64,000 nucleotides of DNA, taken from Phenylobacterium deserti (GTDB lineage Bacteria; Pseudomonadota; Alphaproteobacteria; Caulobacterales; Caulobacteraceae). The notes beneath the pieces are model-generated. The model was not told the DNA's origin. It did not search any database and was given only the letters and a program-made list of their open reading frames with translations. Position numbers and translations under genes: made by a program. This document shows positions 1 through 64,000 of this stretch, piece after piece; within the stretch, counting starts at the first letter, position 1, and each line of letters opens with the position of its first letter. Location of the stretch: contig CAMCIK010000002.1 in NCBI GenBank assembly GCA_945874825.1, positions 1 through 64,000 on the forward strand, given 5' to 3'.

Positions 1-66
1 CAGGGGCCAGCCGAAGTCCACGAGGCTGGAGATCCAGCGGCGCGCGCCGCCTCTGCCTTCTGGCAT
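1..66 (-). CDS. yciB: YciB/septation protein A family inner-membrane protein (N-terminal fragment, runs off the window)
   Basis: Only the first 22 codons are inside the window. The minus-strand ATG is at 64-66, three bases after the ftsY stop codon, so it is probably co-transcribed with ftsY. The visible peptide ends in SSLVDFGWPL, and the L-V-D-F-G-P-L stretch is the usual opening of the YciB/IspZ family, a multi-spanning inner-membrane protein tied to envelope and septation functions. ftsY next to yciB is a familiar alphaproteobacterial order. The membrane segments lie outside the window, so the call rests on a short motif plus context. Confidence 0.7.
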   Translation of the reverse strand, partial: MPEGRGGARRWISSLVDFGWPL

Positions 67-69
67 GGC

Positions 70-1005
70 TCAGCCCTCCCCGAGGCCGACGACGGTCCGC
101 GCGAAGGCGCGGGCGTCAAAGGGTTGCAGGTCCTCGATTCCCTCGCCGACGCCGATCAGCTTGATCGGTGAGTCCGAAGCCTGGGCCACAGGCACCAGGA
201 CGCCGCCCCGGGCCGTGCCGTCCAGCTTGGTCATGACGATGCCGCTGACCCCGATCTGGTTGCCGAAGATATTCTCCTGCGCCAGGGCGTTGCGACCCAC
301 CGTGGCATCCAGAACCAGAAGGGTCTCGTGCGGTGCGTCGGGATCGACCTTCTTGATCACCCGGATCACCTTGAGGAGCTCGTCCATGAGCCCCTGCTTG
401 TTCTGCAGACGGCCCGCCGTGTCGATCAGCACCACGTCATGGCCCTCGGCGCGGGCCCGTTCGATGGCATCGTAGGCCAGCCCGGCGGCGTCAGACCCCG
501 TCGGACGACTCATGAAATCGGCACCGGCCCGTTCCGCCCAGACCTTGAGCTGCTCGACAGCCGCAGCGCGGAAGGTGTCGCCGGCCACCACGAGGACCCG
601 GGCACCCCGGCCCTTCAGGTCGGCGGCGATCTTGCCGAGGGTGGTCGTCTTGCCCGAACCATTGACCCCGATGAACAGGACCACATAGGGCCGCGGACCA
701 GACAGGGGATCGAACCGGCCCTCATGCCCCGCCAGTTCGTCGGCGATGGCCTCGGACAGGGCCTCCAGGACCTCGGCCTCGTCCACCGCCTTGCCGAACC
801 GGGTCGCGGCAAAGGCTTCGGTGATCCGCGCCGCAGACTTCGAGCCCAGGTCGGCCTCGATCAGCATCTCTTCCAGGGCGTCCAGCCGGGCCTGGTCGAG
901 GGGCTGGCGCGTCAAGGTCGACGCCACCTGCTCGGTCAGGGCGCGGGAAGTCCGGGCAAGGCCGCCCGTGAGCCTCTGGAACCAGCCTGTCTTCGGTTCA
1001 GTCAT
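70..1005 (-). CDS. ftsY: Signal recognition particle receptor FtsY
   Basis: FtsY is the membrane-associated SRP receptor GTPase. It pairs with Ffh (encoded here at 27134-28672) to deliver ribosomes making membrane proteins to SecYEG. The 311-residue product has the helical N domain (about 20-90), P-loop GVNGSGKTTT (113-122), DTFRAAAVEQL (about 143), G3 box DTAGRLQNK (about 196) and TKLDGTARGG (about 260). It lacks the long acidic N-terminal extension of the E. coli protein, as is common in alphaproteobacteria. The ATG start is at 1003-1005. A 112-bp double-hairpin repeat lies immediately upstream (1018-1129), so the promoter must lie in or beyond it. Confidence 0.96.
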   Translation of the reverse strand: MTEPKTGWFQRLTGGLARTSRALTEQVASTLTRQPLDQARLDALEEMLIEADLGSKSAARITEAFAATRFGKAVDEAEVLEALSEAIADELAGHEGRFDPLSGPRPYVVLFIGVNGSGKTTTLGKIAADLKGRGARVLVVAGDTFRAAAVEQLKVWAERAGADFMSRPTGSDAAGLAYDAIERARAEGHDVVLIDTAGRLQNKQGLMDELLKVIRVIKKVDPDAPHETLLVLDATVGRNALAQENIFGNQIGVSGIVMTKLDGTARGGVLVPVAQASDSPIKLIGVGEGIEDLQPFDARAFARTVVGLGEG

Positions 1006-1017
1006 GCAGGGTTTCTA

Positions 1018-1129
1018 GAGCCTGTTCCCTTCAGATGGAACGTCTGAAGGGGCAAAACAGGCTCCAAGCCCATGAAGTTAGATCCTGTTTGGATCCGAGA
1101 ACCGGTTCCCACTTATCGGAACAGGATCT
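1018..1129. repeat. 112-bp double-hairpin interspersed repeat, copy A
   Basis: Two inverted repeats lie side by side. The first opens with GAGCCTGTT and closes with AACAGGCTC around an inner TTCAGA/TCTGAA dyad. The second opens with GATCCTGTT and closes with AACAGGATC. A second copy of the same length is at 10916-11027, with about 11 mismatches over 112 bases by eye. Copy A fills the gap between ftsY and mtaB, and the stop codon of mtaB (1078-1080) lies inside it. This looks like a REP/MITE-type intergenic element with no coding capacity. Confidence 0.85.
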
Positions 1130-2406
1130 AGCGCCTGACTGCCAGCGATCCTGGGTTGGGGTTCAGCCAGAAGCCGACGTCCGTCCTGGCCAGTGATTCT
1201 GAAGGTCCGGATCTCCCCGGCAGGGGCGGAGCCGGAGAACGCGATCTCCGAGAAGTCTTCGGCCCGCGCCAGCCCCGGCCGCTCGACCAGGCCCTGGACT
1301 TCGCGCCCGACCCAGGACGCGAGGTGCCGGGCCAGGGCCGCCTCACCCGCCGCCCGTAGCCGGGCTGCGCGCTCGCGAACCTCCGCCTTCGGGACCGGCG
1401 GCATCCGCGCCGCTGGCGTCCCCGGGCGGGGGCTGTAGGGAAAGACGTGCAGGAAGGCGAGGCCGGTCGTCTCCACCAGGTCGAGGGTGTTGCGGAACAT
1501 GGCCTCGGTCTCGGTAGGGAAGCCGGCGATCAGGTCAGCACCGAAGGCGACGTCCGGGCGCACGGCCCGCACGTCATCGACGAGTCTCAGGGCGTCGGCC
1601 CGGGTGTGGCGGCGCTTCATCCGCTTGAGGATCATGTCGTCCCCGGCCTGCAGGGACAGGTGCAGGTGCGGCATGAAACGGGGCTCATTCCCCAGCAGGG
1701 CCATGAGGTCGGGGTCGATCTCGGCGGCATCGATGGAGGACAGGCGCAGGCGCGGCAGATCGGGGACGAGGCGCAGGATCCGGCCCGCCAGCTGGCCCAG
1801 GGTTGGGGCGCCGGGCAGGTCCGCCCCCCAGCTGGTGACGTCGACCCCGGTCAGCACCACCTCCCGGCAGCCCTCGGCCGCCAGGCGGCGGACCTGCTCT
1901 ACCACCTCGCCTGCGGGAACCGACCTGGAGTTTCCGCGGCCGAAGGGAATGACGCAGAAGGTGCAGCGGTGGTCGCAGCCATTCTGCACCTCGACATAGG
2001 CCCGGGCCCGGTCGCGCACGCCGGCGATCAGGTGTCCGGCGGTCTCGCGAACGCTCATGATGTCGTTGACCCGCACCCGGGGCCCCTCGGCCAGGGGCGA
2101 GAGGGCACCCGGGCGGGCCTTGTCGGCATTGCCCAGGACAAGGTCGACCTCGGGCATGGCCGCGAAGGTTTCCGGCTCGATCTGGGCGGCACAGCCGGTG
2201 ACGATGAGCCGCGCGCCCGGGGTCTCCCGCCGCGCCTTGCGGATGGCCTGGCGGGCCTGGCGCACAGCCTCTCCGGTTACGGCGCAGGTGTTGAAGACCA
2301 CGGCGTCCCTCACCCCGTCCTCGGCGGCGCGGGCGCGGATCACCTCGCTCTCATAGGCGTTGAGGCGGCATCCGAAGGTGACGACCCGGACTTCGGAGCC
2401 GGTCAT
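1078..2406 (-). CDS. mtaB: tRNA (N6-threonylcarbamoyladenosine(37)-C2)-methylthiotransferase MtaB
   Basis: MtaB is a radical-SAM enzyme that adds a methylthio group to t6A37 of ANN-decoding tRNAs. The 442-residue product has the methylthiotransferase N-domain cysteines C13 (FGCRLNAYES), C41 (NTCAVT) and C72 (GCAAQ) for the auxiliary cluster. The radical-SAM triad is C144, C148 and C151 (GCDHRCTFC). FGCRLN favours MtaB over MiaB or RimO. The ATG at 2404-2406 overlaps the dapF stop as ATGA, so the two genes are translationally coupled. Unusually, the last 17 or so residues and the stop codon are read from repeat copy A, so the natural C-terminus was probably replaced by element sequence. Confidence 0.92.
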   Translation of the reverse strand: MTGSEVRVVTFGCRLNAYESEVIRARAAEDGVRDAVVFNTCAVTGEAVRQARQAIRKARRETPGARLIVTGCAAQIEPETFAAMPEVDLVLGNADKARPGALSPLAEGPRVRVNDIMSVRETAGHLIAGVRDRARAYVEVQNGCDHRCTFCVIPFGRGNSRSVPAGEVVEQVRRLAAEGCREVVLTGVDVTSWGADLPGAPTLGQLAGRILRLVPDLPRLRLSSIDAAEIDPDLMALLGNEPRFMPHLHLSLQAGDDMILKRMKRRHTRADALRLVDDVRAVRPDVAFGADLIAGFPTETEAMFRNTLDLVETTGLAFLHVFPYSPRPGTPAARMPPVPKAEVRERAARLRAAGEAALARHLASWVGREVQGLVERPGLARAEDFSEIAFSGSAPAGEIRTFRITGQDGRRLLAEPQPRIAGSQALDPVPISGNRFSDPNRI

Positions 2407-3215
2407 GACAGCCGCCCCTCGAACTCGACCTCGACGTCGCCGGTCATGTGGACGTGGCCGTCGACGCGCCAGGCGATCTCCAGGTCGCCGCCATCGAGGG
2501 CGACCACGGCCTGTGGATCGGCCAGGCCCCACCGCACGGCGGCGACCAGAGCGGCACAGGCGCCGGAGCCGCAGGCGCGGGTCAGGCCCGCGGCGCGCTC
2601 CCAGACCCTGACGCGGAGATGGGACCGGTCACGGACTTCAGCGAAGCCCACGTTCACACGCTCCGGGAAGACGGGACTGGCCTCGATCCGGGGCCCGAGG
2701 CGCCCGGCGTCCACCGCCTCTGCGGAGGCGACGAGAAAGACAGCATGGGGATTGCCCATGGACAGGCAGGTCGCTGCCCCCAGGTCGCCGGCCTCGGGTA
2801 CGGGTACGGCGAGGGTGTCGGCAGGACTCGCCAGGGGAACGGCCCGCCAGTTAAGCCGCGGTCGGCCCATGTCCACTGCGACGCGAAGGGGGCCCCGGCG
2901 CCAGGCTCGTAGCCGGCCACCCGCGGTCTCCAGTCGCACCTCTCCGACACCGGACTCTTCCATCAGGCGCCAGGCCACGCAGCGGGTGGCGTTGCCGCAG
3001 GCGCCGGCCTCGCCCCCGTCAGGATTCCAGAACCGGATGGAGGCTTCGGCTTCGTCGGCCTTGCCGATGATCACGAACTGGTCGCAGCCGATCCCGCCCG
3101 ACCGCGCAGCCAGGCGCCGGATCGTCCCGGGGTCGGGTTCGAATCCATCCTGGCGGGCATCGACGATGATGAAGTCGTTGCCGAGGCCGTTCATCTTGAT
3201 GAAGGGGCGATCCAT
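2403..3215 (-). CDS. dapF: Diaminopimelate epimerase
   Basis: DapF interconverts LL- and meso-diaminopimelate, the last shared step of the lysine and peptidoglycan precursor pathway. The 270-residue product opens with the typical FIKMNGLGNDFIIVDAR. It carries both catalytic cysteines, C73 in GACGNATRCV and C215 in RACGSGAC, which act as the acid-base pair in this PLP-independent racemase fold. Length is normal. The gene leads the dapF-mtaB unit and is divergent from the oligopeptidase gene; the 89-bp gap 3216-3304 must hold both promoters. Confidence 0.97.
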   Translation of the reverse strand: MDRPFIKMNGLGNDFIIVDARQDGFEPDPGTIRRLAARSGGIGCDQFVIIGKADEAEASIRFWNPDGGEAGACGNATRCVAWRLMEESGVGEVRLETAGGRLRAWRRGPLRVAVDMGRPRLNWRAVPLASPADTLAVPVPEAGDLGAATCLSMGNPHAVFLVASAEAVDAGRLGPRIEASPVFPERVNVGFAEVRDRSHLRVRVWERAAGLTRACGSGACAALVAAVRWGLADPQAVVALDGGDLEIAWRVDGHVHMTGDVEVEFEGRLS

Positions 3216-3304
3216 GGGGCGCTATATAGACCCGGGAGCTCCGGAGGGCGACGTCCCGGCGGGTTTCTGGCGACATTCGCGAGAATTCGCGCTTAAACAG
3301 CGTC

Positions 3305-5392
3305 ATGAAGACCCGTTTCCGGCCCCTCGCCCGGGCCCTGAGCCTCGTCGCCGCCGTCCTGGCCCTGAACCTCGGCCCGGCCCCCCGGGCCGCCCCTGCG
3401 GGGGAGGACCCCTTCCTCTGGCTTGAGGACATCGAGTCGCCCCGCGCCTTGGAGTGGGTCGCACGCCAGAACGCCAGGACCTCGGCCGTCCTGGAGTCCG
3501 ACAGGCGGTATGCACCCTTCCTGGCCGAGGCCCGGACCCTCTTCACCGCCTCGGACCGTATCGCATGGCCGTCCCTTCGCGGGTCCGAGGTCGACAATGT
3601 CTGGCAGGATGCCAGCCATGTGCAGGGCGTCTGGCGCACCGCCAGCGCCGCCAGCTACCGGTCAGGACGGCCGGACTGGACGACCCTTCTCGACCTCGAC
3701 GCCCTTTCGAAGGCTGAGGGCCGCAACTGGATCTTCAAGGGCGCGACCTGCCTGCCGCCGGAGGCCAGGCTCTGCCTGGTCAGGCTGTCCGATGGGGGCG
3801 GCGACGCCGTGGAGATCCGGGAGTTCGACGTCGCCCGGCGCGCCTTCGTGGAGGGCGGTTTCCGGTTTCCCGCTTCCAAGCTCACCATCAACTGGCTGGA
3901 CGCCGATACCCTGGCGGTCGCCCGGGTCGCCGCCGACGGCGAGGCCACGGCCTCCGGGTACCCCTACATACTTCGCACGGTGAACCGCCGGGGAGAGAGC
4001 CGGGAGATCTTCCGGGGGCAGCCCACGGACGTGTCCGTTGCGGCCAGCGTCCTTCGCGACGAGGCCGGGCGCAGCCAGGGACTGGTGATCAACCGGTCGG
4101 TGGACTTCTTCCGATCGGAATTCAGCCTCTGGCGGGATGGAAAGCTCATCCGCCTTCCCCTGCCTCTGCAAGCAACCTACCAGGGCTCCGCCCAGGGCCG
4201 GATGATCTTCATCCTCAAGGAGGACTGGAAGGGTCTGTCCTCAGGATCGGTCATTGCCCTGCGCCGGGACGATCCTGCCGGGACGCCCGAACGGGTCTTC
4301 ACCCCCGGGCCGACGCAGGCGGTCCAGGACGTCTCGGTCACCGCGGGACTGGTGGCCATCAATCTCCTGGATGAGGTCAAGGGCGCCGTTGAGGTGTTCG
4401 ACATGACCCGCGGCCGCTGGACCGGCGAGCGCCTGTCCCTGCCCAGAGACGCGACCTTCCAGATCGTCTCGGCGAGCGACATCGATGATGTCCTGATGAT
4501 CTCGGCCGAGGGGTTCCTGGACCCGCCTTCCCTCTGGCGCGTCGATGCGGCGACCGGGGAGACGGCACGGATCGCCTCGCTTCCGCCCCGGTTCGCGGCG
4601 GAAGGCGCTGAGGTCACCCAGTATTGGGCGACATCGAGCGACGGCACCCGGATTCCCTATTTCGTGGTCTCGCCGAAGGGCGCCCGCAAGGATGGCTCAA
4701 CACCGACCCTGATGTACGGATATGGTGGCTTCGAGATCGCCAAGCCGCCGATCTACCTTCCTGAAATGGGCAGGCTGTGGCTGGCGCGTGGCGGCGCCTA
4801 CGTCATCGCCAACATCCGCGGCGGCGGCGAGTTCGGCCCCGCCTGGCACCAGTCGGTGATGCGCGAGAAGCGTCAGCTGGCGTTCGATGACTTCGCCGCC
4901 GTCGCCCGCGACATGACCGCCAGGGGCCTGACCTCGCCCCGCCGGCTGGGCATTTACGGACGCTCGAACGGCGGGGTCCTGACGACCGTTTCCATGACCC
5001 AGCACCCCGAGCTCTGGAACGCCGTCGTGGTCGAGAGCCCCCTCGTCGACATGCTGCGCTATCACAAGCTGTCGGCGGGAGCCTCCTGGGTGGGCGAGTA
5101 TGGCGACCCCGAGGTCCCGACCGACGCCGCCTTCATCGCCCGGTATTCGGGCTACCAGAACCTGCGGCCCGGAGTCGCCTATCCAGAGGCCTACATCACC
5201 ACCAACACGCGGGATGACCGGGTGCATCCGGGGCACGCCCGGAAGTTCGCGGCGCGGCTCGAGGCCCTGGGAGTTCCTTACCTCTACTATGAGCAGACCC
5301 TGGGCGGGCACTCCAACGACTCGGACCCGGAGCTGAATGCCCGGCGCTGGGCGCGCCACTACGTCTACCTCGCCCGCCGCCTCATGGACTGA
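3305..5392 (+). CDS. Secreted prolyl oligopeptidase family serine peptidase (S9A)
   Basis: The 695-residue product starts with a Sec-type signal peptide: basic MKTRFRPLAR, a hydrophobic stretch to about residue 22, then an Ala-rich cleavage region. A beta-propeller region (about 60-410) precedes an alpha/beta-hydrolase domain. The nucleophile elbow GRSNGG places the catalytic serine at S554, the aspartate is in TRDDRVHPGH (about 637) and the histidine in GGHSND (about 669). The family cleaves short peptides after proline or related residues; a periplasmic location is inferred from the signal. Its stop abuts the convergent oxyR stop with no spacer. Confidence 0.9.
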   Translation: MKTRFRPLARALSLVAAVLALNLGPAPRAAPAGEDPFLWLEDIESPRALEWVARQNARTSAVLESDRRYAPFLAEARTLFTASDRIAWPSLRGSEVDNVWQDASHVQGVWRTASAASYRSGRPDWTTLLDLDALSKAEGRNWIFKGATCLPPEARLCLVRLSDGGGDAVEIREFDVARRAFVEGGFRFPASKLTINWLDADTLAVARVAADGEATASGYPYILRTVNRRGESREIFRGQPTDVSVAASVLRDEAGRSQGLVINRSVDFFRSEFSLWRDGKLIRLPLPLQATYQGSAQGRMIFILKEDWKGLSSGSVIALRRDDPAGTPERVFTPGPTQAVQDVSVTAGLVAINLLDEVKGAVEVFDMTRGRWTGERLSLPRDATFQIVSASDIDDVLMISAEGFLDPPSLWRVDAATGETARIASLPPRFAAEGAEVTQYWATSSDGTRIPYFVVSPKGARKDGSTPTLMYGYGGFEIAKPPIYLPEMGRLWLARGGAYVIANIRGGGEFGPAWHQSVMREKRQLAFDDFAAVARDMTARGLTSPRRLGIYGRSNGGVLTTVSMTQHPELWNAVVVESPLVDMLRYHKLSAGASWVGEYGDPEVPTDAAFIARYSGYQNLRPGVAYPEAYITTNTRDDRVHPGHARKFAARLEALGVPYLYYEQTLGGHSNDSDPELNARRWARHYVYLARRLMD

Positions 5393-6289
5393 TCAGGCCT
5401 CGCGCAAGGTCTCGGCGAGGAGGCGACCCTCAGCCCCACGGATAGATCCCGACCGCCAGGCGATAACGATCTCGCGGGTCGGGTGATCGGCCTGGAGGGG
5501 GCGGATCTCGATGGTCGTCCCCTCTGTCAGGCCCGCCTCCACCGCCATGGAAGGCAGGAAGGTGACCCCGAGGCCGGACCCCACCATCTGGACCAGGGTG
5601 GGCAGGGAGGTGGCGGCGAAGCTGGCGTTGGCCTCGCTGGTCCGCGGCGGACGCAGACCACAGGCTGCGAGGGCGTGGTCCCTCAGGCAATGGCCGTCCT
5701 CCAACAGGATCAGGTCCTCATCCTCGAGCTCAGATGGCCGCGTCCGGGCGTCGCCGGTCAGGCGGTGCCCCGCCGGCAGGGCGGCGAGAATCTCGTCATC
5801 GGCCACATGGGCGGAGTCCAGGCCGGTCATGTCGAAAGGCAGGGCGATCAGGGCGGCGTCGAGGGCACCGGCCTTCAGCGCCGCGATCAGCCGCTGGGTC
5901 AGGTCCTCGCGCAGATAGAGGCGCAACTGGGGAAACCGGGCCTTGAGAAGCGGGAGGGCCCTGGGCAGGAGGAATGGCGCGACGGTGGGGATAACCCCCA
6001 ACCGGAATCGGCCGGTCAGGGGCTGCCCGGAGCTGCGGGCGGCCTGGACCAGTTCCTCGGCCTCGTTGAGGATGATCCGGGCCTTGCCCAGGGCCGCCTC
6101 CCCGACGGCGGTGAGGATCAGGCCTGACCTCGCCCGGTCGACCACGGGGGCACCAAGGATCTTCTCCAGCTCCTGGATCCCGGCCGACAGGGTCGGTTGG
6201 GTGACATGGGCGGCGGCAGCGGCCTTTCCGAAGCCGCCATGATCCACGAGGAGCTTCAGATACTGGAGTTGCCGGAGGGTCGGAAGCAT
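5393..6289 (-). CDS. oxyR: LysR-type hydrogen-peroxide-sensing regulator OxyR
   Basis: This 298-residue LysR regulator has an N-terminal winged helix (RQLQYLKLLVDHGGFGKAAA) and a C-terminal effector domain. Within it, EDGHCLRDHALAAC holds C201 and C210, the same nine-residue spacing as the redox pair C199/C208 of E. coli OxyR, embedded in the same LEDGHCLRD context. This supports a peroxide sensor that forms an intramolecular disulfide and activates antioxidant genes. No catalase, peroxidase or ahpC gene is adjacent, so the targets lie elsewhere. The ATG is at 6287-6289. Confidence 0.93.
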   Translation of the reverse strand: MLPTLRQLQYLKLLVDHGGFGKAAAAAHVTQPTLSAGIQELEKILGAPVVDRARSGLILTAVGEAALGKARIILNEAEELVQAARSSGQPLTGRFRLGVIPTVAPFLLPRALPLLKARFPQLRLYLREDLTQRLIAALKAGALDAALIALPFDMTGLDSAHVADDEILAALPAGHRLTGDARTRPSELEDEDLILLEDGHCLRDHALAACGLRPPRTSEANASFAATSLPTLVQMVGSGLGVTFLPSMAVEAGLTEGTTIEIRPLQADHPTREIVIAWRSGSIRGAEGRLLAETLREA

Positions 6290-6321
6290 GGCGTCCGGAC
6301 TTCCACAGGGTGCGGCAGCAA

Positions 6322-6364
6322 GTCAAACGAAAGCGGCGCGGCTCCCGGGAGGGAACCGCGCCGC
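6322..6364 (-). terminator. Intrinsic terminator of the phasin gene
   Basis: On the minus strand a long GC-rich hairpin (GCGGCGCGG paired with CCGCGCCGC, 6333-6364) is followed by a T-rich run (TTTCGTTT) at about 6325-6332. It lies 33 bases past the phasin stop and separates that transcript from oxyR. Confidence 0.85.
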
Positions 6365-6396
6365 AATTGGTTTCGGAAGGCCGGAAGGCCCCCGAA

Positions 6397-6822
6397 TCAG
6401 CGGGCCGACTGAACGCTCTCGACGGCGGCCGTCATGCGGGCGCTGTAGGGCTTGAAGGCATCACGGAACAGGGAAGTCATTAGCTCCGTGGTCTTGCCCA
6501 TCTGGGCGACGTAGGCCTCGGCGTGGGTCTTGGCGAGGTCGGTCTGGACCTCCATCAGGTCCTGGAGGCTACGAACACTCGCCAGGGACTGGACGGCGGC
6601 GGTCTGGCGCTCCATGGCGGCCTTCGAGAAGGCCAGGGTGTCGGAGCCCAGGGCTTCCGCGCCCTTGGCGGCGGCGGTAACCGAGGCAATTACGGCCTCG
6701 AGGTTCTTGCGGGAGTGGGCGGTCATGTCGTTGAGGCCGGACATGCCCTTCTCCATGGCGTCGTGGAGGGCTTCGTTGCCGACGTTGACGATCTTGTCGG
6801 CGGGGGTCTTGGCAACAGCCAT
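6397..6822 (-). CDS. Phasin family protein (polyhydroxyalkanoate granule-associated)
   Basis: The 141-residue, mostly helical product lacks a signal peptide and has the heptad-rich pattern of phasins: EALHDAMEKGMSGLNDMTAHSRKNLEA with later AMERQTAAVQSLASVRSLQDLMEVQ. Phasins coat polyhydroxybutyrate granules and control their size. The start at 6822 is preferred over upstream ATGs because AGGAG sits just before it. The gene is monocistronic, with its own terminator (6322-6364) and a TGC-rich promoter region (6848-6924) resembling a PhaR-type operator. No PHA synthase gene is in the window. Confidence 0.85.
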   Translation of the reverse strand: MAVAKTPADKIVNVGNEALHDAMEKGMSGLNDMTAHSRKNLEAVIASVTAAAKGAEALGSDTLAFSKAAMERQTAAVQSLASVRSLQDLMEVQTDLAKTHAEAYVAQMGKTTELMTSLFRDAFKPYSARMTAAVESVQSAR

Positions 6823-6847
6823 TTTGGCGCTCCTGTGGGTGTGAATC

Positions 6848-6924
6848 TGCACACGTGCAGTTCGATATGCAGTGGAATTTCTCATGTTGCACTGCAGCAG
6901 TCAAGCGGATTGTGCACCGCAACA
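6848..6924. promoter_or_regulatory. TGC-rich operator cluster upstream of the phasin gene
   Basis: Several TGC/GCA motifs cluster 26-102 bases before the phasin ATG: TGCACACGTGCA at 6848-6859, CTCATGTTGCACTGCAGC at 6881-6898 (including TGCACTGCAGCA, 6888-6899) and TGTGCACCGCAACA at 6911-6924. The last three recur almost base for base upstream of the 51-codon gene at 56818-56973. Phasin genes are known to be repressed by PhaR at TGC-rich sites; assigning PhaR here is inference. Confidence 0.6.
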
Positions 6925-7041
6925 TAAACAGGCTGTGAAGGGCCTTCAGACGGAATTTACTTTCCCGCAACGCAGCGGCGGTTAGTATGCACCTTCATCC
7001 TGAACCCGCCGGCCGCGCCGGAGACGCCAGGGACGCCCGCC

Positions 7042-8379
7042 TTGCCGACAGCCGCCAGACGTCGCCCCGCCCGTCAATTCGCCCGCCATTTCCTTGGACT
7101 AGCCCTGGCGATCCTCGCCGGGATCTCGGCCCTGGGCCCGGCGAATCCGGCCGCAGCGGCGCCCACGACGCCCTTCGCGGAAATGCGCTACGCCGCTGTC
7201 GTCGTCGACGCCCAGACCGGGGAGGTCCTGTTCTCGCGGCGGGCGGACAGCCTGAGGTACCCGGCCTCGGTGACCAAGGTGATGACCCTTTACCTAACCT
7301 TCGAGGCCCTGGCCTCGGGCCGGGTATCCCTGAATGATCCGGTGTACATCTCAGCGCGGGCGGCAGCCCAGAGCCCGACCAAGCTGGGCCTTCCGGCGGG
7401 TGCCAGCCTGACGGTCTCCGAGGCGATCCAGGCCCTTGCGATCAAGTCTGCGAATGACGTTTCGGTCGCCCTGGCTGAAAAGCTGGGCGAGGGAAGCGAG
7501 CGCCGGTTCGCCGCCATGATGACCCTCAGGGCCCGCGAACTGGGCATGGTCAATACCCATTTCGTGAACGCTTCTGGCCTGCCTGACAGCCGGCAGGTCA
7601 GCACCGCCCGGGACCTCGCCATCCTGTCACGCGCCGTGCTTCGCGACTTCCCGCAGAATTACGCCCTGTTCAGCCAGCAGTCCTTCACCTTCCGGGGACA
7701 GAAGATGAACAATCACAATGGCCTCCTCTGGGCCATGCCGGGGGTCGATGGCCTCAAGACCGGCTTCACGAGCGCTTCGGGCTACAACCTCGCCGGCTCG
7801 GCCGTGCGCGGCGACCGCCGCCTGATCGCCGTTGTCCTGGGCGGCCCCTCGAACGCGCGCCGCAACGCCAAGGTGCAGAATCTGATGCTGACCGGTTTCG
7901 AGTTGGCGGCCCGCCGCGACCGCGGCGAGCGGGTCCAGTTCGCACAGTCCAGCTTCGAGGCAGAACCCGCGCCGGTCGTGCTCTACGCCCAGGCGCGGCC
8001 GACCGATTCTTACCCGGCTAGCCCTCAGGGTACAGGCCCGGATCGTGTGGTCCTGACCAGCGCCCCGACGCCCCGGAACCTCTCCCAGTTCGAGATCGTC
8101 GATCCGCAGGCGGCCGGCCTGCGCCAGAAACCCCGCGCAGAACCAGGCCGGTGGTCGGTGCAGGTCGGCGCCTTCAAGACCCAGGATTTGGCTCGGGAAC
8201 AGGCCTCGCGGGTGCGCAAGCTCGCGCCAGCCCACTTCGCCTCGGGTGGACGCGCAGAGCGGTCCGGCTCGAACTGGCGGACCCGGTTCACGGGGTATTC
8301 CGAGACCTCCGCCCGGGCGGCCTGCAAGGCCCTGAAGAGCCGCGGCGAGCCCTGCATGGTCCTGCCCCCGTCTGCCTGA
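7042..8379 (+). CDS. D-alanyl-D-alanine carboxypeptidase (penicillin-binding protein 5/6 family) with C-terminal SPOR domain
   Basis: The 445-residue product has a signal peptide (hydrophobic core about 17-32, AAAA cleavage zone near 40) and a serine-peptidase S11 domain. That domain carries the complete catalytic set: S76-V-T-K79, S136-A-N138 and K239-T-G241. A SPOR domain (about 366-441, GRWSVQVGAFKTQDLARE) should bind denuded septal glycan, suggesting a role in trimming cross-link donors at division or stalk sites. No ATG is in frame: the stop at 6925 leaves TTG at 7042 as the best start, with CTG 7000 as the alternative. Confidence 0.9.
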   Translation: MPTAARRRPARQFARHFLGLALAILAGISALGPANPAAAAPTTPFAEMRYAAVVVDAQTGEVLFSRRADSLRYPASVTKVMTLYLTFEALASGRVSLNDPVYISARAAAQSPTKLGLPAGASLTVSEAIQALAIKSANDVSVALAEKLGEGSERRFAAMMTLRARELGMVNTHFVNASGLPDSRQVSTARDLAILSRAVLRDFPQNYALFSQQSFTFRGQKMNNHNGLLWAMPGVDGLKTGFTSASGYNLAGSAVRGDRRLIAVVLGGPSNARRNAKVQNLMLTGFELAARRDRGERVQFAQSSFEAEPAPVVLYAQARPTDSYPASPQGTGPDRVVLTSAPTPRNLSQFEIVDPQAAGLRQKPRAEPGRWSVQVGAFKTQDLAREQASRVRKLAPAHFASGGRAERSGSNWRTRFTGYSETSARAACKALKSRGEPCMVLPPSA

Positions 8380-8403
8380 GGGCGAACGAAAATCGCGAAG
8401 TCC

Positions 8404-8832
8404 CTATTCGCCCCTGGTGACGATCGCCGCCGTGGCGACCAGTTCGCCCAGCAGGGACAGGGTGGCCTGGCCGGGACCCTCGAAGGGATCAAGGTCGGCC
8501 CGCTTGAAGTACTTCAACAGGAGGGAGGGGTTCACCCTTGGGATGGAAACATGCCCCATGCTCCAATTGCCGAAGCGCCGCTCGGAAATCTCCTCGTAAG
8601 CCAACAGCCGGACCTGTCGGTGCCGGTCGTCCCGGACGATGGCGTTGAAGATCTCGCAGACCTCGTCGCGACCGCCTTCCAGAAGCTGGATGTAGAGGTC
8701 ATCGGCCACGCACAGGATGCCGGTGATCCCCTGCCGCGGATTGTTCCGCCGAGACTGTTCGAGGATGCCGTCGAGCAGAGCGCCGTTCATGGGATCGACG
8801 GGGCGGCTGGCATAGAGGCAGCGCACGAGCAT
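8404..8832 (-). CDS. Short BLUF-domain blue-light sensor
   Basis: The 142-residue product is a single BLUF domain, which binds FAD and signals through rearranged hydrogen bonds. The key residues are visible: Y7 (LYAS), N31 (RRNNPRQGITG), Q49 (YIQLLEG) and the W/M pair in FGNWSMGHVS. The C-terminal 35-40 residues form helices like PixD/YcgF-type short BLUF proteins. No output enzyme is fused, so it probably acts through a protein partner. The ATG at 8830-8832 lies five bases after the folE stop, so the two genes form an operon. Confidence 0.9.
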   Translation of the reverse strand: MLVRCLYASRPVDPMNGALLDGILEQSRRNNPRQGITGILCVADDLYIQLLEGGRDEVCEIFNAIVRDDRHRQVRLLAYEEISERRFGNWSMGHVSIPRVNPSLLLKYFKRADLDPFEGPGQATLSLLGELVATAAIVTRGE

Positions 8833-8837
8833 GGGGG

Positions 8838-9539
8838 TCAGGTCCTGTTCTTGATGAGGGAGAGGAATTCGGCCCGCAGGGTATGGTCCTTGAGGAAGGA
8901 GCCGCGCATGACCGAGTTGATCATCTTCGTCTCGGTGTCCTTCACCCCGCGCCAGTGCATGCAGAAGTGATCGGCCTCCATCACCACCGCCAGACCATCG
9001 GGGCGGACCTTCTCCACCAGCAGGGCCGCCAATTGGGATATGGCCTCTTCCTGGATCTGGGGCCGGGACATGATCCACTCCGCCAGGCGGGAGTACTTGG
9101 AAAGCCCAATGAGGTTGGAGTGCTCGTTCGGCATGAGCCCGATCCAGAGCCGCCCCATGATCGGGCAGAAGTGGTGGCTGCAGGCGCTCCGCACGGTGAT
9201 CGGGCCAACGATCATCAGCTCGTTCAGGGAGGAGGCGTTGGGGAATTCCGTCACCGGCGGCGCCTCGGTGTAGCGACCGCGGAAGACCTCCGTGACGTAC
9301 ATCTTGGCGACGCGCTTGGCGGTGTCCTGGGTGTTGTGGTCAGCCTCTGTGTCGATCACCAGGCTCTTCAGCACCTCACGGAACTTGCCCTCCACCTCGG
9401 CGAGCAGGTCGTTCATCTCCCCCTCACGGATGTAGGCCGAGATGTTGTCATTGGCGAAAAACCGTTTCCGGGCCTTCTTGATACGGGCGCGGATTCGGGC
9501 GGAGACGGGCTCCTGTTCGGGGTCTGCCGGGGGCTTCAC
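8838..9539 (-). CDS. folE: GTP cyclohydrolase I (FolE1) with variant zinc-site motif
   Basis: FolE converts GTP to 7,8-dihydroneopterin triphosphate, the first step to folate and pterins. The 233-residue product keeps the zinc ligands C120, H123 and C193, the second active-site histidine H122, substrate residues S147/K148 (IGLSKYSR), the QE pair of PQIQEE, H191 and R197. The usual Cys-Glu-His-His motif reads Cys-Ser-His-His, so the glutamate next to the first zinc cysteine is lost. Initiation appears to be GTG (9537-9539). It is followed at once by the BLUF gene. An active enzyme is likely but the substitution is notable. Confidence 0.92.
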   Translation of the reverse strand: MKPPADPEQEPVSARIRARIKKARKRFFANDNISAYIREGEMNDLLAEVEGKFREVLKSLVIDTEADHNTQDTAKRVAKMYVTEVFRGRYTEAPPVTEFPNASSLNELMIVGPITVRSACSHHFCPIMGRLWIGLMPNEHSNLIGLSKYSRLAEWIMSRPQIQEEAISQLAALLVEKVRPDGLAVVMEADHFCMHWRGVKDTETKMINSVMRGSFLKDHTLRAEFLSLIKNRT

Positions 9540-9656
9540 GACACGCTCGCATTAGTTTCGGTTGGCCGGGGCCAGGCCCGACAGTCCTGACCCTACACCG
9601 GAAGCTCCAAACCTGTCTCGTGAATGTCGGGGAAGCCTGCGGGATGCCGCCGGGCC

Positions 9657-10091
9657 TCAGCCCTCCAGTAGCCGGTCCCTGGCCGCGTTCAGGTGGGCGG
9701 CCAGGCCGTCCGTACCCCCGGCGTCGGGATGGATCCGGCGGATCAGCCGGGCGTGGGCGGCGAGAATCTCCTCCCGGCTGGCCTCCGGGCCCACCCCAAG
9801 CACCGACCGGGCGGCGGCGAGGGTCCCGGTGTCCGGGGTCGCCCGAGGCGGCGGGGCGGGCCCTCGGAGCGGCGGGGTGCGGGCAACGGCGGCCATGGCC
9901 AAGCCGGCGGCCACAAGGAGAAGACCGGCTGGCCAGGTGCCCCTCAGCAGGCTGAAGACGCCGGCGACCACGGCCGACAGGGCGATGGCAGGGACCAAGA
10001 GGCGCCAGGCGCGGCGGCCGGCCGGCGAGCCTGTCGTTCCGGCCCAGGCCAGGAGGGCCAGGACCGCCAGTCCCATGAGGATCCAGATCAC
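9657..10091 (-). CDS. Membrane-anchored J-domain protein
   Basis: The 144-residue product has two or three hydrophobic segments (about 1-18, 31-48 and 52-70), a proline-rich linker (73-87), then a C-terminal J-domain with the essential HPD triad at 121-123 (RRIHPDAGGTDG). This layout resembles Tim14/Pam18-like co-chaperones that recruit Hsp70 (DnaK) to a membrane. The GTG start (10089-10091) overlaps the mipZ TAG by one base, so translation should be coupled to mipZ. Function beyond DnaK recruitment is unknown. Confidence 0.8.
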   Translation of the reverse strand: MIWILMGLAVLALLAWAGTTGSPAGRRAWRLLVPAIALSAVVAGVFSLLRGTWPAGLLLVAAGLAMAAVARTPPLRGPAPPPRATPDTGTLAAARSVLGVGPEASREEILAAHARLIRRIHPDAGGTDGLAAHLNAARDRLLEG

Positions 10092-10900
10092 TATTGGGCG
10101 GCCAGCTGGGCGCCTTCGCCGGACAGGCCGAGGAAGCCCATAAGGTCCCGCAGCTCCTGCCGGGCCGCCACGTGCTGGAGGCTCATGGACACCGGGCGGA
10201 TGGACGGGGACAGGTCAGCGATGGTGAGGCCAAAAGGGAAGAGTTCGCGGTAGATAACCCGGTCGCGCAGGCCGGGACCGACGCGGAAACCCACCCGGCG
10301 GGACAGGGCCTGGACGCGCTCGTCCACCCTGCGGCGGTTGCGGGCGTCGGCGGGGGCCAGGCGGTTGCGCAGAACGACCCAGTCAATGGAGCGGCCCGAG
10401 GCGGCGGCCCGGTCTTTGCGGCTGTTCCAGACGGTCTCGGAATAGAGGCTCGGACGCTTGAGCTCGAGGGTCACGGGATCGACGACGCCCAGGGTGTCAA
10501 AATCCACAAAGCTGTCGTTCATCGGCGTGACAATCAGGTCGGCCCGGGCGTGGGCCTCGCGGCTCAGCAGGGTGTCGGCACCGGGCGTGTCGACCACGAT
10601 CAGGTCGCAACCGGACAGGGCCTCGAAAGCCACCGCCAGCCGGGCGCGACCCTCATCCTCTGAGGCTATGGAGATATTGGATTCGATCGGCGCGATGTCC
10701 GGCATAGGGGCCTCAGCGGCATTGGCAGCGAGCCAGGCCCTGCGGTTGTCGACGAAGTGGGCCAGGGACTGCTGGCGCACGTCCAGGTCGAGGACGCCGA
10801 CACGGACACCTTGGTGCAGCAAAGCGGTCATGAGGTGGATGGCGAGGGTGGACTTTCCCGCGCCGCCCTTCTCGTTTCCCACGACGATGACGTCAGCCAT
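10091..10900 (-). CDS. mipZ: Division-plane positioning ATPase MipZ (ParA/MinD superfamily)
   Basis: MipZ forms a polar gradient with ParB and inhibits FtsZ, restricting division to mid-cell. The 269-residue product carries the deviant Walker A motif NEKGGAGKST (about 9-18), Walker B-like LIVVDTPGAD (about 100) and a full ParA-like core. The extended C-terminus with RNRRRVDERVQAL and VIYRELFPFGLTIADL is characteristic of MipZ rather than ParA or MinD. Presence of MipZ is typical of Caulobacterales and relatives. Its upstream region (10901-11150) is largely taken up by the 112-bp repeat copy B. Confidence 0.95.
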   Translation of the reverse strand: MADVIVVGNEKGGAGKSTLAIHLMTALLHQGVRVGVLDLDVRQQSLAHFVDNRRAWLAANAAEAPMPDIAPIESNISIASEDEGRARLAVAFEALSGCDLIVVDTPGADTLLSREAHARADLIVTPMNDSFVDFDTLGVVDPVTLELKRPSLYSETVWNSRKDRAAASGRSIDWVVLRNRLAPADARNRRRVDERVQALSRRVGFRVGPGLRDRVIYRELFPFGLTIADLSPSIRPVSMSLQHVAARQELRDLMGFLGLSGEGAQLAAQ

Positions 10901-10915
10901 CAGATCTCTCCGCTG

Positions 10916-11027
10916 GAGCCTGTTTCCTTCAGATGGAACGTCTGAAGGGGCAAAGCAGGCTCTAAGTCCAAAAAGCCAGATCCTGTTTGGATCCGATAGC
11001 CTGTTCCCACTTATCGGAACAGGATCT
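10916..11027. repeat. 112-bp double-hairpin interspersed repeat, copy B
   Basis: This copy has the same length and double inverted-repeat structure as the copy at 1018-1129. Substitutions gather in the spacer between the hairpins and in the loop of the second one, so the stems are better conserved than the loops. It begins 15 bases upstream of the mipZ ATG, inside the likely leader or promoter. The adjoining 11028-11150 stretch shows no gene or clear signal. Confidence 0.85.
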
Positions 11028-11150
11028 GGCGGGACCGATTCCCGACGGCCACAACGTGGTCATCCACCCCCGGCGGCGTCAACGCGGAGGGTCAGATCGC
11101 CTGTGGATGGATGGACGCGGCGCATCGACCACCTCGTGATCTGATCCGTC

Positions 11151-11552
11151 CTACCAGGCGCCTGCCTCGCGCAGGCGACGGGCGAGGTCGTCCGGAATCC
11201 CCTCTCCGCCGGCCTCGTCGAGATCCGGAGGCGCGTCGTCTGGATTGAGGTAGCGCCAGCCCTGGAAGGCCCGACGGGGCGTCGGCGCCACGCGCAGGAT
11301 CCGCGGCTCCAGGTCGATTCGGCAGTGACTCTCCCCGCCTGCCTCCACCCGGGCGATGGACAGTATGCGTTGGCGGCAGAGAATCAGGCCCCGGAAGATC
11401 CGGTAGAGCGACCCGCCGTCCAGCAGTTCGTCCACACGCTTGGGCGCCATCCGGGTATGCAGTGGCCAGGGATCGGGGCTGTTCCCGTGCCAGGCCACCA
11501 GGTCCTCGATGGTGTCGCAGCCGACGCAGAGCCGGATCATGTGCAGGGTCAC
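11151..11552 (-). CDS. DUF1489 family protein
   Basis: The 133-residue soluble product matches the alphaproteobacterial DUF1489 family in its opening (LHMIRLCVGCDTIEDLVAWH) and in the RMAPKRVDELLDGGSLYRIFRG and FQGWRYL blocks. The family has no established function. The GTG at 11550-11552 overlaps the mccA stop as GTGA and is preferred over an upstream in-frame ATG because it gives the usual family N-terminus. It is the last gene of the mccB-hydratase-mccA operon, but the family also occurs without these genes, so a role in leucine catabolism is not implied. Confidence 0.82.
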   Translation of the reverse strand: MTLHMIRLCVGCDTIEDLVAWHGNSPDPWPLHTRMAPKRVDELLDGGSLYRIFRGLILCRQRILSIARVEAGGESHCRIDLEPRILRVAPTPRRAFQGWRYLNPDDAPPDLDEAGGEGIPDDLARRLREAGAW

Positions 11553-13429
11553 GGCGCCTCGCTCCGCACCCACGCCAGGGCCTCGCCCTCCCGGACCTGG
11601 TCGCCCACGGCGGCCGACAGGCCCTCGACCACGCCATCGAAGGGCGCGATCAGGCCGTGCTCCATCTTCATCGCCTCGATGACCACCAGGACGTCGCCCC
11701 GGGCGACCCGGGCGCCTTCGGCGACCGGAACGGCGACGACCCGGCCCGGCAGGGGGGCGACGACGGATCCGTCACCGCCCGCACCTGCGCCCACTTCAGG
11801 GTCCGGAGGATCGGCGGTGAAGCGGAATGCGGTCCCCGACTCGAAGAGCACCAGGCCTTCGCCGGTATCGAGAAGGTCCGCCTCCACGTCCTCCCCGTCG
11901 AGGTGGACGACCAGGGGCTGACCGTCGCACCAGAGGCCAACGGTCGCCCGGGGCGGCGCGTTGAGGCGGAAGCCCACCAGTCCCGCCGACGGGGCGCTGG
12001 CGCCTTCCGCGGCCAGGGCTCCCAGGGCCTCGGCGGCGGCCCTGGCGAGGTTGGGCGAGGGTCCGGCGGGGGTCGCCAGTCGGTCTATCCGGGCTTCGAT
12101 GAAGTCGGTGTCGATCCGCCCGGTCAGGAAGTCGGGGTCGTCCAGGCACTTCGCCAGGAAGGCCGCGTTGGTCTGCAGGGGCCAGGTCTCGACCCCGGCG
12201 CAGGCCTCGGCCAGGACCTCCGTCGCCCCCTCCCGGGTCGGCGCCCAGGCGATCAGCTTGGCGATGAGGGAATCGTAGTGCGGCCCCACCTCGTCGCCGG
12301 CCTCGACGCCGGAATCAATCCGCACGTCCTCGGGCAGGCGCAGGTGATCCAGCCGGCCAATAGACGGGATGAAGCCCCGCTCGGGAACCTCTGCGCAGAG
12401 CCGCGCCTCCACGGCCCAGCCGTCCAGGGCGATTTGGTCCTGGGACAGGGGCAGGGGCTCGCCGGCGGCGACCCGGAACTGCCATTCCACCAGGTCCACC
12501 CCGGTGACAGCCTCGGTCACAGGATGCTCGACCTGCAGCCGCGTGTTCATCTCCATGAACCAGATGCGATCGGCGCGCAGACCGTCGCGGGCATCGGCGA
12601 TGAACTCCACCGTACCCGCGCCGACATAGTCCACCGCCCGCGCAGCGGCGAGGGCCGCAGCGCAAACCGCGGCGCGCACCTCATCGGTCATGCCCGGGGC
12701 GGGCGCCTCCTCGATCACCTTCTGGCGGCGGCGTTGCAGGGAGCAGTCGCGTTCGAACAGGTGGACGAGGCCGCCATGGGCGTCGCCGAACACCTGCACC
12801 TCGATGTGGCGGGGGGCCTCGATGCAGCGTTCCAGCAGGACCCTGTCGTCCCCGAAGGCGGCCAGGGCCTCCCGTCGGCAGGCGGCCAGGGCGGCGGCAA
12901 AGCCGGCACCATCGTCGACCCGTCGGATGCCGCGACCACCGCCCCCCGCCGCCGCCTTGATCAGGACCGGCCAGCCTAGGTCCCGGGCGGCGGCGAAGAG
13001 GGTCGCCTCGCGACCGTCATCCCCCTGCCAGCCGGGTGTCACCGGAACGCCGGCGGCGATCATCCGTTCCCGGGCGGAGTCCTTCAGTCCCATGGCCCGG
13101 ATGGCCCCGGGCGAGGGCCCGATCCAGATCAGGCCCGCCGCCTGCACCGCCTCCGCGAAGGCCGCGGTCTCGGACAGGAAGCCGTAGCCCGGATGCACGG
13201 CCTCGGCCCCGCTCTCCAGCGCTGCGGCGACCAGGTCGGGAATGGACAGGTAGCTCTCCGTCGCCGGGGCCGGGCCGATGCGCACGGCCCGGTCAGCATC
13301 CCGCACGTGGGCAGAGTCGAGGTCGGCATCCGAGCAAACGGCCACCGTCTCGATTCCAAGCTGGCGGGCGGTACGGAAGATCCGGCGGGCGATCTCGCCC
13401 CGGTTGGCGACAAGGACGGAGCGGAACAC
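11549..13429 (-). CDS. mccA: 3-methylcrotonyl-CoA carboxylase, biotin-carrying alpha subunit
   Basis: The 626-residue biotin-dependent carboxylase subunit has a biotin carboxylase domain (about 1-445) starting VLVANRGEIARRIFRTARQL, with the glycine-rich ATP loop AAAGGGGRG near 165. A linking region follows, then a C-terminal biotinyl domain whose EAMKMEHG motif places the biotinylated lysine at K588. Together with the mccB product it carboxylates 3-methylcrotonyl-CoA in leucine degradation. The neighbours mccB and an AUH/LiuC-like hydratase separate it from propionyl- or acetyl-CoA carboxylase alpha subunits. GTG start, nine bases after the hydratase gene. Confidence 0.92.
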   Translation of the reverse strand: MFRSVLVANRGEIARRIFRTARQLGIETVAVCSDADLDSAHVRDADRAVRIGPAPATESYLSIPDLVAAALESGAEAVHPGYGFLSETAAFAEAVQAAGLIWIGPSPGAIRAMGLKDSARERMIAAGVPVTPGWQGDDGREATLFAAARDLGWPVLIKAAAGGGGRGIRRVDDGAGFAAALAACRREALAAFGDDRVLLERCIEAPRHIEVQVFGDAHGGLVHLFERDCSLQRRRQKVIEEAPAPGMTDEVRAAVCAAALAAARAVDYVGAGTVEFIADARDGLRADRIWFMEMNTRLQVEHPVTEAVTGVDLVEWQFRVAAGEPLPLSQDQIALDGWAVEARLCAEVPERGFIPSIGRLDHLRLPEDVRIDSGVEAGDEVGPHYDSLIAKLIAWAPTREGATEVLAEACAGVETWPLQTNAAFLAKCLDDPDFLTGRIDTDFIEARIDRLATPAGPSPNLARAAAEALGALAAEGASAPSAGLVGFRLNAPPRATVGLWCDGQPLVVHLDGEDVEADLLDTGEGLVLFESGTAFRFTADPPDPEVGAGAGGDGSVVAPLPGRVVAVPVAEGARVARGDVLVVIEAMKMEHGLIAPFDGVVEGLSAAVGDQVREGEALAWVRSEAP

Positions 13430-13437
13430 GGGTTGGG

Positions 13438-14283
13438 TCAGCCCTGCCCAGCCCAGGAGGGCCGCTGGCGGGCGAGGAAGGCGGCCACGCCCTCGCGGCC
13501 CTCTTCGCTGACCCGGGCCTGGGCGATCCGGCGGGCGGTGTCCTCCATGAGGGCCTGGTCGATCTGGCGCCAGGCGACGGCGTCCACCAGGGCCTTGGAG
13601 GCGGCGATGGCGCCCGGGGCGCAGGCCATGGCCTCACCAGCGATACGGTCGGCAGCGGTGGCAAGGTCTGCGGCGTCCTCGACCAGCTCGGAAACCAGGC
13701 CCAGGCGCAGGGCCTCGTCGGCGTCGAAGGCTCGGGCCGAGGCGAACAGGCCCCGGGAGGCCCGGGGGCCGATGGCGGCCACGATGTAGGGGCTGATGGT
13801 GGCGGCGATCAGTCCCAGCCTGGCCTCGGAGAAACCGAACTTCGCAGACCGTTCGGCCACGGCCTGGTCGCAGGCGGCGGCAAGGCCGCAGCCCCCGCCC
13901 CAGGCACCGCCCTGTACCAGGGCCACCGTCAGGGCCGGGATGTCCCAGAGGGCCTTGAGCATGCGCGCCAGGCCCATGGCATCCTCGCGGTTCTCGGCCT
14001 CGGTCCAATGGGCGGCGTCGCGCATCCAGTTCAGATCGGCCCCGGCGGAGAAGACCGTGCCAGCACCGCGCAGGAAGACCACCCGCACGCCCTCGGCGGC
14101 CTGCAGGGTCTCGAAGGTCTCGCGCAGGGCGCCGATCAGCTCGGCGTTGAAACTGTTGCGCGCCTCCGGACGGTTCAGGGTGACCACGGCCACCCCTTCC
14201 TGTGTGGTATCCAGGCGCACCAGGTCGGAGCTGGCGTCGCTGTCGACGCCCTCGACCAGGGGATCTGCGATCGGGTTGGTCAT
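13438..14283 (-). CDS. Enoyl-CoA hydratase, probable methylglutaconyl-CoA hydratase (LiuC type)
   Basis: The 281-residue crotonase-fold protein has the oxyanion-hole motifs FSAGADLNWM (about 80) and GGAWGGGCGLAAACD (about 125), and the AKFGFSEARLGLIAATISPYIV block carrying the catalytic glutamate region. Its place between mccB and mccA indicates hydration of 3-methylglutaconyl-CoA to HMG-CoA in leucine breakdown. The substrate is inferred from context since crotonase sequences alone are ambiguous. An N-terminal stretch of about 20 residues before the domain is poorly conserved, so the start at 14281-14283 is slightly uncertain. Confidence 0.88.
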   Translation of the reverse strand: MTNPIADPLVEGVDSDASSDLVRLDTTQEGVAVVTLNRPEARNSFNAELIGALRETFETLQAAEGVRVVFLRGAGTVFSAGADLNWMRDAAHWTEAENREDAMGLARMLKALWDIPALTVALVQGGAWGGGCGLAAACDQAVAERSAKFGFSEARLGLIAATISPYIVAAIGPRASRGLFASARAFDADEALRLGLVSELVEDAADLATAADRIAGEAMACAPGAIAASKALVDAVAWRQIDQALMEDTARRIAQARVSEEGREGVAAFLARQRPSWAGQG

Positions 14284-14308
14284 TAAGGGGCTCCGGGTTG
14301 GGGGTCGG

Positions 14309-15931
14309 TCACATTCGGAAGACGCCGAAGCGCGTCGGCGCGACGGGGGCGTTCAGGGCGGCGGACAGGGACAGGCCCAGCACGTCGCGGGTCTGGGCGG
14401 GGTCGATGATCCCGTCGTCCCAGAGGCGGGCGGTGGCGAAGTAGGGATCGCCTTCGGCCTCGTAGCGCTCGCGGACCGGCGCCTTGAAGGCCTCTTCCTC
14501 ATCGGCGGGCCAGTCGCCCCCCCGGGCCTCGATCCCGTCCCGGCGGATCGTTGCCAGGACGCTGGCAGCCTGCTCGCCGCCCATGACCGAGATTCGGGCG
14601 TTGGGCCAGCTCCAGAGGAAGCGCGGAGAATAGGCCCGGCCGCACATGCCGTAGTTGCCCGCCCCGAATGAGCCGCCGATCAGGACGGTCAGCTTGGGCA
14701 CCTCGGCGCAGGCCACGGCGGTGACCAGCTTGGCGCCGTCCCGGGCGATACCGCCGGCCTCATAGCGGCCGCCGACCATGAAGCCCGAGATGTTCTGGAG
14801 GAAGAGGAGGGGGATGCCCCTCTGGCAGGCCAGCTCGATGAAGTGGGCACCCTTGAGAGCGCTCTCCGAGAACAGGATGCCGTTATTGGCGAGGATGGCC
14901 ACGGGATAGCCCCAGATGCGGGCAAAGCCGCAGACCAGGGTCTGGCCGTAGAGGGCCTTGAATTCCTCGAAGACCGAGCCGTCGACGATCCGGGCGATCA
15001 GCTCGCGCACGTCGTAGGGCGCGCGGACATCCTGGGGGATGACCCCATGGATCTCCTCGGGGTCGAACAGGGGCGGGCGGGGATCGGCCAGGACCGGGCC
15101 TTCGGGCCGGCGGGTGTTCAGGCCGGCTACGATGCGGCGGACGATGGCCAGGGCGTGCAGGTCGTCCTCGGCCACGTGATCCACAACACCCGAGCGGCGG
15201 CCGTGGACGTCAGCGCCACCGAGGTCCGAAGCGGAGATGATCTCGCCCGTGGCCGCCTTCACCAGGGGCGGGCCGCCCAGGAAGATGGTGCCCTGGCTCT
15301 CCGGCCCGGTCCCGCGAACGATGACGGTCTCGTCGGACATGGCCGGGACGTAGGCGCCCCCCGCCGTGCACGAGCCCATGACGCAGGCGATCTGGGCGAT
15401 CCCGCGGGCACTCATGCGGGCCTGGTTGAAGAAGATGCGCCCGAAGTGATCCCGGTCGGGGAAGACCTCGGCCTGGTGCGGCAGGTTGGCCCCGCCGGAG
15501 TCCACCAGGTAGACGCAGGGCAGGTTGTTCTGCTCGGCGATCTCCTGTGCCCGCAGGTGTTTCTTCACGGTCAGGGGGAAGTAGGCGCCACCCTTCACCG
15601 TGGCATCGTTGGCGAGGATCATCACCTCGCGCCCGCTGACGCGGCCGATCCCGGCGATCAGACCGGCGGCGGGAGCCTCGTCATCGTAGAGGCCGAAGGC
15701 CGTCAGGGCACCGATCTCCAGGAAGGGCGCGCCGGGGTCCAGCAGCCCCTCAACCCGGTCCCGGGGCAGGAGCTTGCCGCGGGCCGCGTGCCGACGACGG
15801 CTGTCCTCGGGCCCTCCCGCCGCCGCCAGGGCAGTGCGCTCCCGCAGGCGGGCGGCGAGGCCGAGGTTGACCTCCGCATTGGCGCGGAAGGCCGCCGAGG
15901 CCGGGTCGAGGGCGGACTTCAGGACGGGCAT
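14309..15931 (-). CDS. mccB: 3-methylcrotonyl-CoA carboxylase, carboxyltransferase beta subunit
   Basis: The 540-residue product is an acyl-CoA carboxyltransferase of the MccB type. It shows [21 protein letters not shown] near 57-77, [25 protein letters not shown], the [17 protein letters not shown] block and a C-terminal [24 protein letters not shown] motif. It transfers carboxylate from biotin on MccA to 3-methylcrotonyl-CoA. The ATG at 15929-15931 gives the normal length; the open frame continues much farther upstream, but only through the antisense of the patatin gene. It is first in the operon, with 25 bases to the hydratase gene. Confidence 0.94.
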
Positions 15932-16001
15932 GCACAAGGCATAGCCGGGGCCCGGCCCGGCGGCTAGTCCGTGCTGACCGCAGGCGCGGGCGCGTTTCTC
16001 A

Positions 16002-17774
16002 TTGTCGCAGAAGCGGGATAGTCTTCCGGACGTGCCCTCACCGACCGGACCCGCCCTTACCCAGCTCTTCGAGACCGCCCGCCAGACCGGCTCGGGACGG
16101 TGGTGGTGCCTGCCGGGCGGAAGCGACCTTTTTCGTCCCGGCGAACCGGCGGATGAACTGCATTTCCTGAGGGCCGGGAGGCTGGGCGCCTTCCGCATCG
16201 AGGACCATGAAGAGCCGCGCTTCCTGGGCGTCGTCCGTCCTGGCGAGCCAGCCGGCGAAATGAGCCTGATCGCCGGAAGCCTGCACTCGGGCCAGCTGAC
16301 CGCCCTCAGGGATTCCGAAATCGTCTCCGTTGACCGGGACGCCTTCTTCGAGGCCTGCGACGCCGATCCGGACATCATGGTGGACGTGGCGCGGCAGATG
16401 GTTGGCCGCGCCCGGAACGCCGGGCGGCCCACTGCCCTGGTCGAGCCCGCGGTTTTCGGCTTTGTCGCCGCCGGGCCGATGGACGGCCTGCGGGATCTGG
16501 TGGAGTCCCTCGCCGCGCGCATACGGGCGACCGGCTATTCCGTCGCTGTCGCCGGGGTCGAGGCCCAGGACGAAGAGTCCTCCTGGTTCTCGAACCTCGA
16601 GCACGGGGTCGACTACGTCCTCTACATGGCAAATCTGGAGGAACAGGCCTGGGCGGCCAAGATCGCCCGCCAGGTTGACCGGCTCTTCCGCGTCGGGCGA
16701 GGCGATTACCCGCCACCGCCCGGATCCGCCGCCGCGACGCCGGCGGCGCTTGGCCTTGGTGCTGAACTGGTCCTCGTCCAGCCGGCGGGTATCCGCAGGC
16801 CAAGGGGCAGCGAGGCCTGGATGACGGCGACCGCGGCGGCGGGGCTGACCCATATCCGCCGGGGCGACCCCGGGGACCTCGAACGGCTGGTCCGGCGGCT
16901 GACCGGCAGGGCCGTGGGCCTGGTCCTGTCGGGCGGCGGCGCCCGGGCCTACGCCCACGTCGGGGTCATCCGCGCCTTCAGGGAGCGGGGGGTGCCCATC
17001 GACTTTGTCGGCGGCGCGTCCATGGGCGCGGTCATCGCCGCTGGCCTGGCCCTCGGCTGGGACCTGGACGAAATGGACCGTCGGATCCGCCTCGCCTTCG
17101 TGGACTCCAGTCCTGTGGATGACATCGCCTTCCCCATGCTCGCCATGATCCGGGGTGGAAAGGTCGCCCGCAGGCTCGAGGAGAACTTCGGCGACGTGCA
17201 GTTCGCCGACCTCTGGCGGCCCTGCTTCTGCGTCTCGTCCAACCTGACCACGGGCGTACCGCAGGTGCACAGGCGGGGCCTTGTCCGGGCGGCCCTGCGC
17301 GCCTCGATCTCCCTACCCGGCCTCCTGCCTCCCGCCACCCAGGGCCAGAATGTCCTGGTGGACGGTGCCGTCCTGAAGAACCTGCCCGTGGACGTCATGC
17401 GCAGCAGCCTTTCCGGGCCTATCATCGGGGTCGACGTCAGTCGTGGCCTGTCCATCACCGCCGCCGACATTGTCCGGCCGCGCTCCATGCTGCGCTGGAT
17501 CCTCTCGGGCCAGTGGCGCAAGGGACCGCCCATCGTCTCCCTTCTGATCCGGGCCGCCACCGTATCCTCTGGCCGCGACCTGGCCGCGGATCGGGAGGCG
17601 GCGGACGTCCTCATTGTGCCCGAGCTGGCCGGGGTCGAGATCCGGGACTGGAGCGCCTATGACCCTGCCGTGGCTGCTGGCTACGCCGCCGCCATCGCCG
17701 CGCTCGACCACCTGGACCGCCCGCTGGAAGACCTGCGCAGGCGCACGCCCCAGCCGGTCCCCGCATCCCCCTGA
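16002..17774 (+). CDS. Cyclic-nucleotide-binding-domain patatin-like phospholipase
   Basis: The product is up to 590 residues. An N-terminal cNMP-binding domain (about 20-140: [33 protein letters not shown]) is followed by a linker and a patatin domain (about 305-480). The patatin domain has the oxyanion motif [16 protein letters not shown], nucleophile S340 in GASMG and D454 in VDGA, the Ser-Asp dyad of patatin/neuropathy-target-esterase hydrolases. It likely hydrolyses (lyso)phospholipids; whether it binds a cyclic nucleotide is open. Start choice is weak: TTG 16002 or GTG 16032, neither with a strong Shine-Dalgarno. It is divergent from mccB. Confidence 0.87.
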
Positions 17775-17842
17775 CAGGACAAAAAAGCCAGCTTGTCAGA
17801 CCCGGCGAAGCAGGCACACGCTGGTGTCCTTGTCCAACCCTT

Positions 17843-17859
17843 GAAAGGAGGTGATCCAG
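17843..17859 (+). promoter_or_regulatory. Exceptionally long Shine-Dalgarno (17 nt complementary to the 16S rRNA 3' end)
   Basis: GAAAGGAGGTGATCCAG is the exact complement of the usual 16S rRNA 3' terminus (recalled sequence CTGGATCACCTCCTTTC). The GGAGG core (17847-17851) is seven bases before the GTG at 17859-17861, an ideal spacing. Ordinary sites in this window match four to six bases. Confidence 0.8.
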
Positions 17860-17921
17860 TGTCTCACCGTTATCTCTCGGAAGTCGCTGCTGGATTTATG
17901 ACCTCCGCGCTCGCGCGGTAG
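17859..17921 (+). CDS. 20-residue leader peptide
   Basis: GTG-initiated mini-ORF encoding MSHRYLSEVA followed by AGFMTSALAR, ending with TAG at 17919-17921. It is preceded by the strongest ribosome binding site in the window. It has no run of one amino acid, so a classical amino-acid-starvation attenuator is not obvious. Its codons 11-16 (17889-17906) contain CTGGAT and ACCTCC, which can fold back on the ribosome site. The codons for ALAR form a small CCGCG-CTCG-CGCGG hairpin (17905-17918). A peptide is likely made; its function, if any beyond placing ribosomes, is unknown. Confidence 0.6.
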   Translation: MSHRYLSEVAAGFMTSALAR

Positions 17922-17970
17922 CATTCTCCCATCGTCCTTGTGCGAAGCTGTGACTTCCACGATCGGTGTC

Positions 17971-18004
17971 GGGCGGCTCGGGAAACCGGGCCGCCCGTTT
18001 CGTT
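17971..18004 (+). terminator. Intrinsic terminator between the mini-ORF and the O-methyltransferase gene
   Basis: GGGCGGC at 17971-17977 pairs with GCCGCCC at 17990-17996 around a partly paired loop, followed by GTTTCGTTTT. It lies downstream of the mini-ORF and 50 bases upstream of the methyltransferase ATG, where it could act as a conditional terminator. Confidence 0.85.
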
Positions 18005-18053
18005 TTGGGGCCTGGGTGCGGCTGTAGCCGGCGGGTAGAGCGGAGGACAAGGA

Positions 18054-18728
18054 ATGCAGGACGAGGACCAAGCCTGGACCGCGGTGGATGCCTACTTCGC
18101 TGAGAGGCTCATCGGAAAGGACCCCTTGCGGTCCGAAATCCTGGAGACGAACGCCGCCCAAGGCCTTCCTCCCCACGACGTCTCACCCCTGCAAGGCCGG
18201 TTCCTGTCCCTTCTGGTCAAGGCCACGGGTGCCCGTCGCATCCTGGAGATCGGGACCCTGGGCGGGGTCTCGGCGACCTGGATGGCGCAAGCCCTGCCGG
18301 CCGGGGGCCAGCTGATCTCCCTGGAGGTGTCCCCGGATTACGCTGCCCTGGCCCGTCAGAGCCTGGACCGCGCGGGGATCGGCGACCGGGTTCAGATCCT
18401 TGTCGGTCCAGCCCTGGAGTCCCTGGCCCGCCTCGCCGCGGACGCCGGCCCGGCGTTTGACCTCGTCTTCATCGATGCCGACAAGCCGAACAATCCCGCC
18501 TATCTGGATTGGGCGCTGAAGCTGACACGGCCTGGCGGCCTTATCATCGGCGACAATGTGGTTCGCGGCGGCGCCGTTCTGGAGTCCGACTCCGAAGATG
18601 ATCGAGTCCGGGGCGTCCGGACCTTCACCGAGCGTCTCGGACGCGAACCGCGCCTGTTCTCAACCGCCCTGCAGACCGTCGGTGAAAAGGGATGGGACGG
18701 CATGACCCTGTCCTTCGTCGAGACATAG
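18054..18728 (+). CDS. SAM-dependent O-methyltransferase (CCoAOMT/COMT-like family)
   Basis: The 224-residue product has the class I methyltransferase fold of the caffeoyl-CoA O-methyltransferase-like family. Motif I is ARRILEIGTLGGVSATWMA (about 60-78), followed by GQLISLEVSPDYAALARQSL, the metal-binding-type FDLVFIDADKPNNPAYLDWAL (about 140) and GLIIGDNVVRGG. Bacterial members methylate catechols or related hydroxyls; the natural substrate cannot be told from sequence. ATG at 18054 with GGAGG seven bases upstream. It lies just after the leader RNA and terminator, which may regulate it. Confidence 0.85.
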   Translation: MQDEDQAWTAVDAYFAERLIGKDPLRSEILETNAAQGLPPHDVSPLQGRFLSLLVKATGARRILEIGTLGGVSATWMAQALPAGGQLISLEVSPDYAALARQSLDRAGIGDRVQILVGPALESLARLAADAGPAFDLVFIDADKPNNPAYLDWALKLTRPGGLIIGDNVVRGGAVLESDSEDDRVRGVRTFTERLGREPRLFSTALQTVGEKGWDGMTLSFVET

Positions 18729-18747
18729 ACCCGCGCTCAGAGTCGCC

Positions 18748-19905
18748 TCAGGCGCCGATCAGCTCCCGGCCGATCAGGTAGCGGCGGATCTCGTTGGTGC
18801 CCGCGCCGATGTCGTAGAGCTTGGCGTCGCGCAGCAGGCGCTCGGCGGGGAAGTCGCGGGTGTAGCCCGCGCCGCCCAGGGCCTGGATCGCCTCCAGCGC
18901 GACCTTCACGGCGTTTTCCGAGGCCAGGAGGATGGCGCCGGCGGCATCGTGGCGGGTCGCCTGGCCCGCGTCGCAGGCCCGCGCCACGGCATAGACATAG
19001 GCCCGGGCCGAGTTCAGGGCGACGTACATGTCCGCCACCTTGGCCTGGATGAGCTGGAAGGCGCCGATGGCCTGGCCAAACTGGCGGCGCTCGCGGACAT
19101 AGGGCACGACCAGGTCCAGGCAGGCCTGCATGATGCCCAGTGGACCCCCCGCCAGCACCGCCCGCTCGTAGTCCAGCCCGCTCATCAGGACGCCGACGCC
19201 GCTGTTCACCGGCCCCATGACGCTCTCCTCGGGAACCTCGCAGTCCTGGAAGACCAGCTCTGCCGTGTCGGAGCCCCGCATGCCCATCTTGTCGAGTTTC
19301 GGACTGGTGGAGAAGCCGGCGAAACCGCGCTCGATCAGGAAGGCGGTGATGCCCCGGGGGCCGGCGTCTGGATCTGTGCGGGCATAGACCACCAGGACGT
19401 CAGCGTGGGGGCCGTTGGTGATCCAGAACTTGGTTCCGTTGAGGACATAGCGGTCGCCGCGCCGCTCGGCGCGCAGGCGCATGGAGACGACGTCCGAGCC
19501 CGACCCCGCCTCGCTCATGGCCAGGGCGCCGACATGCTCACCCGAGATCAGCCGGGGCAGATGGCGCGCCTTCTGGGACTCGGTTCCCCAGCGGCGGATC
19601 TGGTTCACGCAGAGGTTGGAATGGGCACCGTAGGACAGGCCCACCGAGGCCGAGGCCCTGGAGATCTCCTCCATGGCGACCACGTGCTCGAGATAGCCCA
19701 GGCCGGCACCGCCATCCTCGGCCTCCACCGTGAGGCCCAGGAGGCCCAGGGCGCCCATCTGTGGCCAGAGGTCGCGGGGGAAGGCGTTGTCCCGGTCGAT
19801 GGCCGCCGCGCGCGGGGCGATGTGGTCAGCGGCAAAGCGGGCGACGGAGGCCCGCAGGGCGTCGGTGGTCTCGCCCAGGGCGAAGTCGAATTCAGGCTGG
19901 CTCAT
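18748..19905 (-). CDS. ivd: Isovaleryl-CoA dehydrogenase
   Basis: This 385-residue flavoprotein oxidises isovaleryl-CoA to 3-methylcrotonyl-CoA, directly upstream of methylcrotonyl-CoA carboxylase in leucine catabolism. Acyl-CoA dehydrogenase blocks are clear: [48 protein letters not shown] and [12 protein letters not shown]. The catalytic base is E247 in [16 protein letters not shown], the special position used by isovaleryl-CoA dehydrogenases, while the usual C-terminal glutamate is replaced ([12 protein letters not shown]). That pair of features makes the specificity call firm. The gene is separated from mccB by about 2.8 kb of unrelated plus-strand genes. Confidence 0.95.
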
Positions 19906-19964
19906 GGCCCCTGCGTTAGCACGGGATAGCCCCGGGGGCGAGGTGGCGGAGCCCGGCGGGACGC

Positions 19965-21395
19965 CTAGAACATGATCAGCCGGGCGATGCCGAGGAGGGC
20001 CAGGAAGCCCATGAAGTCGGTCGCGAAGGTCACCAGAACGGAGGACGAGACCGCCGGATCCCGGCCGAGACGGTCCAGAATGATCGGGGCCAGGATCCCG
20101 GCCAGGGCGGCGACGAAGAAGTTGGCCACGATGGCCAGCCCCACGGTGAGGGCAAGTCGCGGATCCTGGAACAGGACCCAGACGGCGGCGGCCAGGAGCA
20201 CGGCCAGGATGGAGCCGTTCAGGAGGCCCGTCGCCACCTCGCGGCCGATGATGCGGGCCGAGTTGGCGGCGTTCAGCTCCCGGCTCGACAGGGCGCGAAC
20301 CGCCACGGCGAGGGTCTGGGTGCCGGCGTTCCCGCCGAGGGAGGAGACGATGGGCATGAGGATGGCCAGGGTCAGGACCTGGGCGATCACCCCCTGGAAG
20401 GCGCCGATCACGCTGGAGGCCAGGGCCGCCGTGCCCAGGTTGAGGACCAGCCAGGGCAGGCGCGAGCGGATGGCACCGGCCAGGCTGGCGTCACGTCCGA
20501 CATCGGACACGCCGGCCAGGGCCAGGATGTCCTCCTCGCCCGCCTCGCGGATGACGCCGACGATGTCGTCGACAGTCAGCTGGCCCACCAGCCGGCCGCC
20601 CGGCTCGACCACCGGGGCGGAGATCAGGTGGTACTTATCGAAGATGTAGGCCGCCTCTTCCTGGTCCATGCCCACCGGAATCTCGGTGAGGGGCTCCATG
20701 ATCCGGGCCAGGGGCGTGTCGCGGTCATGCCGCAACAGGCGGCTGACAGGAACCCCGCCCAGGGGCCGGTGGGAGGGATCGACTACGTAGACATCGAAGA
20801 ACAGCTCCGGCATCTCATCGTCGGCCGCAAGGAAGTGATCGAGGGCCTGGCCGACGGTCCAGAACTGGGGCGCTGAGGCCACCTCGCGCTGCATCAGGCG
20901 GCCAGCGGACTCTTCCTCGTAGGCCAGGGAGGTCTCGATGGCGGCCCGGTCGACGTCGGGCAGGGCAGCCAGGACCTGGGCCCGCTTGTCGTCCTCCAGG
21001 TCCTCGACCAGATCCACGACGTCGTCGGAGTCCAGCTCGCCGAGGGCCCGGACCAGGGTGGCCGAGGACATGCGATCAAGCAGTTCCTCGCGGATCTCGG
21101 GCTCGATCTCGGACAGGATCTCGGCCAGGGCCTCGGGGTCGAGGTGGGCCATCACCTCCTCGCGATCCCCCGCGGACAGGAAGCCCATCAGGTCGGCGAC
21201 GTCGGCGGGATGGAGGGCGGCCAGGAGTTCGCGCAGGCGCTCGGCGTCGCCCCGGTCGGCGGCGTCGACCACAAGGGCCACGAAGTCGGGATTGAGGGCA
21301 TAGTCGTCGCCGAGGGCCAGGTCCTCGAGATCCTCGACGACTGGACCGCCCGACATCACGTCATCACGCAGGGAATGTTCAGTGTCGCGGCTCAT
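19965..21395 (-). CDS. mgtE: Magnesium transporter MgtE
   Basis: The 476-residue product has an acidic N-terminal helical-repeat domain (about 35-160, [12 protein letters not shown] and [21 protein letters not shown]). A CBS-domain pair follows (about 165-290), then five transmembrane helices (about 315-475) with the pore motif [22 protein letters not shown]. MgtE homodimers are Mg2+-gated Mg2+ channels, in which the cytosolic N and CBS domains close the pore when Mg2+ is plentiful. Length and domain order are normal. ATG at 21393-21395. It stands alone, with a tRNA-Leu gene upstream on the same strand. Confidence 0.95.
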
Positions 21396-21455
21396 GCGGA
21401 CCTGCCCCCCCTATGCGTTTCAGACTGGACCTTGTCCCCGGACCCTTTGTCTCAC

Positions 21456-21540
21456 TGGTGCGGTCGAGAAGACTCGAACTTCCACGGGTTGCCCCACAGC
21501 GACCTCAACGCTGCGCGTCTACCAATTCCGCCACGACCGC
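21456..21540 (-). tRNA. tRNA-Leu (GAG)
   Basis: Read on the minus strand, the seven-base acceptor stem GCGGTCG pairs with CGACCGC and is followed by an encoded ACCA end. The D-arm region TGGCGGAATTGGTAGACGC is typical of leucine tRNAs. The anticodon loop CGTTGAGGT gives GAG, a long class II variable arm follows, and the T-loop GTTCGAGTC is intact. It reads CUC/CUU leucine codons. Confidence 0.95.
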
Positions 21541-21590
21541 GCGTGGTGAGCGGGGGGCCTACCAAAGCCGGACGGCTTTGTGAAGCGCGA

Positions 21591-21845
21591 TCAGGAACTG
21601 GAGCCCGCCATGAAGTCGTAGACGTCCGCCGCCCGCGTCACCATGATGGCGATGCGGTCGTCATTTACCTGGATCTCGCCACGGGCCACCGGGTGGTTGT
21701 TGGCGAGGATCCAGACCTCGTCATTGACCGTGGCGTCCAGGGGGATGACAGCACCCCGGCCCATCCGGAGCAGTTGGGCCATGGGAAGGATCGACCGGCC
21801 AAGTAGGACCGAGATTTCGACGTTGACGGCGTTGATCTGGCCCAA
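21591..21845 (-). CDS. Stand-alone FliN/SpoA-domain protein
   Basis: The 84-residue product is almost entirely one SpoA (FliN C-terminal) domain: [31 protein letters not shown] followed by [27 protein letters not shown]. FliN forms the C-ring of the flagellar motor and binds FliM and FliH. This gene is isolated between tRNA-Leu and lipB, with no flagellar neighbours, and lacks the N-terminal region of normal FliN (over 100 residues). It may be a second, truncated FliN-like subunit or a regulator. Initiation appears to be TTG at 21845 with GGAAGG upstream. Confidence 0.8.
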
Positions 21846-21926
21846 GGCGGGTCACCTTCCAAGAACGCAAGCCGGGGCCGCGCACAGCTTGCGCGGCGAC
21901 TCATCCGCAATCAGATTGCGCGCAAC

Positions 21927-22640
21927 ATGATTGATCGGACGTTAAACAAGCCGGACTTCCGGCGCACCGACGGCGGAACCTGCGGCTGGGCCGTCTCACC
22001 AGGGTTGACGCCCTATCCCGAGGCGGCGGCGGCCATGGAGGCCCGGGCCGAGGCCATCGCCTGCGGCGAGGCCGCCGAACTGGTCTGGCTACTCGAGCAC
22101 CCGCCCCTCTATACCGCCGGGGTCTCGGCGCGGGACGCCGACCTCCTTGATGCCGATCGGTTCCCGGTCTTCCGCAGTCCCCGGGGCGGGCAGTACACCT
22201 ACCATGGCCCCGGCCAGAGGGTGGTCTACGTCCTGCTCGATCTGTCAGCCCGCCAGAAAGACATCCGCGCCTATGTGCAGGCCCTCGAAGCCTGGATCCT
22301 CGCGGCCCTGGCCCGGTTCGCTGTCGACGGCCTGGTCCGCGAGGGCCGGGTGGGCGTCTGGGTCGAGCGGCGCAGCCCCGGGGTGCCGGTCCGGGAGGAC
22401 AAGATCGCCGCCATCGGCGTCAAGGTCCGACGCTGGGTCTCGTTCCACGGGATTTCGCTGAACGTCGATCCGGACCTCTCACACTTCAGCGGCATCGTGC
22501 CCTGCGGCCAGACGGCCCATGGGGTGACCAGCCTTGCAGACCTAGGCCTGACCTGCAGCCTCGAGGATGCAGACGAAGCCCTGCGCTCTGCCTTCAACGG
22601 GGTGTTCGGGCCAGTGACGCCAGCGGAACCGCCAGTCTAG
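21927..22640 (+). CDS. lipB: Octanoyl-[acyl-carrier-protein]:protein N-octanoyltransferase
   Basis: LipB moves octanoate from acyl carrier protein to lipoyl domains, the first step of de novo lipoylation. The 237-residue product has [21 protein letters not shown] (about 86-106) and the catalytic pair K159 ([19 protein letters not shown]) and C193 (GIVPCG). Their 34-residue spacing equals K135/C169 of E. coli LipB. lipA is not in the window. ATG at 21927, divergent from the FliN-like gene across an 81-bp gap. Confidence 0.95.
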
Positions 22641-22647
22641 GCGAGGT

Positions 22648-23076
22648 CTAGGCGAGGGCCGAACCTCCGGCTGGCGGTGGCCCGTAGCGGTTCACCCCGG
22701 TCTCGCCGGAGAGTACGCCCAGCTCCACCACTGCCCAGATCAGCACTAGGACGAAGGGAAAGTCGAGGAACCCCGCGGGCTGGGGCCAGACGGCAACCAG
22801 GGCGGCCAGGACCAGGGCGGCAAACCAGCCGTTTCGTCCTCGGTCATGCAGGCGCCGGGCTAGAAGGCAGGCCGCGACCCAGACCAGGAGCGGCCAGACC
22901 AGCCAGCCGGTGATCCACTGCAGGGGCCCCGCGGACACGGCGTCGTAGACGACGGCGATGGCCAGGAGGACCAGGGCCGAGACCAGGAAGTCCCGGCGGC
23001 CCAGCCGGCCCTCGGCGCTGAGGAAGCGGGCGGCCAGGGCGTCCCGCCCGGAGGGAGGAGGCGTCGTTCCGGTCAC
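22648..23076 (-). CDS. DUF805 family membrane protein
   Basis: The 142-residue product has four hydrophobic segments (about 29-45, 52-70, 84-97 and 103-122). It also has the family signatures GRLGRRDFLVSALVL near the start and ACLLARRLHDRGRNGWFA in the second loop, which define DUF805 (YhaH-like) inner-membrane proteins. Function is not established. The GTG start at 23074-23076 overlaps the stop codon of the glutathione transferase gene as GTGA, so the two are co-translated. Confidence 0.82.
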   Translation of the reverse strand: MTGTTPPPSGRDALAARFLSAEGRLGRRDFLVSALVLLAIAVVYDAVSAGPLQWITGWLVWPLLVWVAACLLARRLHDRGRNGWFAALVLAALVAVWPQPAGFLDFPFVLVLIWAVVELGVLSGETGVNRYGPPPAGGSALA

Positions 23077-23687
23077 GTGGCGCGCGCCGGATCGCTCTGG
23101 GCCCAGGCCGGGCGGCGGGTGAAGGCCTCGAAGAAGGCGGTCAGCCTTGGCCGGCCAGGGCGCCAGGGCTCGCTGGAGAAACGGAAATCGAGGTAGCCGA
23201 GGGCGCAGGCGACGGCGATGTCACAGATCCGGGTGTCGTCGCCGGGGCGGAGTTCTGCACCCTCCAGCATGTCGAGGACCCGCCGGATCTTTTCGCCCTG
23301 CCCCCTTCGCCAGTCGGCCCAGCGCAGGGGCTCGGGCCGCAGCGCCTCCTCGTACCGGGCAAGCAGGGCCGCATCGAGCAGGCCGTCTGCGGCGGCGTGG
23401 AGGGTCTGCACCCGCCAGCGGGCCTCGCCATCGGCAGGGCACAACCGCCGGGGAGTGAGGCTGTCGAGGTAGTCGGCGATCACCCGGCTGTCGAAAAGGG
23501 CGTCAGCGTCATCCGTGATCAGGACCGGGATCTTGCCGAGGGGGTTCAGGGCCGAGAGCTCGGGCGTGTCGGCGACCGGCGAGGCGGACGCGTTCGCCGC
23601 CTCGATCTGGCCTTCGAGGCCGAGCTCTGCAGCGGCCAGCCAGACCTTCCGGGCATAGGGCGAGGCGGGGGAGAGCAGGAGCTTCAT
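23073..23687 (-). CDS. Glutathione S-transferase family protein
   Basis: The 204-residue product has a thioredoxin-like N-terminal domain beginning KLLLSPASPYARKVWLAAAE, whose SPYARKV corresponds to the glutathione-site serine region. The LNPLGKIPVLITDDADALFDSRVIADYLD block contains the cis-proline and the gamma-glutamyl-binding D-S pair. An all-helical C-terminal domain follows. This is the YibF-like bacterial subgroup by general look. The substrate is unknown. It is first in a two-gene unit with the DUF805 gene and stands apart from gshB (61067). Confidence 0.85.
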   Translation of the reverse strand: MKLLLSPASPYARKVWLAAAELGLEGQIEAANASASPVADTPELSALNPLGKIPVLITDDADALFDSRVIADYLDSLTPRRLCPADGEARWRVQTLHAAADGLLDAALLARYEEALRPEPLRWADWRRGQGEKIRRVLDMLEGAELRPGDDTRICDIAVACALGYLDFRFSSEPWRPGRPRLTAFFEAFTRRPAWAQSDPARAT

Positions 23688-23745
23688 GGGGCCATCTTGC
23701 CGCGCCTGCCGGGCTTAGGGTAGCGGCAAAAGACGGTCCCTGGCC

Positions 23746-24597
23746 TCATGCCGGGTCGAAGCGCAGGGGCCCACCCCAGAAGGTGGCGACGAGGCCGTTC
23801 TGCGGGCCGGGCGATCCGGTGGTGAGGAAGCGGCGCTGGCCGGTTCCGCCGGCCATGTATTCCGGGTGCCGCTCCAGATAGCGACCCAGCGCCTCGGCGG
23901 TGGCATCCGGCTGGTGGATCAGCGGCGTGCCGGGCGGCAGGGCGGCGCGAAACAGGTCGGCGACGATCTCATAGTGGGTGCAGCCGAGCACGGCCCGGTC
24001 AGGATGCCGACCGATACGGCGGCGCAGGGCATCGACATGGCCCGCGATCTCCGTCGCCAGAACCGCCTGACCAGCACCATCCTCGATCATCCGCGCCAGG
24101 TTCGGACAGGGCTCGGAGAAGACGGCGAGGTCCTGCTTGCGCTTGTCGATCTCGATCTCGAAAACGCGACTGCTGGCCGTGCCGGGGGTGGAAAAGACGC
24201 CGAGAACATCCACCTTGGTCACCTGTTCGCCGCGGCGTTCGGCCTCATGCTCCCAGGGCAAGCCGGTGGCCGCCTCGATGGTCGGGACAATGATCCCCAG
24301 CACATTCAGGGTGCGGCCCGTCTCGCGGCGATATCCCGGTAGCCAGGTCTGCTGCAGCCGGCGCAGGGCGATGGCCGAAGCGGTGTTGCAGGCCAGCACG
24401 ACAAGGCTGGCACCCTCATCGAACAGCCGGATACAGCCGGCCCGGGTGAGGTCGACAATCTCCTCGCCGGGGCGGCCGCCGTAGGGCGCATTGGCCTGAT
24501 CGGCGAGATAGACGAAGTCGGCGGCCGGAAACCGCTCGACGAGCGCACGGTGCACGGACAGGCCGCCAACACCGGAATCGAAGACGCCAATGGACAT
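23746..24597 (-). CDS. murI: Glutamate racemase
   Basis: MurI supplies D-glutamate for peptidoglycan. The 283-residue product begins with IGVFDSGVGGLSVHRAL and has both catalytic cysteines, C70 in VLACNTASAIALRRLQ and C206 in AVLGCTHYEIV, which act as the two acid-base residues. FVYLADQANAPYG and the C-terminal FLTTGSP complete the family pattern. The protein is slightly longer than average because of an insertion around 113-127 (WEHEAERRGEQVTKV). ATG at 24595-24597. Confidence 0.95.
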   Translation of the reverse strand: MSIGVFDSGVGGLSVHRALVERFPAADFVYLADQANAPYGGRPGEEIVDLTRAGCIRLFDEGASLVVLACNTASAIALRRLQQTWLPGYRRETGRTLNVLGIIVPTIEAATGLPWEHEAERRGEQVTKVDVLGVFSTPGTASSRVFEIEIDKRKQDLAVFSEPCPNLARMIEDGAGQAVLATEIAGHVDALRRRIGRHPDRAVLGCTHYEIVADLFRAALPPGTPLIHQPDATAEALGRYLERHPEYMAGGTGQRRFLTTGSPGPQNGLVATFWGGPLRFDPA

Positions 24598-24721
24598 GAA
24601 CTGGCTTTAGCGCCCCACCCGCGAGGCGTCCATGCGGCGCATTACAGTCCGTTCATGTGACGATCGTCGGGAATGCGCCCAAGATGCCTCATTATGACGT
24701 TTTTCTGACCACGGAGCGATC

Positions 24722-26896
24722 ATGCATCGACGCCATGTCCTTATCGGGGGCGCGAGCCTCTTCGCCGTCACCGGCTGCGCCTCGACAGGCAGCCTAGTCG
24801 GAGGCGGAGCTTCCGCCACCACCCTCGCCGGGGACGCCGCGGTCGCCCGCGCGGTCCTGCCGAGCCAGACCCCGAAGGCCGAACTGCTGCAGAAGTGGAC
24901 CGGCCCCTACGGCGGCGTGCCACCCTGGGACAAGGTGAGCGCCCCCAAGCTGCGCCAAGCCATCCTGGAGGGCATCGACCTGCAGCGCGCCGAGATCCTG
25001 GCGATCGCAAACAACCCCGAGCCTGCGACCTTCGCCAATACCCTGGTGCCGATGCAGATGGCCGGCGAGCCGCTGGACCGCGCCCTGTCACTGTTCGGCG
25101 TGATGACCCAGAACATCGGCTCGGACGACTACAATACCGTGGACACCGAGGTGTCGCCGCTGCTGTCGGCCGCCAGTGACGAGATCACCTTCAACGAAGC
25201 CCTGTTCAAGCGCGTCAAGGCGGTCGCTGACGGTGCCGCCGCCGCCGGCCTGACGGCCGAGCAGACCCGCGTGGCAACCCGCAGCCGCGACAGCTTCGTG
25301 CGCAACGGCGCAGCGCTCGACGCGGCCGGCAAGGCCGAACTGGGCCGCATCAACACCGCCCTGTCCAACGTCTTCACAAGCTTTGGCCAGAAGGTCGTCG
25401 CCGACGAAAAGACCTGGACCGTGATCTCGAGCGAAGCCGGCACGGCCGGCATGCCCGCATCCAACAAGGCGGCTGCCGCCGCCGCTGCACGGTCCCGCGG
25501 GATCCAGGGCTGGGCGATCGTCAACACCCGCTCGAGCGTCGATCCCTTCCTGACCTTCGCCGATGATCGCGGTCTGCGCGAGAAGGTCTGGCGCAAGTTC
25601 GTCGGCCGTGGCGACAACGGCGACGCCAACGACACGAACGCGACCATCGCCGAGATCGTGAAACTGCGGGCCGAGCGCGCGAAGCTGCTGGGCTTTGCCC
25701 ACCACGCCGACTGGCGGATGCAGGACACGATGGCCAAGACCCCGGCCAAGGCGATGGACCTGATGAACCGCGTCTGGGTGCCGGCCAAGGCGCGCGTCGC
25801 CGAGGAAGTGGCCGACATGCGCAAGATCGCCGGCCATGACATCGAACCCTGGGACTACCTCTACTTCGCCGAGAAGGTCCGTAAGGTGAAGTACGACCTC
25901 GATACCAACGAGATCAAACCGTACTTCGAACTGAACAACGTCAAGCGCGGTGCCTTCTACATGGCCGAGCGCCTGTACGGCTTCGACTTCGTCCGGCTGC
26001 CCGCCGGGACGGTTCCCGGCTTCCACCCCGACGTCGAGGTCTTTGAGGTCAAGGACAAGGCCAGCGGGCGTCACATCGGCCTGTTCTACTCCGACGATTT
26101 TGCCCGCCCCGGCAAGCGGTCAGGCGCCTGGATGACCACCTACCGGGCGTACTCGACGTTCGACGGGCCGCAGAACGTGCTGGCGTCCAACAACAACAAC
26201 TTCACCAAGGCCGAGCCCGGCCAGCCGCTGCTGATCTCGCTGGACGACGCCGAGACCCTGTTCCACGAGTTCGGCCACGCCCTGCACTACCTGTCGTCGA
26301 CGGTGACCTATCCGGCGCTGGGCAACACGCCGCGGGATTATGTGGAGTATCCCTCGCAGGTCCACGAGCACTGGGTGCTGAGCCGGCCGATCCTCGATGG
26401 CTTCATGAAGCACGTCGAAACCGGCCAGCCCATGCCGCAGGCGCTGGTCGACAAGATCGAGGCCTCGCAGACCTTCAACCAGGGCTATGCGACGGTCAGC
26501 TACCTGTCCTCGGCCCTGGTCGACATGGACCTGCACACCCGGGCCACACCGCCGACCAACATCGACGCCTTCGAGCGGGAGAGCCTGGCGCGGCTGGGCA
26601 TGCCGAAGCAGATCGTGATGCGGCATCGTCTGCCGCAGTTCAATCACCTGTTCACCTCCGACGCCTACTCGGCCGGCTACTATTCCTACCTCTGGTCGGA
26701 AGTGATGGACGCCGACACATGGGCCTACTTCGAGGAGTCGGGCGACGTGTTCAATCCGGACATCGCCCGCCGCTACAAGGCGATCATCCTGGCCGAGGGC
26801 AACACCACCGACCGGGCCGAGGCCTACCGTCGCTTCCGGGGTCGCGACCCGGACGTGACCGCGCTCCTGAAGGTTCGGGGCTTCCCCGTCTCCTGA
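24722..26896 (+). CDS. M3 family peptidyl-dipeptidase (Dcp-like), predicted lipoprotein
   Basis: The 724-residue zinc metallopeptidase has the HEFGH motif at 515-519 (LFHEFGHALHYL) and the downstream YPSQVHEHWVL glutamate region (about 545), both diagnostic of the M3 thimet/Dcp family. The N-terminus MHRRHVLIGGASLFAVTGCAS has a twin-arginine-like start and a lipobox ending at C19, so it is probably exported and lipid-anchored in the periplasm, unlike cytoplasmic E. coli Dcp. It probably removes C-terminal dipeptides. A strong inverted repeat follows the stop codon. Confidence 0.92.
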   Translation: MHRRHVLIGGASLFAVTGCASTGSLVGGGASATTLAGDAAVARAVLPSQTPKAELLQKWTGPYGGVPPWDKVSAPKLRQAILEGIDLQRAEILAIANNPEPATFANTLVPMQMAGEPLDRALSLFGVMTQNIGSDDYNTVDTEVSPLLSAASDEITFNEALFKRVKAVADGAAAAGLTAEQTRVATRSRDSFVRNGAALDAAGKAELGRINTALSNVFTSFGQKVVADEKTWTVISSEAGTAGMPASNKAAAAAAARSRGIQGWAIVNTRSSVDPFLTFADDRGLREKVWRKFVGRGDNGDANDTNATIAEIVKLRAERAKLLGFAHHADWRMQDTMAKTPAKAMDLMNRVWVPAKARVAEEVADMRKIAGHDIEPWDYLYFAEKVRKVKYDLDTNEIKPYFELNNVKRGAFYMAERLYGFDFVRLPAGTVPGFHPDVEVFEVKDKASGRHIGLFYSDDFARPGKRSGAWMTTYRAYSTFDGPQNVLASNNNNFTKAEPGQPLLISLDDAETLFHEFGHALHYLSSTVTYPALGNTPRDYVEYPSQVHEHWVLSRPILDGFMKHVETGQPMPQALVDKIEASQTFNQGYATVSYLSSALVDMDLHTRATPPTNIDAFERESLARLGMPKQIVMRHRLPQFNHLFTSDAYSAGYYSYLWSEVMDADTWAYFEESGDVFNPDIARRYKAIILAEGNTTDRAEAYRRFRGRDPDVTALLKVRGFPVS

Positions 26897-26904
26897 CGCC
26901 AAGT

Positions 26905-26932
26905 GGGGACACGTACGTCCGTGCGTGTCCCC
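26905..26932. repeat. Inverted repeat after the M3 peptidase gene
   Basis: GGGGACACG (26905-26913) pairs perfectly with CGTGTCCCC (26924-26932) around a ten-base loop, starting eight bases past the stop codon. No T-tract follows on either strand, so it may be a factor-assisted terminator, an mRNA 3' stabiliser or a short repeat unit. The rest of the gap to ffh (26933-27133) shows nothing recognisable. Confidence 0.6.
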
Positions 26933-27133
26933 GCGAGCCGAGCTTGATTTCGCGGCCTTTTCCACTCATAAGGTCCGCCTTCCGGCGCAGATGCAGTTCA
27001 GCGCCCTCTACCGTCACGACCCCCAACCGGACTTCAGGGTGGGACGAGGGCGGCGAGGCCCCCCGTTGACGTGATCGTCCACGGGGGCGAATTGCGTTTG
27101 GCCTCTCGACTTGGATTGACGGTTCGGAACGGC

Positions 27134-28672
27134 ATGTTCGACAGCCTTACAGAACGACTTGGCAGCGTCTTCGACCGGCTCTCCGGTCGGGGCGTTCTGG
27201 GTGAAAAGGACATCGACGACGCGCTGCGCGAGGTTCGCGTCGCCCTGATCGAGGCTGACGTTGCCCTTCCGGTGGTCAAGGAGTTCATCAGCAAGGCCCG
27301 CGAGGACGCGCTGGGCGAGGCGGTGATCCGCTCGATCCGGCCGGCCGACCAGGTGGTCAAGATCGTCTACGACGGCCTGGTAGAGATGCTCGGCGGCGAG
27401 GAGCCGGTCGGGCTCCAGCTGGCCCTGAACCCGCCATCGGTGATCCTGATGGCCGGCCTGCAGGGCTCGGGCAAGACGACCACCTCGGCCAAGCTGGCGC
27501 TGCGCCTGACAAAGATGGACCGCAAGAAGGTCCTTATGGCCTCGCTGGACACGCGCCGTCCCGCCGCCATGGAACAGCTGGCGCTGCTGGGGACCCAGGT
27601 CGGGGTCGACACCCTGCCGATCATCGCAGGCCAGACGGCGACCGACATCGCCAGGCGCGCGATCCAGGCGGCCAAGCTCAGCGGCTATGACGTCCTGATC
27701 CTCGACACTGCCGGCCGCACCACGCTGGACGAGCAGATGATGACCGAGGCTGCGCAGATCGCGCAGATCGCCTCGCCGACCGAGACCCTGCTGGTCGCCG
27801 ACAGCCTGACCGGCCAGGACGCCGTCCGCACAGCCCGCGCCTTCCACGAACGCCTGCCCCTGACCGGCCTTGTCCTGACCCGGGCGGACGGCGACGGCCG
27901 GGGCGGCGCGGCCCTTTCCATGCGGGCGGTCACCGGCCTGCCCATCAAGTTCCTTGGCGTCTCCGAGAAGATCGACGGCCTCGACGTCTTTGACGCCGCC
28001 CGGGTAGCCGGTCGTATCCTCGGACAGGGGGACATCGTCGCCCTTGTGGAGAAGGCCAGCCAGGATCTCGACACCGCCAAGGCCGAGGCCATGGCCCGTC
28101 GCCTGGCCAAGGGCCAGTTCGACCTCGACATGATGGCCGACCAACTGGCCCAGATGAAGCGGATGGGCGGCATGGAGGGCCTGATGGGCCTCCTCCCCGG
28201 GGTCCAGAAGATCAAGAAGCAGATCGCCGAGGCCAACGTCTCGGACAAGGCCCTCGACCGTCAGTTAGCGATCATCTCGTCCATGACCAAGGCCGAGCGC
28301 CGCAAGCCCGACATCCTTCAGGCCTCACGCAAACGGCGGATCGCGGCCGGGGCCGGGGTCGACGTGGCCGAGGTCAACCGCCTTCTGAAGCAGCACCGAC
28401 AGATGGCCGACACCTTCAAGATGATGAGCCGGGACGGCGGCAAGGGCTTCGCACGCATGGCCGGCATGCTCGGGGGCGGTGGCGGGGGGGCCGGTGGACT
28501 CGACCGCCTGAAGGCCCTCGGTGGTGGTAAGGTCCCCACTCCGGACGCGGCCCAGCTCGAGGCGCTGGCGAAAATGACCGACAAGCTGCCCGGCGGACTT
28601 CCCGGCGGCCTGAAACTCCCCGGACTCGGCGGCGGCCTGCCGCCGGGCTTCAACCCCTTCAAGAAATCCTAA
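27134..28672 (+). CDS. ffh: Signal recognition particle protein Ffh
   Basis: Ffh (SRP54) binds 4.5S RNA and signal peptides and docks with FtsY. The 512-residue product has the N domain (1-85), a GTPase G domain with [17 protein letters not shown] (about 104-120), [23 protein letters not shown] and [14 protein letters not shown]-terminal methionine-rich M domain (about 300-440: [24 protein letters not shown]) includes the RNA-binding SKARRRRIAAG-like [12 protein letters not shown] Gly/Pro-rich tail (440-512) is longer than in E. coli. ATG at 27134 is chosen because [10 protein letters not shown] is the family start. Confidence 0.96.
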
Positions 28673-28700
28673 TCAGACACTCGAAACTCAAGGACACCCC

Positions 28701-29291
28701 ATGCTCAGGATTCGTCTCGCCCGTGGCGGCGCAAAGAAGCGCCCCTATTACTCCATCGTCGTCGCCGACAGCCATTCGCCCCGCGATGGCCGCTTCATCG
28801 AGAAGGTGGGCACCTACAACCCCCTCCTGAAAAAGGACGACCCCACCCGCGTGACCCTCAAGGTCGAGCGCATCCGCGAGTGGATCGCCAAGGGTGCCCA
28901 GCCCTCTGACCGCGTCGCCCGCTTCCTGGCCAGCGAAGGCCTGGTCACCTGGCAGGCCGGCAGCAACCTGAAGAAGGGCGAACCCGGCCGAAAGGCCAAG
29001 GAGCGCGCCGGGGAAAAGGCCCAGAAGGCCGCTGACCTCGCCGCCGCCGCTGAGGCCGCCGCCGCTGCGCCGCCGCCTGCGCCCGAGCCCGAGCCCGAAG
29101 TTCCGGTCGAGGCGGCACCCGTCGCCGAAGCGCCTGCTGACGAAGCAGTCGCCGAGGCCGCTCCGGCGGATGTCGCCGTTGAGGCCCCGGTTGAAGTCGC
29201 CACTGAGGCTCCTGCTGAGGTCGCTGCTGAGGTCGCTGCTGAGGCTCCGGCTGAGGAAGCCGTCGCCGAAGAGACCGCCACGAAAGACTGA
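28701..29291 (+). CDS. rpsP: 30S ribosomal protein S16 with long acidic Ala/Pro/Glu tail
   Basis: Residues 1-80 are a complete bS16 domain ([37 protein letters not shown]). A further 116 residues follow: a short basic stretch ([19 protein letters not shown]) and then about 85 residues of low-complexity A/E/P/V with repeated AEAPAEE-like units. Other alphaproteobacteria also have S16 tails, but this one more than doubles the protein. It is the first gene of the rpsP-rimM-trmD-rplS set and follows ffh by 28 bases. Confidence 0.96.
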
Positions 29292-29297
29292 ACCTGA

Positions 29298-29322
29298 CGG
29301 CCCGGCGTCCTGCGTCGGGCCG
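29298..29322 (+). promoter_or_regulatory. Hairpin between rpsP and rimM
   Basis: CGGCCCG (29298-29304) pairs with CGGGCCG (29316-29322) directly after the rpsP stop and 14 bases before rimM. There is no T-tract. It could damp expression of rimM relative to S16 or protect the rpsP 3' end; in E. coli, rimM and trmD are made far less than the ribosomal proteins of the same operon. Confidence 0.45.
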
Positions 29323-29336
29323 ATCCGGGGTCTGAA

Positions 29337-29840
29337 ATGGCGGATCGGCTGATCCTTGTCGGACATATCGCTGGCGCCTTCGGCGTTCGCGGCCATGTGC
29401 GCGTGACCAGCTTCACCGCCGATCCCATGACCCTCGCCGGATACCGTGACCTGCGACGAGCGGACGGTACCCCGGCACCGGCACTCTCCAGCGCGCGGCC
29501 CGTCAAGGGCGGCCTGGTCGCCCGGGCCGCCGGGGTCGAGACCCGCGAGCAGGCCGAGGCCCTGAGGGGCCTGAAACTGCATGTCCTGCGGGAGGCCCTG
29601 CCGGCTCCCGACGAAGACGAGTTCTACCTCACCGACCTGGTCGGAATGCGGGTCGAGACCCCGGATGGCCAGGTCCTCGGGACGGTACGTGGGGTGCAGG
29701 ACTTCGGCGCGGGCGACCTCCTCGAGATCAAGCCCGAGGGGGCACCCTCCTTCTGGCTGCCCTTCACCCGGGAGGCCGTCCCGGAGGTCGACCTCGCCGG
29801 AGGTCGGATCCTCGCCCAACCCCCTGCCGAGACCGAATAG
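29337..29840 (+). CDS. rimM: 16S rRNA processing protein RimM
   Basis: RimM binds S19 and helps mature the 30S head domain. The 167-residue product has the N-terminal RimM barrel (ILVGHIAGAFGVRGHVRVTSFTADP) and a C-terminal PRC-barrel with EFYLTDLVGMRVETPDGQVLG and LLEIKPEGAPSFWLPFTREAVPEVDL, both typical. Start ATG at 29337. Its stop is only six bases from the stop of the convergent tesB gene, which interrupts the classic operon before trmD. Confidence 0.95.
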   Translation: MADRLILVGHIAGAFGVRGHVRVTSFTADPMTLAGYRDLRRADGTPAPALSSARPVKGGLVARAAGVETREQAEALRGLKLHVLREALPAPDEDEFYLTDLVGMRVETPDGQVLGTVRGVQDFGAGDLLEIKPEGAPSFWLPFTREAVPEVDLAGGRILAQPPAETE

Positions 29841-29846
29841 ACGAGA

Positions 29847-30713
29847 TCAGTCCTTGCGCATCCGCAGCAGGCCTTCCTGGGCCACGCTCGCCACCAGGAC
29901 CCCTTCGCGGGAATAGATCGATCCGCGGATAAAGCCCCGGCCACCGGCGGCACTGGGGCTGTCCTGGGTATAGAGGTGCCAGTCGTTGAAGTTCATCGGC
30001 TTGTGGAACCACATGGCGTGGTCGAGGCTGGCGGACTGGAAGTTGCGCGTCTGCCAGTGAACCCGGTGCGGCCGCATGGCGGTGGACAACAGGTTCATGT
30101 CCGAGGCGTAGGACAGGAGCACCTGGTGCAGGACGGGATCCTCGCCGATCGGCGCCCGGGCGCGGAACCAGACCTCGCTCTTCGGCTCCCGTGCCTCGGG
30201 ACGTTCACGGTCGAAGTGGCTGGAGCCGTCCACGGGACGCATCTCGATGGGCCGCGGACGCATCGCCCACTTGCGCGCCTCCTCCGGCATCTTCTCAAGG
30301 GCCGCCTTGAGAGCCTCGGCTTCTGCGGGAAGTTCGTCGGGTCCGGCCACGGCCGGCATGGCGGCCTGGTGTTCGAAGCCCTCCTCCGGCGCCTGGAAGG
30401 AGGCGGCGAGGTTGAAGATCTGCTTGCCGTTCTGGACGGCGATCACCCGGCGGGTGGTAAAGCTGCCCCCGTCGCGGGACCGGTCAACGTCAAAGAGGAT
30501 CGGTGTGGTCGGGTCACCCGGGCGGATGAAATAGCAGTGCAGGGAATGGCAGACCCTGTCCTCGACCGTGCCATAGGCGGCCAGCAGGGACTGGGCGATG
30601 ACCTGCCCGCCGAAAATCCGGCCGGGTCCCTCGTTCGGCGACAAGCCGCGGAAGAGGTTCACCTCCAAGCGTTCGAGGGCCAGGGTGTCGACAAGGTTTT
30701 CGGGCTGGGACAT
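29847..30713 (-). CDS. tesB: Acyl-CoA thioesterase II (TesB family)
   Basis: The 288-residue product is a double hot-dog thioesterase. The first repeat shows [16 protein letters not shown] and [49 protein letters not shown]; the second shows [18 protein letters not shown], the aspartate of the catalytic triad, and [11 protein letters not shown]. It hydrolyses medium- and long-chain acyl-CoAs. The gene is inverted inside the ribosomal operon, between rimM and trmD, so trmD-rplS must have its own promoter, probably in the 125-bp gap at 30714-30838. Confidence 0.94.
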
Positions 30714-30838
30714 GGCTCGGGGACCAATGCTGCAAATGCGAAAGGGCAGGGCATAGAGCCAGTCGACCGGCGGGGCAAGGCGAGCCGGAAGCGACGCCGG
30801 GACTCGAAAAACACGCCGTCTTCGTCCACAAGCCCCGC

Positions 30839-31561
30839 ATGTCCGAACCGCCGCCCTTCGAGGTCACTGTCCTGACCATGTTCCCCGAGGCCTTTCCCGG
30901 GCCGCTGGGGGTTTCGCTGGTCGGGACGGCCTGGCGCGAGGCGGGTCTGTGGTCCCTGGAAACGCTGGACATCCGGGGCTTTTCCAAGGATAAGCGCGGC
31001 TTCCTCGACGACACCCCCGCAGGGGGCGGACCGGGGCAGGTGATGCGGGCGGACGTGATCGCCTCGGCGCTCGACAGCGTCGAACGGCGCGGGCGCCCGC
31101 TTCTCTATATGAGCGCCCGGGGTCGGCCCCTGACCCAGGCGCGTGTGAAGGACTGGGCCGGCGGGCCGGGACTCATCGTCCTGGCAGGTCGGTTCGAGGG
31201 GGTGGACCAGCGGGTGATCGACGCCCGGGGGTTCGAGGAGGTCTCGGTCGGAGACGCGGTCCTCGCCGGTGGCGAGGCGGCGGCCCTGGTGACCATAGAG
31301 GCCTGCGTACGGCTCGTGCCCGGCGTCCTCGGCCAGGCGGAGAGCCTCAGTGAAGAGAGTTTCGAGGACGGGCTCCTGGAGCATCCGCAGTTCACGCGAC
31401 CGCGGACGTTCGAGGGTCTGGAAATTCCGCAGGTTCTGCTCAGCGGCCACCACGCACAGGTGGCGGCCTGGCGCCGGACCGAGCGGGAACAGGCTACGCG
31501 GGAACGGCGTCCGGATCTCTGGACTGCCTGGCTCGCCAATCAACAGGCAAAGGGCGATTAA
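30839..31561 (+). CDS. trmD: tRNA (guanine37-N1)-methyltransferase
   Basis: TrmD makes m1G37 in tRNAs reading CNN and GGG codons and prevents +1 frameshifting. The 240-residue product has the SPOUT trefoil-knot signatures: [55 protein letters not shown] and [21 protein letters not shown], then the C-terminal HPQFTRP-like [24 protein letters not shown]. Length is normal. It is followed by rplS after 24 bases. Confidence 0.97.
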
Positions 31562-31585
31562 AGCCCGGTACGAAAGGACTGAACC

Positions 31586-32011
31586 ATGAACCTGATCCAG
31601 GAACTGGAAAAGGAAGAGGCCGACCGTCTGGTCGCCACCCGCGCCATTCCGGTCTTCCGGCCCGGCGACACCCTCCGCGTCAACGTCCGCATCAAGGAAG
31701 GCGAGCGCGAGCGCGTCCAGGCCTATGAGGGTGTGTGCATCGCCCGCCAGGGCCAGGGCATCAACGAGAGCTTCTCGGTCCGCAAGATCTCCTTCGGCGA
31801 GGGCGTCGAGCGGATCTTCCCGATCCATTCGCCGAACATCGAGAGCATCGAGGTCAAGCGCCGCGGCGTCGTGCGCCGGGCCAAGCTCTACTACCTGCGC
31901 GATCGCCGCGGGAAGTCGGCCCGGATCGCCGAGCGCCAGATGACCCCCGCCGAGCGGGCCCTTGCCGCCGCCGAGCGCGCCGGCACCTCCAGCGACAGCA
32001 CCGAGGGCTGA
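31586..32011 (+). CDS. rplS: 50S ribosomal protein L19
   Basis: bL19 sits at the 30S-50S interface. The 141-residue product has the core [29 protein letters not shown] followed by [20 protein letters not shown] and [21 protein letters not shown] 25-residue Ala-rich tail extends past the E. coli end. GAAAGGA precedes the ATG. A perfect hairpin follows 10 bases after the stop. Confidence 0.97.
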
Positions 32012-32021
32012 CCGGCGTGCA

Positions 32022-32042
32022 CGACCGGCTTCCAGCCGGTCG
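32022..32042 (+). terminator. Hairpin after rplS (possible terminator or attenuator)
   Basis: CGACCGGC (32022-32029) and GCCGGTCG (32035-32042) form a perfect eight-base-pair stem with a TTCCA loop, between rplS and rfbD. There is no T-tract, so partial or factor-dependent termination is more likely than a strong stop. Confidence 0.5.
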
Positions 32043-32057
32043 TCCCGACGGAACGTC

Positions 32058-32975
32058 ATGTCCGGCTCCAGCCTTCCTGCCCTTCTCCTGACCGGAGGCT
32101 CAGGCCAGGTGGGACTCGCCCTGCGCGAGGCTCCGCCGGCTGGCTTTGAGGTCGTGGCCCCTCCGCGCAGCGAACTGGACCTGGCAGACGCCGGGTCGGT
32201 GCGCCGCTGGGTGGGAGACCGGCCCTGGGCCGCGGTGGTCAACGCCGGGGCCTGGACTGCGGTAGACGCTGCTGAAACCCACGCCGCCGAGGCCTGGGCG
32301 GCCAACGCCCACGGGCCGGCCATACTGGCCCGCGCCACCGCAGAGCGCGGCCTTCCCCTTGTCCAGATCTCGACGGACTATGTCTTCGATGGCGGGCTTG
32401 ACCGGCCCTACCGCGAGGACGATCCGGTCGGACCCGTCAGCGTCTACGGCGCCTCCAAGGCTGCGGGTGAGATGGCGGTGGCCGCCCTCAATCCCCGCCA
32501 TGTGATCCTCAGGACCGCCTGGGTCTACAGCCCCTGGGGGACCAACTTCCTGCGGACCATGCTGCGTCTGGCCGAGACCCGCGACGCCCTCTCCGTCATT
32601 GATGACCAGGCGGGCTGCCCCACCTCGGCCCTGGACATCGCCGGGGCGATCGGGGCCGTCTGCCAGCGGCTCGGCGACGCCGCGCCACAGCCGGCCGGGG
32701 TCTTTCACTTCGCCGGCGCCGGTGAGACCACCTGGTATGGCTTCGCCGCCCGGATCTTCGAGCGCGCCGCCCAGGCAGGCGTCAAGGTCCCGGCCCTGAC
32801 CCCCATTCCCTCGGCCGACTGGCCGACCCCGGTTCGCCGGCCAGCGAATTCCCGGCTGGACACGACGCAGTTCACCCGCACATTCGGGCTTGCGCCCCGT
32901 CCGTGGATGGAGGCGACGGACGAGGTGGTCGACCGGCTCACCGGTGCGGGCGGGCGACAGGGGGGCGGAGCATGA
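32058..32975 (+). CDS. rfbD: dTDP-4-dehydrorhamnose reductase
   Basis: RfbD reduces dTDP-4-keto-L-rhamnose to dTDP-L-rhamnose, the final step of the pathway. The 305-residue short-chain dehydrogenase has [15 protein letters not shown] for NAD(P)H binding, [35 protein letters not shown] (catalytic T/D), and the YGASKAAGE active-site Tyr/Lys (about 128-132). [18 protein letters not shown] is strongly characteristic. ATG at 32058 is preferred because the family begins just before the LLTGG loop. It overlaps rfbA as ATGA. Confidence 0.95.
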
Positions 32976-33838
32976 AGGGCATTATCCTGGCGGGGGGTGC
33001 CGGTACGCGCCTCCACCCCGCGACCCTGGCGGTGAACAAGCAGCTCCTGCCGATCTACGACAAGCCGATGATCTACTATCCCCTGTCCATCCTCATGCAG
33101 GCGCGGATCCAGGACATACTGATCATCTCCTCGCCGGAGTACCTGGGCAACTACCAGCGCCTGTTCGGCGACGGCTCCCAGTTTGGCGTGCGCATGGCCT
33201 ACGCCGTCCAGCCCAGCCCCGACGGCCTGGCCCAGGCCTTCCTGATCGGCGAGGACTTCCTGGCCGGCGAACCGGCCGCCCTCGTCCTGGGGGACAACAT
33301 CTTCCTCGGCGCCGGCATGACCGGACTTCTGGAAGCCGCCGCAGCGCGCACGACCGGCGCCACCATCTTCGCCTACGAGGTCGAACGCCCCGAGGCCTAC
33401 GGCGTGGTCGAGCTGGACGCTACCGGCCGGGCCCTGAGCCTGGAGGAGAAGCCCGAGCGCCCGCGCTCCCGCCAGGCAGTGACCGGCCTCTACTTCTACG
33501 ACCGGGACGTGGTTGACCTGGCCCGGCAGGTGCGCCCCTCGGCCCGGGGCGAGCTGGAAATCACCGACCTGAACCGCCTCTACCTGGAGCGGGGGGACCT
33601 CTTCGTTCAGAAGATGGATCGCGGATTCACCTGGCTGGACACCGGCACGCACGACAGCCTGCTCGAGGCCAGCGAGCTCGTCCGGACCCTCCAGAAACGC
33701 CAGGGCCTGCAGATCGCCTGCCTGGAGGAGATCGCCCTCACCAATGGCTTCATCGACGCCGCCCAGGTCCGGCGGGCCGGCGAGGCCCTTTCGAAGACCG
33801 CCTATGGCCAGTACCTCCTGGACCTCGCCGGACGCTGA
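32972..33838 (+). CDS. rfbA: Glucose-1-phosphate thymidylyltransferase
   Basis: RfbA makes dTDP-glucose, the first step of dTDP-rhamnose synthesis. The 288-residue product begins [20 protein letters not shown], the nucleotide-binding signature. It continues with [30 protein letters not shown] and [17 protein letters not shown], all close to the family consensus. Only the first and last pathway genes are here; rfbB and rfbC are not in the window. Rhamnose would go to lipopolysaccharide or other surface glycans. Confidence 0.96.
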
Positions 33839-33907
33839 GGCGCGGTGAGCCTTGGCCAGCGGGCCGGTTCGGCGTTAGTGTCGCCGGGCGCACTCGGGAG
33901 CCTGCCC

Positions 33908-34252
33908 ATGAAGATGATCGTCGCCGTGATCAAGCCCAGCCGCCTGGACGCCGTCCTTGATGCCGTCACCGAGGCCGGCGCCTCCGGTCTCACCGTCACG
34001 GAGGTCCGCGGCTATGGTCGCCAGAGGGGCAAGACCGAGGTCTACCGGGGGGCTGAGTACGAGGTGAAGCTCCTGCCCAAGGTCAAGCTGGAGATCGCCG
34101 TCCCCACGGACATCGCCGACGCCGTCATCGAGGCCATCACCCGCAGCGCCAACACCGGCAAGATCGGCGACGGCAAGATCTTTGTCATGGACCTCGAGAC
34201 CGCCCTGCGCATCCGTACCGGCGAAGCCGACGCCGCAGCGATCTCGGGCTAG
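33908..34252 (+). CDS. P-II family nitrogen regulatory protein
   Basis: The 114-residue product is a canonical P-II signal protein. It has KMIVAVIKPSRLDAVLDAV, T-loop tyrosine Y51 in VYRGAEYEVKLLPKVKLEI (the uridylylation site) and RSANTGKIGDGKIFV for ATP binding. P-II proteins report nitrogen and energy state by binding 2-oxoglutarate, ATP or ADP. Neither amtB nor glnA is adjacent, so GlnB or GlnK identity cannot be fixed. The ATG at 33908 gives the standard N-terminus. Its stop codon overlaps the convergent metW stop. Confidence 0.93.
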   Translation: MKMIVAVIKPSRLDAVLDAVTEAGASGLTVTEVRGYGRQRGKTEVYRGAEYEVKLLPKVKLEIAVPTDIADAVIEAITRSANTGKIGDGKIFVMDLETALRIRTGEADAAAISG

Positions 34253-34860
34253 TCCCGCCTCAGCACGAAGACGGCCGCCTCGGCCCGCCAGTTCTCCAGA
34301 ACCGAGCGCGGGGGGATGGGCCGCGCCGGACGCCCCCCTGACAGGGCTGCACAAGCCTCGATCCTCAGGCCCAAGTCATCGGTCAGGGCCAGGAAGTCGT
34401 GCAGGGTGCACAGATGGATGTTGGGCGTGGACCACCAGGGATTGGGCAGGGCCCGGGTCTCCGGCATGCGGCCGCGCGCCAGCAGGGCCCAGCGCACCCG
34501 CCAGTGACCAAAGTTCGGAAAGCTCACCACTGCCCGGTCGGCGATCCGCAGGAGCTCCGAGACCACGTGCCGGGGGTCGCGCATCTGCTGCAGGGTCTTG
34601 GACAGTATGGCCACGTCGAAGGCCCGGGTCGGGAAGCTGTCGAGATCGTGGTCGGCGTCGCCCTGCACCACGGCGAGGCCCCGGGCCAGGCAGGCCGAGA
34701 CCCCGTCGGCGGAAATCTCCAGTCCCTGGCCGTCGACGCCCCGCTCCCGGGTCAGGAGGTCCAGAAGGTCACCCTCGCCGCAGCCGACGTCCAGTACCCG
34801 CGCCCCGACAGGGGTCAGGCGCAGGATCTCGCGGAAGTCCTCGCGCATTGGCCCGTTCAC
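34249..34860 (-). CDS. metW: Methionine biosynthesis protein MetW
   Basis: The 203-residue product is a class I SAM-methyltransferase-fold protein. It has [33 protein letters not shown] (about 16-48), [23 protein letters not shown] and [33 protein letters not shown], all hallmarks of MetW. MetW works with MetX in homoserine O-acetylation in many Proteobacteria. The GTG start (34858-34860) overlaps the metX stop as GTGA, so the two are co-translated. Confidence 0.94.
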
Positions 34861-36014
34861 GTCAGTCCCCGCTTCTCGGCGGCGGAGGCCAGGAAGCCCC
34901 GCAGGGCCGAGTCCAGGGCCGGCTCCTCCAGGAAGATGGCGTCGTGCCCCTTGTCGGTCTTGATCTCGACGAAGCTGGCCCGGCAGCCGGCGGCGTTGAG
35001 GGCGCGCACCACGTGCCGGCTTTCAGCGGTGGAGTAGAGCCAGTCCGACGAGAAGGACAGGACGCAGAAACGCACGTCACGGGCCTGGCCGAAGGCGCCC
35101 GCCAGCTGGCCGCCATAGGCTGCAGCCAGATCGAAATAGTCCAGGGCCCGGGTGATGTAGAGGTAGGAGTTGGCGTCAAACCGGTCGACGAAGCTCGCCC
35201 CCTGGTGCCGCAGGTAGCTCTCGACCTGAAAGTCTGTGTCGAAGCCCCAGGACAGGCCGTCGCTCTGCAGTTCGCGGCCGAACTTCCGCTGCAGGGCGGC
35301 CTCGGACAGGTAGGTGATATGGGCCGCCATGCGCGCCACCGCCAGGCCCTTCTCGGGCCTCACGCCTGCGGCCTCATAGGCTCCGCCGCGCCAGTCCGGG
35401 TCGGCCATGATCGCTGCCCGTCCAACCTCGTGGAAGGCGATGTTCTGGGCCGAGTGCCGGGCCGCCCCGGCGATGCAGATGGCCGAGAAGATCCGCTCGG
35501 GATAGTCCGCCGCCCACTGCAGCACCTGCATGCCGCCCAGGGAGGTGCCGACCACGGCGAACAGGGTCTCGATCCCCAGGGCCTCCACCAGCATGGCCTG
35601 GGCGCGCACCATGTCGGGGATGGTGATCACCGGGAAGGCCAGGCCATAGGGCGCGCCTGTGGCCGGGTCGGTGGAGCCGGGGCCCGTCGTGCCCATGCAG
35701 CCGCCCAGGACATTGGCGCAGATGATGAAGTAGCGATCGGGGTCCAGGGGCAGGCCGCGGCCAACCACCCGTGTCCACCAGCCGGGCTTGCCCGTGACGG
35801 GATGGGTCGAGGCCAGGTATTGGTCCCCGGTCAGGGCGTGCAGCACCAGGACCGCGTTGGAGCGGTCTGCGTTCAGCCGGCCATAGGTCCTGTAGGCCAC
35901 CTCCAGGGGCGACAGGGCGGCACCCGAGTCCAGCCTCAGCGGACGGTCGGCGGGAAACCGCCAGACGCCGCCACCGGACTCAGATCCGTCTTGAGCGGGA
36001 GAGAGGGCCTTCAT
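34857..36014 (-). CDS. metX: Homoserine O-acyltransferase MetX
   Basis: MetX acylates homoserine, committing it to methionine. The 385-residue alpha/beta hydrolase has nucleophile S158 in [29 protein letters not shown], and the C-terminal aspartate (SFSSDWLYS) and histidine (TDKGHDAIF) of the triad. Acetyl-CoA is the usual donor, though some MetX proteins use succinyl-CoA and sequence by eye does not settle this. The ATG at 36012-36014 is preferred over a longer in-frame start. No SAM riboswitch is recognisable in the 95-bp upstream gap. Confidence 0.93.
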
Positions 36015-36109
36015 CGGCCCGCTTGGACCGCCTGTCCGTTTCGCTGTCAACCGCTTCGCACACGGCACGGGTGCGGCTATGAACGTCCCGAACGAGATTT
36101 GGAGCAGGC

Positions 36110-36607
36110 ATGGACAGGCTGATTCTCCTTCGCCACGGGGAGGCCGAGGCGGGTTCGGAGACGGGCGGCGACTTCGGGCGGCGGCTGACGGCGCGCGGCC
36201 AGGAGGCCTGCGCCGCCGTCGCCTCGTCCCTGGCCGACATCGGCCTGATCCCCGACCTGGCCCTGGTCTCCGCTGCCGTACGCACCCGCGAGACCTGGAC
36301 GGCCATCAGTGCCCTCCTGCCGGGCTGCGAGGTCCACTTCGAGGACGCCCTCTACCTGGCGGAGGCCTCGGAGATGCGGCGAATCCTCCTGGAGGCGGGG
36401 CGGGATGCAGGCCTGATCCTGCTGATCGGCCACAACCCCGGACTGCAGGAACTCGCCGAGGACCTGATGACCGAGGCCTCGGGGCCCCCCAGCACGCTTT
36501 CGCGGATCCGGGCCGGCTTTCCCACCTCTGCCGCCGTCGCCTTCGCCTTTGACGCCAACGGCCGCGCAACCTTCGACGGCTTCTTCCAGCCGGACGCCCT
36601 TGGATGA
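36110..36607 (+). CDS. SixA-like phosphohistidine phosphatase (histidine phosphatase family)
   Basis: The 165-residue product starts [12 protein letters not shown] with the phospho-accepting H9 in the RHG motif. It continues with [25 protein letters not shown] and [18 protein letters not shown], whose GHNPG supplies the second catalytic histidine. This short form matches SixA-type phosphatases, which act on phosphohistidine in phosphorelay or PTS proteins. It is first in an overlapping set with the DUF952 gene, pyrD and a histidine kinase, an interesting association for a possible phosphohistidine phosphatase. Confidence 0.85.
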
Positions 36608-36945
36608 CCCTGATCTACAAGATCCTGCCCCGGTCCGAATGGGAAGACGCCCGGGCCGCGGGAAGGTTCCAGGGGTCGGCGGTGGACCTGGCGGACGGCT
36701 ACATCCACTTCTCCACCGCAGCCCAGGCGCAGGAGACAGCGGCCCGCCACTTCGCCGGCAAGGTGGGCCTCCTGGTCCTGGAGGTCGACGGCGATGCCCT
36801 GGGCGCAGCCCTGCGGTGGGAGCCTTCCCGGGGGGGAGACCTGTTCCCCCACCTCTATGGCGACCTCCAGGTTGACGCCGTGCTGCGGGTCCTGCCGGCC
36901 CCCCTCGACGGGGACGGCACACCCCGGCTGAGGCTGGTGCCTTGA
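36604..36945 (+). CDS. DUF952 family protein
   Basis: The 113-residue product has the DUF952 pattern: IYKILPRSEWEDARAAGRFQGSAVDLADGYIHFSTAAQ and later DLFPHLYGDL. The family is small, soluble and related in fold to ADP-ribosyltransferase-like proteins, but no activity is established. The ATG overlaps the sixA-like stop (ATGA) and its own stop overlaps the pyrD start (TTGA), so it is firmly inside the operon. Confidence 0.85.
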   Translation: MTLIYKILPRSEWEDARAAGRFQGSAVDLADGYIHFSTAAQAQETAARHFAGKVGLLVLEVDGDALGAALRWEPSRGGDLFPHLYGDLQVDAVLRVLPAPLDGDGTPRLRLVP

Positions 36946-37988
36946 GCCGCCTGCACGACCTCGCCGCTAGCGCCCTGCGGACCCTGGATCCGGAGGACGC
37001 CCATCGCCTGACCGTCCAGGCCCTGGCCCTGGGCCTCGGCCCGGGGGCACCAGCGCCGGACCCGATCCTCGCCACCACGATCGCCGGCCTTTCCCTCTCC
37101 AGTGCCCTGGGTCTCGCCGCAGGTTTCGACAAGAACGCCGAAGTCTTCGGACCCATGCTGGCGGCGGGCTTCGGCTTCGTCGAGTGCGGCACGGTCACGC
37201 CCCTGGCCCAGGCGGGCAATCCCCGGCCGCGCCTGTTCCGCCTCACGGACGACAGGGCGGTGATCAACCGCATGGGCTTCAACAATGCCGGACTGGAGGC
37301 CTTCGCCGCCCGGCTCGCCCGGCCTGGCCGTCCGGGTCCCGTGGGTGCCAACATCGGGGCCAACAAGAACTCCGCCGACCGCATCGGCGACTATGTGACG
37401 GGCCTGAAGCGCCTCTGGGGTCTGGCGGACTGGTTCACCCTGAACATCTCCTCGCCCAATACCCCCGGCCTGCGCGCCCTGCAGACCCGGGCCGCCCTCG
37501 AGGAGTTGCTCGGCCGTACAGCCGAGGCCCGGGACGCCCTGCCCGCCAGCGGCCGCGTCCCCCTCTTCCTGAAGGTCGCCCCGGACCTCGACGACCCGGA
37601 GATCGAGGCCATCGTCGAGACCGTTCTGGCCTTCGGCCTGTCCGGGATCATCGTCGCCAACACCACCCTCAGCCGACCGGCCCTGGCTTCACCCGACGGG
37701 GGCGAGGCCGGCGGCCTTTCGGGGGTGCCCCTGCGCGAGCTTGCCCAGTCCGTCCTCGGCCGGTTCAGCGCCGTCGCCGCCGGACGTCTGCCCCTGGTCG
37801 GCGCAGGCGGGATCGCCTCGGGTGCCGACGCCTATGCCCGTATCCGCGCCGGGGCCTCCGCAGTCCAGCTGTACTCAGCCCTGGTCTTTGAGGGGCCCGG
37901 CCTGGCCGTCCGCCTCTCCCGGGACCTGGCCGCCCGCCTTCGTGCCGATGGGTTCCGCACCCTCGCCGAGGCCGTCGGCGCCACTTGA
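36942..37988 (+). CDS. pyrD: Dihydroorotate dehydrogenase (quinone), class 2
   Basis: PyrD oxidises dihydroorotate to orotate at the membrane, passing electrons to quinone. The 348-residue class 2 enzyme has an N-terminal helical membrane-association region (1-40). The FMN barrel carries LGLAAGFDKNAEVFGPMLAAGFGFVECGTVTP, NRMGFNNAG, VGANIGANKNS, NISSPNTPGLRALQ (the catalytic serine of class 2) and LVGAGGIASGADAY. Initiation appears to be TTG at 36942, overlapping the DUF952 stop. Confidence 0.96.
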   Translation: MSRLHDLAASALRTLDPEDAHRLTVQALALGLGPGAPAPDPILATTIAGLSLSSALGLAAGFDKNAEVFGPMLAAGFGFVECGTVTPLAQAGNPRPRLFRLTDDRAVINRMGFNNAGLEAFAARLARPGRPGPVGANIGANKNSADRIGDYVTGLKRLWGLADWFTLNISSPNTPGLRALQTRAALEELLGRTAEARDALPASGRVPLFLKVAPDLDDPEIEAIVETVLAFGLSGIIVANTTLSRPALASPDGGEAGGLSGVPLRELAQSVLGRFSAVAAGRLPLVGAGGIASGADAYARIRAGASAVQLYSALVFEGPGLAVRLSRDLAARLRADGFRTLAEAVGAT

Positions 37989-38050
37989 ACGACGGCAGGG
38001 TCGCGCGGGGCGCGTTGCCCGCAGGCCAGCTTTCCCCTACTGGAGTGGCC

Positions 38051-39547
38051 ATGGCCGAGGTCCAGGCGCCAGAACCCACCGCCGCAAGGGCCGGATGGGG
38101 TCGAACCGGCCGAAGACTGCTCTGGCCGGGCGGCCTGTCCGCACGCCTTCTCCTGCTCACCGCCCTCTTCGTGGCCCTGGCCGGGGCCTTCATCCTGCCC
38201 CCTGCCCTGGCCGCCTTCGAGCGCAACTGGCTGCTGGACCGGGTCCGGGCCGCCGAACTGGCCTCCCTGGCCACCGAAATCGCGCCAGACCGGGTCGTCT
38301 CCGAGAAGCTCTCCTCACAGCTCCTGGCCGGTGCCGGGGTGGAGACGGTGGCCATCCAGTCCCGGGGTCTTCGTCGCCTGGTGTTGCAGGGCCCCCGGCG
38401 CGACGAGGCACCCTATTTCGTGGATCTTCGACAGCAGGCGGTCAGCTCCTGGCTGATCGCCCCCTTCCTGACTCTCAGCGCCGGAGACGACCGGGCCGTC
38501 CGGGTGATCGCCGAGCCCCGCTTCCGGGAAGAGGCCGAGTTCATCGAGGTGGTGGCACCCCACGCCCCCCTGAAGGACGAGCTCAAGGCCTATCTCTGGC
38601 AGATGGTCTTCACCACCCTGTTCGTCGCCGGCCTCGCAGGCGCCCTGGTCTTCCTGTCGCTGAACTTCTTCCTGGTGCGGCCCATGCAGAGGATCACCCG
38701 GGCCATGGAGCGGTTCCGGGCGGACCCTGACGACCCGGCCGCACATCTCGAGCCTTCAGGGCGGCGGGACGAGATCGGCCGCGCCGAGATTGAGCTCGAT
38801 CGGATGCAGGCCGACCTGCGCGTGGCCCTGGCTTCCCGGGCCCGCCTGGCCGCCCTGGGGGAGGCGGTGGCCAAGATCAACCACGACCTCCGCAACATGC
38901 TGACCAGCGCCCAGATGGCCTCGGAGCGGCTGGCCTCCGTGCCCGATCCCCGGGTCGCCCAGGCCCTGCCTCGCCTCGAGCGGGCCCTCGATCGCGCCGT
39001 GCGCCTGGCCAGCGACGTCCTTGCCTACGGCAAGACCCAGGAGGCGCCGCCGAGCCTTTCTCCCGTCGTCCTGTCCGAGGCCCTGGCCGCCGCCGCCGAG
39101 GAAAGCCGGCTCACAGATCGGCCGGAGGGCATCCTTTTCGTCTGCGAGGTCCAGCCCGGGGTCCAGGTCCAGGCCGACCCCGACCAGCTGCACCGCATCC
39201 TGGTCAACCTGATGCGCAATGCCCGCGAGGCCATCGAGGCGGTGACCCCGGCCAGGTCTGGCGTGGTCCGCGCGGGTTGGCGGCGCGAGGGCGAGAGCGA
39301 TGTCATCACCCTGGCTGACAATGGGCCAGGACTGTCCGAGCGCGCCCGGGACCGGATCTTCCAGCCCTTCTCGGGCTCAGGGCGTCCCGACGGGGCGGGG
39401 CTGGGCCTTGCCATCGCCCGCGAGCTTGTCCAGGGGCACGGCGGCGACCTTGCCCTCACGGCCACGGGTCCCGCCGGTACGGTGTTCGAGGTCCAGCTAC
39501 CCGCCGCCGGCCCCCGCCCTGCTCGGCGCGGGCGGGCCGAGGGCTGA
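38051..39547 (+). CDS. Membrane sensor histidine kinase
   Basis: The product is about 498 residues, with transmembrane helices near 30-50 and 185-205 flanking a periplasmic sensor domain. A HAMP-like segment is followed by a HisKA domain with phospho-acceptor H278 (KINHDLRNMLTSA) and an HATPase domain with the N-box VNLMRNAREAIEA, G1 LADNGPGLSERARD and G2 GAGLGLAIARELV. No response regulator is adjacent, so its partner is elsewhere. The ATG at 38051 has GGAG five bases upstream; TTG 37985, overlapping the pyrD stop, is the alternative start. Confidence 0.9.
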   Translation: MAEVQAPEPTAARAGWGRTGRRLLWPGGLSARLLLLTALFVALAGAFILPPALAAFERNWLLDRVRAAELASLATEIAPDRVVSEKLSSQLLAGAGVETVAIQSRGLRRLVLQGPRRDEAPYFVDLRQQAVSSWLIAPFLTLSAGDDRAVRVIAEPRFREEAEFIEVVAPHAPLKDELKAYLWQMVFTTLFVAGLAGALVFLSLNFFLVRPMQRITRAMERFRADPDDPAAHLEPSGRRDEIGRAEIELDRMQADLRVALASRARLAALGEAVAKINHDLRNMLTSAQMASERLASVPDPRVAQALPRLERALDRAVRLASDVLAYGKTQEAPPSLSPVVLSEALAAAAEESRLTDRPEGILFVCEVQPGVQVQADPDQLHRILVNLMRNAREAIEAVTPARSGVVRAGWRREGESDVITLADNGPGLSERARDRIFQPFSGSGRPDGAGLGLAIARELVQGHGGDLALTATGPAGTVFEVQLPAAGPRPARRGRAEG

Positions 39548-39594
39548 CCCCCGCGGGGCGCCCACCTCCGCAGCCCTCCCGGCCTTGACCTGTG

Positions 39595-39621
39595 CGTAAG
39601 GTGATCTTACGTGCACGTAAG
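39595..39621. promoter_or_regulatory. Overlapping CGTAAG palindromes upstream of the MerR regulator gene
   Basis: A perfect 16-bp palindrome CTTACGTGCACGTAAG (39606-39621) overlaps a second dyad, CGTAAG-N5-CTTACG (39595-39611). TTGACC lies just before at 39585-39590. This fits a MerR-family operator placed between -35 and -10 elements, and resembles the ACGTAA-rich sites reported for LiuR-type regulators. It lies 34-61 bases before the MerR ATG, consistent with autoregulation. Confidence 0.7.
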
Positions 39622-39655
39622 CTAGACGCACACGCCAAAGAGGAAGTCACCGGAC

Positions 39656-40129
39656 ATGCCCATGGAACTTCGCAGTCCCGCCCGCACCTTCACCATCCGC
39701 CAGCTCTGCCAGGAGTTCGACTGCACGGCCCGCGCCCTGCGGTTTTATGAAGACAAGGGCCTGATCTCGCCCGAACGCGACGGCATGAACCGGGTCTATT
39801 CCTATAAGGACCGGGCCCGCCTCCAGCTCATCCTGCGCGGCAAGCGGGTCGGCCTCGCCCTTTCCGAGATCGGCGAGATCCTGGACCTCTACGAACTGGG
39901 CGATGGTGGGGCGACCCAGAACGCCATATCCCTGGCCAAGTTCCGCGACCGGATTCAGGCCCTGGAATCCCAGCGCCTCGACATCGACCTGGCCGTCGGC
40001 GTGCTGAAGGAGGCCTGCTCGCGCCTCGAGGACCATCTGCGCAGTACGCGGCCGGAGCTCCTGGAGCAGCCGGTCGAGGCCATCCGCCCCCGACGGCCCC
40101 GCCCCGGGGAGATGCGCCGGGCGGGCTGA
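39656..40129 (+). CDS. MerR-family regulator, LiuR-like
   Basis: The 157-residue product has an N-terminal MerR winged helix (FTIRQLCQEFDCTARALRFYEDKGLISPERDGMNRVYSYKD, about 12-52) and a long dimerisation helix (about 85-125). It lacks the clustered cysteines of metal sensors. It resembles the regulators of branched-chain and fatty-acyl-CoA degradation (LiuR group). A palindromic operator is directly upstream, and an acyl-CoA dehydrogenase gene follows after 43 bases, supporting control of acyl-CoA oxidation. No matching CGTAAG dyad was seen before ivd or mccB. Confidence 0.82.
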   Translation: MPMELRSPARTFTIRQLCQEFDCTARALRFYEDKGLISPERDGMNRVYSYKDRARLQLILRGKRVGLALSEIGEILDLYELGDGGATQNAISLAKFRDRIQALESQRLDIDLAVGVLKEACSRLEDHLRSTRPELLEQPVEAIRPRRPRPGEMRRAG

Positions 40130-40172
40130 AGACCTCTGACCGTATACACTCGAGCTTCCCTGGAGTTCCCGC

Positions 40173-41960
40173 ATGCCCTACAGCCCGCCCGTCCGCGAAC
40201 ACGCCTTCCTCCTGAACGATCTCCTGGAAATCGGCGCCTACGCCGACCTGCCGGGCTTCGCAGAGGCCGGACCGGAGGTGGTGGCCCAGATCCTGGAAGA
40301 GGCCGGACGGTTCACCTCAGCGGTTCTGGCCCCCCTCAACCCGGTAGGCGACAAGGAGGGCTGCACCTGGTCCCAGGACCATTCGGTCCGCACGCCTGCG
40401 GGCTTTGCGGACGCCTACCGCCAGCTGGTGGAGGGCGGCTGGGCGGCCATCGGCGCCGATACCGCCTTCGGCGGCCAGGGCCTGCCGCATGTGATCAACC
40501 TGTCCTTCTCCGAGATGAGCTCCTCGGCCAACATGGCCTTCTCCATGTATCCTGGCCTGACCCACGGGGCCTATTCGGCCATACTGAACGGCGGGTCCGA
40601 CGCCCAGAAGGCCCTCTACCTGCCCAAGCTCGCCTCGGGCGAGTGGTGCGGGACCATGAACCTGACGGAGTCGCACTGCGGCACCGACCTGGGGCTCCTG
40701 CGCACCCGCGCCGTCCCCAAGGCTGATGGCAGCTACCGCATCTCCGGGACGAAGATCTGGATCTCCGGCGGCGAGCACGACATGGCGGAGAACATCGTCC
40801 ACCTCGTCCTCGCCCGGGTGGAGGGCGCGCCCGAGGGCGTACGCGGCATCTCCCTCTTCATCGTGCCCAAGTTCATCCCCGACGCCGAGGGCAAGCCGGG
40901 TGCCCGCAACGGTGTCTGGTGCGACGGCCTCGAAGACAAGATGGGCATCCACGGTTCGGCCACCTGCGTCATGCGCCACGAGGAGGCCGTGGGCTGGCTG
41001 GTGGGCGAGGAGAACCGGGGCCTGGCCCTCATGTTCGTGATGATGAACGAGGCCCGCATCGGCGTCGGCCTGCAGGGGATCGCCCAGGCCGAGGCGGCGC
41101 TGCAGGCGGCGGCCGATTTCGCCCGCGACCGGCTCCAGGGCCGGGCCCTGACCGGGCCGAAGAACCCCGGCGGACCCGCAGACCCCATCATCGTCCACCC
41201 GGACGTGCGCCGCCAGCTGATGGAGGGCAAGGCCCTGGTCGAGGGCGGCCGGGCCTTCCTCTTCTGGTCCGCCCTCCAGGGCGACCTCGCCCACGGCCAT
41301 CCCGACGAGGCGGTGCGCCAGAAGGCCTCGGACTACGCGGCCCTGATGACGCCGGTGGTCAAGGCCTACCTCACCGACCGGGGCCTGAAGGTCTGCTCCG
41401 ACGCCCTGCAGGTACACGGCGGGTCCGGCTTCACCGAGCACTTCCCCGCCAGCCAGTACATGCGCGATATCCGCATCGCCCTGATCTACGAGGGGACCAA
41501 CGGGGTCCAGGCCCTGGACCTGGTGGGGCGCAAGCTGCCCGCCAACGGCGGCCGGGCCATGCTGACCTGGCTGGCCGAGCTGGAGGCCTTCTCCAATGGC
41601 GCCCGGGGCGATGCGGCGACCGACCCCTTCCTCGACGGCCTCGACGGCGCCCGCGCCCAGCTGCAGGAGGGCGTGGGCTGGCTCATGCAGAACGGCCTCG
41701 CCCATCCCGACAACACCGCCGCCGGCTCGCATGACTTCCTGCACCTGGTGGGCCTGACCGCCCTGTCCTGGATGTGGGCCCGCATGGCCCTGGTCGCCCA
41801 GGCGAAGATCGCCGCCGGCGGCACCGATCCCTTCTGGGCGTCAAAGCTGGCCGTGGGGCGCTTCTTCCTGGCCCGGGTCCTGCCGGAGACCCAGGTCCAC
41901 CTGGCCCGCCTGAAGTCCGGCGCCGAGACGGTCATGGCCCTGCCAGCCGAGGCTTTCTGA
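40173..41960 (+). CDS. Large acyl-CoA dehydrogenase (DmdC/FadE-like, 595 residues)
   Basis: The product has the usual acyl-CoA dehydrogenase N and middle domains (GTMNLTESHCGTDLGLLRT, KIWISGGEHDMAENIVH). An extended form of the flavin-binding C-terminal region contains ALQVHGGSGFTEHFPASQYMRDIRIALIYEGTNGVQALDL, where E in YEGTNG is the catalytic base. About 110 further residues form an extra helical domain typical of the DmdC group. Family members act on longer acyl-CoAs or 3-methylmercaptopropionyl-CoA; substrate is not determinable here. Probably regulated by the adjacent MerR protein. Confidence 0.9.
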   Translation: MPYSPPVREHAFLLNDLLEIGAYADLPGFAEAGPEVVAQILEEAGRFTSAVLAPLNPVGDKEGCTWSQDHSVRTPAGFADAYRQLVEGGWAAIGADTAFGGQGLPHVINLSFSEMSSSANMAFSMYPGLTHGAYSAILNGGSDAQKALYLPKLASGEWCGTMNLTESHCGTDLGLLRTRAVPKADGSYRISGTKIWISGGEHDMAENIVHLVLARVEGAPEGVRGISLFIVPKFIPDAEGKPGARNGVWCDGLEDKMGIHGSATCVMRHEEAVGWLVGEENRGLALMFVMMNEARIGVGLQGIAQAEAALQAAADFARDRLQGRALTGPKNPGGPADPIIVHPDVRRQLMEGKALVEGGRAFLFWSALQGDLAHGHPDEAVRQKASDYAALMTPVVKAYLTDRGLKVCSDALQVHGGSGFTEHFPASQYMRDIRIALIYEGTNGVQALDLVGRKLPANGGRAMLTWLAELEAFSNGARGDAATDPFLDGLDGARAQLQEGVGWLMQNGLAHPDNTAAGSHDFLHLVGLTALSWMWARMALVAQAKIAAGGTDPFWASKLAVGRFFLARVLPETQVHLARLKSGAETVMALPAEAF

Positions 41961-41977
41961 AGACGGGGAGAACCTAA

Positions 41978-42454
41978 GTGTCCGATCACGACGCCTTCGT
42001 CACCTGGACCGTCCAGCCCGACGCCGACTTCCCCAAGGGGCGCTACAGCCGCGCACACAGGATCACCTTTGACGGGGGTGCCGAGGTCCTGGCCTCCGCG
42101 GCCGCCTCGGTGGTCGGCCGCTGGGCAGATCCCGCGGGGATCGACCCCGAAGAGATGCTGGTGGCGGCCTTGTCGAGCTGTCACATGCTGACCTTCCTGG
42201 ACAAGGCCCGGCGGGCTGGCTTCATCATCGACCGCTATGCCGACGCCGCCAGGGGCCGGATGGGCGAGGTCGCCCCGGGCCGCAAGGGCCTGGTCGAGGT
42301 GGTCCTGCAGCCGGACATCTCCTGGGTGGGTGCCGCCCCGGCCCCGGAGGCCCTGGAGGCCCTGCACGCGGCCAGCCACGCCGAATGCTTCATCGCCAAC
42401 TCGGTGCGATGCGAGGTCAGGATCGAGGCGCCGGAGCCTGCAGAAGTCCGCTGA
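41978..42454 (+). CDS. OsmC family peroxidase-like protein
   Basis: The 158-residue product has the two redox cysteines of the OsmC/Ohr family, C64 in LVAALSSCHMLTFLDKARRAGF and a second in HAECFIANSVRC. The family reduces organic hydroperoxides with thiols. It belongs to the YhfA/OsmC-like branch rather than Ohr, judging by the N-terminal region. GTG start at 41978 with GGGGAG upstream. It follows the acyl-CoA dehydrogenase gene by 17 bases and is probably co-transcribed. Confidence 0.88.
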   Translation: MSDHDAFVTWTVQPDADFPKGRYSRAHRITFDGGAEVLASAAASVVGRWADPAGIDPEEMLVAALSSCHMLTFLDKARRAGFIIDRYADAARGRMGEVAPGRKGLVEVVLQPDISWVGAAPAPEALEALHAASHAECFIANSVRCEVRIEAPEPAEVR

Positions 42455-42489
42455 GCCGTATCTTCAGCTCGGGGCCGGCACGCAGGCCT

Positions 42490-43470
42490 TCAGAGGCCGT
42501 CGAACAGGGCCGTGGAGAGATAGCGCTCGGCGAAGGAGGGGATGATGGCGACAATGGTCTTGCCGGTGTAGTCGTCCCGTTCCGCCAGGCTGAAGGCCAC
42601 CGTCAGGGCCGCGCCCGAGGAGATGCCCACCGGAATCCCCTCTTCTCGCGCCACGCGCCGGGCCATGGCGAAGCTGTCCTCGTTCGAGACCTGGATGATC
42701 TCGTCGATTACGCCCCGGTCCAGGATCGCGGGCACGAATCCGGCACCGATGCCCTGGATCTTGTGCGGGGCAGGGCTGCCGCCCGACAGGACCGGCGAGG
42801 ACGCCGGCTCCACCGCCACCATCTTCAGGGCGGGCTTGCGCGCCTTCAGGACCTGCCCGACGCCGCTGATGGTGCCTCCCGTACCGACGCCGGAGACGAC
42901 GGCGTCCACCGCCCCGTCCGTGTCGTTCCAGATCTCCTCAGCGGTGGAGACCCGGTGGATCAGGGGGTTGGCGGCACTTTCGAATTGCTGGGGCATGACC
43001 GCCCCAGGTGTGGCCTCGACGATCTCCCTGGCGCGGGCAATCGCTCCGGCCATGCCGCGCTCGGCTGGGGTCAGCTCCAACTGGGCACCCAGAAGGAGCA
43101 GCATCTTGCGGCGCTCGATGGACATGCTCTCAGGCATGCAGAGGATCAGCTTGTAGCCCTTTGCGGCGGCCACGAAGGCCAGGGAAATGCCGGTGTTTCC
43201 GCTAGTGGGCTCGACCAGGGTGGCACCCGGCGCGATCAGGCCCTGGGCCTCCAGGTTCTCGATCAGCGAGACACCGATCCGGTCCTTCACCGAGGCGATG
43301 GGGTTGAAGAACTCCAGCTTGGCCAGGACCCGCGCCTTTGGCTTCAGGGCCCGGGTCAGGTTGGGAAGGGCCACCAGGGGCGTATCGCCGATGGTGTCGA
43401 GGATGGACCCGTAGACCTTGCCGCGGCCGGCGCGACGATAGCGGGCGGCGTCGTAAGCGGATTCAACCAT
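42490..43470 (-). CDS. cysK: Cysteine synthase (O-acetylserine sulfhydrylase)
   Basis: CysK makes L-cysteine from O-acetylserine and sulfide. The 326-residue fold-type II PLP enzyme has K62 in [13 protein letters not shown] as Schiff-base lysine, [32 protein letters not shown], the PLP-phosphate loop [14 protein letters not shown] and GISSGAA. An N-terminal extension of about 20 residues ([20 protein letters not shown]) precedes the E. coli-like start; the ATG at 43468-43470 is the only good start after an upstream low-quality extension. Confidence 0.95.
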
Positions 43471-43558
43471 GGCCAAGTCTCCGGGAAGTTGATTAGCGAC
43501 CTTCAGGCGCCCGGGCGGCTTTGGGAAGGTGGGTTTTCGGGGTGGCGGCTCAGGAATT

Positions 43559-44683
43559 CTAAACCCGGGAGGGTGGAAGGGCCTCCAGCAGAGGCTCCAG
43601 CAGGGTATCGGCCAGCCAGCGGACGGTGGGAACGCAGACCCCGTCTCCGGCCACGTGCAGGGCCGCCGACACGCCGCGCGGCAGGACATAGGCCTCGGGC
43701 AGGCCCATCAGCCGGGCCGCCTCCCGGGGCGCCAGCAGGCGGGTTCGCACAACGCCATCCTCGACGACGATCACCGACTGGCGGGAAGATCCACCCCGCG
43801 GGGTGCGCAGGCATCCGGCCAGGCCGTCGAACCGGGCCTCGGCCCTCTGGACGCTGCGGCCACCCTCCCGCCGGGTGCGGCGGAAGAAGGCGCCGACATG
43901 CCGCCCGCCGGACGCCTTCAGGACCTCCAGCCGCGCCGCCTGCACGGGGGACATCATGGCAACCAGACGGCGGGTCAGGTCCGGCGGGTTCCAGGGAACC
44001 TGGTCATCGGGCTCGAGCAGGTCCGCTAGGCGGGTGTTTCGCCCGGCCGGCGCCCGGGGGGACCAGTCTGTCCAGGCGGTGCGCGCCGCTCCCTCAAGGC
44101 GGTCCCGGGCCCGACCCACCGCCGGGGTCACGAAGGCCCCGCCGCCGGAGAGGTGCGCGGGCGGCTCGCCCCGGAAGGCGACGACGAACAGGCGCGGGCG
44201 GGACTGGGGGGTGAAGTCCGCGGCGTCGGACTCCAGGGCGCCCACCCGATAGCCACGTCCCGCCAGGGCCCCACAGAGGGCCGCGAAGTCCGCCCCGCCC
44301 CGTGAGGTCAGAAGGCCGACCACATTCTCCACCACGATCAGGCGCGGCGCCCGGCCCGCGTCATCCAGGGCCTCCATGAGTCGCCAGAAGCCGAAAAAGG
44401 CCGAGGACCGTCCGCCCGACAGCCCCGCCCGGCCACCGGCCAGGCTGAAGTCCTGGCAGGGCGAGGAGGCCCAGGCCAGGTCCGCCGGTCCCGGCAGGGC
44501 CGGTGCTGAGAGGTTCCAGACATCTTCGCCACAGAAGTGGGCGTCCGCGTCGGGGAAGTTGGCCCGATAGGCCGCCCCCTTCACCGGATCGAAGTCGTTG
44601 GCGAACAGGCAGGACCATGCCGGCCCCAGCCCGAGCCGCGCCATCCCCCCGCCCGCAAAGAACTCCAGGAACCTCGATCCCAT
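43559..44683 (-). CDS. Orphan DNA (cytosine-5)-methyltransferase
   Basis: The 374-residue protein has the ordered C5-methyltransferase motifs: I ([15 protein letters not shown]), IV with catalytic C76 (SSPCQDFS), VI (VVENVVG, about 118), VIII (QSRPRLFVV, about 160), a variable target-recognition region (about 205-290), and IX-X ([35 protein letters not shown]). It is full-length. No restriction endonuclease or specificity gene is adjacent, so it is an orphan methylase whose target sequence cannot be read from the protein. It could be an epigenetic regulator, as seen in other Caulobacteraceae. Confidence 0.92.
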
Positions 44684-44747
44684 CTGACCCCCGACTCATC
44701 CGCCCAGCATAGGCGCCGGGCGAGGGGGTGGCGACGGGGGGAAGCCC

Positions 44748-45065
44748 CTAAGCCAGCCGTACCGCCGTACCGGTGGCCGTGACCATCAGCATGCTGCCCG
44801 AGCCCAGGGTCTCATAGTCCAGGTCGACACCCACCACGGCATTGCCGCCCATGGCGTGAGCCTCCTCGCCCATCTCTTTCAGGGCGATCTCCCGGGCGTC
44901 CCTGAGGGCCGATTCATAGGCCCGCGAGCGACCACCGACGATGTCGGTGATCCCGGCCAGAAGGTCGCGAAAGATGTTTGCCCCGACGATGGCCTCGCCA
45001 GTCACCACGCCAAGGGTCTCGGTGATCTCGCGGCCAGCGATCGTGGGGGTTGTGGACGTCAGCAT
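44748..45065 (-). CDS. YbjQ/UPF0145 family protein
   Basis: The 105-residue product matches the UPF0145 (YbjQ) family throughout: [56 protein letters not shown] and [23 protein letters not shown]. These proteins form pentamers; a heavy-metal-binding role has been suggested but not shown. ATG at 45063-45065 with a purine-rich site upstream. Monocistronic. Confidence 0.9.
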
Positions 45066-45212
45066 GGGGAGGGTCTCCTGATCAGTTAGTTTGCCCCTGA
45101 GATGGGCTTGAGGATCGAAAATTGTAAGGCCGGGGGTTCAACTGTCATTGGGCCGTCGCACGACTTCGATCTGGATGGGAACCTTGGATCATCAGGCTGA
45201 AGGGAGCGCAGT

Positions 45213-45500
45213 ATGAAGTCTGTACAAATGGCAGTCGTTATCGCAGCCGCGTTGGCTGTGGCGAGCGTTGGTTTCGAGGCGCGTGCACAAGGCATTACCC
45301 GGGCTCAGTGCGAGGCTTATGCCCTCGGGGCGTACAACGCAGGCGTACAGGCCTGCAACAATCAACCATGGTGGGCCCAGCCCTCCTGCAGGGCCTATGA
45401 GTACTTCCTCTACAATGAACAGATGGGTTACTGCGCCAACCTTGGGATACCTGTCACCACCACCAAGCCAGGCTGGCTTGACGGATGGTTCGGGTTTTAG
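45213..45500 (+). CDS. Small secreted four-cysteine protein of unknown function
   Basis: The 95-residue product has a clean Sec signal peptide (MKSVQMAVVIAAALAVASVGFEARAQ, probable cleavage after ARA). A mature part of about 70 residues follows, with four cysteines (QCEAY, QACNNQ, SCRAY, YCANL) and many aromatic residues (WW, YEYFLYNE, GWLDGWFGF). Four spaced cysteines suggest two disulfides in the periplasm. GC content and codon use look lower than in neighbouring genes, hinting at recent arrival. A GAAGGGAG site precedes the ATG. Not recognised as a known family. Confidence 0.75.
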   Translation: MKSVQMAVVIAAALAVASVGFEARAQGITRAQCEAYALGAYNAGVQACNNQPWWAQPSCRAYEYFLYNEQMGYCANLGIPVTTTKPGWLDGWFGF

Positions 45501-45627
45501 TTCTCGGGCGGATAGGTTGGTCCCACCGGCAGCGGCCAGTGTCGGGAAACGCGGCTTCGTCTTGACCTAGGAGCCTAACAGGCCCTCAACTCTCCGTCGC
45601 GGCAAGAACCGCGACGGAGGGGATGTC

Positions 45628-47379
45628 ATGGCCGGGCGGGAACGCGCCTACGACCTGGTGATCCGCGGCGGGACCGTGATCGATGGATCCGGGGTGCCGG
45701 GCTTCGAAGCCGACGTGGCGGTGAAGGACGGACAGATCGCCGCCGTGGGCGTCATCGCCGGCTCGGGCGCGGAAGAGATCGACGCCCGCGGGAAAATCGT
45801 CACCCCCGGCTTTGTCGACATCCACACCCACTATGACGGCCAAGTCACCTGGGACCACCACCTCACCCCCTCTGCCTGGCACGGGGTCACCACCGCCGTC
45901 ATGGGCAATTGCGGGGTCGGCTTCGCCCCCTGCCGGCCCGAGGACCACGACCGGCTGATCCGGCTGATGGAGGGGGTGGAGGACATTCCCCATCCGGTCC
46001 TGGCCGCAGGCCTGCCCTGGAACTGGGAGAGCTTTCCCGACTATCTTCAGTCCCTGTCCGGCCGGGCCTATGACCTCGATGTCGGCACCCAGCTGCCGCA
46101 CGCGGCCCTGCGGGTCTTCGTCATGGGCGAGCGGGGGGCCAACCGCGAGCCGGCCAGCCCCGCCGACATCGCCGCCATGTCGGCCCTGGCGAAGCGCGCC
46201 ATGGAGGCCGGCGCCCTGGGCTTCTCCACCTCGCGCACCCTCAACCACCGCACCTCCGACGGACAGCCGACGCCGACCCTAACCGCTGCCGAGGACGAGC
46301 TGATGGGTATAGCCCTGGGGCTGAAGGCCGCCGGGCGCGGCGTGCTGCAATTCGTCTCCGACTTCGCCGATCCCCAGGCCGAGTTCGGCCTGATGCGCCG
46401 GCTGGTGGAAGCCTCGGGCCGGCCCCTGTCCTTCAGCCTGCTGCAGGGACCGAAGGCACCCAACGCCTGGCGCGACCTCCTGGCCGCCCTCTCCGCCGCC
46501 ACCGCCGACGGCCTGCCCATGCGGGCCCAGGTGGCTGGCCGGGGGGTGGGCGTCCTGCTGGGTTTCGAGCTGACCCTCAACCCCTTCAGCCACACCGAGG
46601 CCTGGAAGTCCGTGGCGACCGTGCCCTTCGCGCAGAGGGTGGCGCGTCTGGCGGATGCTTCCTTCCGGGCCGCCCTGCTGGACGATGCCGCGACGCCTGG
46701 CAGCGCCGCCATCGCCTCGCGCCTGACCCGGGACTGGAGCAACATGTTCCTGATGGCCGAGACGCCGGACTATGAGCCCGCCCGGCAGGACACCGTCTCC
46801 GCCCTGGCCCAGGCCCGGGGCGTGGCCCCCGAAGAAGTGGCCCTGGAGCACATGATGGCCCGGGGCGGGCGGGGCATGCTCTACCTGCCCTTCCTCAACT
46901 ATGCCGACGGCGGGCTGGACCCGGCCTACGACATGCTGCGCCATCCCGACTGCGTGGCGGGCCTGTCGGACGGCGGCGCCCATGTGGGCATGATCTGCGA
47001 CGGCAGCTTCCCCACCACCAACCTGACCCTCTGGGCCCGGGACCGGACCCGGGGGCCGCACCTGCCCCTGGAGCACATGGTCCGCCTGCAGACCCGGGCC
47101 ACCGCAGAGGCCGTGGGACTGCTCGACAGGGGCCTGGTCGCGCCGGGCCTGAGGGCCGACCTCAACGTCATTGACTTCGACCAGCTGGCCGTGGAGCCGC
47201 CCACCGTAGGCTATGACCTGCCCGGGGGAGGGCGGCGGCTGCTGCAGAGGGCCCGGGGCTATGTCGCCACCCTGGTGGCTGGCCAGGTCACCTATCGGGA
47301 CGGCGAGCCCACCGGTGCCCTGCCCGGAAGGCTGGTCCGCGGTGCCCAGGACGCCCCCGTAGCCCTGGCCGCCGAATAG
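45628..47379 (+). CDS. Amidohydrolase, N-acyl-D-amino-acid deacylase family
   Basis: The 583-residue product has the amidohydrolase metal site [11 protein letters not shown] (about 67), a short composite-barrel N-terminus [28 protein letters not shown] and the C-terminal catalytic aspartate in [14 protein letters not shown] (about 450). This pattern is that of D-aminoacylases (N-acyl-D-Asp/Glu deacylases) and relatives. The natural substrate is unknown. No signal peptide is visible, so it should act in the cytoplasm. ATG at 45628 with GGAGGGG upstream. Confidence 0.87.
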
Positions 47380-47451
47380 GGCGGGGCCCGTACCGTCTGC
47401 CGCTTCGCAGCCACCCCTTCGCAGTCAGGGCGGGGCGGGCGATAGAGGGGG

Positions 47452-49302
47452 ATGTCCGACGATTCGCAACAGGAGGCGCAGGAGGTCCTGCGCCGTGTCT
47501 TCGGACACGCCGGCTTCCGGGGCCTGCAGGCGCCGGTGATCGCCGAAGTGATGGCCGGGCGCCCGGCCCTGGCCGTCCTGCCGACGGGCGGGGGCAAGAG
47601 CGTCTGCTACCAGATCCCTGCCCTGCTGCGGCCCGGCCTTGGCCTGGTGGTCAGCCCCCTGATCGCCCTGATGGCGGACCAGGTGGCGGGCCTGGTCCAG
47701 GCCGGGGTCGCTGCCGCCAGGCTGGACTCCCTGACCACCCCCGAGGACCGCGCCGCCACCTGGGCGCGGATCGAGGCCGGGACCCTGGACCTGCTCTACG
47801 TCTCGCCCGAGGGCCTGCTCCAGCCCTGGATGCTGGAGCGGCTGTCGCGCATTCCCCTCTCCGTCATCGCCATCGACGAGGCGCACTGCGTCAGCCAGTG
47901 GGGGCATGACTTCCGTCCCGAGTACCGCCTGCTGGGCCGGCTGGCCGAGGTCTTCCCCGGGGTCCCGCGCCTGGCGGTGACCGCCACCGCCGATGCCCGG
48001 ACCCGGCAGGATATCCGCGAGGGCCTGCATCTGGGCGAGGCCCGGGAGTTCGTCGCCTCCTTCGACCGGCCCGAGTTGGCCCTTTCCGCCGAGCGCAAGG
48101 TCGGGACGGGGCGTAAGCGGGTGCTCGAGCTGGCTTCGGCCCGCCGGGACCGGCCAGGAGTGATCTACGCCGGCTCCCGGGACGGGACCGAGGCCCTGGC
48201 CGCCGAGCTCTGCGCCGCCGGCCTGCCAGCCATGGCCTACCACGCCGGCCTCGACCGCGACCTGCGCGAACGGCGCCTCACCGAGTTCCTGGCTTCCGAC
48301 GCCGCCGTCATGGTGGCCACCATCGCCTTCGGCATGGGGGTGGACAAGCCGGACGTCCGCTATGTGATCCACGCCGATCCCCCCGCCTCCATCGAGGCCT
48401 ACTGGCAGGAGGTGGGCCGGGCCGGGCGGGATGGCGAACCCGCCGAAGGCATCACCCTCTACGGCGCTCCAGACATGGCCTGGGCCCTGCGGCGGCTCGA
48501 CGGCCAGGCCCTCTCAGACGAGGTGCGCGCGGTGCAGGTGCGCAAGGTGCGCCAGCTCTACGCCCTGCTGGACGGAGGCACTTGCCGCACGGCGGCGGTG
48601 CGTCGCTATTTCGGTGAGCAGGCGGTCGCCGACTGTGGGCGCTGCGACAACTGCCTGGACCCCCCGAAGGCCGAGGACCTGACCCTCCAGGCCCAGAAGG
48701 TGCTGTCCGCTGCCCACCGCCTGAACGGGCGGTTTGGCCGCGGCCGGCTGGTGGAGCACCTCCTCGGCAAGACCCGCGATCCCTCGGCCTTCGAGGCCGG
48801 CCTGAGCACCTTCGGGGTGGGCGCAGAGCTTCCGGCCGGGGCCTGGCGGGGCCTGGTCGACCAGCTGATCTTCGACGGCCTCCTGCGCGAGGACCCGAAC
48901 GAGGGCCGGCCCCTCATCGGCCTGGGCGATGCGGATGCGGTGCGTGCGGTCTACCGTGGCGAGCGACGGGTGGAAGGCCGCCTGGTCCAGCGTCACCCGG
49001 GCGCAGGGGCAGACGCTGCCACGAGCCCCGGGCGACGGCGCCGGGACGGCCCCGGGGCGGAGCTCGAGGGGGATCCCCAGATCTTCGCCACCCTGCGCGC
49101 CTGGCGTCGGGCCGAAGCCGTGCGTCAGAAGGCGCCTCCATACGTGATCTTCAGCGACCGCACCCTGGCGGAGATCGCGACCGCCCGCCCGGCCGACGCC
49201 GCGGCGCTTTCCAGGGTCAGCGGGGTGGGCGAGACCAAGCTTGCCCGCTATGGCCCCGCAGTACTGGCCCTGGTAGCCGGGGAGACGACGCCCGGCGGCT
49301 GA
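47452..49302 (+). CDS. recQ: ATP-dependent DNA helicase RecQ
   Basis: RecQ unwinds DNA 3' to 5' in recombination and fork repair. The 616-residue product has Walker A PTGGGKS (K49), DEAH box 142-145 (IDEAHCVSQWGHDFRPEY), motif VI QEVGRAGRDG and a zinc-binding cysteine set (C in GGTCRTAAVRRYF and DCGRCDNC). An RQC region and a C-terminal HRDC-like domain (FSDRTLAEIATARPAD followed by LSRVSGVGETKLARYG) complete it. Its stop codon directly abuts the convergent gyrB stop. Confidence 0.95.
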   Translation: MSDDSQQEAQEVLRRVFGHAGFRGLQAPVIAEVMAGRPALAVLPTGGGKSVCYQIPALLRPGLGLVVSPLIALMADQVAGLVQAGVAAARLDSLTTPEDRAATWARIEAGTLDLLYVSPEGLLQPWMLERLSRIPLSVIAIDEAHCVSQWGHDFRPEYRLLGRLAEVFPGVPRLAVTATADARTRQDIREGLHLGEAREFVASFDRPELALSAERKVGTGRKRVLELASARRDRPGVIYAGSRDGTEALAAELCAAGLPAMAYHAGLDRDLRERRLTEFLASDAAVMVATIAFGMGVDKPDVRYVIHADPPASIEAYWQEVGRAGRDGEPAEGITLYGAPDMAWALRRLDGQALSDEVRAVQVRKVRQLYALLDGGTCRTAAVRRYFGEQAVADCGRCDNCLDPPKAEDLTLQAQKVLSAAHRLNGRFGRGRLVEHLLGKTRDPSAFEAGLSTFGVGAELPAGAWRGLVDQLIFDGLLREDPNEGRPLIGLGDADAVRAVYRGERRVEGRLVQRHPGAGADAATSPGRRRRDGPGAELEGDPQIFATLRAWRRAEAVRQKAPPYVIFSDRTLAEIATARPADAAALSRVSGVGETKLARYGPAVLALVAGETTPGG

Positions 49303-52889
<3,587 letters not shown>

Positions 52890-52943
52890 GGCCGCCAGTC
52901 TATAGACGGTTCGCGCCGGCGGGGTGAGGGCCGATGACCGGGA

Positions 52944-54062
52944 TCAGACCCGCAGGGGCATCAGGACGTAGCGGACGTCGGGATCGGTCGGATCGAGCAC
53001 CAGGGCCGGGTCGTTGGGTCCGCCGAACCGGAACTCGGCCTGTTCGGCGCTGATCTGGTCGGTCACGTCCAAAAGGTAGCGGGCGTTGAAGGACAGCTCG
53101 AAGGCCTCGCCGTCATAGTCGATCTCAAGCTCCTCGACCGCCTGGCCCGCCTCCATGTTCCGGACGGTCAGGGTCAGCCGGCCGGCCTCGATGGACATGC
53201 GGACCGAACGGCTTTTCTCGGCGGAGATGGTCGCAACCCGGTCCACGGCCTGGGCGAAGAGGCGGTTGTCCACCATCATGACCCGGTTGTTGTCCCGGGG
53301 GATCACCCGGGCGTAGTCGGGAAAGCTGCCGTCGATGACCTTGGAGGTCAGGGCGGCGCCGCCGAAATCGAAGCGCACCTTCTGCGGGCTGACCGCCAGG
53401 TCGACGGTCTCGCCGGCGTCATCGAGAAGTCGGCGGGCCTCGCCAATGGTCTTGCGGGGCACGATCACGCCGGGGGATCCGGCGGACCCTTCCGGGGCGG
53501 GCATCTCGGCCAGGGCCAGGCGATGGCCGTCCGTCGCGACGGCGCGGAGCCGGGCAACGCCCCCCTCCGTGACCGTGTGGAGGTAGAGGCCGTTAAGGTA
53601 GTAGCGGGTCTCCTCGGTGGAGATGGCGAACCGGGTCCGGTCGATCAGCCGGATCAGGTCATTCACGTCCACGGCCACCCGGCCGGACAGGCCATCGGCG
53701 GACATCACCGGGAAGTCACCGGCCGGCAGGACCGGCAGGCTGAAGCGCGAACGCCCGGCCGACACCGACAGGCGCGGGTCCTCGCCCGTCCAGGCCAGGG
53801 TGACCTCGGCGCCTTCGGGCAGCTTGCGCACGATCTCGTAGAGGGTGTGGGCAGGCGCGGTGACCTGGCCCGCCTGCTCGACCCGGGCCTCGGCATCGTC
53901 GATGATCTCCATGTCGAGGTCAGTGGCCGAGAAGCTGAGCCGGCCCCGCTCGGCAGAGAGCAGGACGTTGGACAGGATCGGGATTGTATTCCGGCGCTCC
54001 ACCGCGCTTTGGACGTGGCCCAGGGCTTTCAAGAGGGCGGCGCGCTCGATCGTCAGCTTCAT
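52944..54062 (-). CDS. dnaN: DNA polymerase III beta subunit (sliding clamp)
   Basis: The 372-residue clamp protein has three repeated clamp folds. It opens MKLTIERAALLKALGHVQSAVERRNTIPILSNVLL and ends DPALVLDPTDPDVRYVLMPLRV, the family C-terminus that lines the protein-binding cleft. The clamp tethers polymerases, MutS and other partners to DNA. Length and motifs are standard. The 108-bp gap to grpE (54063-54170) probably holds its own promoter. Confidence 0.97.
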   Translation of the reverse strand: MKLTIERAALLKALGHVQSAVERRNTIPILSNVLLSAERGRLSFSATDLDMEIIDDAEARVEQAGQVTAPAHTLYEIVRKLPEGAEVTLAWTGEDPRLSVSAGRSRFSLPVLPAGDFPVMSADGLSGRVAVDVNDLIRLIDRTRFAISTEETRYYLNGLYLHTVTEGGVARLRAVATDGHRLALAEMPAPEGSAGSPGVIVPRKTIGEARRLLDDAGETVDLAVSPQKVRFDFGGAALTSKVIDGSFPDYARVIPRDNNRVMMVDNRLFAQAVDRVATISAEKSRSVRMSIEAGRLTLTVRNMEAGQAVEELEIDYDGEAFELSFNARYLLDVTDQISAEQAEFRFGGPNDPALVLDPTDPDVRYVLMPLRV

Positions 54063-54170
54063 CAGTTGGGTCCGGTGTGAGCCGGGGACGGGAACGGCGA
54101 GGCCGAATCCGCCCCACGAGGTGGACTACCGACTTTAATCATTTGTCGGGCTTGGGAAAGGGGTCCGCAG

Positions 54171-54767
54171 TCAGGCCCGGGTGTCCAGGTTGGCACCCCG
54201 GCCGTCGCCTTCGGAAGACCCGCCGCCGGAGCTGCGGGCGGCGACCACGACCATGGCGGGGCGGACCAGGCGGCCCAGGAGCTCGTAGCCGGGCTGCAGG
54301 CACTGGATCACCGCGCCGGGGGCGAGATCGGGGCTCTCCTGTTCCATCATGGCCTGGTGATGGTGCGGATCGAACCTGTCACCCGCGGCGGGCGTGACGG
54401 ACTTGAGTCCATTGGACTCGAAGGCCGATAGCAAGGCCTTCTGGGTCATCTCGACTCCGACGACGAAGTTGCGGACCCCCGCGTCCTCGCCGGCGGGGGG
54501 CGTGGCCAGGGCCCGACCCAGGGTGTCCGCCACCGCCAGCAGGTCCCGGGCGAACTTCTGGATGGCGTAGGCGCGCGCGTCGTTCGCCTCGCGCTCGGCC
54601 CGGCGGCGGGTATTCTCCGCATCGGCGGCGTAACGGAGGATCTGTTCCTTCAGGGCGGCGTTTTCCGCAGAAAGGGTGTCGAAGGCGTCGAAAGCGGCGT
54701 CCTCGGCCATGTCCGCGTCGTCGGGACCGGCCTCGGTGGGCGTGGGATCGTCGGACATTTCACTCAT
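54171..54767 (-). CDS. grpE: Nucleotide exchange factor GrpE
   Basis: GrpE releases ADP from DnaK. The 198-residue product has an acidic N-terminal tail (PTEAGPDDADMAEDAAFDAFD) and a long coiled-coil helix (LSAENAALKEQILRYAADAENTRRRAEREANDARAYAIQKFARDLL). The beta-wing domain shows FVVGVEMTQKALLSAFESNGLKSVTPAAGDRFDPHHHQAMM. ATG at 54765-54767. It lies 42 bases downstream of hrcA, a conserved heat-shock pairing. dnaK/dnaJ are not in the window. Confidence 0.96.
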   Translation of the reverse strand: MSEMSDDPTPTEAGPDDADMAEDAAFDAFDTLSAENAALKEQILRYAADAENTRRRAEREANDARAYAIQKFARDLLAVADTLGRALATPPAGEDAGVRNFVVGVEMTQKALLSAFESNGLKSVTPAAGDRFDPHHHQAMMEQESPDLAPGAVIQCLQPGYELLGRLVRPAMVVVAARSSGGGSSEGDGRGANLDTRA

Positions 54768-54809
54768 CCTTTCATGCGCTTTCCCCGCGGGCGGCGGCCG
54801 CCTCAGGCT

Positions 54810-55877
54810 TCAGACCCCGGCCATCTGAGACAGCACCCGGGCCGTATAGTCCACCAGCGGGATGACCCGGGCATAGTTCAGTCGCGTCGGGCCGATGACG
54901 CCGATGGCGCCCAGGAGCTTCTTCTGGCCCGACATATAGGGCGCCGCGATGACGGCGGAACCCGAAAGCGAGAACAGGCGGGTCTCCGCGCCGATGAAAA
55001 TTCTCACGCCCTGAGCCTCGCTCACGCCATCCAGCAGGCCGATCAGCTGCTCCTTCTGCTCCAGGTCGTCGAACAGCATGCGCACGCGCTCGAGATCCTC
55101 CAGGGTGTCACTGTCGGCCAGGAGGTTGGCGCGGCCACGGACGATCAGTGAGCGGTCGCGCCCCTCACCGCCGCCCCAGACCGCCAGGCCCTCCTCGACA
55201 AGACGGGCGGCGGCGACGTCCAGTTCCCGGCGGGCGTGGTCCAGTTCGAGGCGGATGTCCTGCCCCGCCTCGGCCAGGGTCTTGCCCCTCAGCCGGGCAT
55301 TAAGGAAGTTCCCGGCCTCCTGGAGGGCCGAGGGCGTCACTCCCGGGGGCAGCTGCATGAGCCGGTTCTCCACCGCCCCATCCTCGAACACCATCACGGC
55401 GAGGGCCTGGCCGACGCCCAGGGAGACGAACTCCACGTGCTTGACCCCAGCCTCCCGAACAGGCGTGACGACGATACCTGCGCCCCCCGCCAGGCCGGAC
55501 AGGAGAACAGAGGCCTCGTTGAGCATGTCCTCGAAGGAGCGCCCGCGTCCCGCCAGCCGCGTCTCGATCTCCCGGCGATCTGCATCGGCCACGTCGCCCA
55601 ATTCCATCAGACCGTCGACAAAGAGCCTCAGGCCGGCATGGGTGGGAAGCCGCCCAGCGCTGATGTGGGGGGCGCCCAGCAGGCCGAGTTCGGTCAGGTC
55701 CTGCATGGTATTGCGGATGGAGGCCGGCGAGAGCTGGATGCCGCCCCGGGAGAGGGTACGGGAACCGACAGGCTCTCCGGTCCGAAGATAGCTCTCGACC
55801 ACCCGGCGGAAGATGTCGCGGGCGCGGCTGTCGAGTTCGGCTAGGGTCGGACCCCCCGGGAGAAACTGGCCGGTCAC
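54810..55877 (-). CDS. hrcA: Heat-inducible transcription repressor HrcA
   Basis: HrcA represses heat-shock genes by binding CIRCE operators with help from GroEL. The 355-residue product has the N-terminal winged helix ([32 protein letters not shown], then [28 protein letters not shown]). The C-terminus reads [28 protein letters not shown], the typical family end. The start is taken as GTG at 55875-55877, giving the family N-terminus. No CIRCE element is visible next to it, so its targets (groESL) are elsewhere. Confidence 0.94.
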
Positions 55878-55999
55878 GCTCTTGAGGTCCCCGCTTCCGG
55901 TCGGGCATGGACGCAGGCCCTGAGTTACAGGATAAGCACCCACCCCGCCGGCGCAAGGTGCCGGGGGCCCCCTTCCGCCGACAAGCCGAGACCCTCTCC

Positions 56000-56728
56000 A
56001 TGACCGCAAGCCGCCCCTTTGACCGGCCCATCGACAGCCTCCGCACCGTGACCCTCGAGACGGGCGTGAACCGCTATGCGGAAGGATCGTGCCTGGTCGC
56101 CTTCGGTCACACCCGGGTCCTGGTGACCGCCAGCGTCGAAGAGCGGGTGCCGCCCTTCCTGCGCGGCCGCGGACAGGGCTGGGTCACCGCAGAGTACGGC
56201 ATGCTGCCCCGGGCGACCCACACCCGGGGCCGTCGGGAAGCTTCGGAGGGCAAGCAGTCCGGCCGCACCCAGGAAATCCAGAGGCTGATCGGTCGCTCCC
56301 TTCGGGCCGTGGTTGATATGGCGGCCCTGGGCGAACGCCAGATCTCGCTCGACTGCGACGTCATCCAGGCCGACGGCGGCACGCGGACAGCCGCCATCAC
56401 AGGGGCCTGGGTGGCACTGAAGCAGTCAACCGACCTTCTGGTGCGTGAGGGTGTGATCCCCCGCTCCCCCCTGATCGACCAGGTGGCGGCGGTATCCTGC
56501 GGGGTCTGCAAGGGGGTTCCGGTCCTCGACCTGGAGTACGAGGAGGATTCCAATGCCGAGGCGGACGCCAACTTCGTCCTCACCGGCAATGGCGACATTG
56601 TCGAGATCCAGGCGACCGGCGAGAAGCGGGGCTTTACCCGGAGCGAATTCGAGGCCCTGTTCGGCCTGGCCGAGAAGGGGATCGGGGAATGGTTCGCCCT
56701 GCAGAGGGCGGCGGTCCCGGCCGACTGA
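56000..56728 (+). CDS. rph: Ribonuclease PH
   Basis: RNase PH trims tRNA 3' ends phosphorolytically. The 242-residue product shows the full family pattern: [68 protein letters not shown] (phosphate site), [19 protein letters not shown] and [18 protein letters not shown]. The ATG at 56000 is chosen to match the family start. It is divergent from hrcA with a 122-bp shared upstream region, an arrangement common in alphaproteobacteria. Confidence 0.96.
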
Positions 56729-56736
56729 AATGGAAA

Positions 56737-56762
56737 CGGGCGGCTCCTTCAGGAACCGCCCG
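56737..56762. terminator. Bidirectional terminator-like hairpin between rph and the 51-codon gene
   Basis: CGGGCGG (56737-56743) pairs with CCGCCCG (56756-56762), with a further TCC/GGA pairing and a TTCA loop. On the minus strand it is followed by TTTCCATTT, so it is a better terminator for the 51-codon gene; on the plus strand it closes the rph message. Confidence 0.7.
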
Positions 56763-56817
56763 CTTCAGGCGCCGATCCGCCGTCGGGAGAGACAGCGGCG
56801 GACAGCGCGGTCCGGAA

Positions 56818-56973
56818 TCAGAGCCCGGCGTTCAGAAGATGACGGAAGGCGGTCGGCGACATGCGGCCGAGTTCCTCGCCAAACGGCGACATGACGCTGT
56901 CGAGGAAGGCCTCAAGACGGCGCAGAAGGCCTTCGAACAGGGGGTAGTCGCGGATTTCCAGAACATGAGTCAT
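56818..56973 (-). CDS. 51-residue microprotein, possibly in the phasin/PHA regulon
   Basis: The peptide begins MTHVLEIRDYPLFEG, continues with LLRRLEAFLDSVMSPFG and ends RMSPTAFRHLLNAGL, predicting amphipathic helices with no signal peptide or membrane segment. ATG at 56971-56973 with AAGGA nine bases before it. Two supports for a real gene: a minus-strand terminator-like hairpin 56-81 bases past its stop, and an upstream region (56987-57079) carrying three motifs nearly identical to those before the phasin gene. The family is unknown to me. A granule-associated or storage-regulating role is inference from the shared sites only. Confidence 0.6.
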   Translation of the reverse strand: MTHVLEIRDYPLFEGLLRRLEAFLDSVMSPFGEELGRMSPTAFRHLLNAGL

Positions 56974-56986
56974 GGCCGGGTCCTTG

Positions 56987-57079
56987 TGCAATGCAGCATT
57001 TGTTGCGGCGCACATAGACCTCAAACCAAGGCGGCGCAAGGTCCGGAAGCCTCAAGAGCCGCTCATGTTGCGATGCAGC
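56987..57079. promoter_or_regulatory. TGC-rich operator cluster upstream of the 51-codon gene
   Basis: Contains TGCAATGCAGCA (56987-56998), TGTTGCGGCGCACA (57001-57014, the reverse complement of TGTGCGCCGCAACA) and CTCATGTTGCGATGCAGC (57062-57079). They match phasin-promoter motifs at 6888-6899 (11 of 12 bases), 6911-6924 (13 of 14, inverted) and 6881-6898 (16 of 18). Most of the gap 56974-57090 is this cluster. Confidence 0.65.
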
Positions 57080-57090
57080 GACACCCGGAC

Positions 57091-57306
57091 TCAGCCCGGC
57101 GCATCCGGGGGGTAGGTCAGGAGATCGCCGGGCTGGCAGCCGAGTTCCCGGCACAGGGCCTCCAGGGTCGTGAACCTCAGGGCCCGGGCGTCCCCAGACT
57201 TGAGGATGGTAAGGTCCGAGGCCGAGACGCCGGTCCGGTCGGCCAGTTCGGCCAGGGACATCCGCCTTTCGTGAAGGAGACGGTCCAGGTGCAGGCGGAC
57301 AGGCAT
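57091..57306 (-). CDS. XRE-family transcriptional regulator (partner of the DUF2975 protein)
   Basis: The 71-residue product is a single Cro/C1-type helix-turn-helix: VRLHLDRLLHERRMSLAELADRTGVSASDLTILKSGDARALRFTTLEALCRELGCQPGDLLTY. The form, with the Tyr-Pro end, is the YozG-like group usually encoded next to DUF2975 proteins. Its ATG (57304-57306) overlaps the DUF2975 stop by one base. It probably regulates its own operon; the signal is unknown. Confidence 0.88.
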   Translation of the reverse strand: MPVRLHLDRLLHERRMSLAELADRTGVSASDLTILKSGDARALRFTTLEALCRELGCQPGDLLTYPPDAPG

Positions 57307-57845
57307 CAAATGGTCAGCTCCGCCTCGCGCCTCAGACGGGCGCCTTCCCGGAAGACCTCAGCCAGGACCACGACAACAAGGATCGAGAACCAGGCTGTGA
57401 GGGACAGGTTGGGACGGTCCGGCGCCGCCTGGGGCGGTAACAGGGCCCCGAGGGTCCAGACGGTGTAGCGGACGCCCTCCATCCAGACGAGGCCTCCGGC
57501 CACGACTCTTAGTCGGGTGACATTTTCCGGATGAAAGGGATCCCCAGCCTTGAGGGTGGCGAAGATCTCCCTCAGACGGCTGACGATGACCAGGACGCCG
57601 CCGACAAAAAGGACGGCGGTCAAGATCCTGACCAGGACTACAGCCCAACCCTGAAGTCGATCCAGGCCCTCGAAGCGGACCTTGTCGGCGAAGGGCATTT
57701 CGGGATTGAAGGCGGCCAGGACGCCGTAGAACAGGCTGGCGGCAAGTATGGCCAGCGCCAGCAGCAGCAGGAACCAGACGACGTCGAGGACCGACTTCAG
57801 GAAGCTGGAAAGGGAGCCCGGGCCGAGGGCTCGCATGGTCGGCAT
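57306..57845 (-). CDS. DUF2975 family membrane protein
   Basis: The 179-residue product has four hydrophobic segments (about 20-45, 67-90, 110-128 and 148-163). It also has the family feature [42 protein letters not shown] between the second and third. DUF2975 proteins are encoded with a small XRE regulator, as here, across many bacteria; function is unknown. The pair sits on the opposite strand between rph and rdgB. Confidence 0.88.
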
Positions 57846-57949
57846 GTCGTCGCCCCCCGGTTCCGCTGCGCCATCCCCACCCTTATGTCGCGAACCCGGC
57901 GGTTTTCGCGTTAAAATGTCGTAATGGCCATCCGGGCCCGGAGCGCGTC

Positions 57950-58549
57950 ATGGCGATCAGACTTGAAGCCGGGTCCCGGCTGGTGGTGGCAACACACAAT
58001 CCCGGCAAGGCCCGGGAGCTGGCCGAGATCCTGGAGGGCCGCTACCGCATCGTCACAGCCGGTGAGCTGGGCCTCGCCGAGCCCGAGGAGACCGAGGCCA
58101 CCTTCACGGGCAATGCCCTCCTTAAGGCGAGGGCGGCGGCCTCGGCCAGCGGCCTGCCGGCCCTGGCGGATGATTCCGGCCTGTCCGTGACGGGCCTGGG
58201 CGGCGCGCCGGGCGTTCTTTCAGCTCGCTGGGCGGGTCCGGGCAAGGACTTTGTCCCGGCAATGGCGCGGATCGAACGGGAGTTGGCCGAACGGGGCGAG
58301 GCCGATCGCCGGGCCTTCTTCACCTGCGCCCTGGCCCTGGCCTGGCCCGATGACCTGGCGGTGGTGACCGAGGGACGGATCGATGGCGACCTGGTCTTCC
58401 CGCCCCGGGGCGAGCGCGGCTTCGGCTATGACCCGATCTTCCAGCCGGACGGCCATGTCCTGACCTTCGGAGAAATGGATCCCCTAGCCAAGGACGCCAT
58501 GAGCCACCGGGCCCGGGCCTTTTCGCGCCTGAAGGCGGCCCTGGCTTGA
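57950..58549 (+). CDS. rdgB: XTP/dITP pyrophosphatase (RdgB/HAM1)
   Basis: RdgB removes deaminated purine nucleotides (dITP, XTP) from the pool. The 199-residue product has [17 protein letters not shown] (about 12-28), [27 protein letters not shown] with the metal-binding [17 protein letters not shown] and [11 protein letters not shown] at the end. ATG at 57950. Its last codon region overlaps the hemW start as TTGA. Confidence 0.96.
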
Positions 58550-59703
58550 ACCCTGGACCCGACGCGGCGGGCTTCGGGGTCTATGTCCACTGGCCCTACT
58601 GCGCCCGGATCTGCCCCTACTGTGACTTCAACGTGCACCTTGACCGGCGACCCGGGGAGGCGGCCGAACTGGCCCGGGCGATCGTCGAGGACCTGGCCCG
58701 GCGGTCCGCGACCGCCGGACCCCGACGGCTGACCTCGGTCTTCTTCGGTGGGGGCACGCCGTCACTCATGGACCCCGAGGCGGTGGCGGCGGTGATCGCG
58801 GCGTGCCGCAGCCTCTGGGAGGCCGCCCCGGCCCTCGAGGTCAGCCTGGAGGCCAATCCCACCGACGCCGAGGCCGGCCGGTTCGCCGCCCTCGCCGCCG
58901 CGGGGGTCAACCGTCTGTCCCTCGGCCTGCAGTCCCTGGACGACGAGGCCCTCGCCCGCTTGGGGCGCAACCACGATGCGGCGGCGGGCCGACGGGCGGC
59001 CGAGGCGGCGGTGGCGGTATTTCCCCGGGTCTCCATCGACCTGATCTACGCCCGGCCCGGCCAGTCCCCTGAGGCCTGGGCGGCGGAACTAGACGCCGCC
59101 CTCGACCTCGGGGTGGGTCACATCTCGCCCTACCAGCTGACCATCGAGCCGGGGACGGCCTTCGAGCGGGCGGTGCGTCGCGGGCGCCTCTCGCCCCCCG
59201 CCGACCCGCAGGCGGCGGACCTTTGGGACGTGACCCAGGCGAGGCTGGAGCGCGCCGGCTTCGAGGCCTACGAGGTCTCCAACCACGCCCGCACGCCAGC
59301 GGACCGATCCCGCCACAACCTGACCTATTGGCGGGGTGGCGACTGGCTGGGCGTCGGCCCCGGCGCCCACGGCCGCCTGACCCTGGATGGGACGCGGACG
59401 GGCCAGGTCTGCGCCGCCCGCCCCGCCGACTACATCGCCGCCGTCGCGCGCGGGGCCGGCGAGGGGGAGACCGAGGCGCTCGACCTGCGGGAGAGCGCGA
59501 TCGAGCGGGCGCTCTCAGGGCTCCGGCTGGCGGAAGGCGTCCCCTTCTCCGAACTGTCGCCCCTGGACCTGTCGCCAGACCACCCCGAAGTCCGCGACCT
59601 GGTGGCCCGGGGCCTCCTGGCCGCCGACCCGGAACGACTGAGGGTCACCGCTGACGGCCGCCGCCTGCTGGACGCCGTGCTGGAACGTCTGCTGGCGCGC
59701 TGA
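58546..59703 (+). CDS. hemW: HemW-like radical SAM protein (heme chaperone)
   Basis: The 385-residue product has the radical-SAM triad in [14 protein letters not shown] (C-x3-C-x2-C, about 16-23), then [41 protein letters not shown] and [17 protein letters not shown], the HemN/HemW family blocks. It lacks the long N-terminal region of true coproporphyrinogen dehydrogenase HemN, which indicates HemW, a heme-binding chaperone. rdgB-hemW adjacency is widely conserved. TTG start at 58546 overlapping the rdgB stop. Confidence 0.93.
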
Positions 59704-59749
59704 CGCCGCCTGCCTTGCAATGGCCGCACAAAGCCGCGAAGGCTTTGCC

Positions 59750-60619
59750 ATGAGCCGCCGACCTCCGCCGCCGCCCCTGTCCGACGCCGACCTGGCGCCC
59801 GGCCTCTACCTGGTGGCCACCCCCATCGGAAACCTGCGCGACATCACCCTGCGGGCCCTGGACATCCTGTCGGCGGCCGACCTGGTCCTGGCCGAGGACA
59901 CCCGGGTGACCGGCAAGCTCCTGGCCGCCTATGGCCTGTCCAAGACCCTCGCCCGCTACGACGAACACGCTGGCGGGCGTACGGCACCCCGGGCCCTGGC
60001 CCTGCTGGAGCAGGGCGGACGCGTGGCCCTGGCCTCGGACGCCGGCACCCCCCTGGTCTCGGACCCCGGCTTTCCCCTGGTACGGGAAGCCATAGCCCGG
60101 GGCCTGCCCGTCTTCGCCGCACCCGGGCCCTCGGCGGCCCTGGCGGCCCTGACCGTCTCGGGACTGCCCGCCGAACGCTTCCTCTTCGCCGGCTTCCTGT
60201 CGCCCAGGTCGGCCGCCCGCCGGGGGGAGCTGGCCGAACTGGCCGGAATCCGCGCCACCCTGATCCTGTTCGAGGGGGGCAGCCGTCTGAAGGCCAGCCT
60301 GGAGGACATGGCCCAGGTTCTGGGCCCGCGGCCAGCAGCCGTGGCCCGGGAGTTGACCAAGCTGCACGAGACCCTGGTGCGCGGCCCCCTGGACGTCCTG
60401 GCCGCCGACCCGACCCTGGACCATCCCCGGGGCGAGGTGGTCATCGTGGTGGCGCCGGGCCGGGAAGAGGCCGCCACGGCGGACGACGCCGACGCCGCCC
60501 TGGCCGAGGCCCTGACCCGGCTGTCCCCCGGCGAGGCGGCCTCGGAGGTCGCCCGGGCCCTGGGCCTGCCCCGGCGCGAGCTCTATCGCCGGGCCCTGGA
60601 CCTGAAGGGTGCCGGATGA
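59750..60619 (+). CDS. rsmI: 16S rRNA (cytidine1402-2'-O)-methyltransferase RsmI
   Basis: RsmI methylates the ribose of C1402 in the decoding centre. The roughly 289-residue product has the tetrapyrrole-methylase-fold motifs LYLVATPIGNLRDITLRALDIL, LAEDTRVTGKLLAAYGL, ALASDAGTPLVSDPGFPLVR and FAAPGPSAALAALTVSGLP, then RELTKLHETLVRGPL. ATG 59750 is preferred; ATG 59720 in the same frame would add ten residues. The stop overlaps yraN as ATGA. Confidence 0.95.
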   Translation: MSRRPPPPPLSDADLAPGLYLVATPIGNLRDITLRALDILSAADLVLAEDTRVTGKLLAAYGLSKTLARYDEHAGGRTAPRALALLEQGGRVALASDAGTPLVSDPGFPLVREAIARGLPVFAAPGPSAALAALTVSGLPAERFLFAGFLSPRSAARRGELAELAGIRATLILFEGGSRLKASLEDMAQVLGPRPAAVARELTKLHETLVRGPLDVLAADPTLDHPRGEVVIVVAPGREEAATADDADAALAEALTRLSPGEAASEVARALGLPRRELYRRALDLKGAG

Positions 60620-61002
60620 GGGCGGCGCCGCGGCCCTGGCGGCGCCGGCTGGGCGCCCGGGCGCGGACCGACGGCCGCCGCGCCGAATGGATCGCCCTGG
60701 CCTGGCTCATGCTGAAGGGCTGGCGGATCCTGGGCTTTCGCCTGAAGACCCCTCAGGCCGAGATCGACATCCTGGCCCTGCGTGGACAGGTCCTGGCGGT
60801 GGTGGAGGTCAAGTCCCGGGCCAGCCTGGAGGCGGCCCTCGAGGCGGTCAGTGCAGACCAGAGGGAGAGGCTGAGGCGTGCGGGCCAGACCCTGGCGGCC
60901 CGACGGCCGGACCTTGCCGGGCGTTCGGTGCGGCTCGACCTCGTCGCCCTCGCCCCGGGCCGCAGGCCCCGGCATCTGCCCGACGCCTGGCCGGGGCTTT
61001 GA
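60616..61002 (+). CDS. yraN: UPF0102 (YraN) family nuclease-fold protein
   Basis: The 128-residue product has the UPF0102 pattern [51 protein letters not shown]. Its E-x-D-x-V-E-V-K core is that of a restriction-endonuclease-like fold. Biochemical function is not firmly established; DNA processing is suspected. It is directly downstream of rsmI with an ATGA overlap, the usual neighbourhood for this family. Confidence 0.93.
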
Positions 61003-61066
61003 TAGGCGGGGCTTTGACGGCGCGCCGGTGCCCCGTGCTAGAAGGCCCATCAAGAGGGAGCCCGCC

Positions 61067-62014
61067 ATGAAGCTGAACGTCGCCGTCCAGATGGATCCGC
61101 TGGAGCACATCCGCATCCAGGGGGATTCCACCTTCGCCATGATGCTGGAGGCCCAGGCCCGGGGCCATGACCTCTTCGTCTACACCCCGGACCGGCTGGC
61201 CCTGGAGAACGGACGCCTGCAGGCCCGCGGTCGGTCCGTGCGGGTGAAGGACGTCCAGGACGAGCACGCCGCCTTCGGCCCCTGGGAACAGCGCGACCTG
61301 TCGGAGGCCGACGTGGTGCTGCTGCGCCAGGACCCGCCCTTCGACATGGCCTACATCACCACCACCCACTTCCTGGACGCCATCCACCCCAAGACCCTGG
61401 TGGTGAACAACCCGACCGAGGTGCGCAACGCCCCCGAAAAGCTCTACGTCACCACCTTCGAAGGCGTGCAGCCGCCGACCCTGATCACCTCGGACACGGA
61501 GGCCCTCTACGACTTCCGCGCCCGGCACGGGGACATCGTGCTCAAGCCCCTCTACGGCGGCGGTGGCTCGGGCGTGGCCCGCCTGCTGGCCGATGATCCC
61601 AACCTCGACGCCCTCCTCGACCTGCACCGGATGATCGGCCGCGAGCCGGTGATCGCCCAGAAGTTCATCCCGGCGGTGACCAAGGGGGACAAGCGCATCT
61701 TGCTGGTGGACGGCGAGCCCGTCGGCGCCATCAACCGCGTGCCGGCACCCGGGCAGATCCGCTCGAACCTGGCCGTGGGCGGCCGGGCCGACGCCGTGGA
61801 CCTGACCCCCCGGGACCTGGAGCTCTGCGCCATCATCGGCCCGCAACTGCGGGCCCGGGGTCTGCTGTTCGTCGGCGTCGACGTGATCGGCGACTACCTG
61901 ACCGAGATCAACGTCACCTCCCCCACCGGGGCCCGCGCCCTGAAGCACCTGTCGGGCATCGACGCCATCACGGCCCTCTGGGACGTGATCGAGAAGAAGC
62001 GCGCCGGGAGCTGA
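61067..62014 (+). CDS. gshB: Glutathione synthetase
   Basis: GshB joins gamma-glutamylcysteine and glycine. The 315-residue ATP-grasp enzyme has [30 protein letters not shown] at the start, [55 protein letters not shown] and [17 protein letters not shown] at the metal-binding end. ATG at 61067, with a GAGGGAG site upstream. gshA is not in the window. Confidence 0.97.
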
Positions 62015-62108
62015 GGGGGCGACCTTCAGTTCTGTTTTTGTTCTTGCCGACCCGCAGGCGGCATGCTTGTCTGGCGGTGGGGAACGGGGCGGAGCCTAAG
62101 GAGCGCGC

Positions 62109-63635
62109 ATGGCCGCCCGCGTTACCACCCTGGCCTTCCAGGGCGTCGAGGCCCGACCGGTGGAGGTCGAGGTCCAGCTGACCGCCGGCGAACAGAAGTT
62201 CGTCCTGGTGGGCCTGGGCGACAAGGCCGTGGCCGAGAGCCGCGAGCGGGTGCGGGCCGCCTTCGCCGGACTGGGCCTGGCCATGCCGGGCCGCCGGATC
62301 ATCTGCAACCTGGCCCCCGCCGACCTGCCCAAGGAGGGCAGCCACTATGACCTGCCCATCGCCCTTGCGGTGATGGCGGCCATGGGGGTGATCCCGCCGG
62401 ATGCCCTCGAGGGCTGGGCGGCCATGGGCGAATTGTCCCTCGACGGACGGATCACCGCCTCGGCCGGCGCCCTGCCGGCGGCGGTGGCGGCGGGCGCCCT
62501 GGGCCTGGGCCTGATCTGCCCCGAGGCCAGCGGGCCCGAGGCGGCCTGGGCGGGATCAACCCCGGTGCTGGCGCCGCCCAGCCTGGTGGCCCTGGTCAAC
62601 CACTTCCGCGGGACCCAGGCCCTGTCGCCGCCGGAGCCGGGGGCAATCACAGAGGGCGCACCGGCTCCCGACCTGCGCGAGGTGCGCGGCCAGGAGACCG
62701 CCCGCCGGGCCCTGGAGATCGCTGCTGCCGGGGGCCACAACCTGCTCCTCACCGGGCCCCCCGGGGCGGGCAAGTCGATGATGGCTGCCCGCCTGCCGGG
62801 GCTGTTGCCGCCACTGTCTGCCGCTGAGCTGCTGGAGACCTCCATGGTCCATTCCGTGGCCGGACTGATCGCCCGGGGCGAACTGACCCGGGCCCGACCC
62901 TTCCGCGCCCCGCACCACTCGGCGACCATGGCGGCCCTGACCGGCGGCGGTGCGCGTATCCGCCCCGGCGAGGCCTCCCTGGCGCATAACGGGGTCCTGT
63001 TCCTGGACGAGCTGCCCGAGTTCAGCGCCCAGGCCCTGGACTCCCTGCGCCAGCCCCTGGAGACCGGCGAGATCACCGTCGCCCGGGCGGCGGGACACGT
63101 GCGCTATCCGGCGCGGTTCCAGCTGGTGGCGGCCCAGAACCCCTGCAAGTGCGGCAAGGGGGGCGAGGGCCGGGGCGCCTGCGGCCGGGCGCCGCGCTGC
63201 CAAGTCGACTACCGGGGTCGGGTCTCGGGACCCTTCCTGGACCGGATCGACCTGCAGGTGGATGTCCCCGCCGTGCGCGCCGCCGACCTCGCCCTGCCCG
63301 CCGCCGCCGAAGGTTCGGCAGAGGTGGCCGCACGGGTGGCCGCGGCCCGGGAGATCCAGGTGCGTCGGGCTGTGGCAGCCGGACGGCCCGAGACCGAAGC
63401 GGCCAACGCCCGGGCCTCCGGCGACTGGCTACAGGCGATCGCCGACCCCGAGCCCGAAGCCCGCGCCCTCCTGACCCGCGCCGCCGACGCCGCCGGCCTC
63501 ACGGCCCGGGGCTGGAGCCGGGTCCTGCGCCTGGCCCGGACCCTTGCGGACCTGGAGCCCGACGCCGCAACCGCCGTCGCCCGCCGGCACGTGGCCGAGG
63601 CCCTGGCCTACCGGGGGGTTGGCGCAGGGGCCTGA
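62109..63635 (+). CDS. comM: ComM/YifB family Mg-chelatase-like AAA+ ATPase
   Basis: The 508-residue protein has an N-terminal Lon-protease-like S5 domain (VEVQLTAGEQKFVLVGLGDKAVAESRERVRAA). The AAA+ core has Walker A LLTGPPGAGKSMMAARLPGLLPP (about 214-236), Walker B VLFLDELPEF and a zinc-like cysteine patch NPCKCGKGGEGRGACG-x5-C. ComM is a hexameric helicase that promotes branch migration during natural transformation. Length and order match. The preceding gap (62015-62108) shows no clear signal. Confidence 0.94.
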   Translation: MAARVTTLAFQGVEARPVEVEVQLTAGEQKFVLVGLGDKAVAESRERVRAAFAGLGLAMPGRRIICNLAPADLPKEGSHYDLPIALAVMAAMGVIPPDALEGWAAMGELSLDGRITASAGALPAAVAAGALGLGLICPEASGPEAAWAGSTPVLAPPSLVALVNHFRGTQALSPPEPGAITEGAPAPDLREVRGQETARRALEIAAAGGHNLLLTGPPGAGKSMMAARLPGLLPPLSAAELLETSMVHSVAGLIARGELTRARPFRAPHHSATMAALTGGGARIRPGEASLAHNGVLFLDELPEFSAQALDSLRQPLETGEITVARAAGHVRYPARFQLVAAQNPCKCGKGGEGRGACGRAPRCQVDYRGRVSGPFLDRIDLQVDVPAVRAADLALPAAAEGSAEVAARVAAAREIQVRRAVAAGRPETEAANARASGDWLQAIADPEPEARALLTRAADAAGLTARGWSRVLRLARTLADLEPDAATAVARRHVAEALAYRGVGAGA

Positions 63636-63704
63636 CCCCCTGTTGACCTCATCTTAATCGCCGGACTTGACCCTCCATCCCGCAAGGCGAGAAAGGATGA
63701 GGCC

Positions 63705-64000
63705 ATGACCCGACCCGTCGTCCCATCCTTTGGCGCTTCGCCCGCTCTTGCGGACAGCCCGCAGGCTGCTCCCGCGCCGGCGACCCCGGTCAGCATCGAG
63801 GAACTGGCCAGCCTGAGCCACGAGTTCCGGACGCCGCTCAACGGTGTCCTGGGCCTGGCCCGCCTGCTGGAGTCCACACCCCTGACGGGCGAGCAACGCA
63901 GCTATGTGGACGCCCTGCGGGAGTCGGGCGAGCACCTGCTGGGCCTGGTCAACCAGCTGCTGGACTTCGCCCGGCTCGGCGCCTCCACCGTCGAGATCCA
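63705..64000 (+). CDS. Histidine kinase (N-terminal fragment, runs off the window)
   Basis: Ninety-eight codons are visible. After a Pro/Ala-rich N-terminus of about 30 residues comes a HisKA domain, EELASLSHEFRTPLNGVLG, with the phospho-acceptor histidine at about residue 39 and the dimerisation helices continuing to ARLGASTVEI. The start ATG at 63705 follows GAAAGGATGAGG. There is no transmembrane segment before the HisKA domain, so it is probably soluble. H-E-F-R-T-P-L-N-G is typical of hybrid kinases, but the ATPase and receiver parts lie beyond the window. Confidence 0.88.
   Translation, partial: MTRPVVPSFGASPALADSPQAAPAPATPVSIEELASLSHEFRTPLNGVLGLARLLESTPLTGEQRSYVDALRESGEHLLGLVNQLLDFARLGASTVEI

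Follow-up and report, generated by a model that had tools for sequence, protein, structure and literature searches.

In the window, i.e. the whole stretch of 64,000 nucleotides from Phenylobacterium deserti that was analysed, a free-standing transcript of about 170 nt with predicted ends was proposed. The following features were assigned to the locus:

17817..17822, + strand: inferred -10 element CACGCT of a putative promoter, placed by eye from relatives
17829..17842, + strand: inferred transcript start and A/C-rich leader; an A/C-rich stretch precedes the 16S complement in 224 sequences
17843..17857, + strand: conserved extended Shine-Dalgarno sequence (SD), complementary to the 16S 3' end; the match continues to 17859
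17859..17921, + strand: mini-ORF from GTG to TAG, 20 codons (VSHRYLSEVAAGFMTSALAR), with conserved start and stop and a pN/pS near 1 in most sets
17865..17874, + strand: left arm of a long-range stem (CACCG, TT bulge, ATC) that covaries in relatives
17890..17906, + strand: stretch like the 16S 3' end (CTGGAT...ACCTCC) that can pair with the SD by sequence; pair probability in the window 0.03-0.04
17961..17968, + strand: right arm of the long-range stem (GATCGGTG), from covariation and folding
17970..18006, + strand: intrinsic terminator, hairpin (17970-17997) and T-rich tail; a terminator-like hairpin is present in 219 of 235 distinct relatives

The 17-nt complement of the alphaproteobacterial 16S 3' end (GAAAGGAGGTGATCCAG) was confirmed at 17843-17859, with the correction to the original prediction that it includes the G of the start codon and that only its first 15 nt (GAAAGGAGGTGATCC) are conserved, followed by a free base and then the start codon. 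The GTG-initiated ORF of 20 codons and the T-tailed terminator of that prediction were likewise found: the start codon is at 17859-17861, the TAG stop at 17919-17921, and the GC-rich hairpin, followed by TTTCGTTTT, begins after 48 bases. At approximately the same place as the inferred -10 element, relatives carry e.g. CATATT, CTATAT, CACCTT, or CAGGCT. The Rfam model RF01867 begins at 17835, and the exact transcription start is a prediction. A 5' hairpin that had been counted as part of the RNA was left out because the predicted hairpin (about 17771-17799 in the fold of 17770-18010) is located upstream of the inferred -10 element.

A genome-wide search showed a single exact occurrence of GGATCACCTCCTTTC in the 2.56-Mb genome, at the RNA locus, so the 16S complement is not a product of chance. 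Upstream of the 45 window ORFs of at least 150 aa, whose start sites were uncurated, the longest stretch matching the 16S complement was 3-6 nt, compared with 16 nt within the 25 bases preceding the mini-ORF start. The draft genome of the window yielded no 16S 3' end at up to 1 mismatch, and this end is possibly missing or masked there, while TGCGGCTGGATCACCTCCTTTC (up to 2 mismatches) was matched in 2 of 60 genomes of the genus, exactly in G036 and with one mismatch in G042, both in 16S context.

Relationship to CC2171 and distribution

In a 401-base search, RF01867 (CC2171) covered 17835-17997 (model positions 1-159) with 65.1 bits and an E-value of 2.5e-13. The curated cut-off of 75 bits was not reached by this copy, and at the gathering threshold RF01867 was not matched anywhere in the window. 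The CC2171 5' core (GAAAGGAGGTGATCCAGTGTCTCA) was exact in the window, and the CC2171-type outer stem (CACCG/CGGTG) and terminal hairpin were present, with a stem pair probability of about 0.2 unless the SD was kept open. RF01867 was matched in 204 of the 249 genomes of the bacterial family of the window (146 above the cut-off), and the 45 genomes without a match were scored under stricter filters that lose weak matches. Among 14 named control genomes, RF01867 matched only Caulobacter vibrioides. A scan of 26 loci at the Rfam gathering threshold gave six matches to RF01867 with 76-91.5 bits (L067, L073, a Methylobacterium bin, a Rhizobium bin, Microvirga, and an Acetobacteraceae bin), and the tested representatives of Rhodobacteraceae, Bradyrhizobium, f17, f177, and others matched no Rfam family at the site at that threshold.

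The 5' core, outer stem, and terminal hairpin are features that CC2171 and the window RNA have in common, as is the setting of many Caulobacteraceae loci, with an upstream patatin/cNMP gene or a converging acyl-CoA dehydrogenase. The window copy differs in its sub-threshold score, and Rfam files CC2171 as an sRNA. By sequence comparison, the window RNA is a divergent, sub-threshold CC2171 homologue within a wider alphaproteobacterial RNA group, and the earlier statement that it fits no known leader class needs correction.

CC2171 is said to have been detected by Landt in 2008 as a short transcript in Caulobacter. In the titles and abstract openings searched, with few subscription papers among them, no 16S-complementary mini-ORF RNA was found described in Alphaproteobacteria, CC2171 included. 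A literature search for CC2171 together with Caulobacter and one with six mini-ORF peptide strings gave no match, and the sole match to RNA spellings of the SD concerns, in its available text, YbeY and 16S processing. The accessible part of a Mesorhizobium huakuii paper gives MH_s33 as RF01867 with a 215-nt sequenced product, and that of the Rfam 15 paper gives one extra covarying pair for CC2171.

Of the 385 genomes of the class, 19 contained the exact 19-mer and 59 the 24-mer with up to 3 mismatches, the latter at 60 places. The pattern AAGGAGGTGATCCN[AGT]TGTC was present in 62 of 398 genomes of the phylum, distributed as 62 of 135 in the class and 0 of 263 in the others. The reversed-pattern control gave 0 for each of the three. 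These prevalences are lower bounds because the counts come from pattern searches and not from a purpose-built covariance model. The GTG-fixed search gave at least 119 matches, and names among the 80 listed include Bradyrhizobium, Methylobacterium, Bosea, Microvirga, Rhodobacteraceae, Acetobacteraceae, and Caulobacteraceae. An Acidobacteriaceae bin among the matches listed (L161) has a site that opens a long ORF and is probably not a CC2171-type RNA. Conservation in Caulobacterales and wider Alphaproteobacteria, which the original prediction had named as its support, was observed, with relatives in many families and compensatory stem changes among them. No match for the f177 RNA or the window RNA was found in plasmids; phage records gave two weak matches, over the terminator, and the 16S complement was present in 6 viral contigs.

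Start codon, reading frame, and peptide

The 60 class-wide places, found by similarity with up to 3 mismatches in 24, showed 15 mismatches in 900 cells over columns 1-15 (the 16S complement) and 95 in 540 over columns 16-24; since places with more than 3 mismatches are invisible to such a search, conservation of the 15 nt is conditional on this limit. Six of the 15 mismatches were A to G at column 12, where a G-U pair is still possible. All four bases occurred at column 16, just before the start codon, while columns 17-19 were GTG in 31 places, ATG in 26, TTG in 3, and CTG in 0. The start-codon evidence was taken solely from the 24-mer search because the exact 19-mer and GTG-fixed searches impose GTG and the AAGGAGGTGATCCN[AGT]TGTC pattern excludes CTG. 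The stretch TGTCT from the start codon on was strongly conserved, within the limits of the search. The preservation of the 15-nt complement in distant families supports, by sequence comparison, the earlier suggestion of selection for very tight 30S capture.

Frame analysis was performed on 271 records (235 distinct), after short-flank records had been dropped; 16 without a found terminator were excluded, and a few longer-ORF sites, possibly not CC2171-type RNA, were kept. A frame-0 stop preceded the terminator in 219 of 219 distinct sites, with 12-36 codons in 214. The shifted frames had a stop before the terminator in 191 and 193 of 219, with 12-36 codons in 78 and 75. Six groups of ORFs, each delimited by a peptide motif, had an invariant stop position (76 of 76), and all three stop codons occurred in five of the six; the groups are narrow and have near relatives of other lengths (15 codons in L264; 21 in some Caulobacter). 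The viral-contig copy of the Bradyrhizobium form (L295), outside the fixed-stop set, has an ORF two codons longer. In the Rhodobacteraceae ORFs (n = 27), the three codons before the stop varied widely, with 18, 10, and 10 different codons. These patterns support a true start codon and a real mini-ORF, with conserved start and stop as had been proposed, for which translation is predicted.

The reading closest to the filing of CC2171 is that of an ordinary base-pairing sRNA, whose conserved 5' region pairs with mRNAs and whose ORF is incidental or a minor second function. Its Rfam class, its independent unit with a terminator, and the conserved TGTCT agree with this. Swaps of the start base among A, G, and T without C, fixed stops with mixed codons, and frame-0 closure at every site, however, are unexpected if the RNA is untranslated, and the best conserved stretch is a ribosome-binding site and not an anti-SD seed. 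We consider this reading unlikely, although it keeps some weight.

Selection on the peptide was assessed in sets defined partly by length. Among the ten sets of more than 3 sequences, frame-0 pN/pS spanned 0.54-1.98, shifted frames were similar, and variable columns were present in similar numbers at the three codon positions in most sets. Values of 0.74-1.98 were obtained in nine of the eleven sets, which did not show the purifying selection of an active peptide. Lower values were obtained for CAULO22 (0.54, 15 Caulobacter sequences) and PHENYLO21 (0.21, 3 sequences), and peptide constraint is possible in these lineages. The peptides vary in length and sequence between families, and CTGGAT in the clade of the window falls in a different reading frame from that of relatives. 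Because the ORF boundaries are kept while pN/pS is mostly near 1, translation rather than the peptide seems to be under selection.

A real microprotein gene, in which an exceptionally strong SD serves an active peptide, is consistent with the conserved start and stop and with the two low-pN/pS sets, as well as with the same or nearly the same SD before ORFs of 55-58 aa that look secreted (L208, L288, L289, and, with one mismatch in the SD, L205). The pN/pS of the other nine sets, the even spread of variable columns over codon positions in most sets, the differences in peptide between families, and the shifted frame of CTGGAT argue against it and make it improbable.

The Rhodobacteraceae mini-ORFs (28 loci, 27 distinct) had AGA at codon 3 in 26 of 27, ATA at codon 5 in 19, TTG at codon 6 in 26, and AGA at codon 8 in 20; these codons are unusual for GC-rich genomes. 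The 15-nt 16S complement also precedes a 71-aa ORF in a viral contig (L298:10075).

A sponge for alphaproteobacterial sRNAs whose seeds resemble the 16S tail (SisA-D of Caulobacter are examples) would make use of the ability of GGAGGTG to pair with such seeds, but the flanking GAAA and ATCC, the start codon, and the in-frame stop would all be superfluous in a sponge, and the literature on such anti-SD sRNAs does not mention CC2171 in its available text. There is little probability in this explanation.

Folding of the RNA

The left arm of the long-range stem begins a few bases downstream of the start codon, and its right arm lies just ahead of the terminator. Its variants include CATTG/CAATG, CATAG/CTATG, CATGG/CCATG, and CATGA/TCATG, with CACCG/CGGTG in the window. 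In a structure-free MAFFT alignment, 1158 of 1469 cells were paired versus 905 ± 15 (maximum 955, 2000 permutations) with the arms permuted among sequences, a permutation that ignores relatedness; the register was that of the majority, chosen after the register of the window itself proved one column off. All of the first five pairs formed in 126 of 219 rows. The comparison points to compensatory changes in the long-range stem, though some lineages do not favour it.

Ensemble folding was carried out on 118 of the 219 sites. Mean stem probability with the SD blocked was 0.84 versus 0.31 in shuffles, and the cost of opening the SD was equal to that of shuffles over the 118 sequences (6.9 vs 7.2 kcal/mol). 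In the SH type, the commonest, the SD was more open (4.7 vs 7.6 kcal/mol in shuffles), as was the start, and the outer stem had a probability of 0.84 (shuffles 0.22); the SD was likewise more open than shuffles in the SS type. The outer stem was nearly absent from the free RNA of Rhodobacteraceae (0.01) and Bradyrhizobium (0.02), with shuffles at 0.22 and 0.25, respectively. In Rhodobacteraceae, the opening cost was 12.0 versus 6.6 kcal/mol in shuffles, and the outer stem rose from 0.01 to 0.58 only on SD blocking.

Consensus folds of 21 Caulobacter and 40 other SH sequences contained the outer stem. The Rhodobacteraceae consensus fold (25 sequences) hid the SD (AAGGAGGTG with CATCTCCTT) and the start codon, with 973 of 1021 cells paired, and in that of 19 sequences of the genus of the window the SD GGAGGT paired with ACCTCC in the ORF and the outer stem did not form. 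The best fold of the window RNA paired the SD with a local stretch, and the outer stem formed when the SD was forced single-stranded; unconstrained, its pair probability was about 0.2. Compared with shuffles, the window RNA had extra folding stability (z -2.9), part of which comes from the terminator. Pairing with the 16S tail was predicted at -28.0 kcal/mol over 15 nt and -32.4 over 17 nt, versus -8.7 for GGAGG alone, and the predicted cost of freeing the SD of the window was 5.8 kcal/mol.

An SD-sequestering 16S mimic common to all types was considered and rejected, as it was clear only in Rhodobacteraceae (mimic score 20.9 vs 15.7 shuffled, 19 of 26 at p<0.1) and Bradyrhizobium (19.7 vs 15.1, 5 of 8). 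The scores of the other types were 16.1 vs 14.9 for SH (29 of 135), 16.9 vs 15.1 for f17 (3 of 10), 15.8 vs 15.4 for SS (2 of 9), and 16.7 vs 15.2 for the remainder (7 of 31).

Neighbouring genes, proposed function, and known systems

Neighbouring genes were compared at 193 loci, a few being duplicates of one contig. The upstream patatin/cNMP cluster was present at 39 loci and the downstream, converging acyl-CoA dehydrogenase cluster at 37, and the window belongs to both. Neighbours in other clades, named by eye, were arfB-like (8), RNase R-like (4), divergent RF3-like (7), and queuosine-transporter-like (16) genes. Because neighbours differ by clade, the RNA unit stands alone, and the earlier suggestion of an independent small RNA is supported by comparison.

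The other suggestion, a leader that controls the downstream O-methyltransferase by attenuation, draws on the position of this gene, whose start codon lies at 18054 on the same strand, about 50 bases past the terminator. The gene is next in only 5 of 193 loci, however, in 4 genomes of the clade of the window (L003 and L153 are the same contig). No downstream gene common to the clades, such as an attenuator or cis-acting leader would have, was found among the 193 loci, and the RNA has a strong terminator at its end; attenuation of the O-methyltransferase is therefore very improbable. The 17 matching nt could in principle come from a stray 16S 3' end or an error of assembly, but the similarity ends where rRNA would go on, and recurrence of the same context in many families, with a similar leader and terminator and a reversed-pattern control of 0, refutes such an origin for practical purposes.

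Several observations were made around the RNA gene. arfB-, prfC-, and rnr-like genes adjoin it in three clades (Rhodobacteraceae L092/L107 etc., 8; the Microvirga L117 group, 7; the Bosea/Methylobacterium L100 group, 4), and the proximity of these genes for ribosome rescue, termination, and RNA decay, named by eye, may be coincidence. Positions 11549-19905 of the window hold a cluster like those for leucine/isovalerate breakdown (carboxylase subunits, enoyl-CoA hydratase, acyl-CoA dehydrogenase; carboxylase and hydratase named by eye), with the patatin gene, the RNA, and the O-methyltransferase lying between its members. In G048, of the same genus, an insert of about 3.4 kb with C5-DNA methylase, HEPN, and GmrSD_N (Pfam) interrupts the RNA gene (L282:1400-5100); the insert is flanked on one side by a complete RNA of another subtype and on the other by a 3' remnant of the window-type RNA, an arrangement that makes the RNA gene look like a site used for insertion by a defence island. 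Three of the six viral contigs with the site have an integrase-like gene 142-337 bases away: a serine recombinase in L299, which ends just after the ORF of the RNA, a phage integrase in L297, and, in L296, a weak match to a phage integrase that does not reach the Pfam cut-off. The RNA gene is probably an attachment site, like tRNA and tmRNA genes.

For the function of the RNA, we tentatively favour a free-standing 30S-capturing RNA, plausible though short of probable, in which the SD catches a 30S subunit, the short ORF is translated, and the state of the RNA follows 30S availability. As many as 15 base pairs would hold the subunit on the SD, and the outer stem would gate its entry; in Rhodobacteraceae and Bradyrhizobium, a structure that hides the SD and start codon would serve as the gate instead. 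Starting, crossing about 20 codons, and stopping would leave the RNA refolded, protected, or exposed. Its state would thereby track 30S availability and might be read through RNA stability, by another RNA, or by a protein. Capture and translation of the mini-ORF RNA are supported by the conserved sequence, while sensing of the free 30S pool, which the original prediction had raised, is a possible further step. A 17-nt duplex that reaches into the start codon is incompatible with normal P-site initiation, and this counts against 30S capture as the best reading.

More broadly, the RNA could be a widespread alphaproteobacterial reader of the free 30S pool, in which the SD reads the accessible 16S tail, the gate is lineage-specific, and a translated ORF, fixed in length but meaningless as a peptide, turns 30S capture into an altered RNA state; this extension is possible but doubtful. 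If true, it would provide a sensor of ribosome availability independent of a downstream gene or peptide. An sRNA family of unassigned function carries a near-complete complement of the 16S tail before an ORF whose boundaries, but apparently not its peptide, are selected. It can be tested as a concrete candidate for a sensor or buffer of free ribosomal subunits, and it cautions that some RNAs filed as non-coding may undergo translation for its own sake.

Four known systems were compared with the 30S-capturing RNA. In rpsO mRNA, ribosomal protein S15 entraps the 30S subunit, and a folded RNA that holds the 30S before accommodation would be a working analogy for the gate; the window RNA has neither a protein gene nor a known ligand, and there is no family relation. 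The phage-borne bar minigenes of lambda have a strong SD before a tiny ORF of about two codons. The likeness lies in a strong SD driving a tiny ORF and in the AGA, ATA, and TTG codons frequent in the Rhodobacteraceae forms, whereas the alphaproteobacterial mini-ORFs are mostly 14-36 codons long, chromosomal, and structured. Dual-function sRNAs such as SgrS/SgrT are also small transcripts with their own terminator that are translated, as is predicted here, but their peptide is conserved, and there is little peptide selection in CC2171-type mini-ORFs. Extended Shine-Dalgarno mRNAs of Staphylococcus aureus show, in the accessible part of the source, SD pairing with the 16S tail that extends towards the start codon, together with GUG and UUG starts (PMC13009471), and so resemble the window RNA in both extended pairing and non-ATG starts. 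They are mRNAs of ordinary genes, and a 15-nt case was not found among them in that part of the source, whereas the RNA described here is a free-standing mini-ORF RNA in which 15 nt are conserved.
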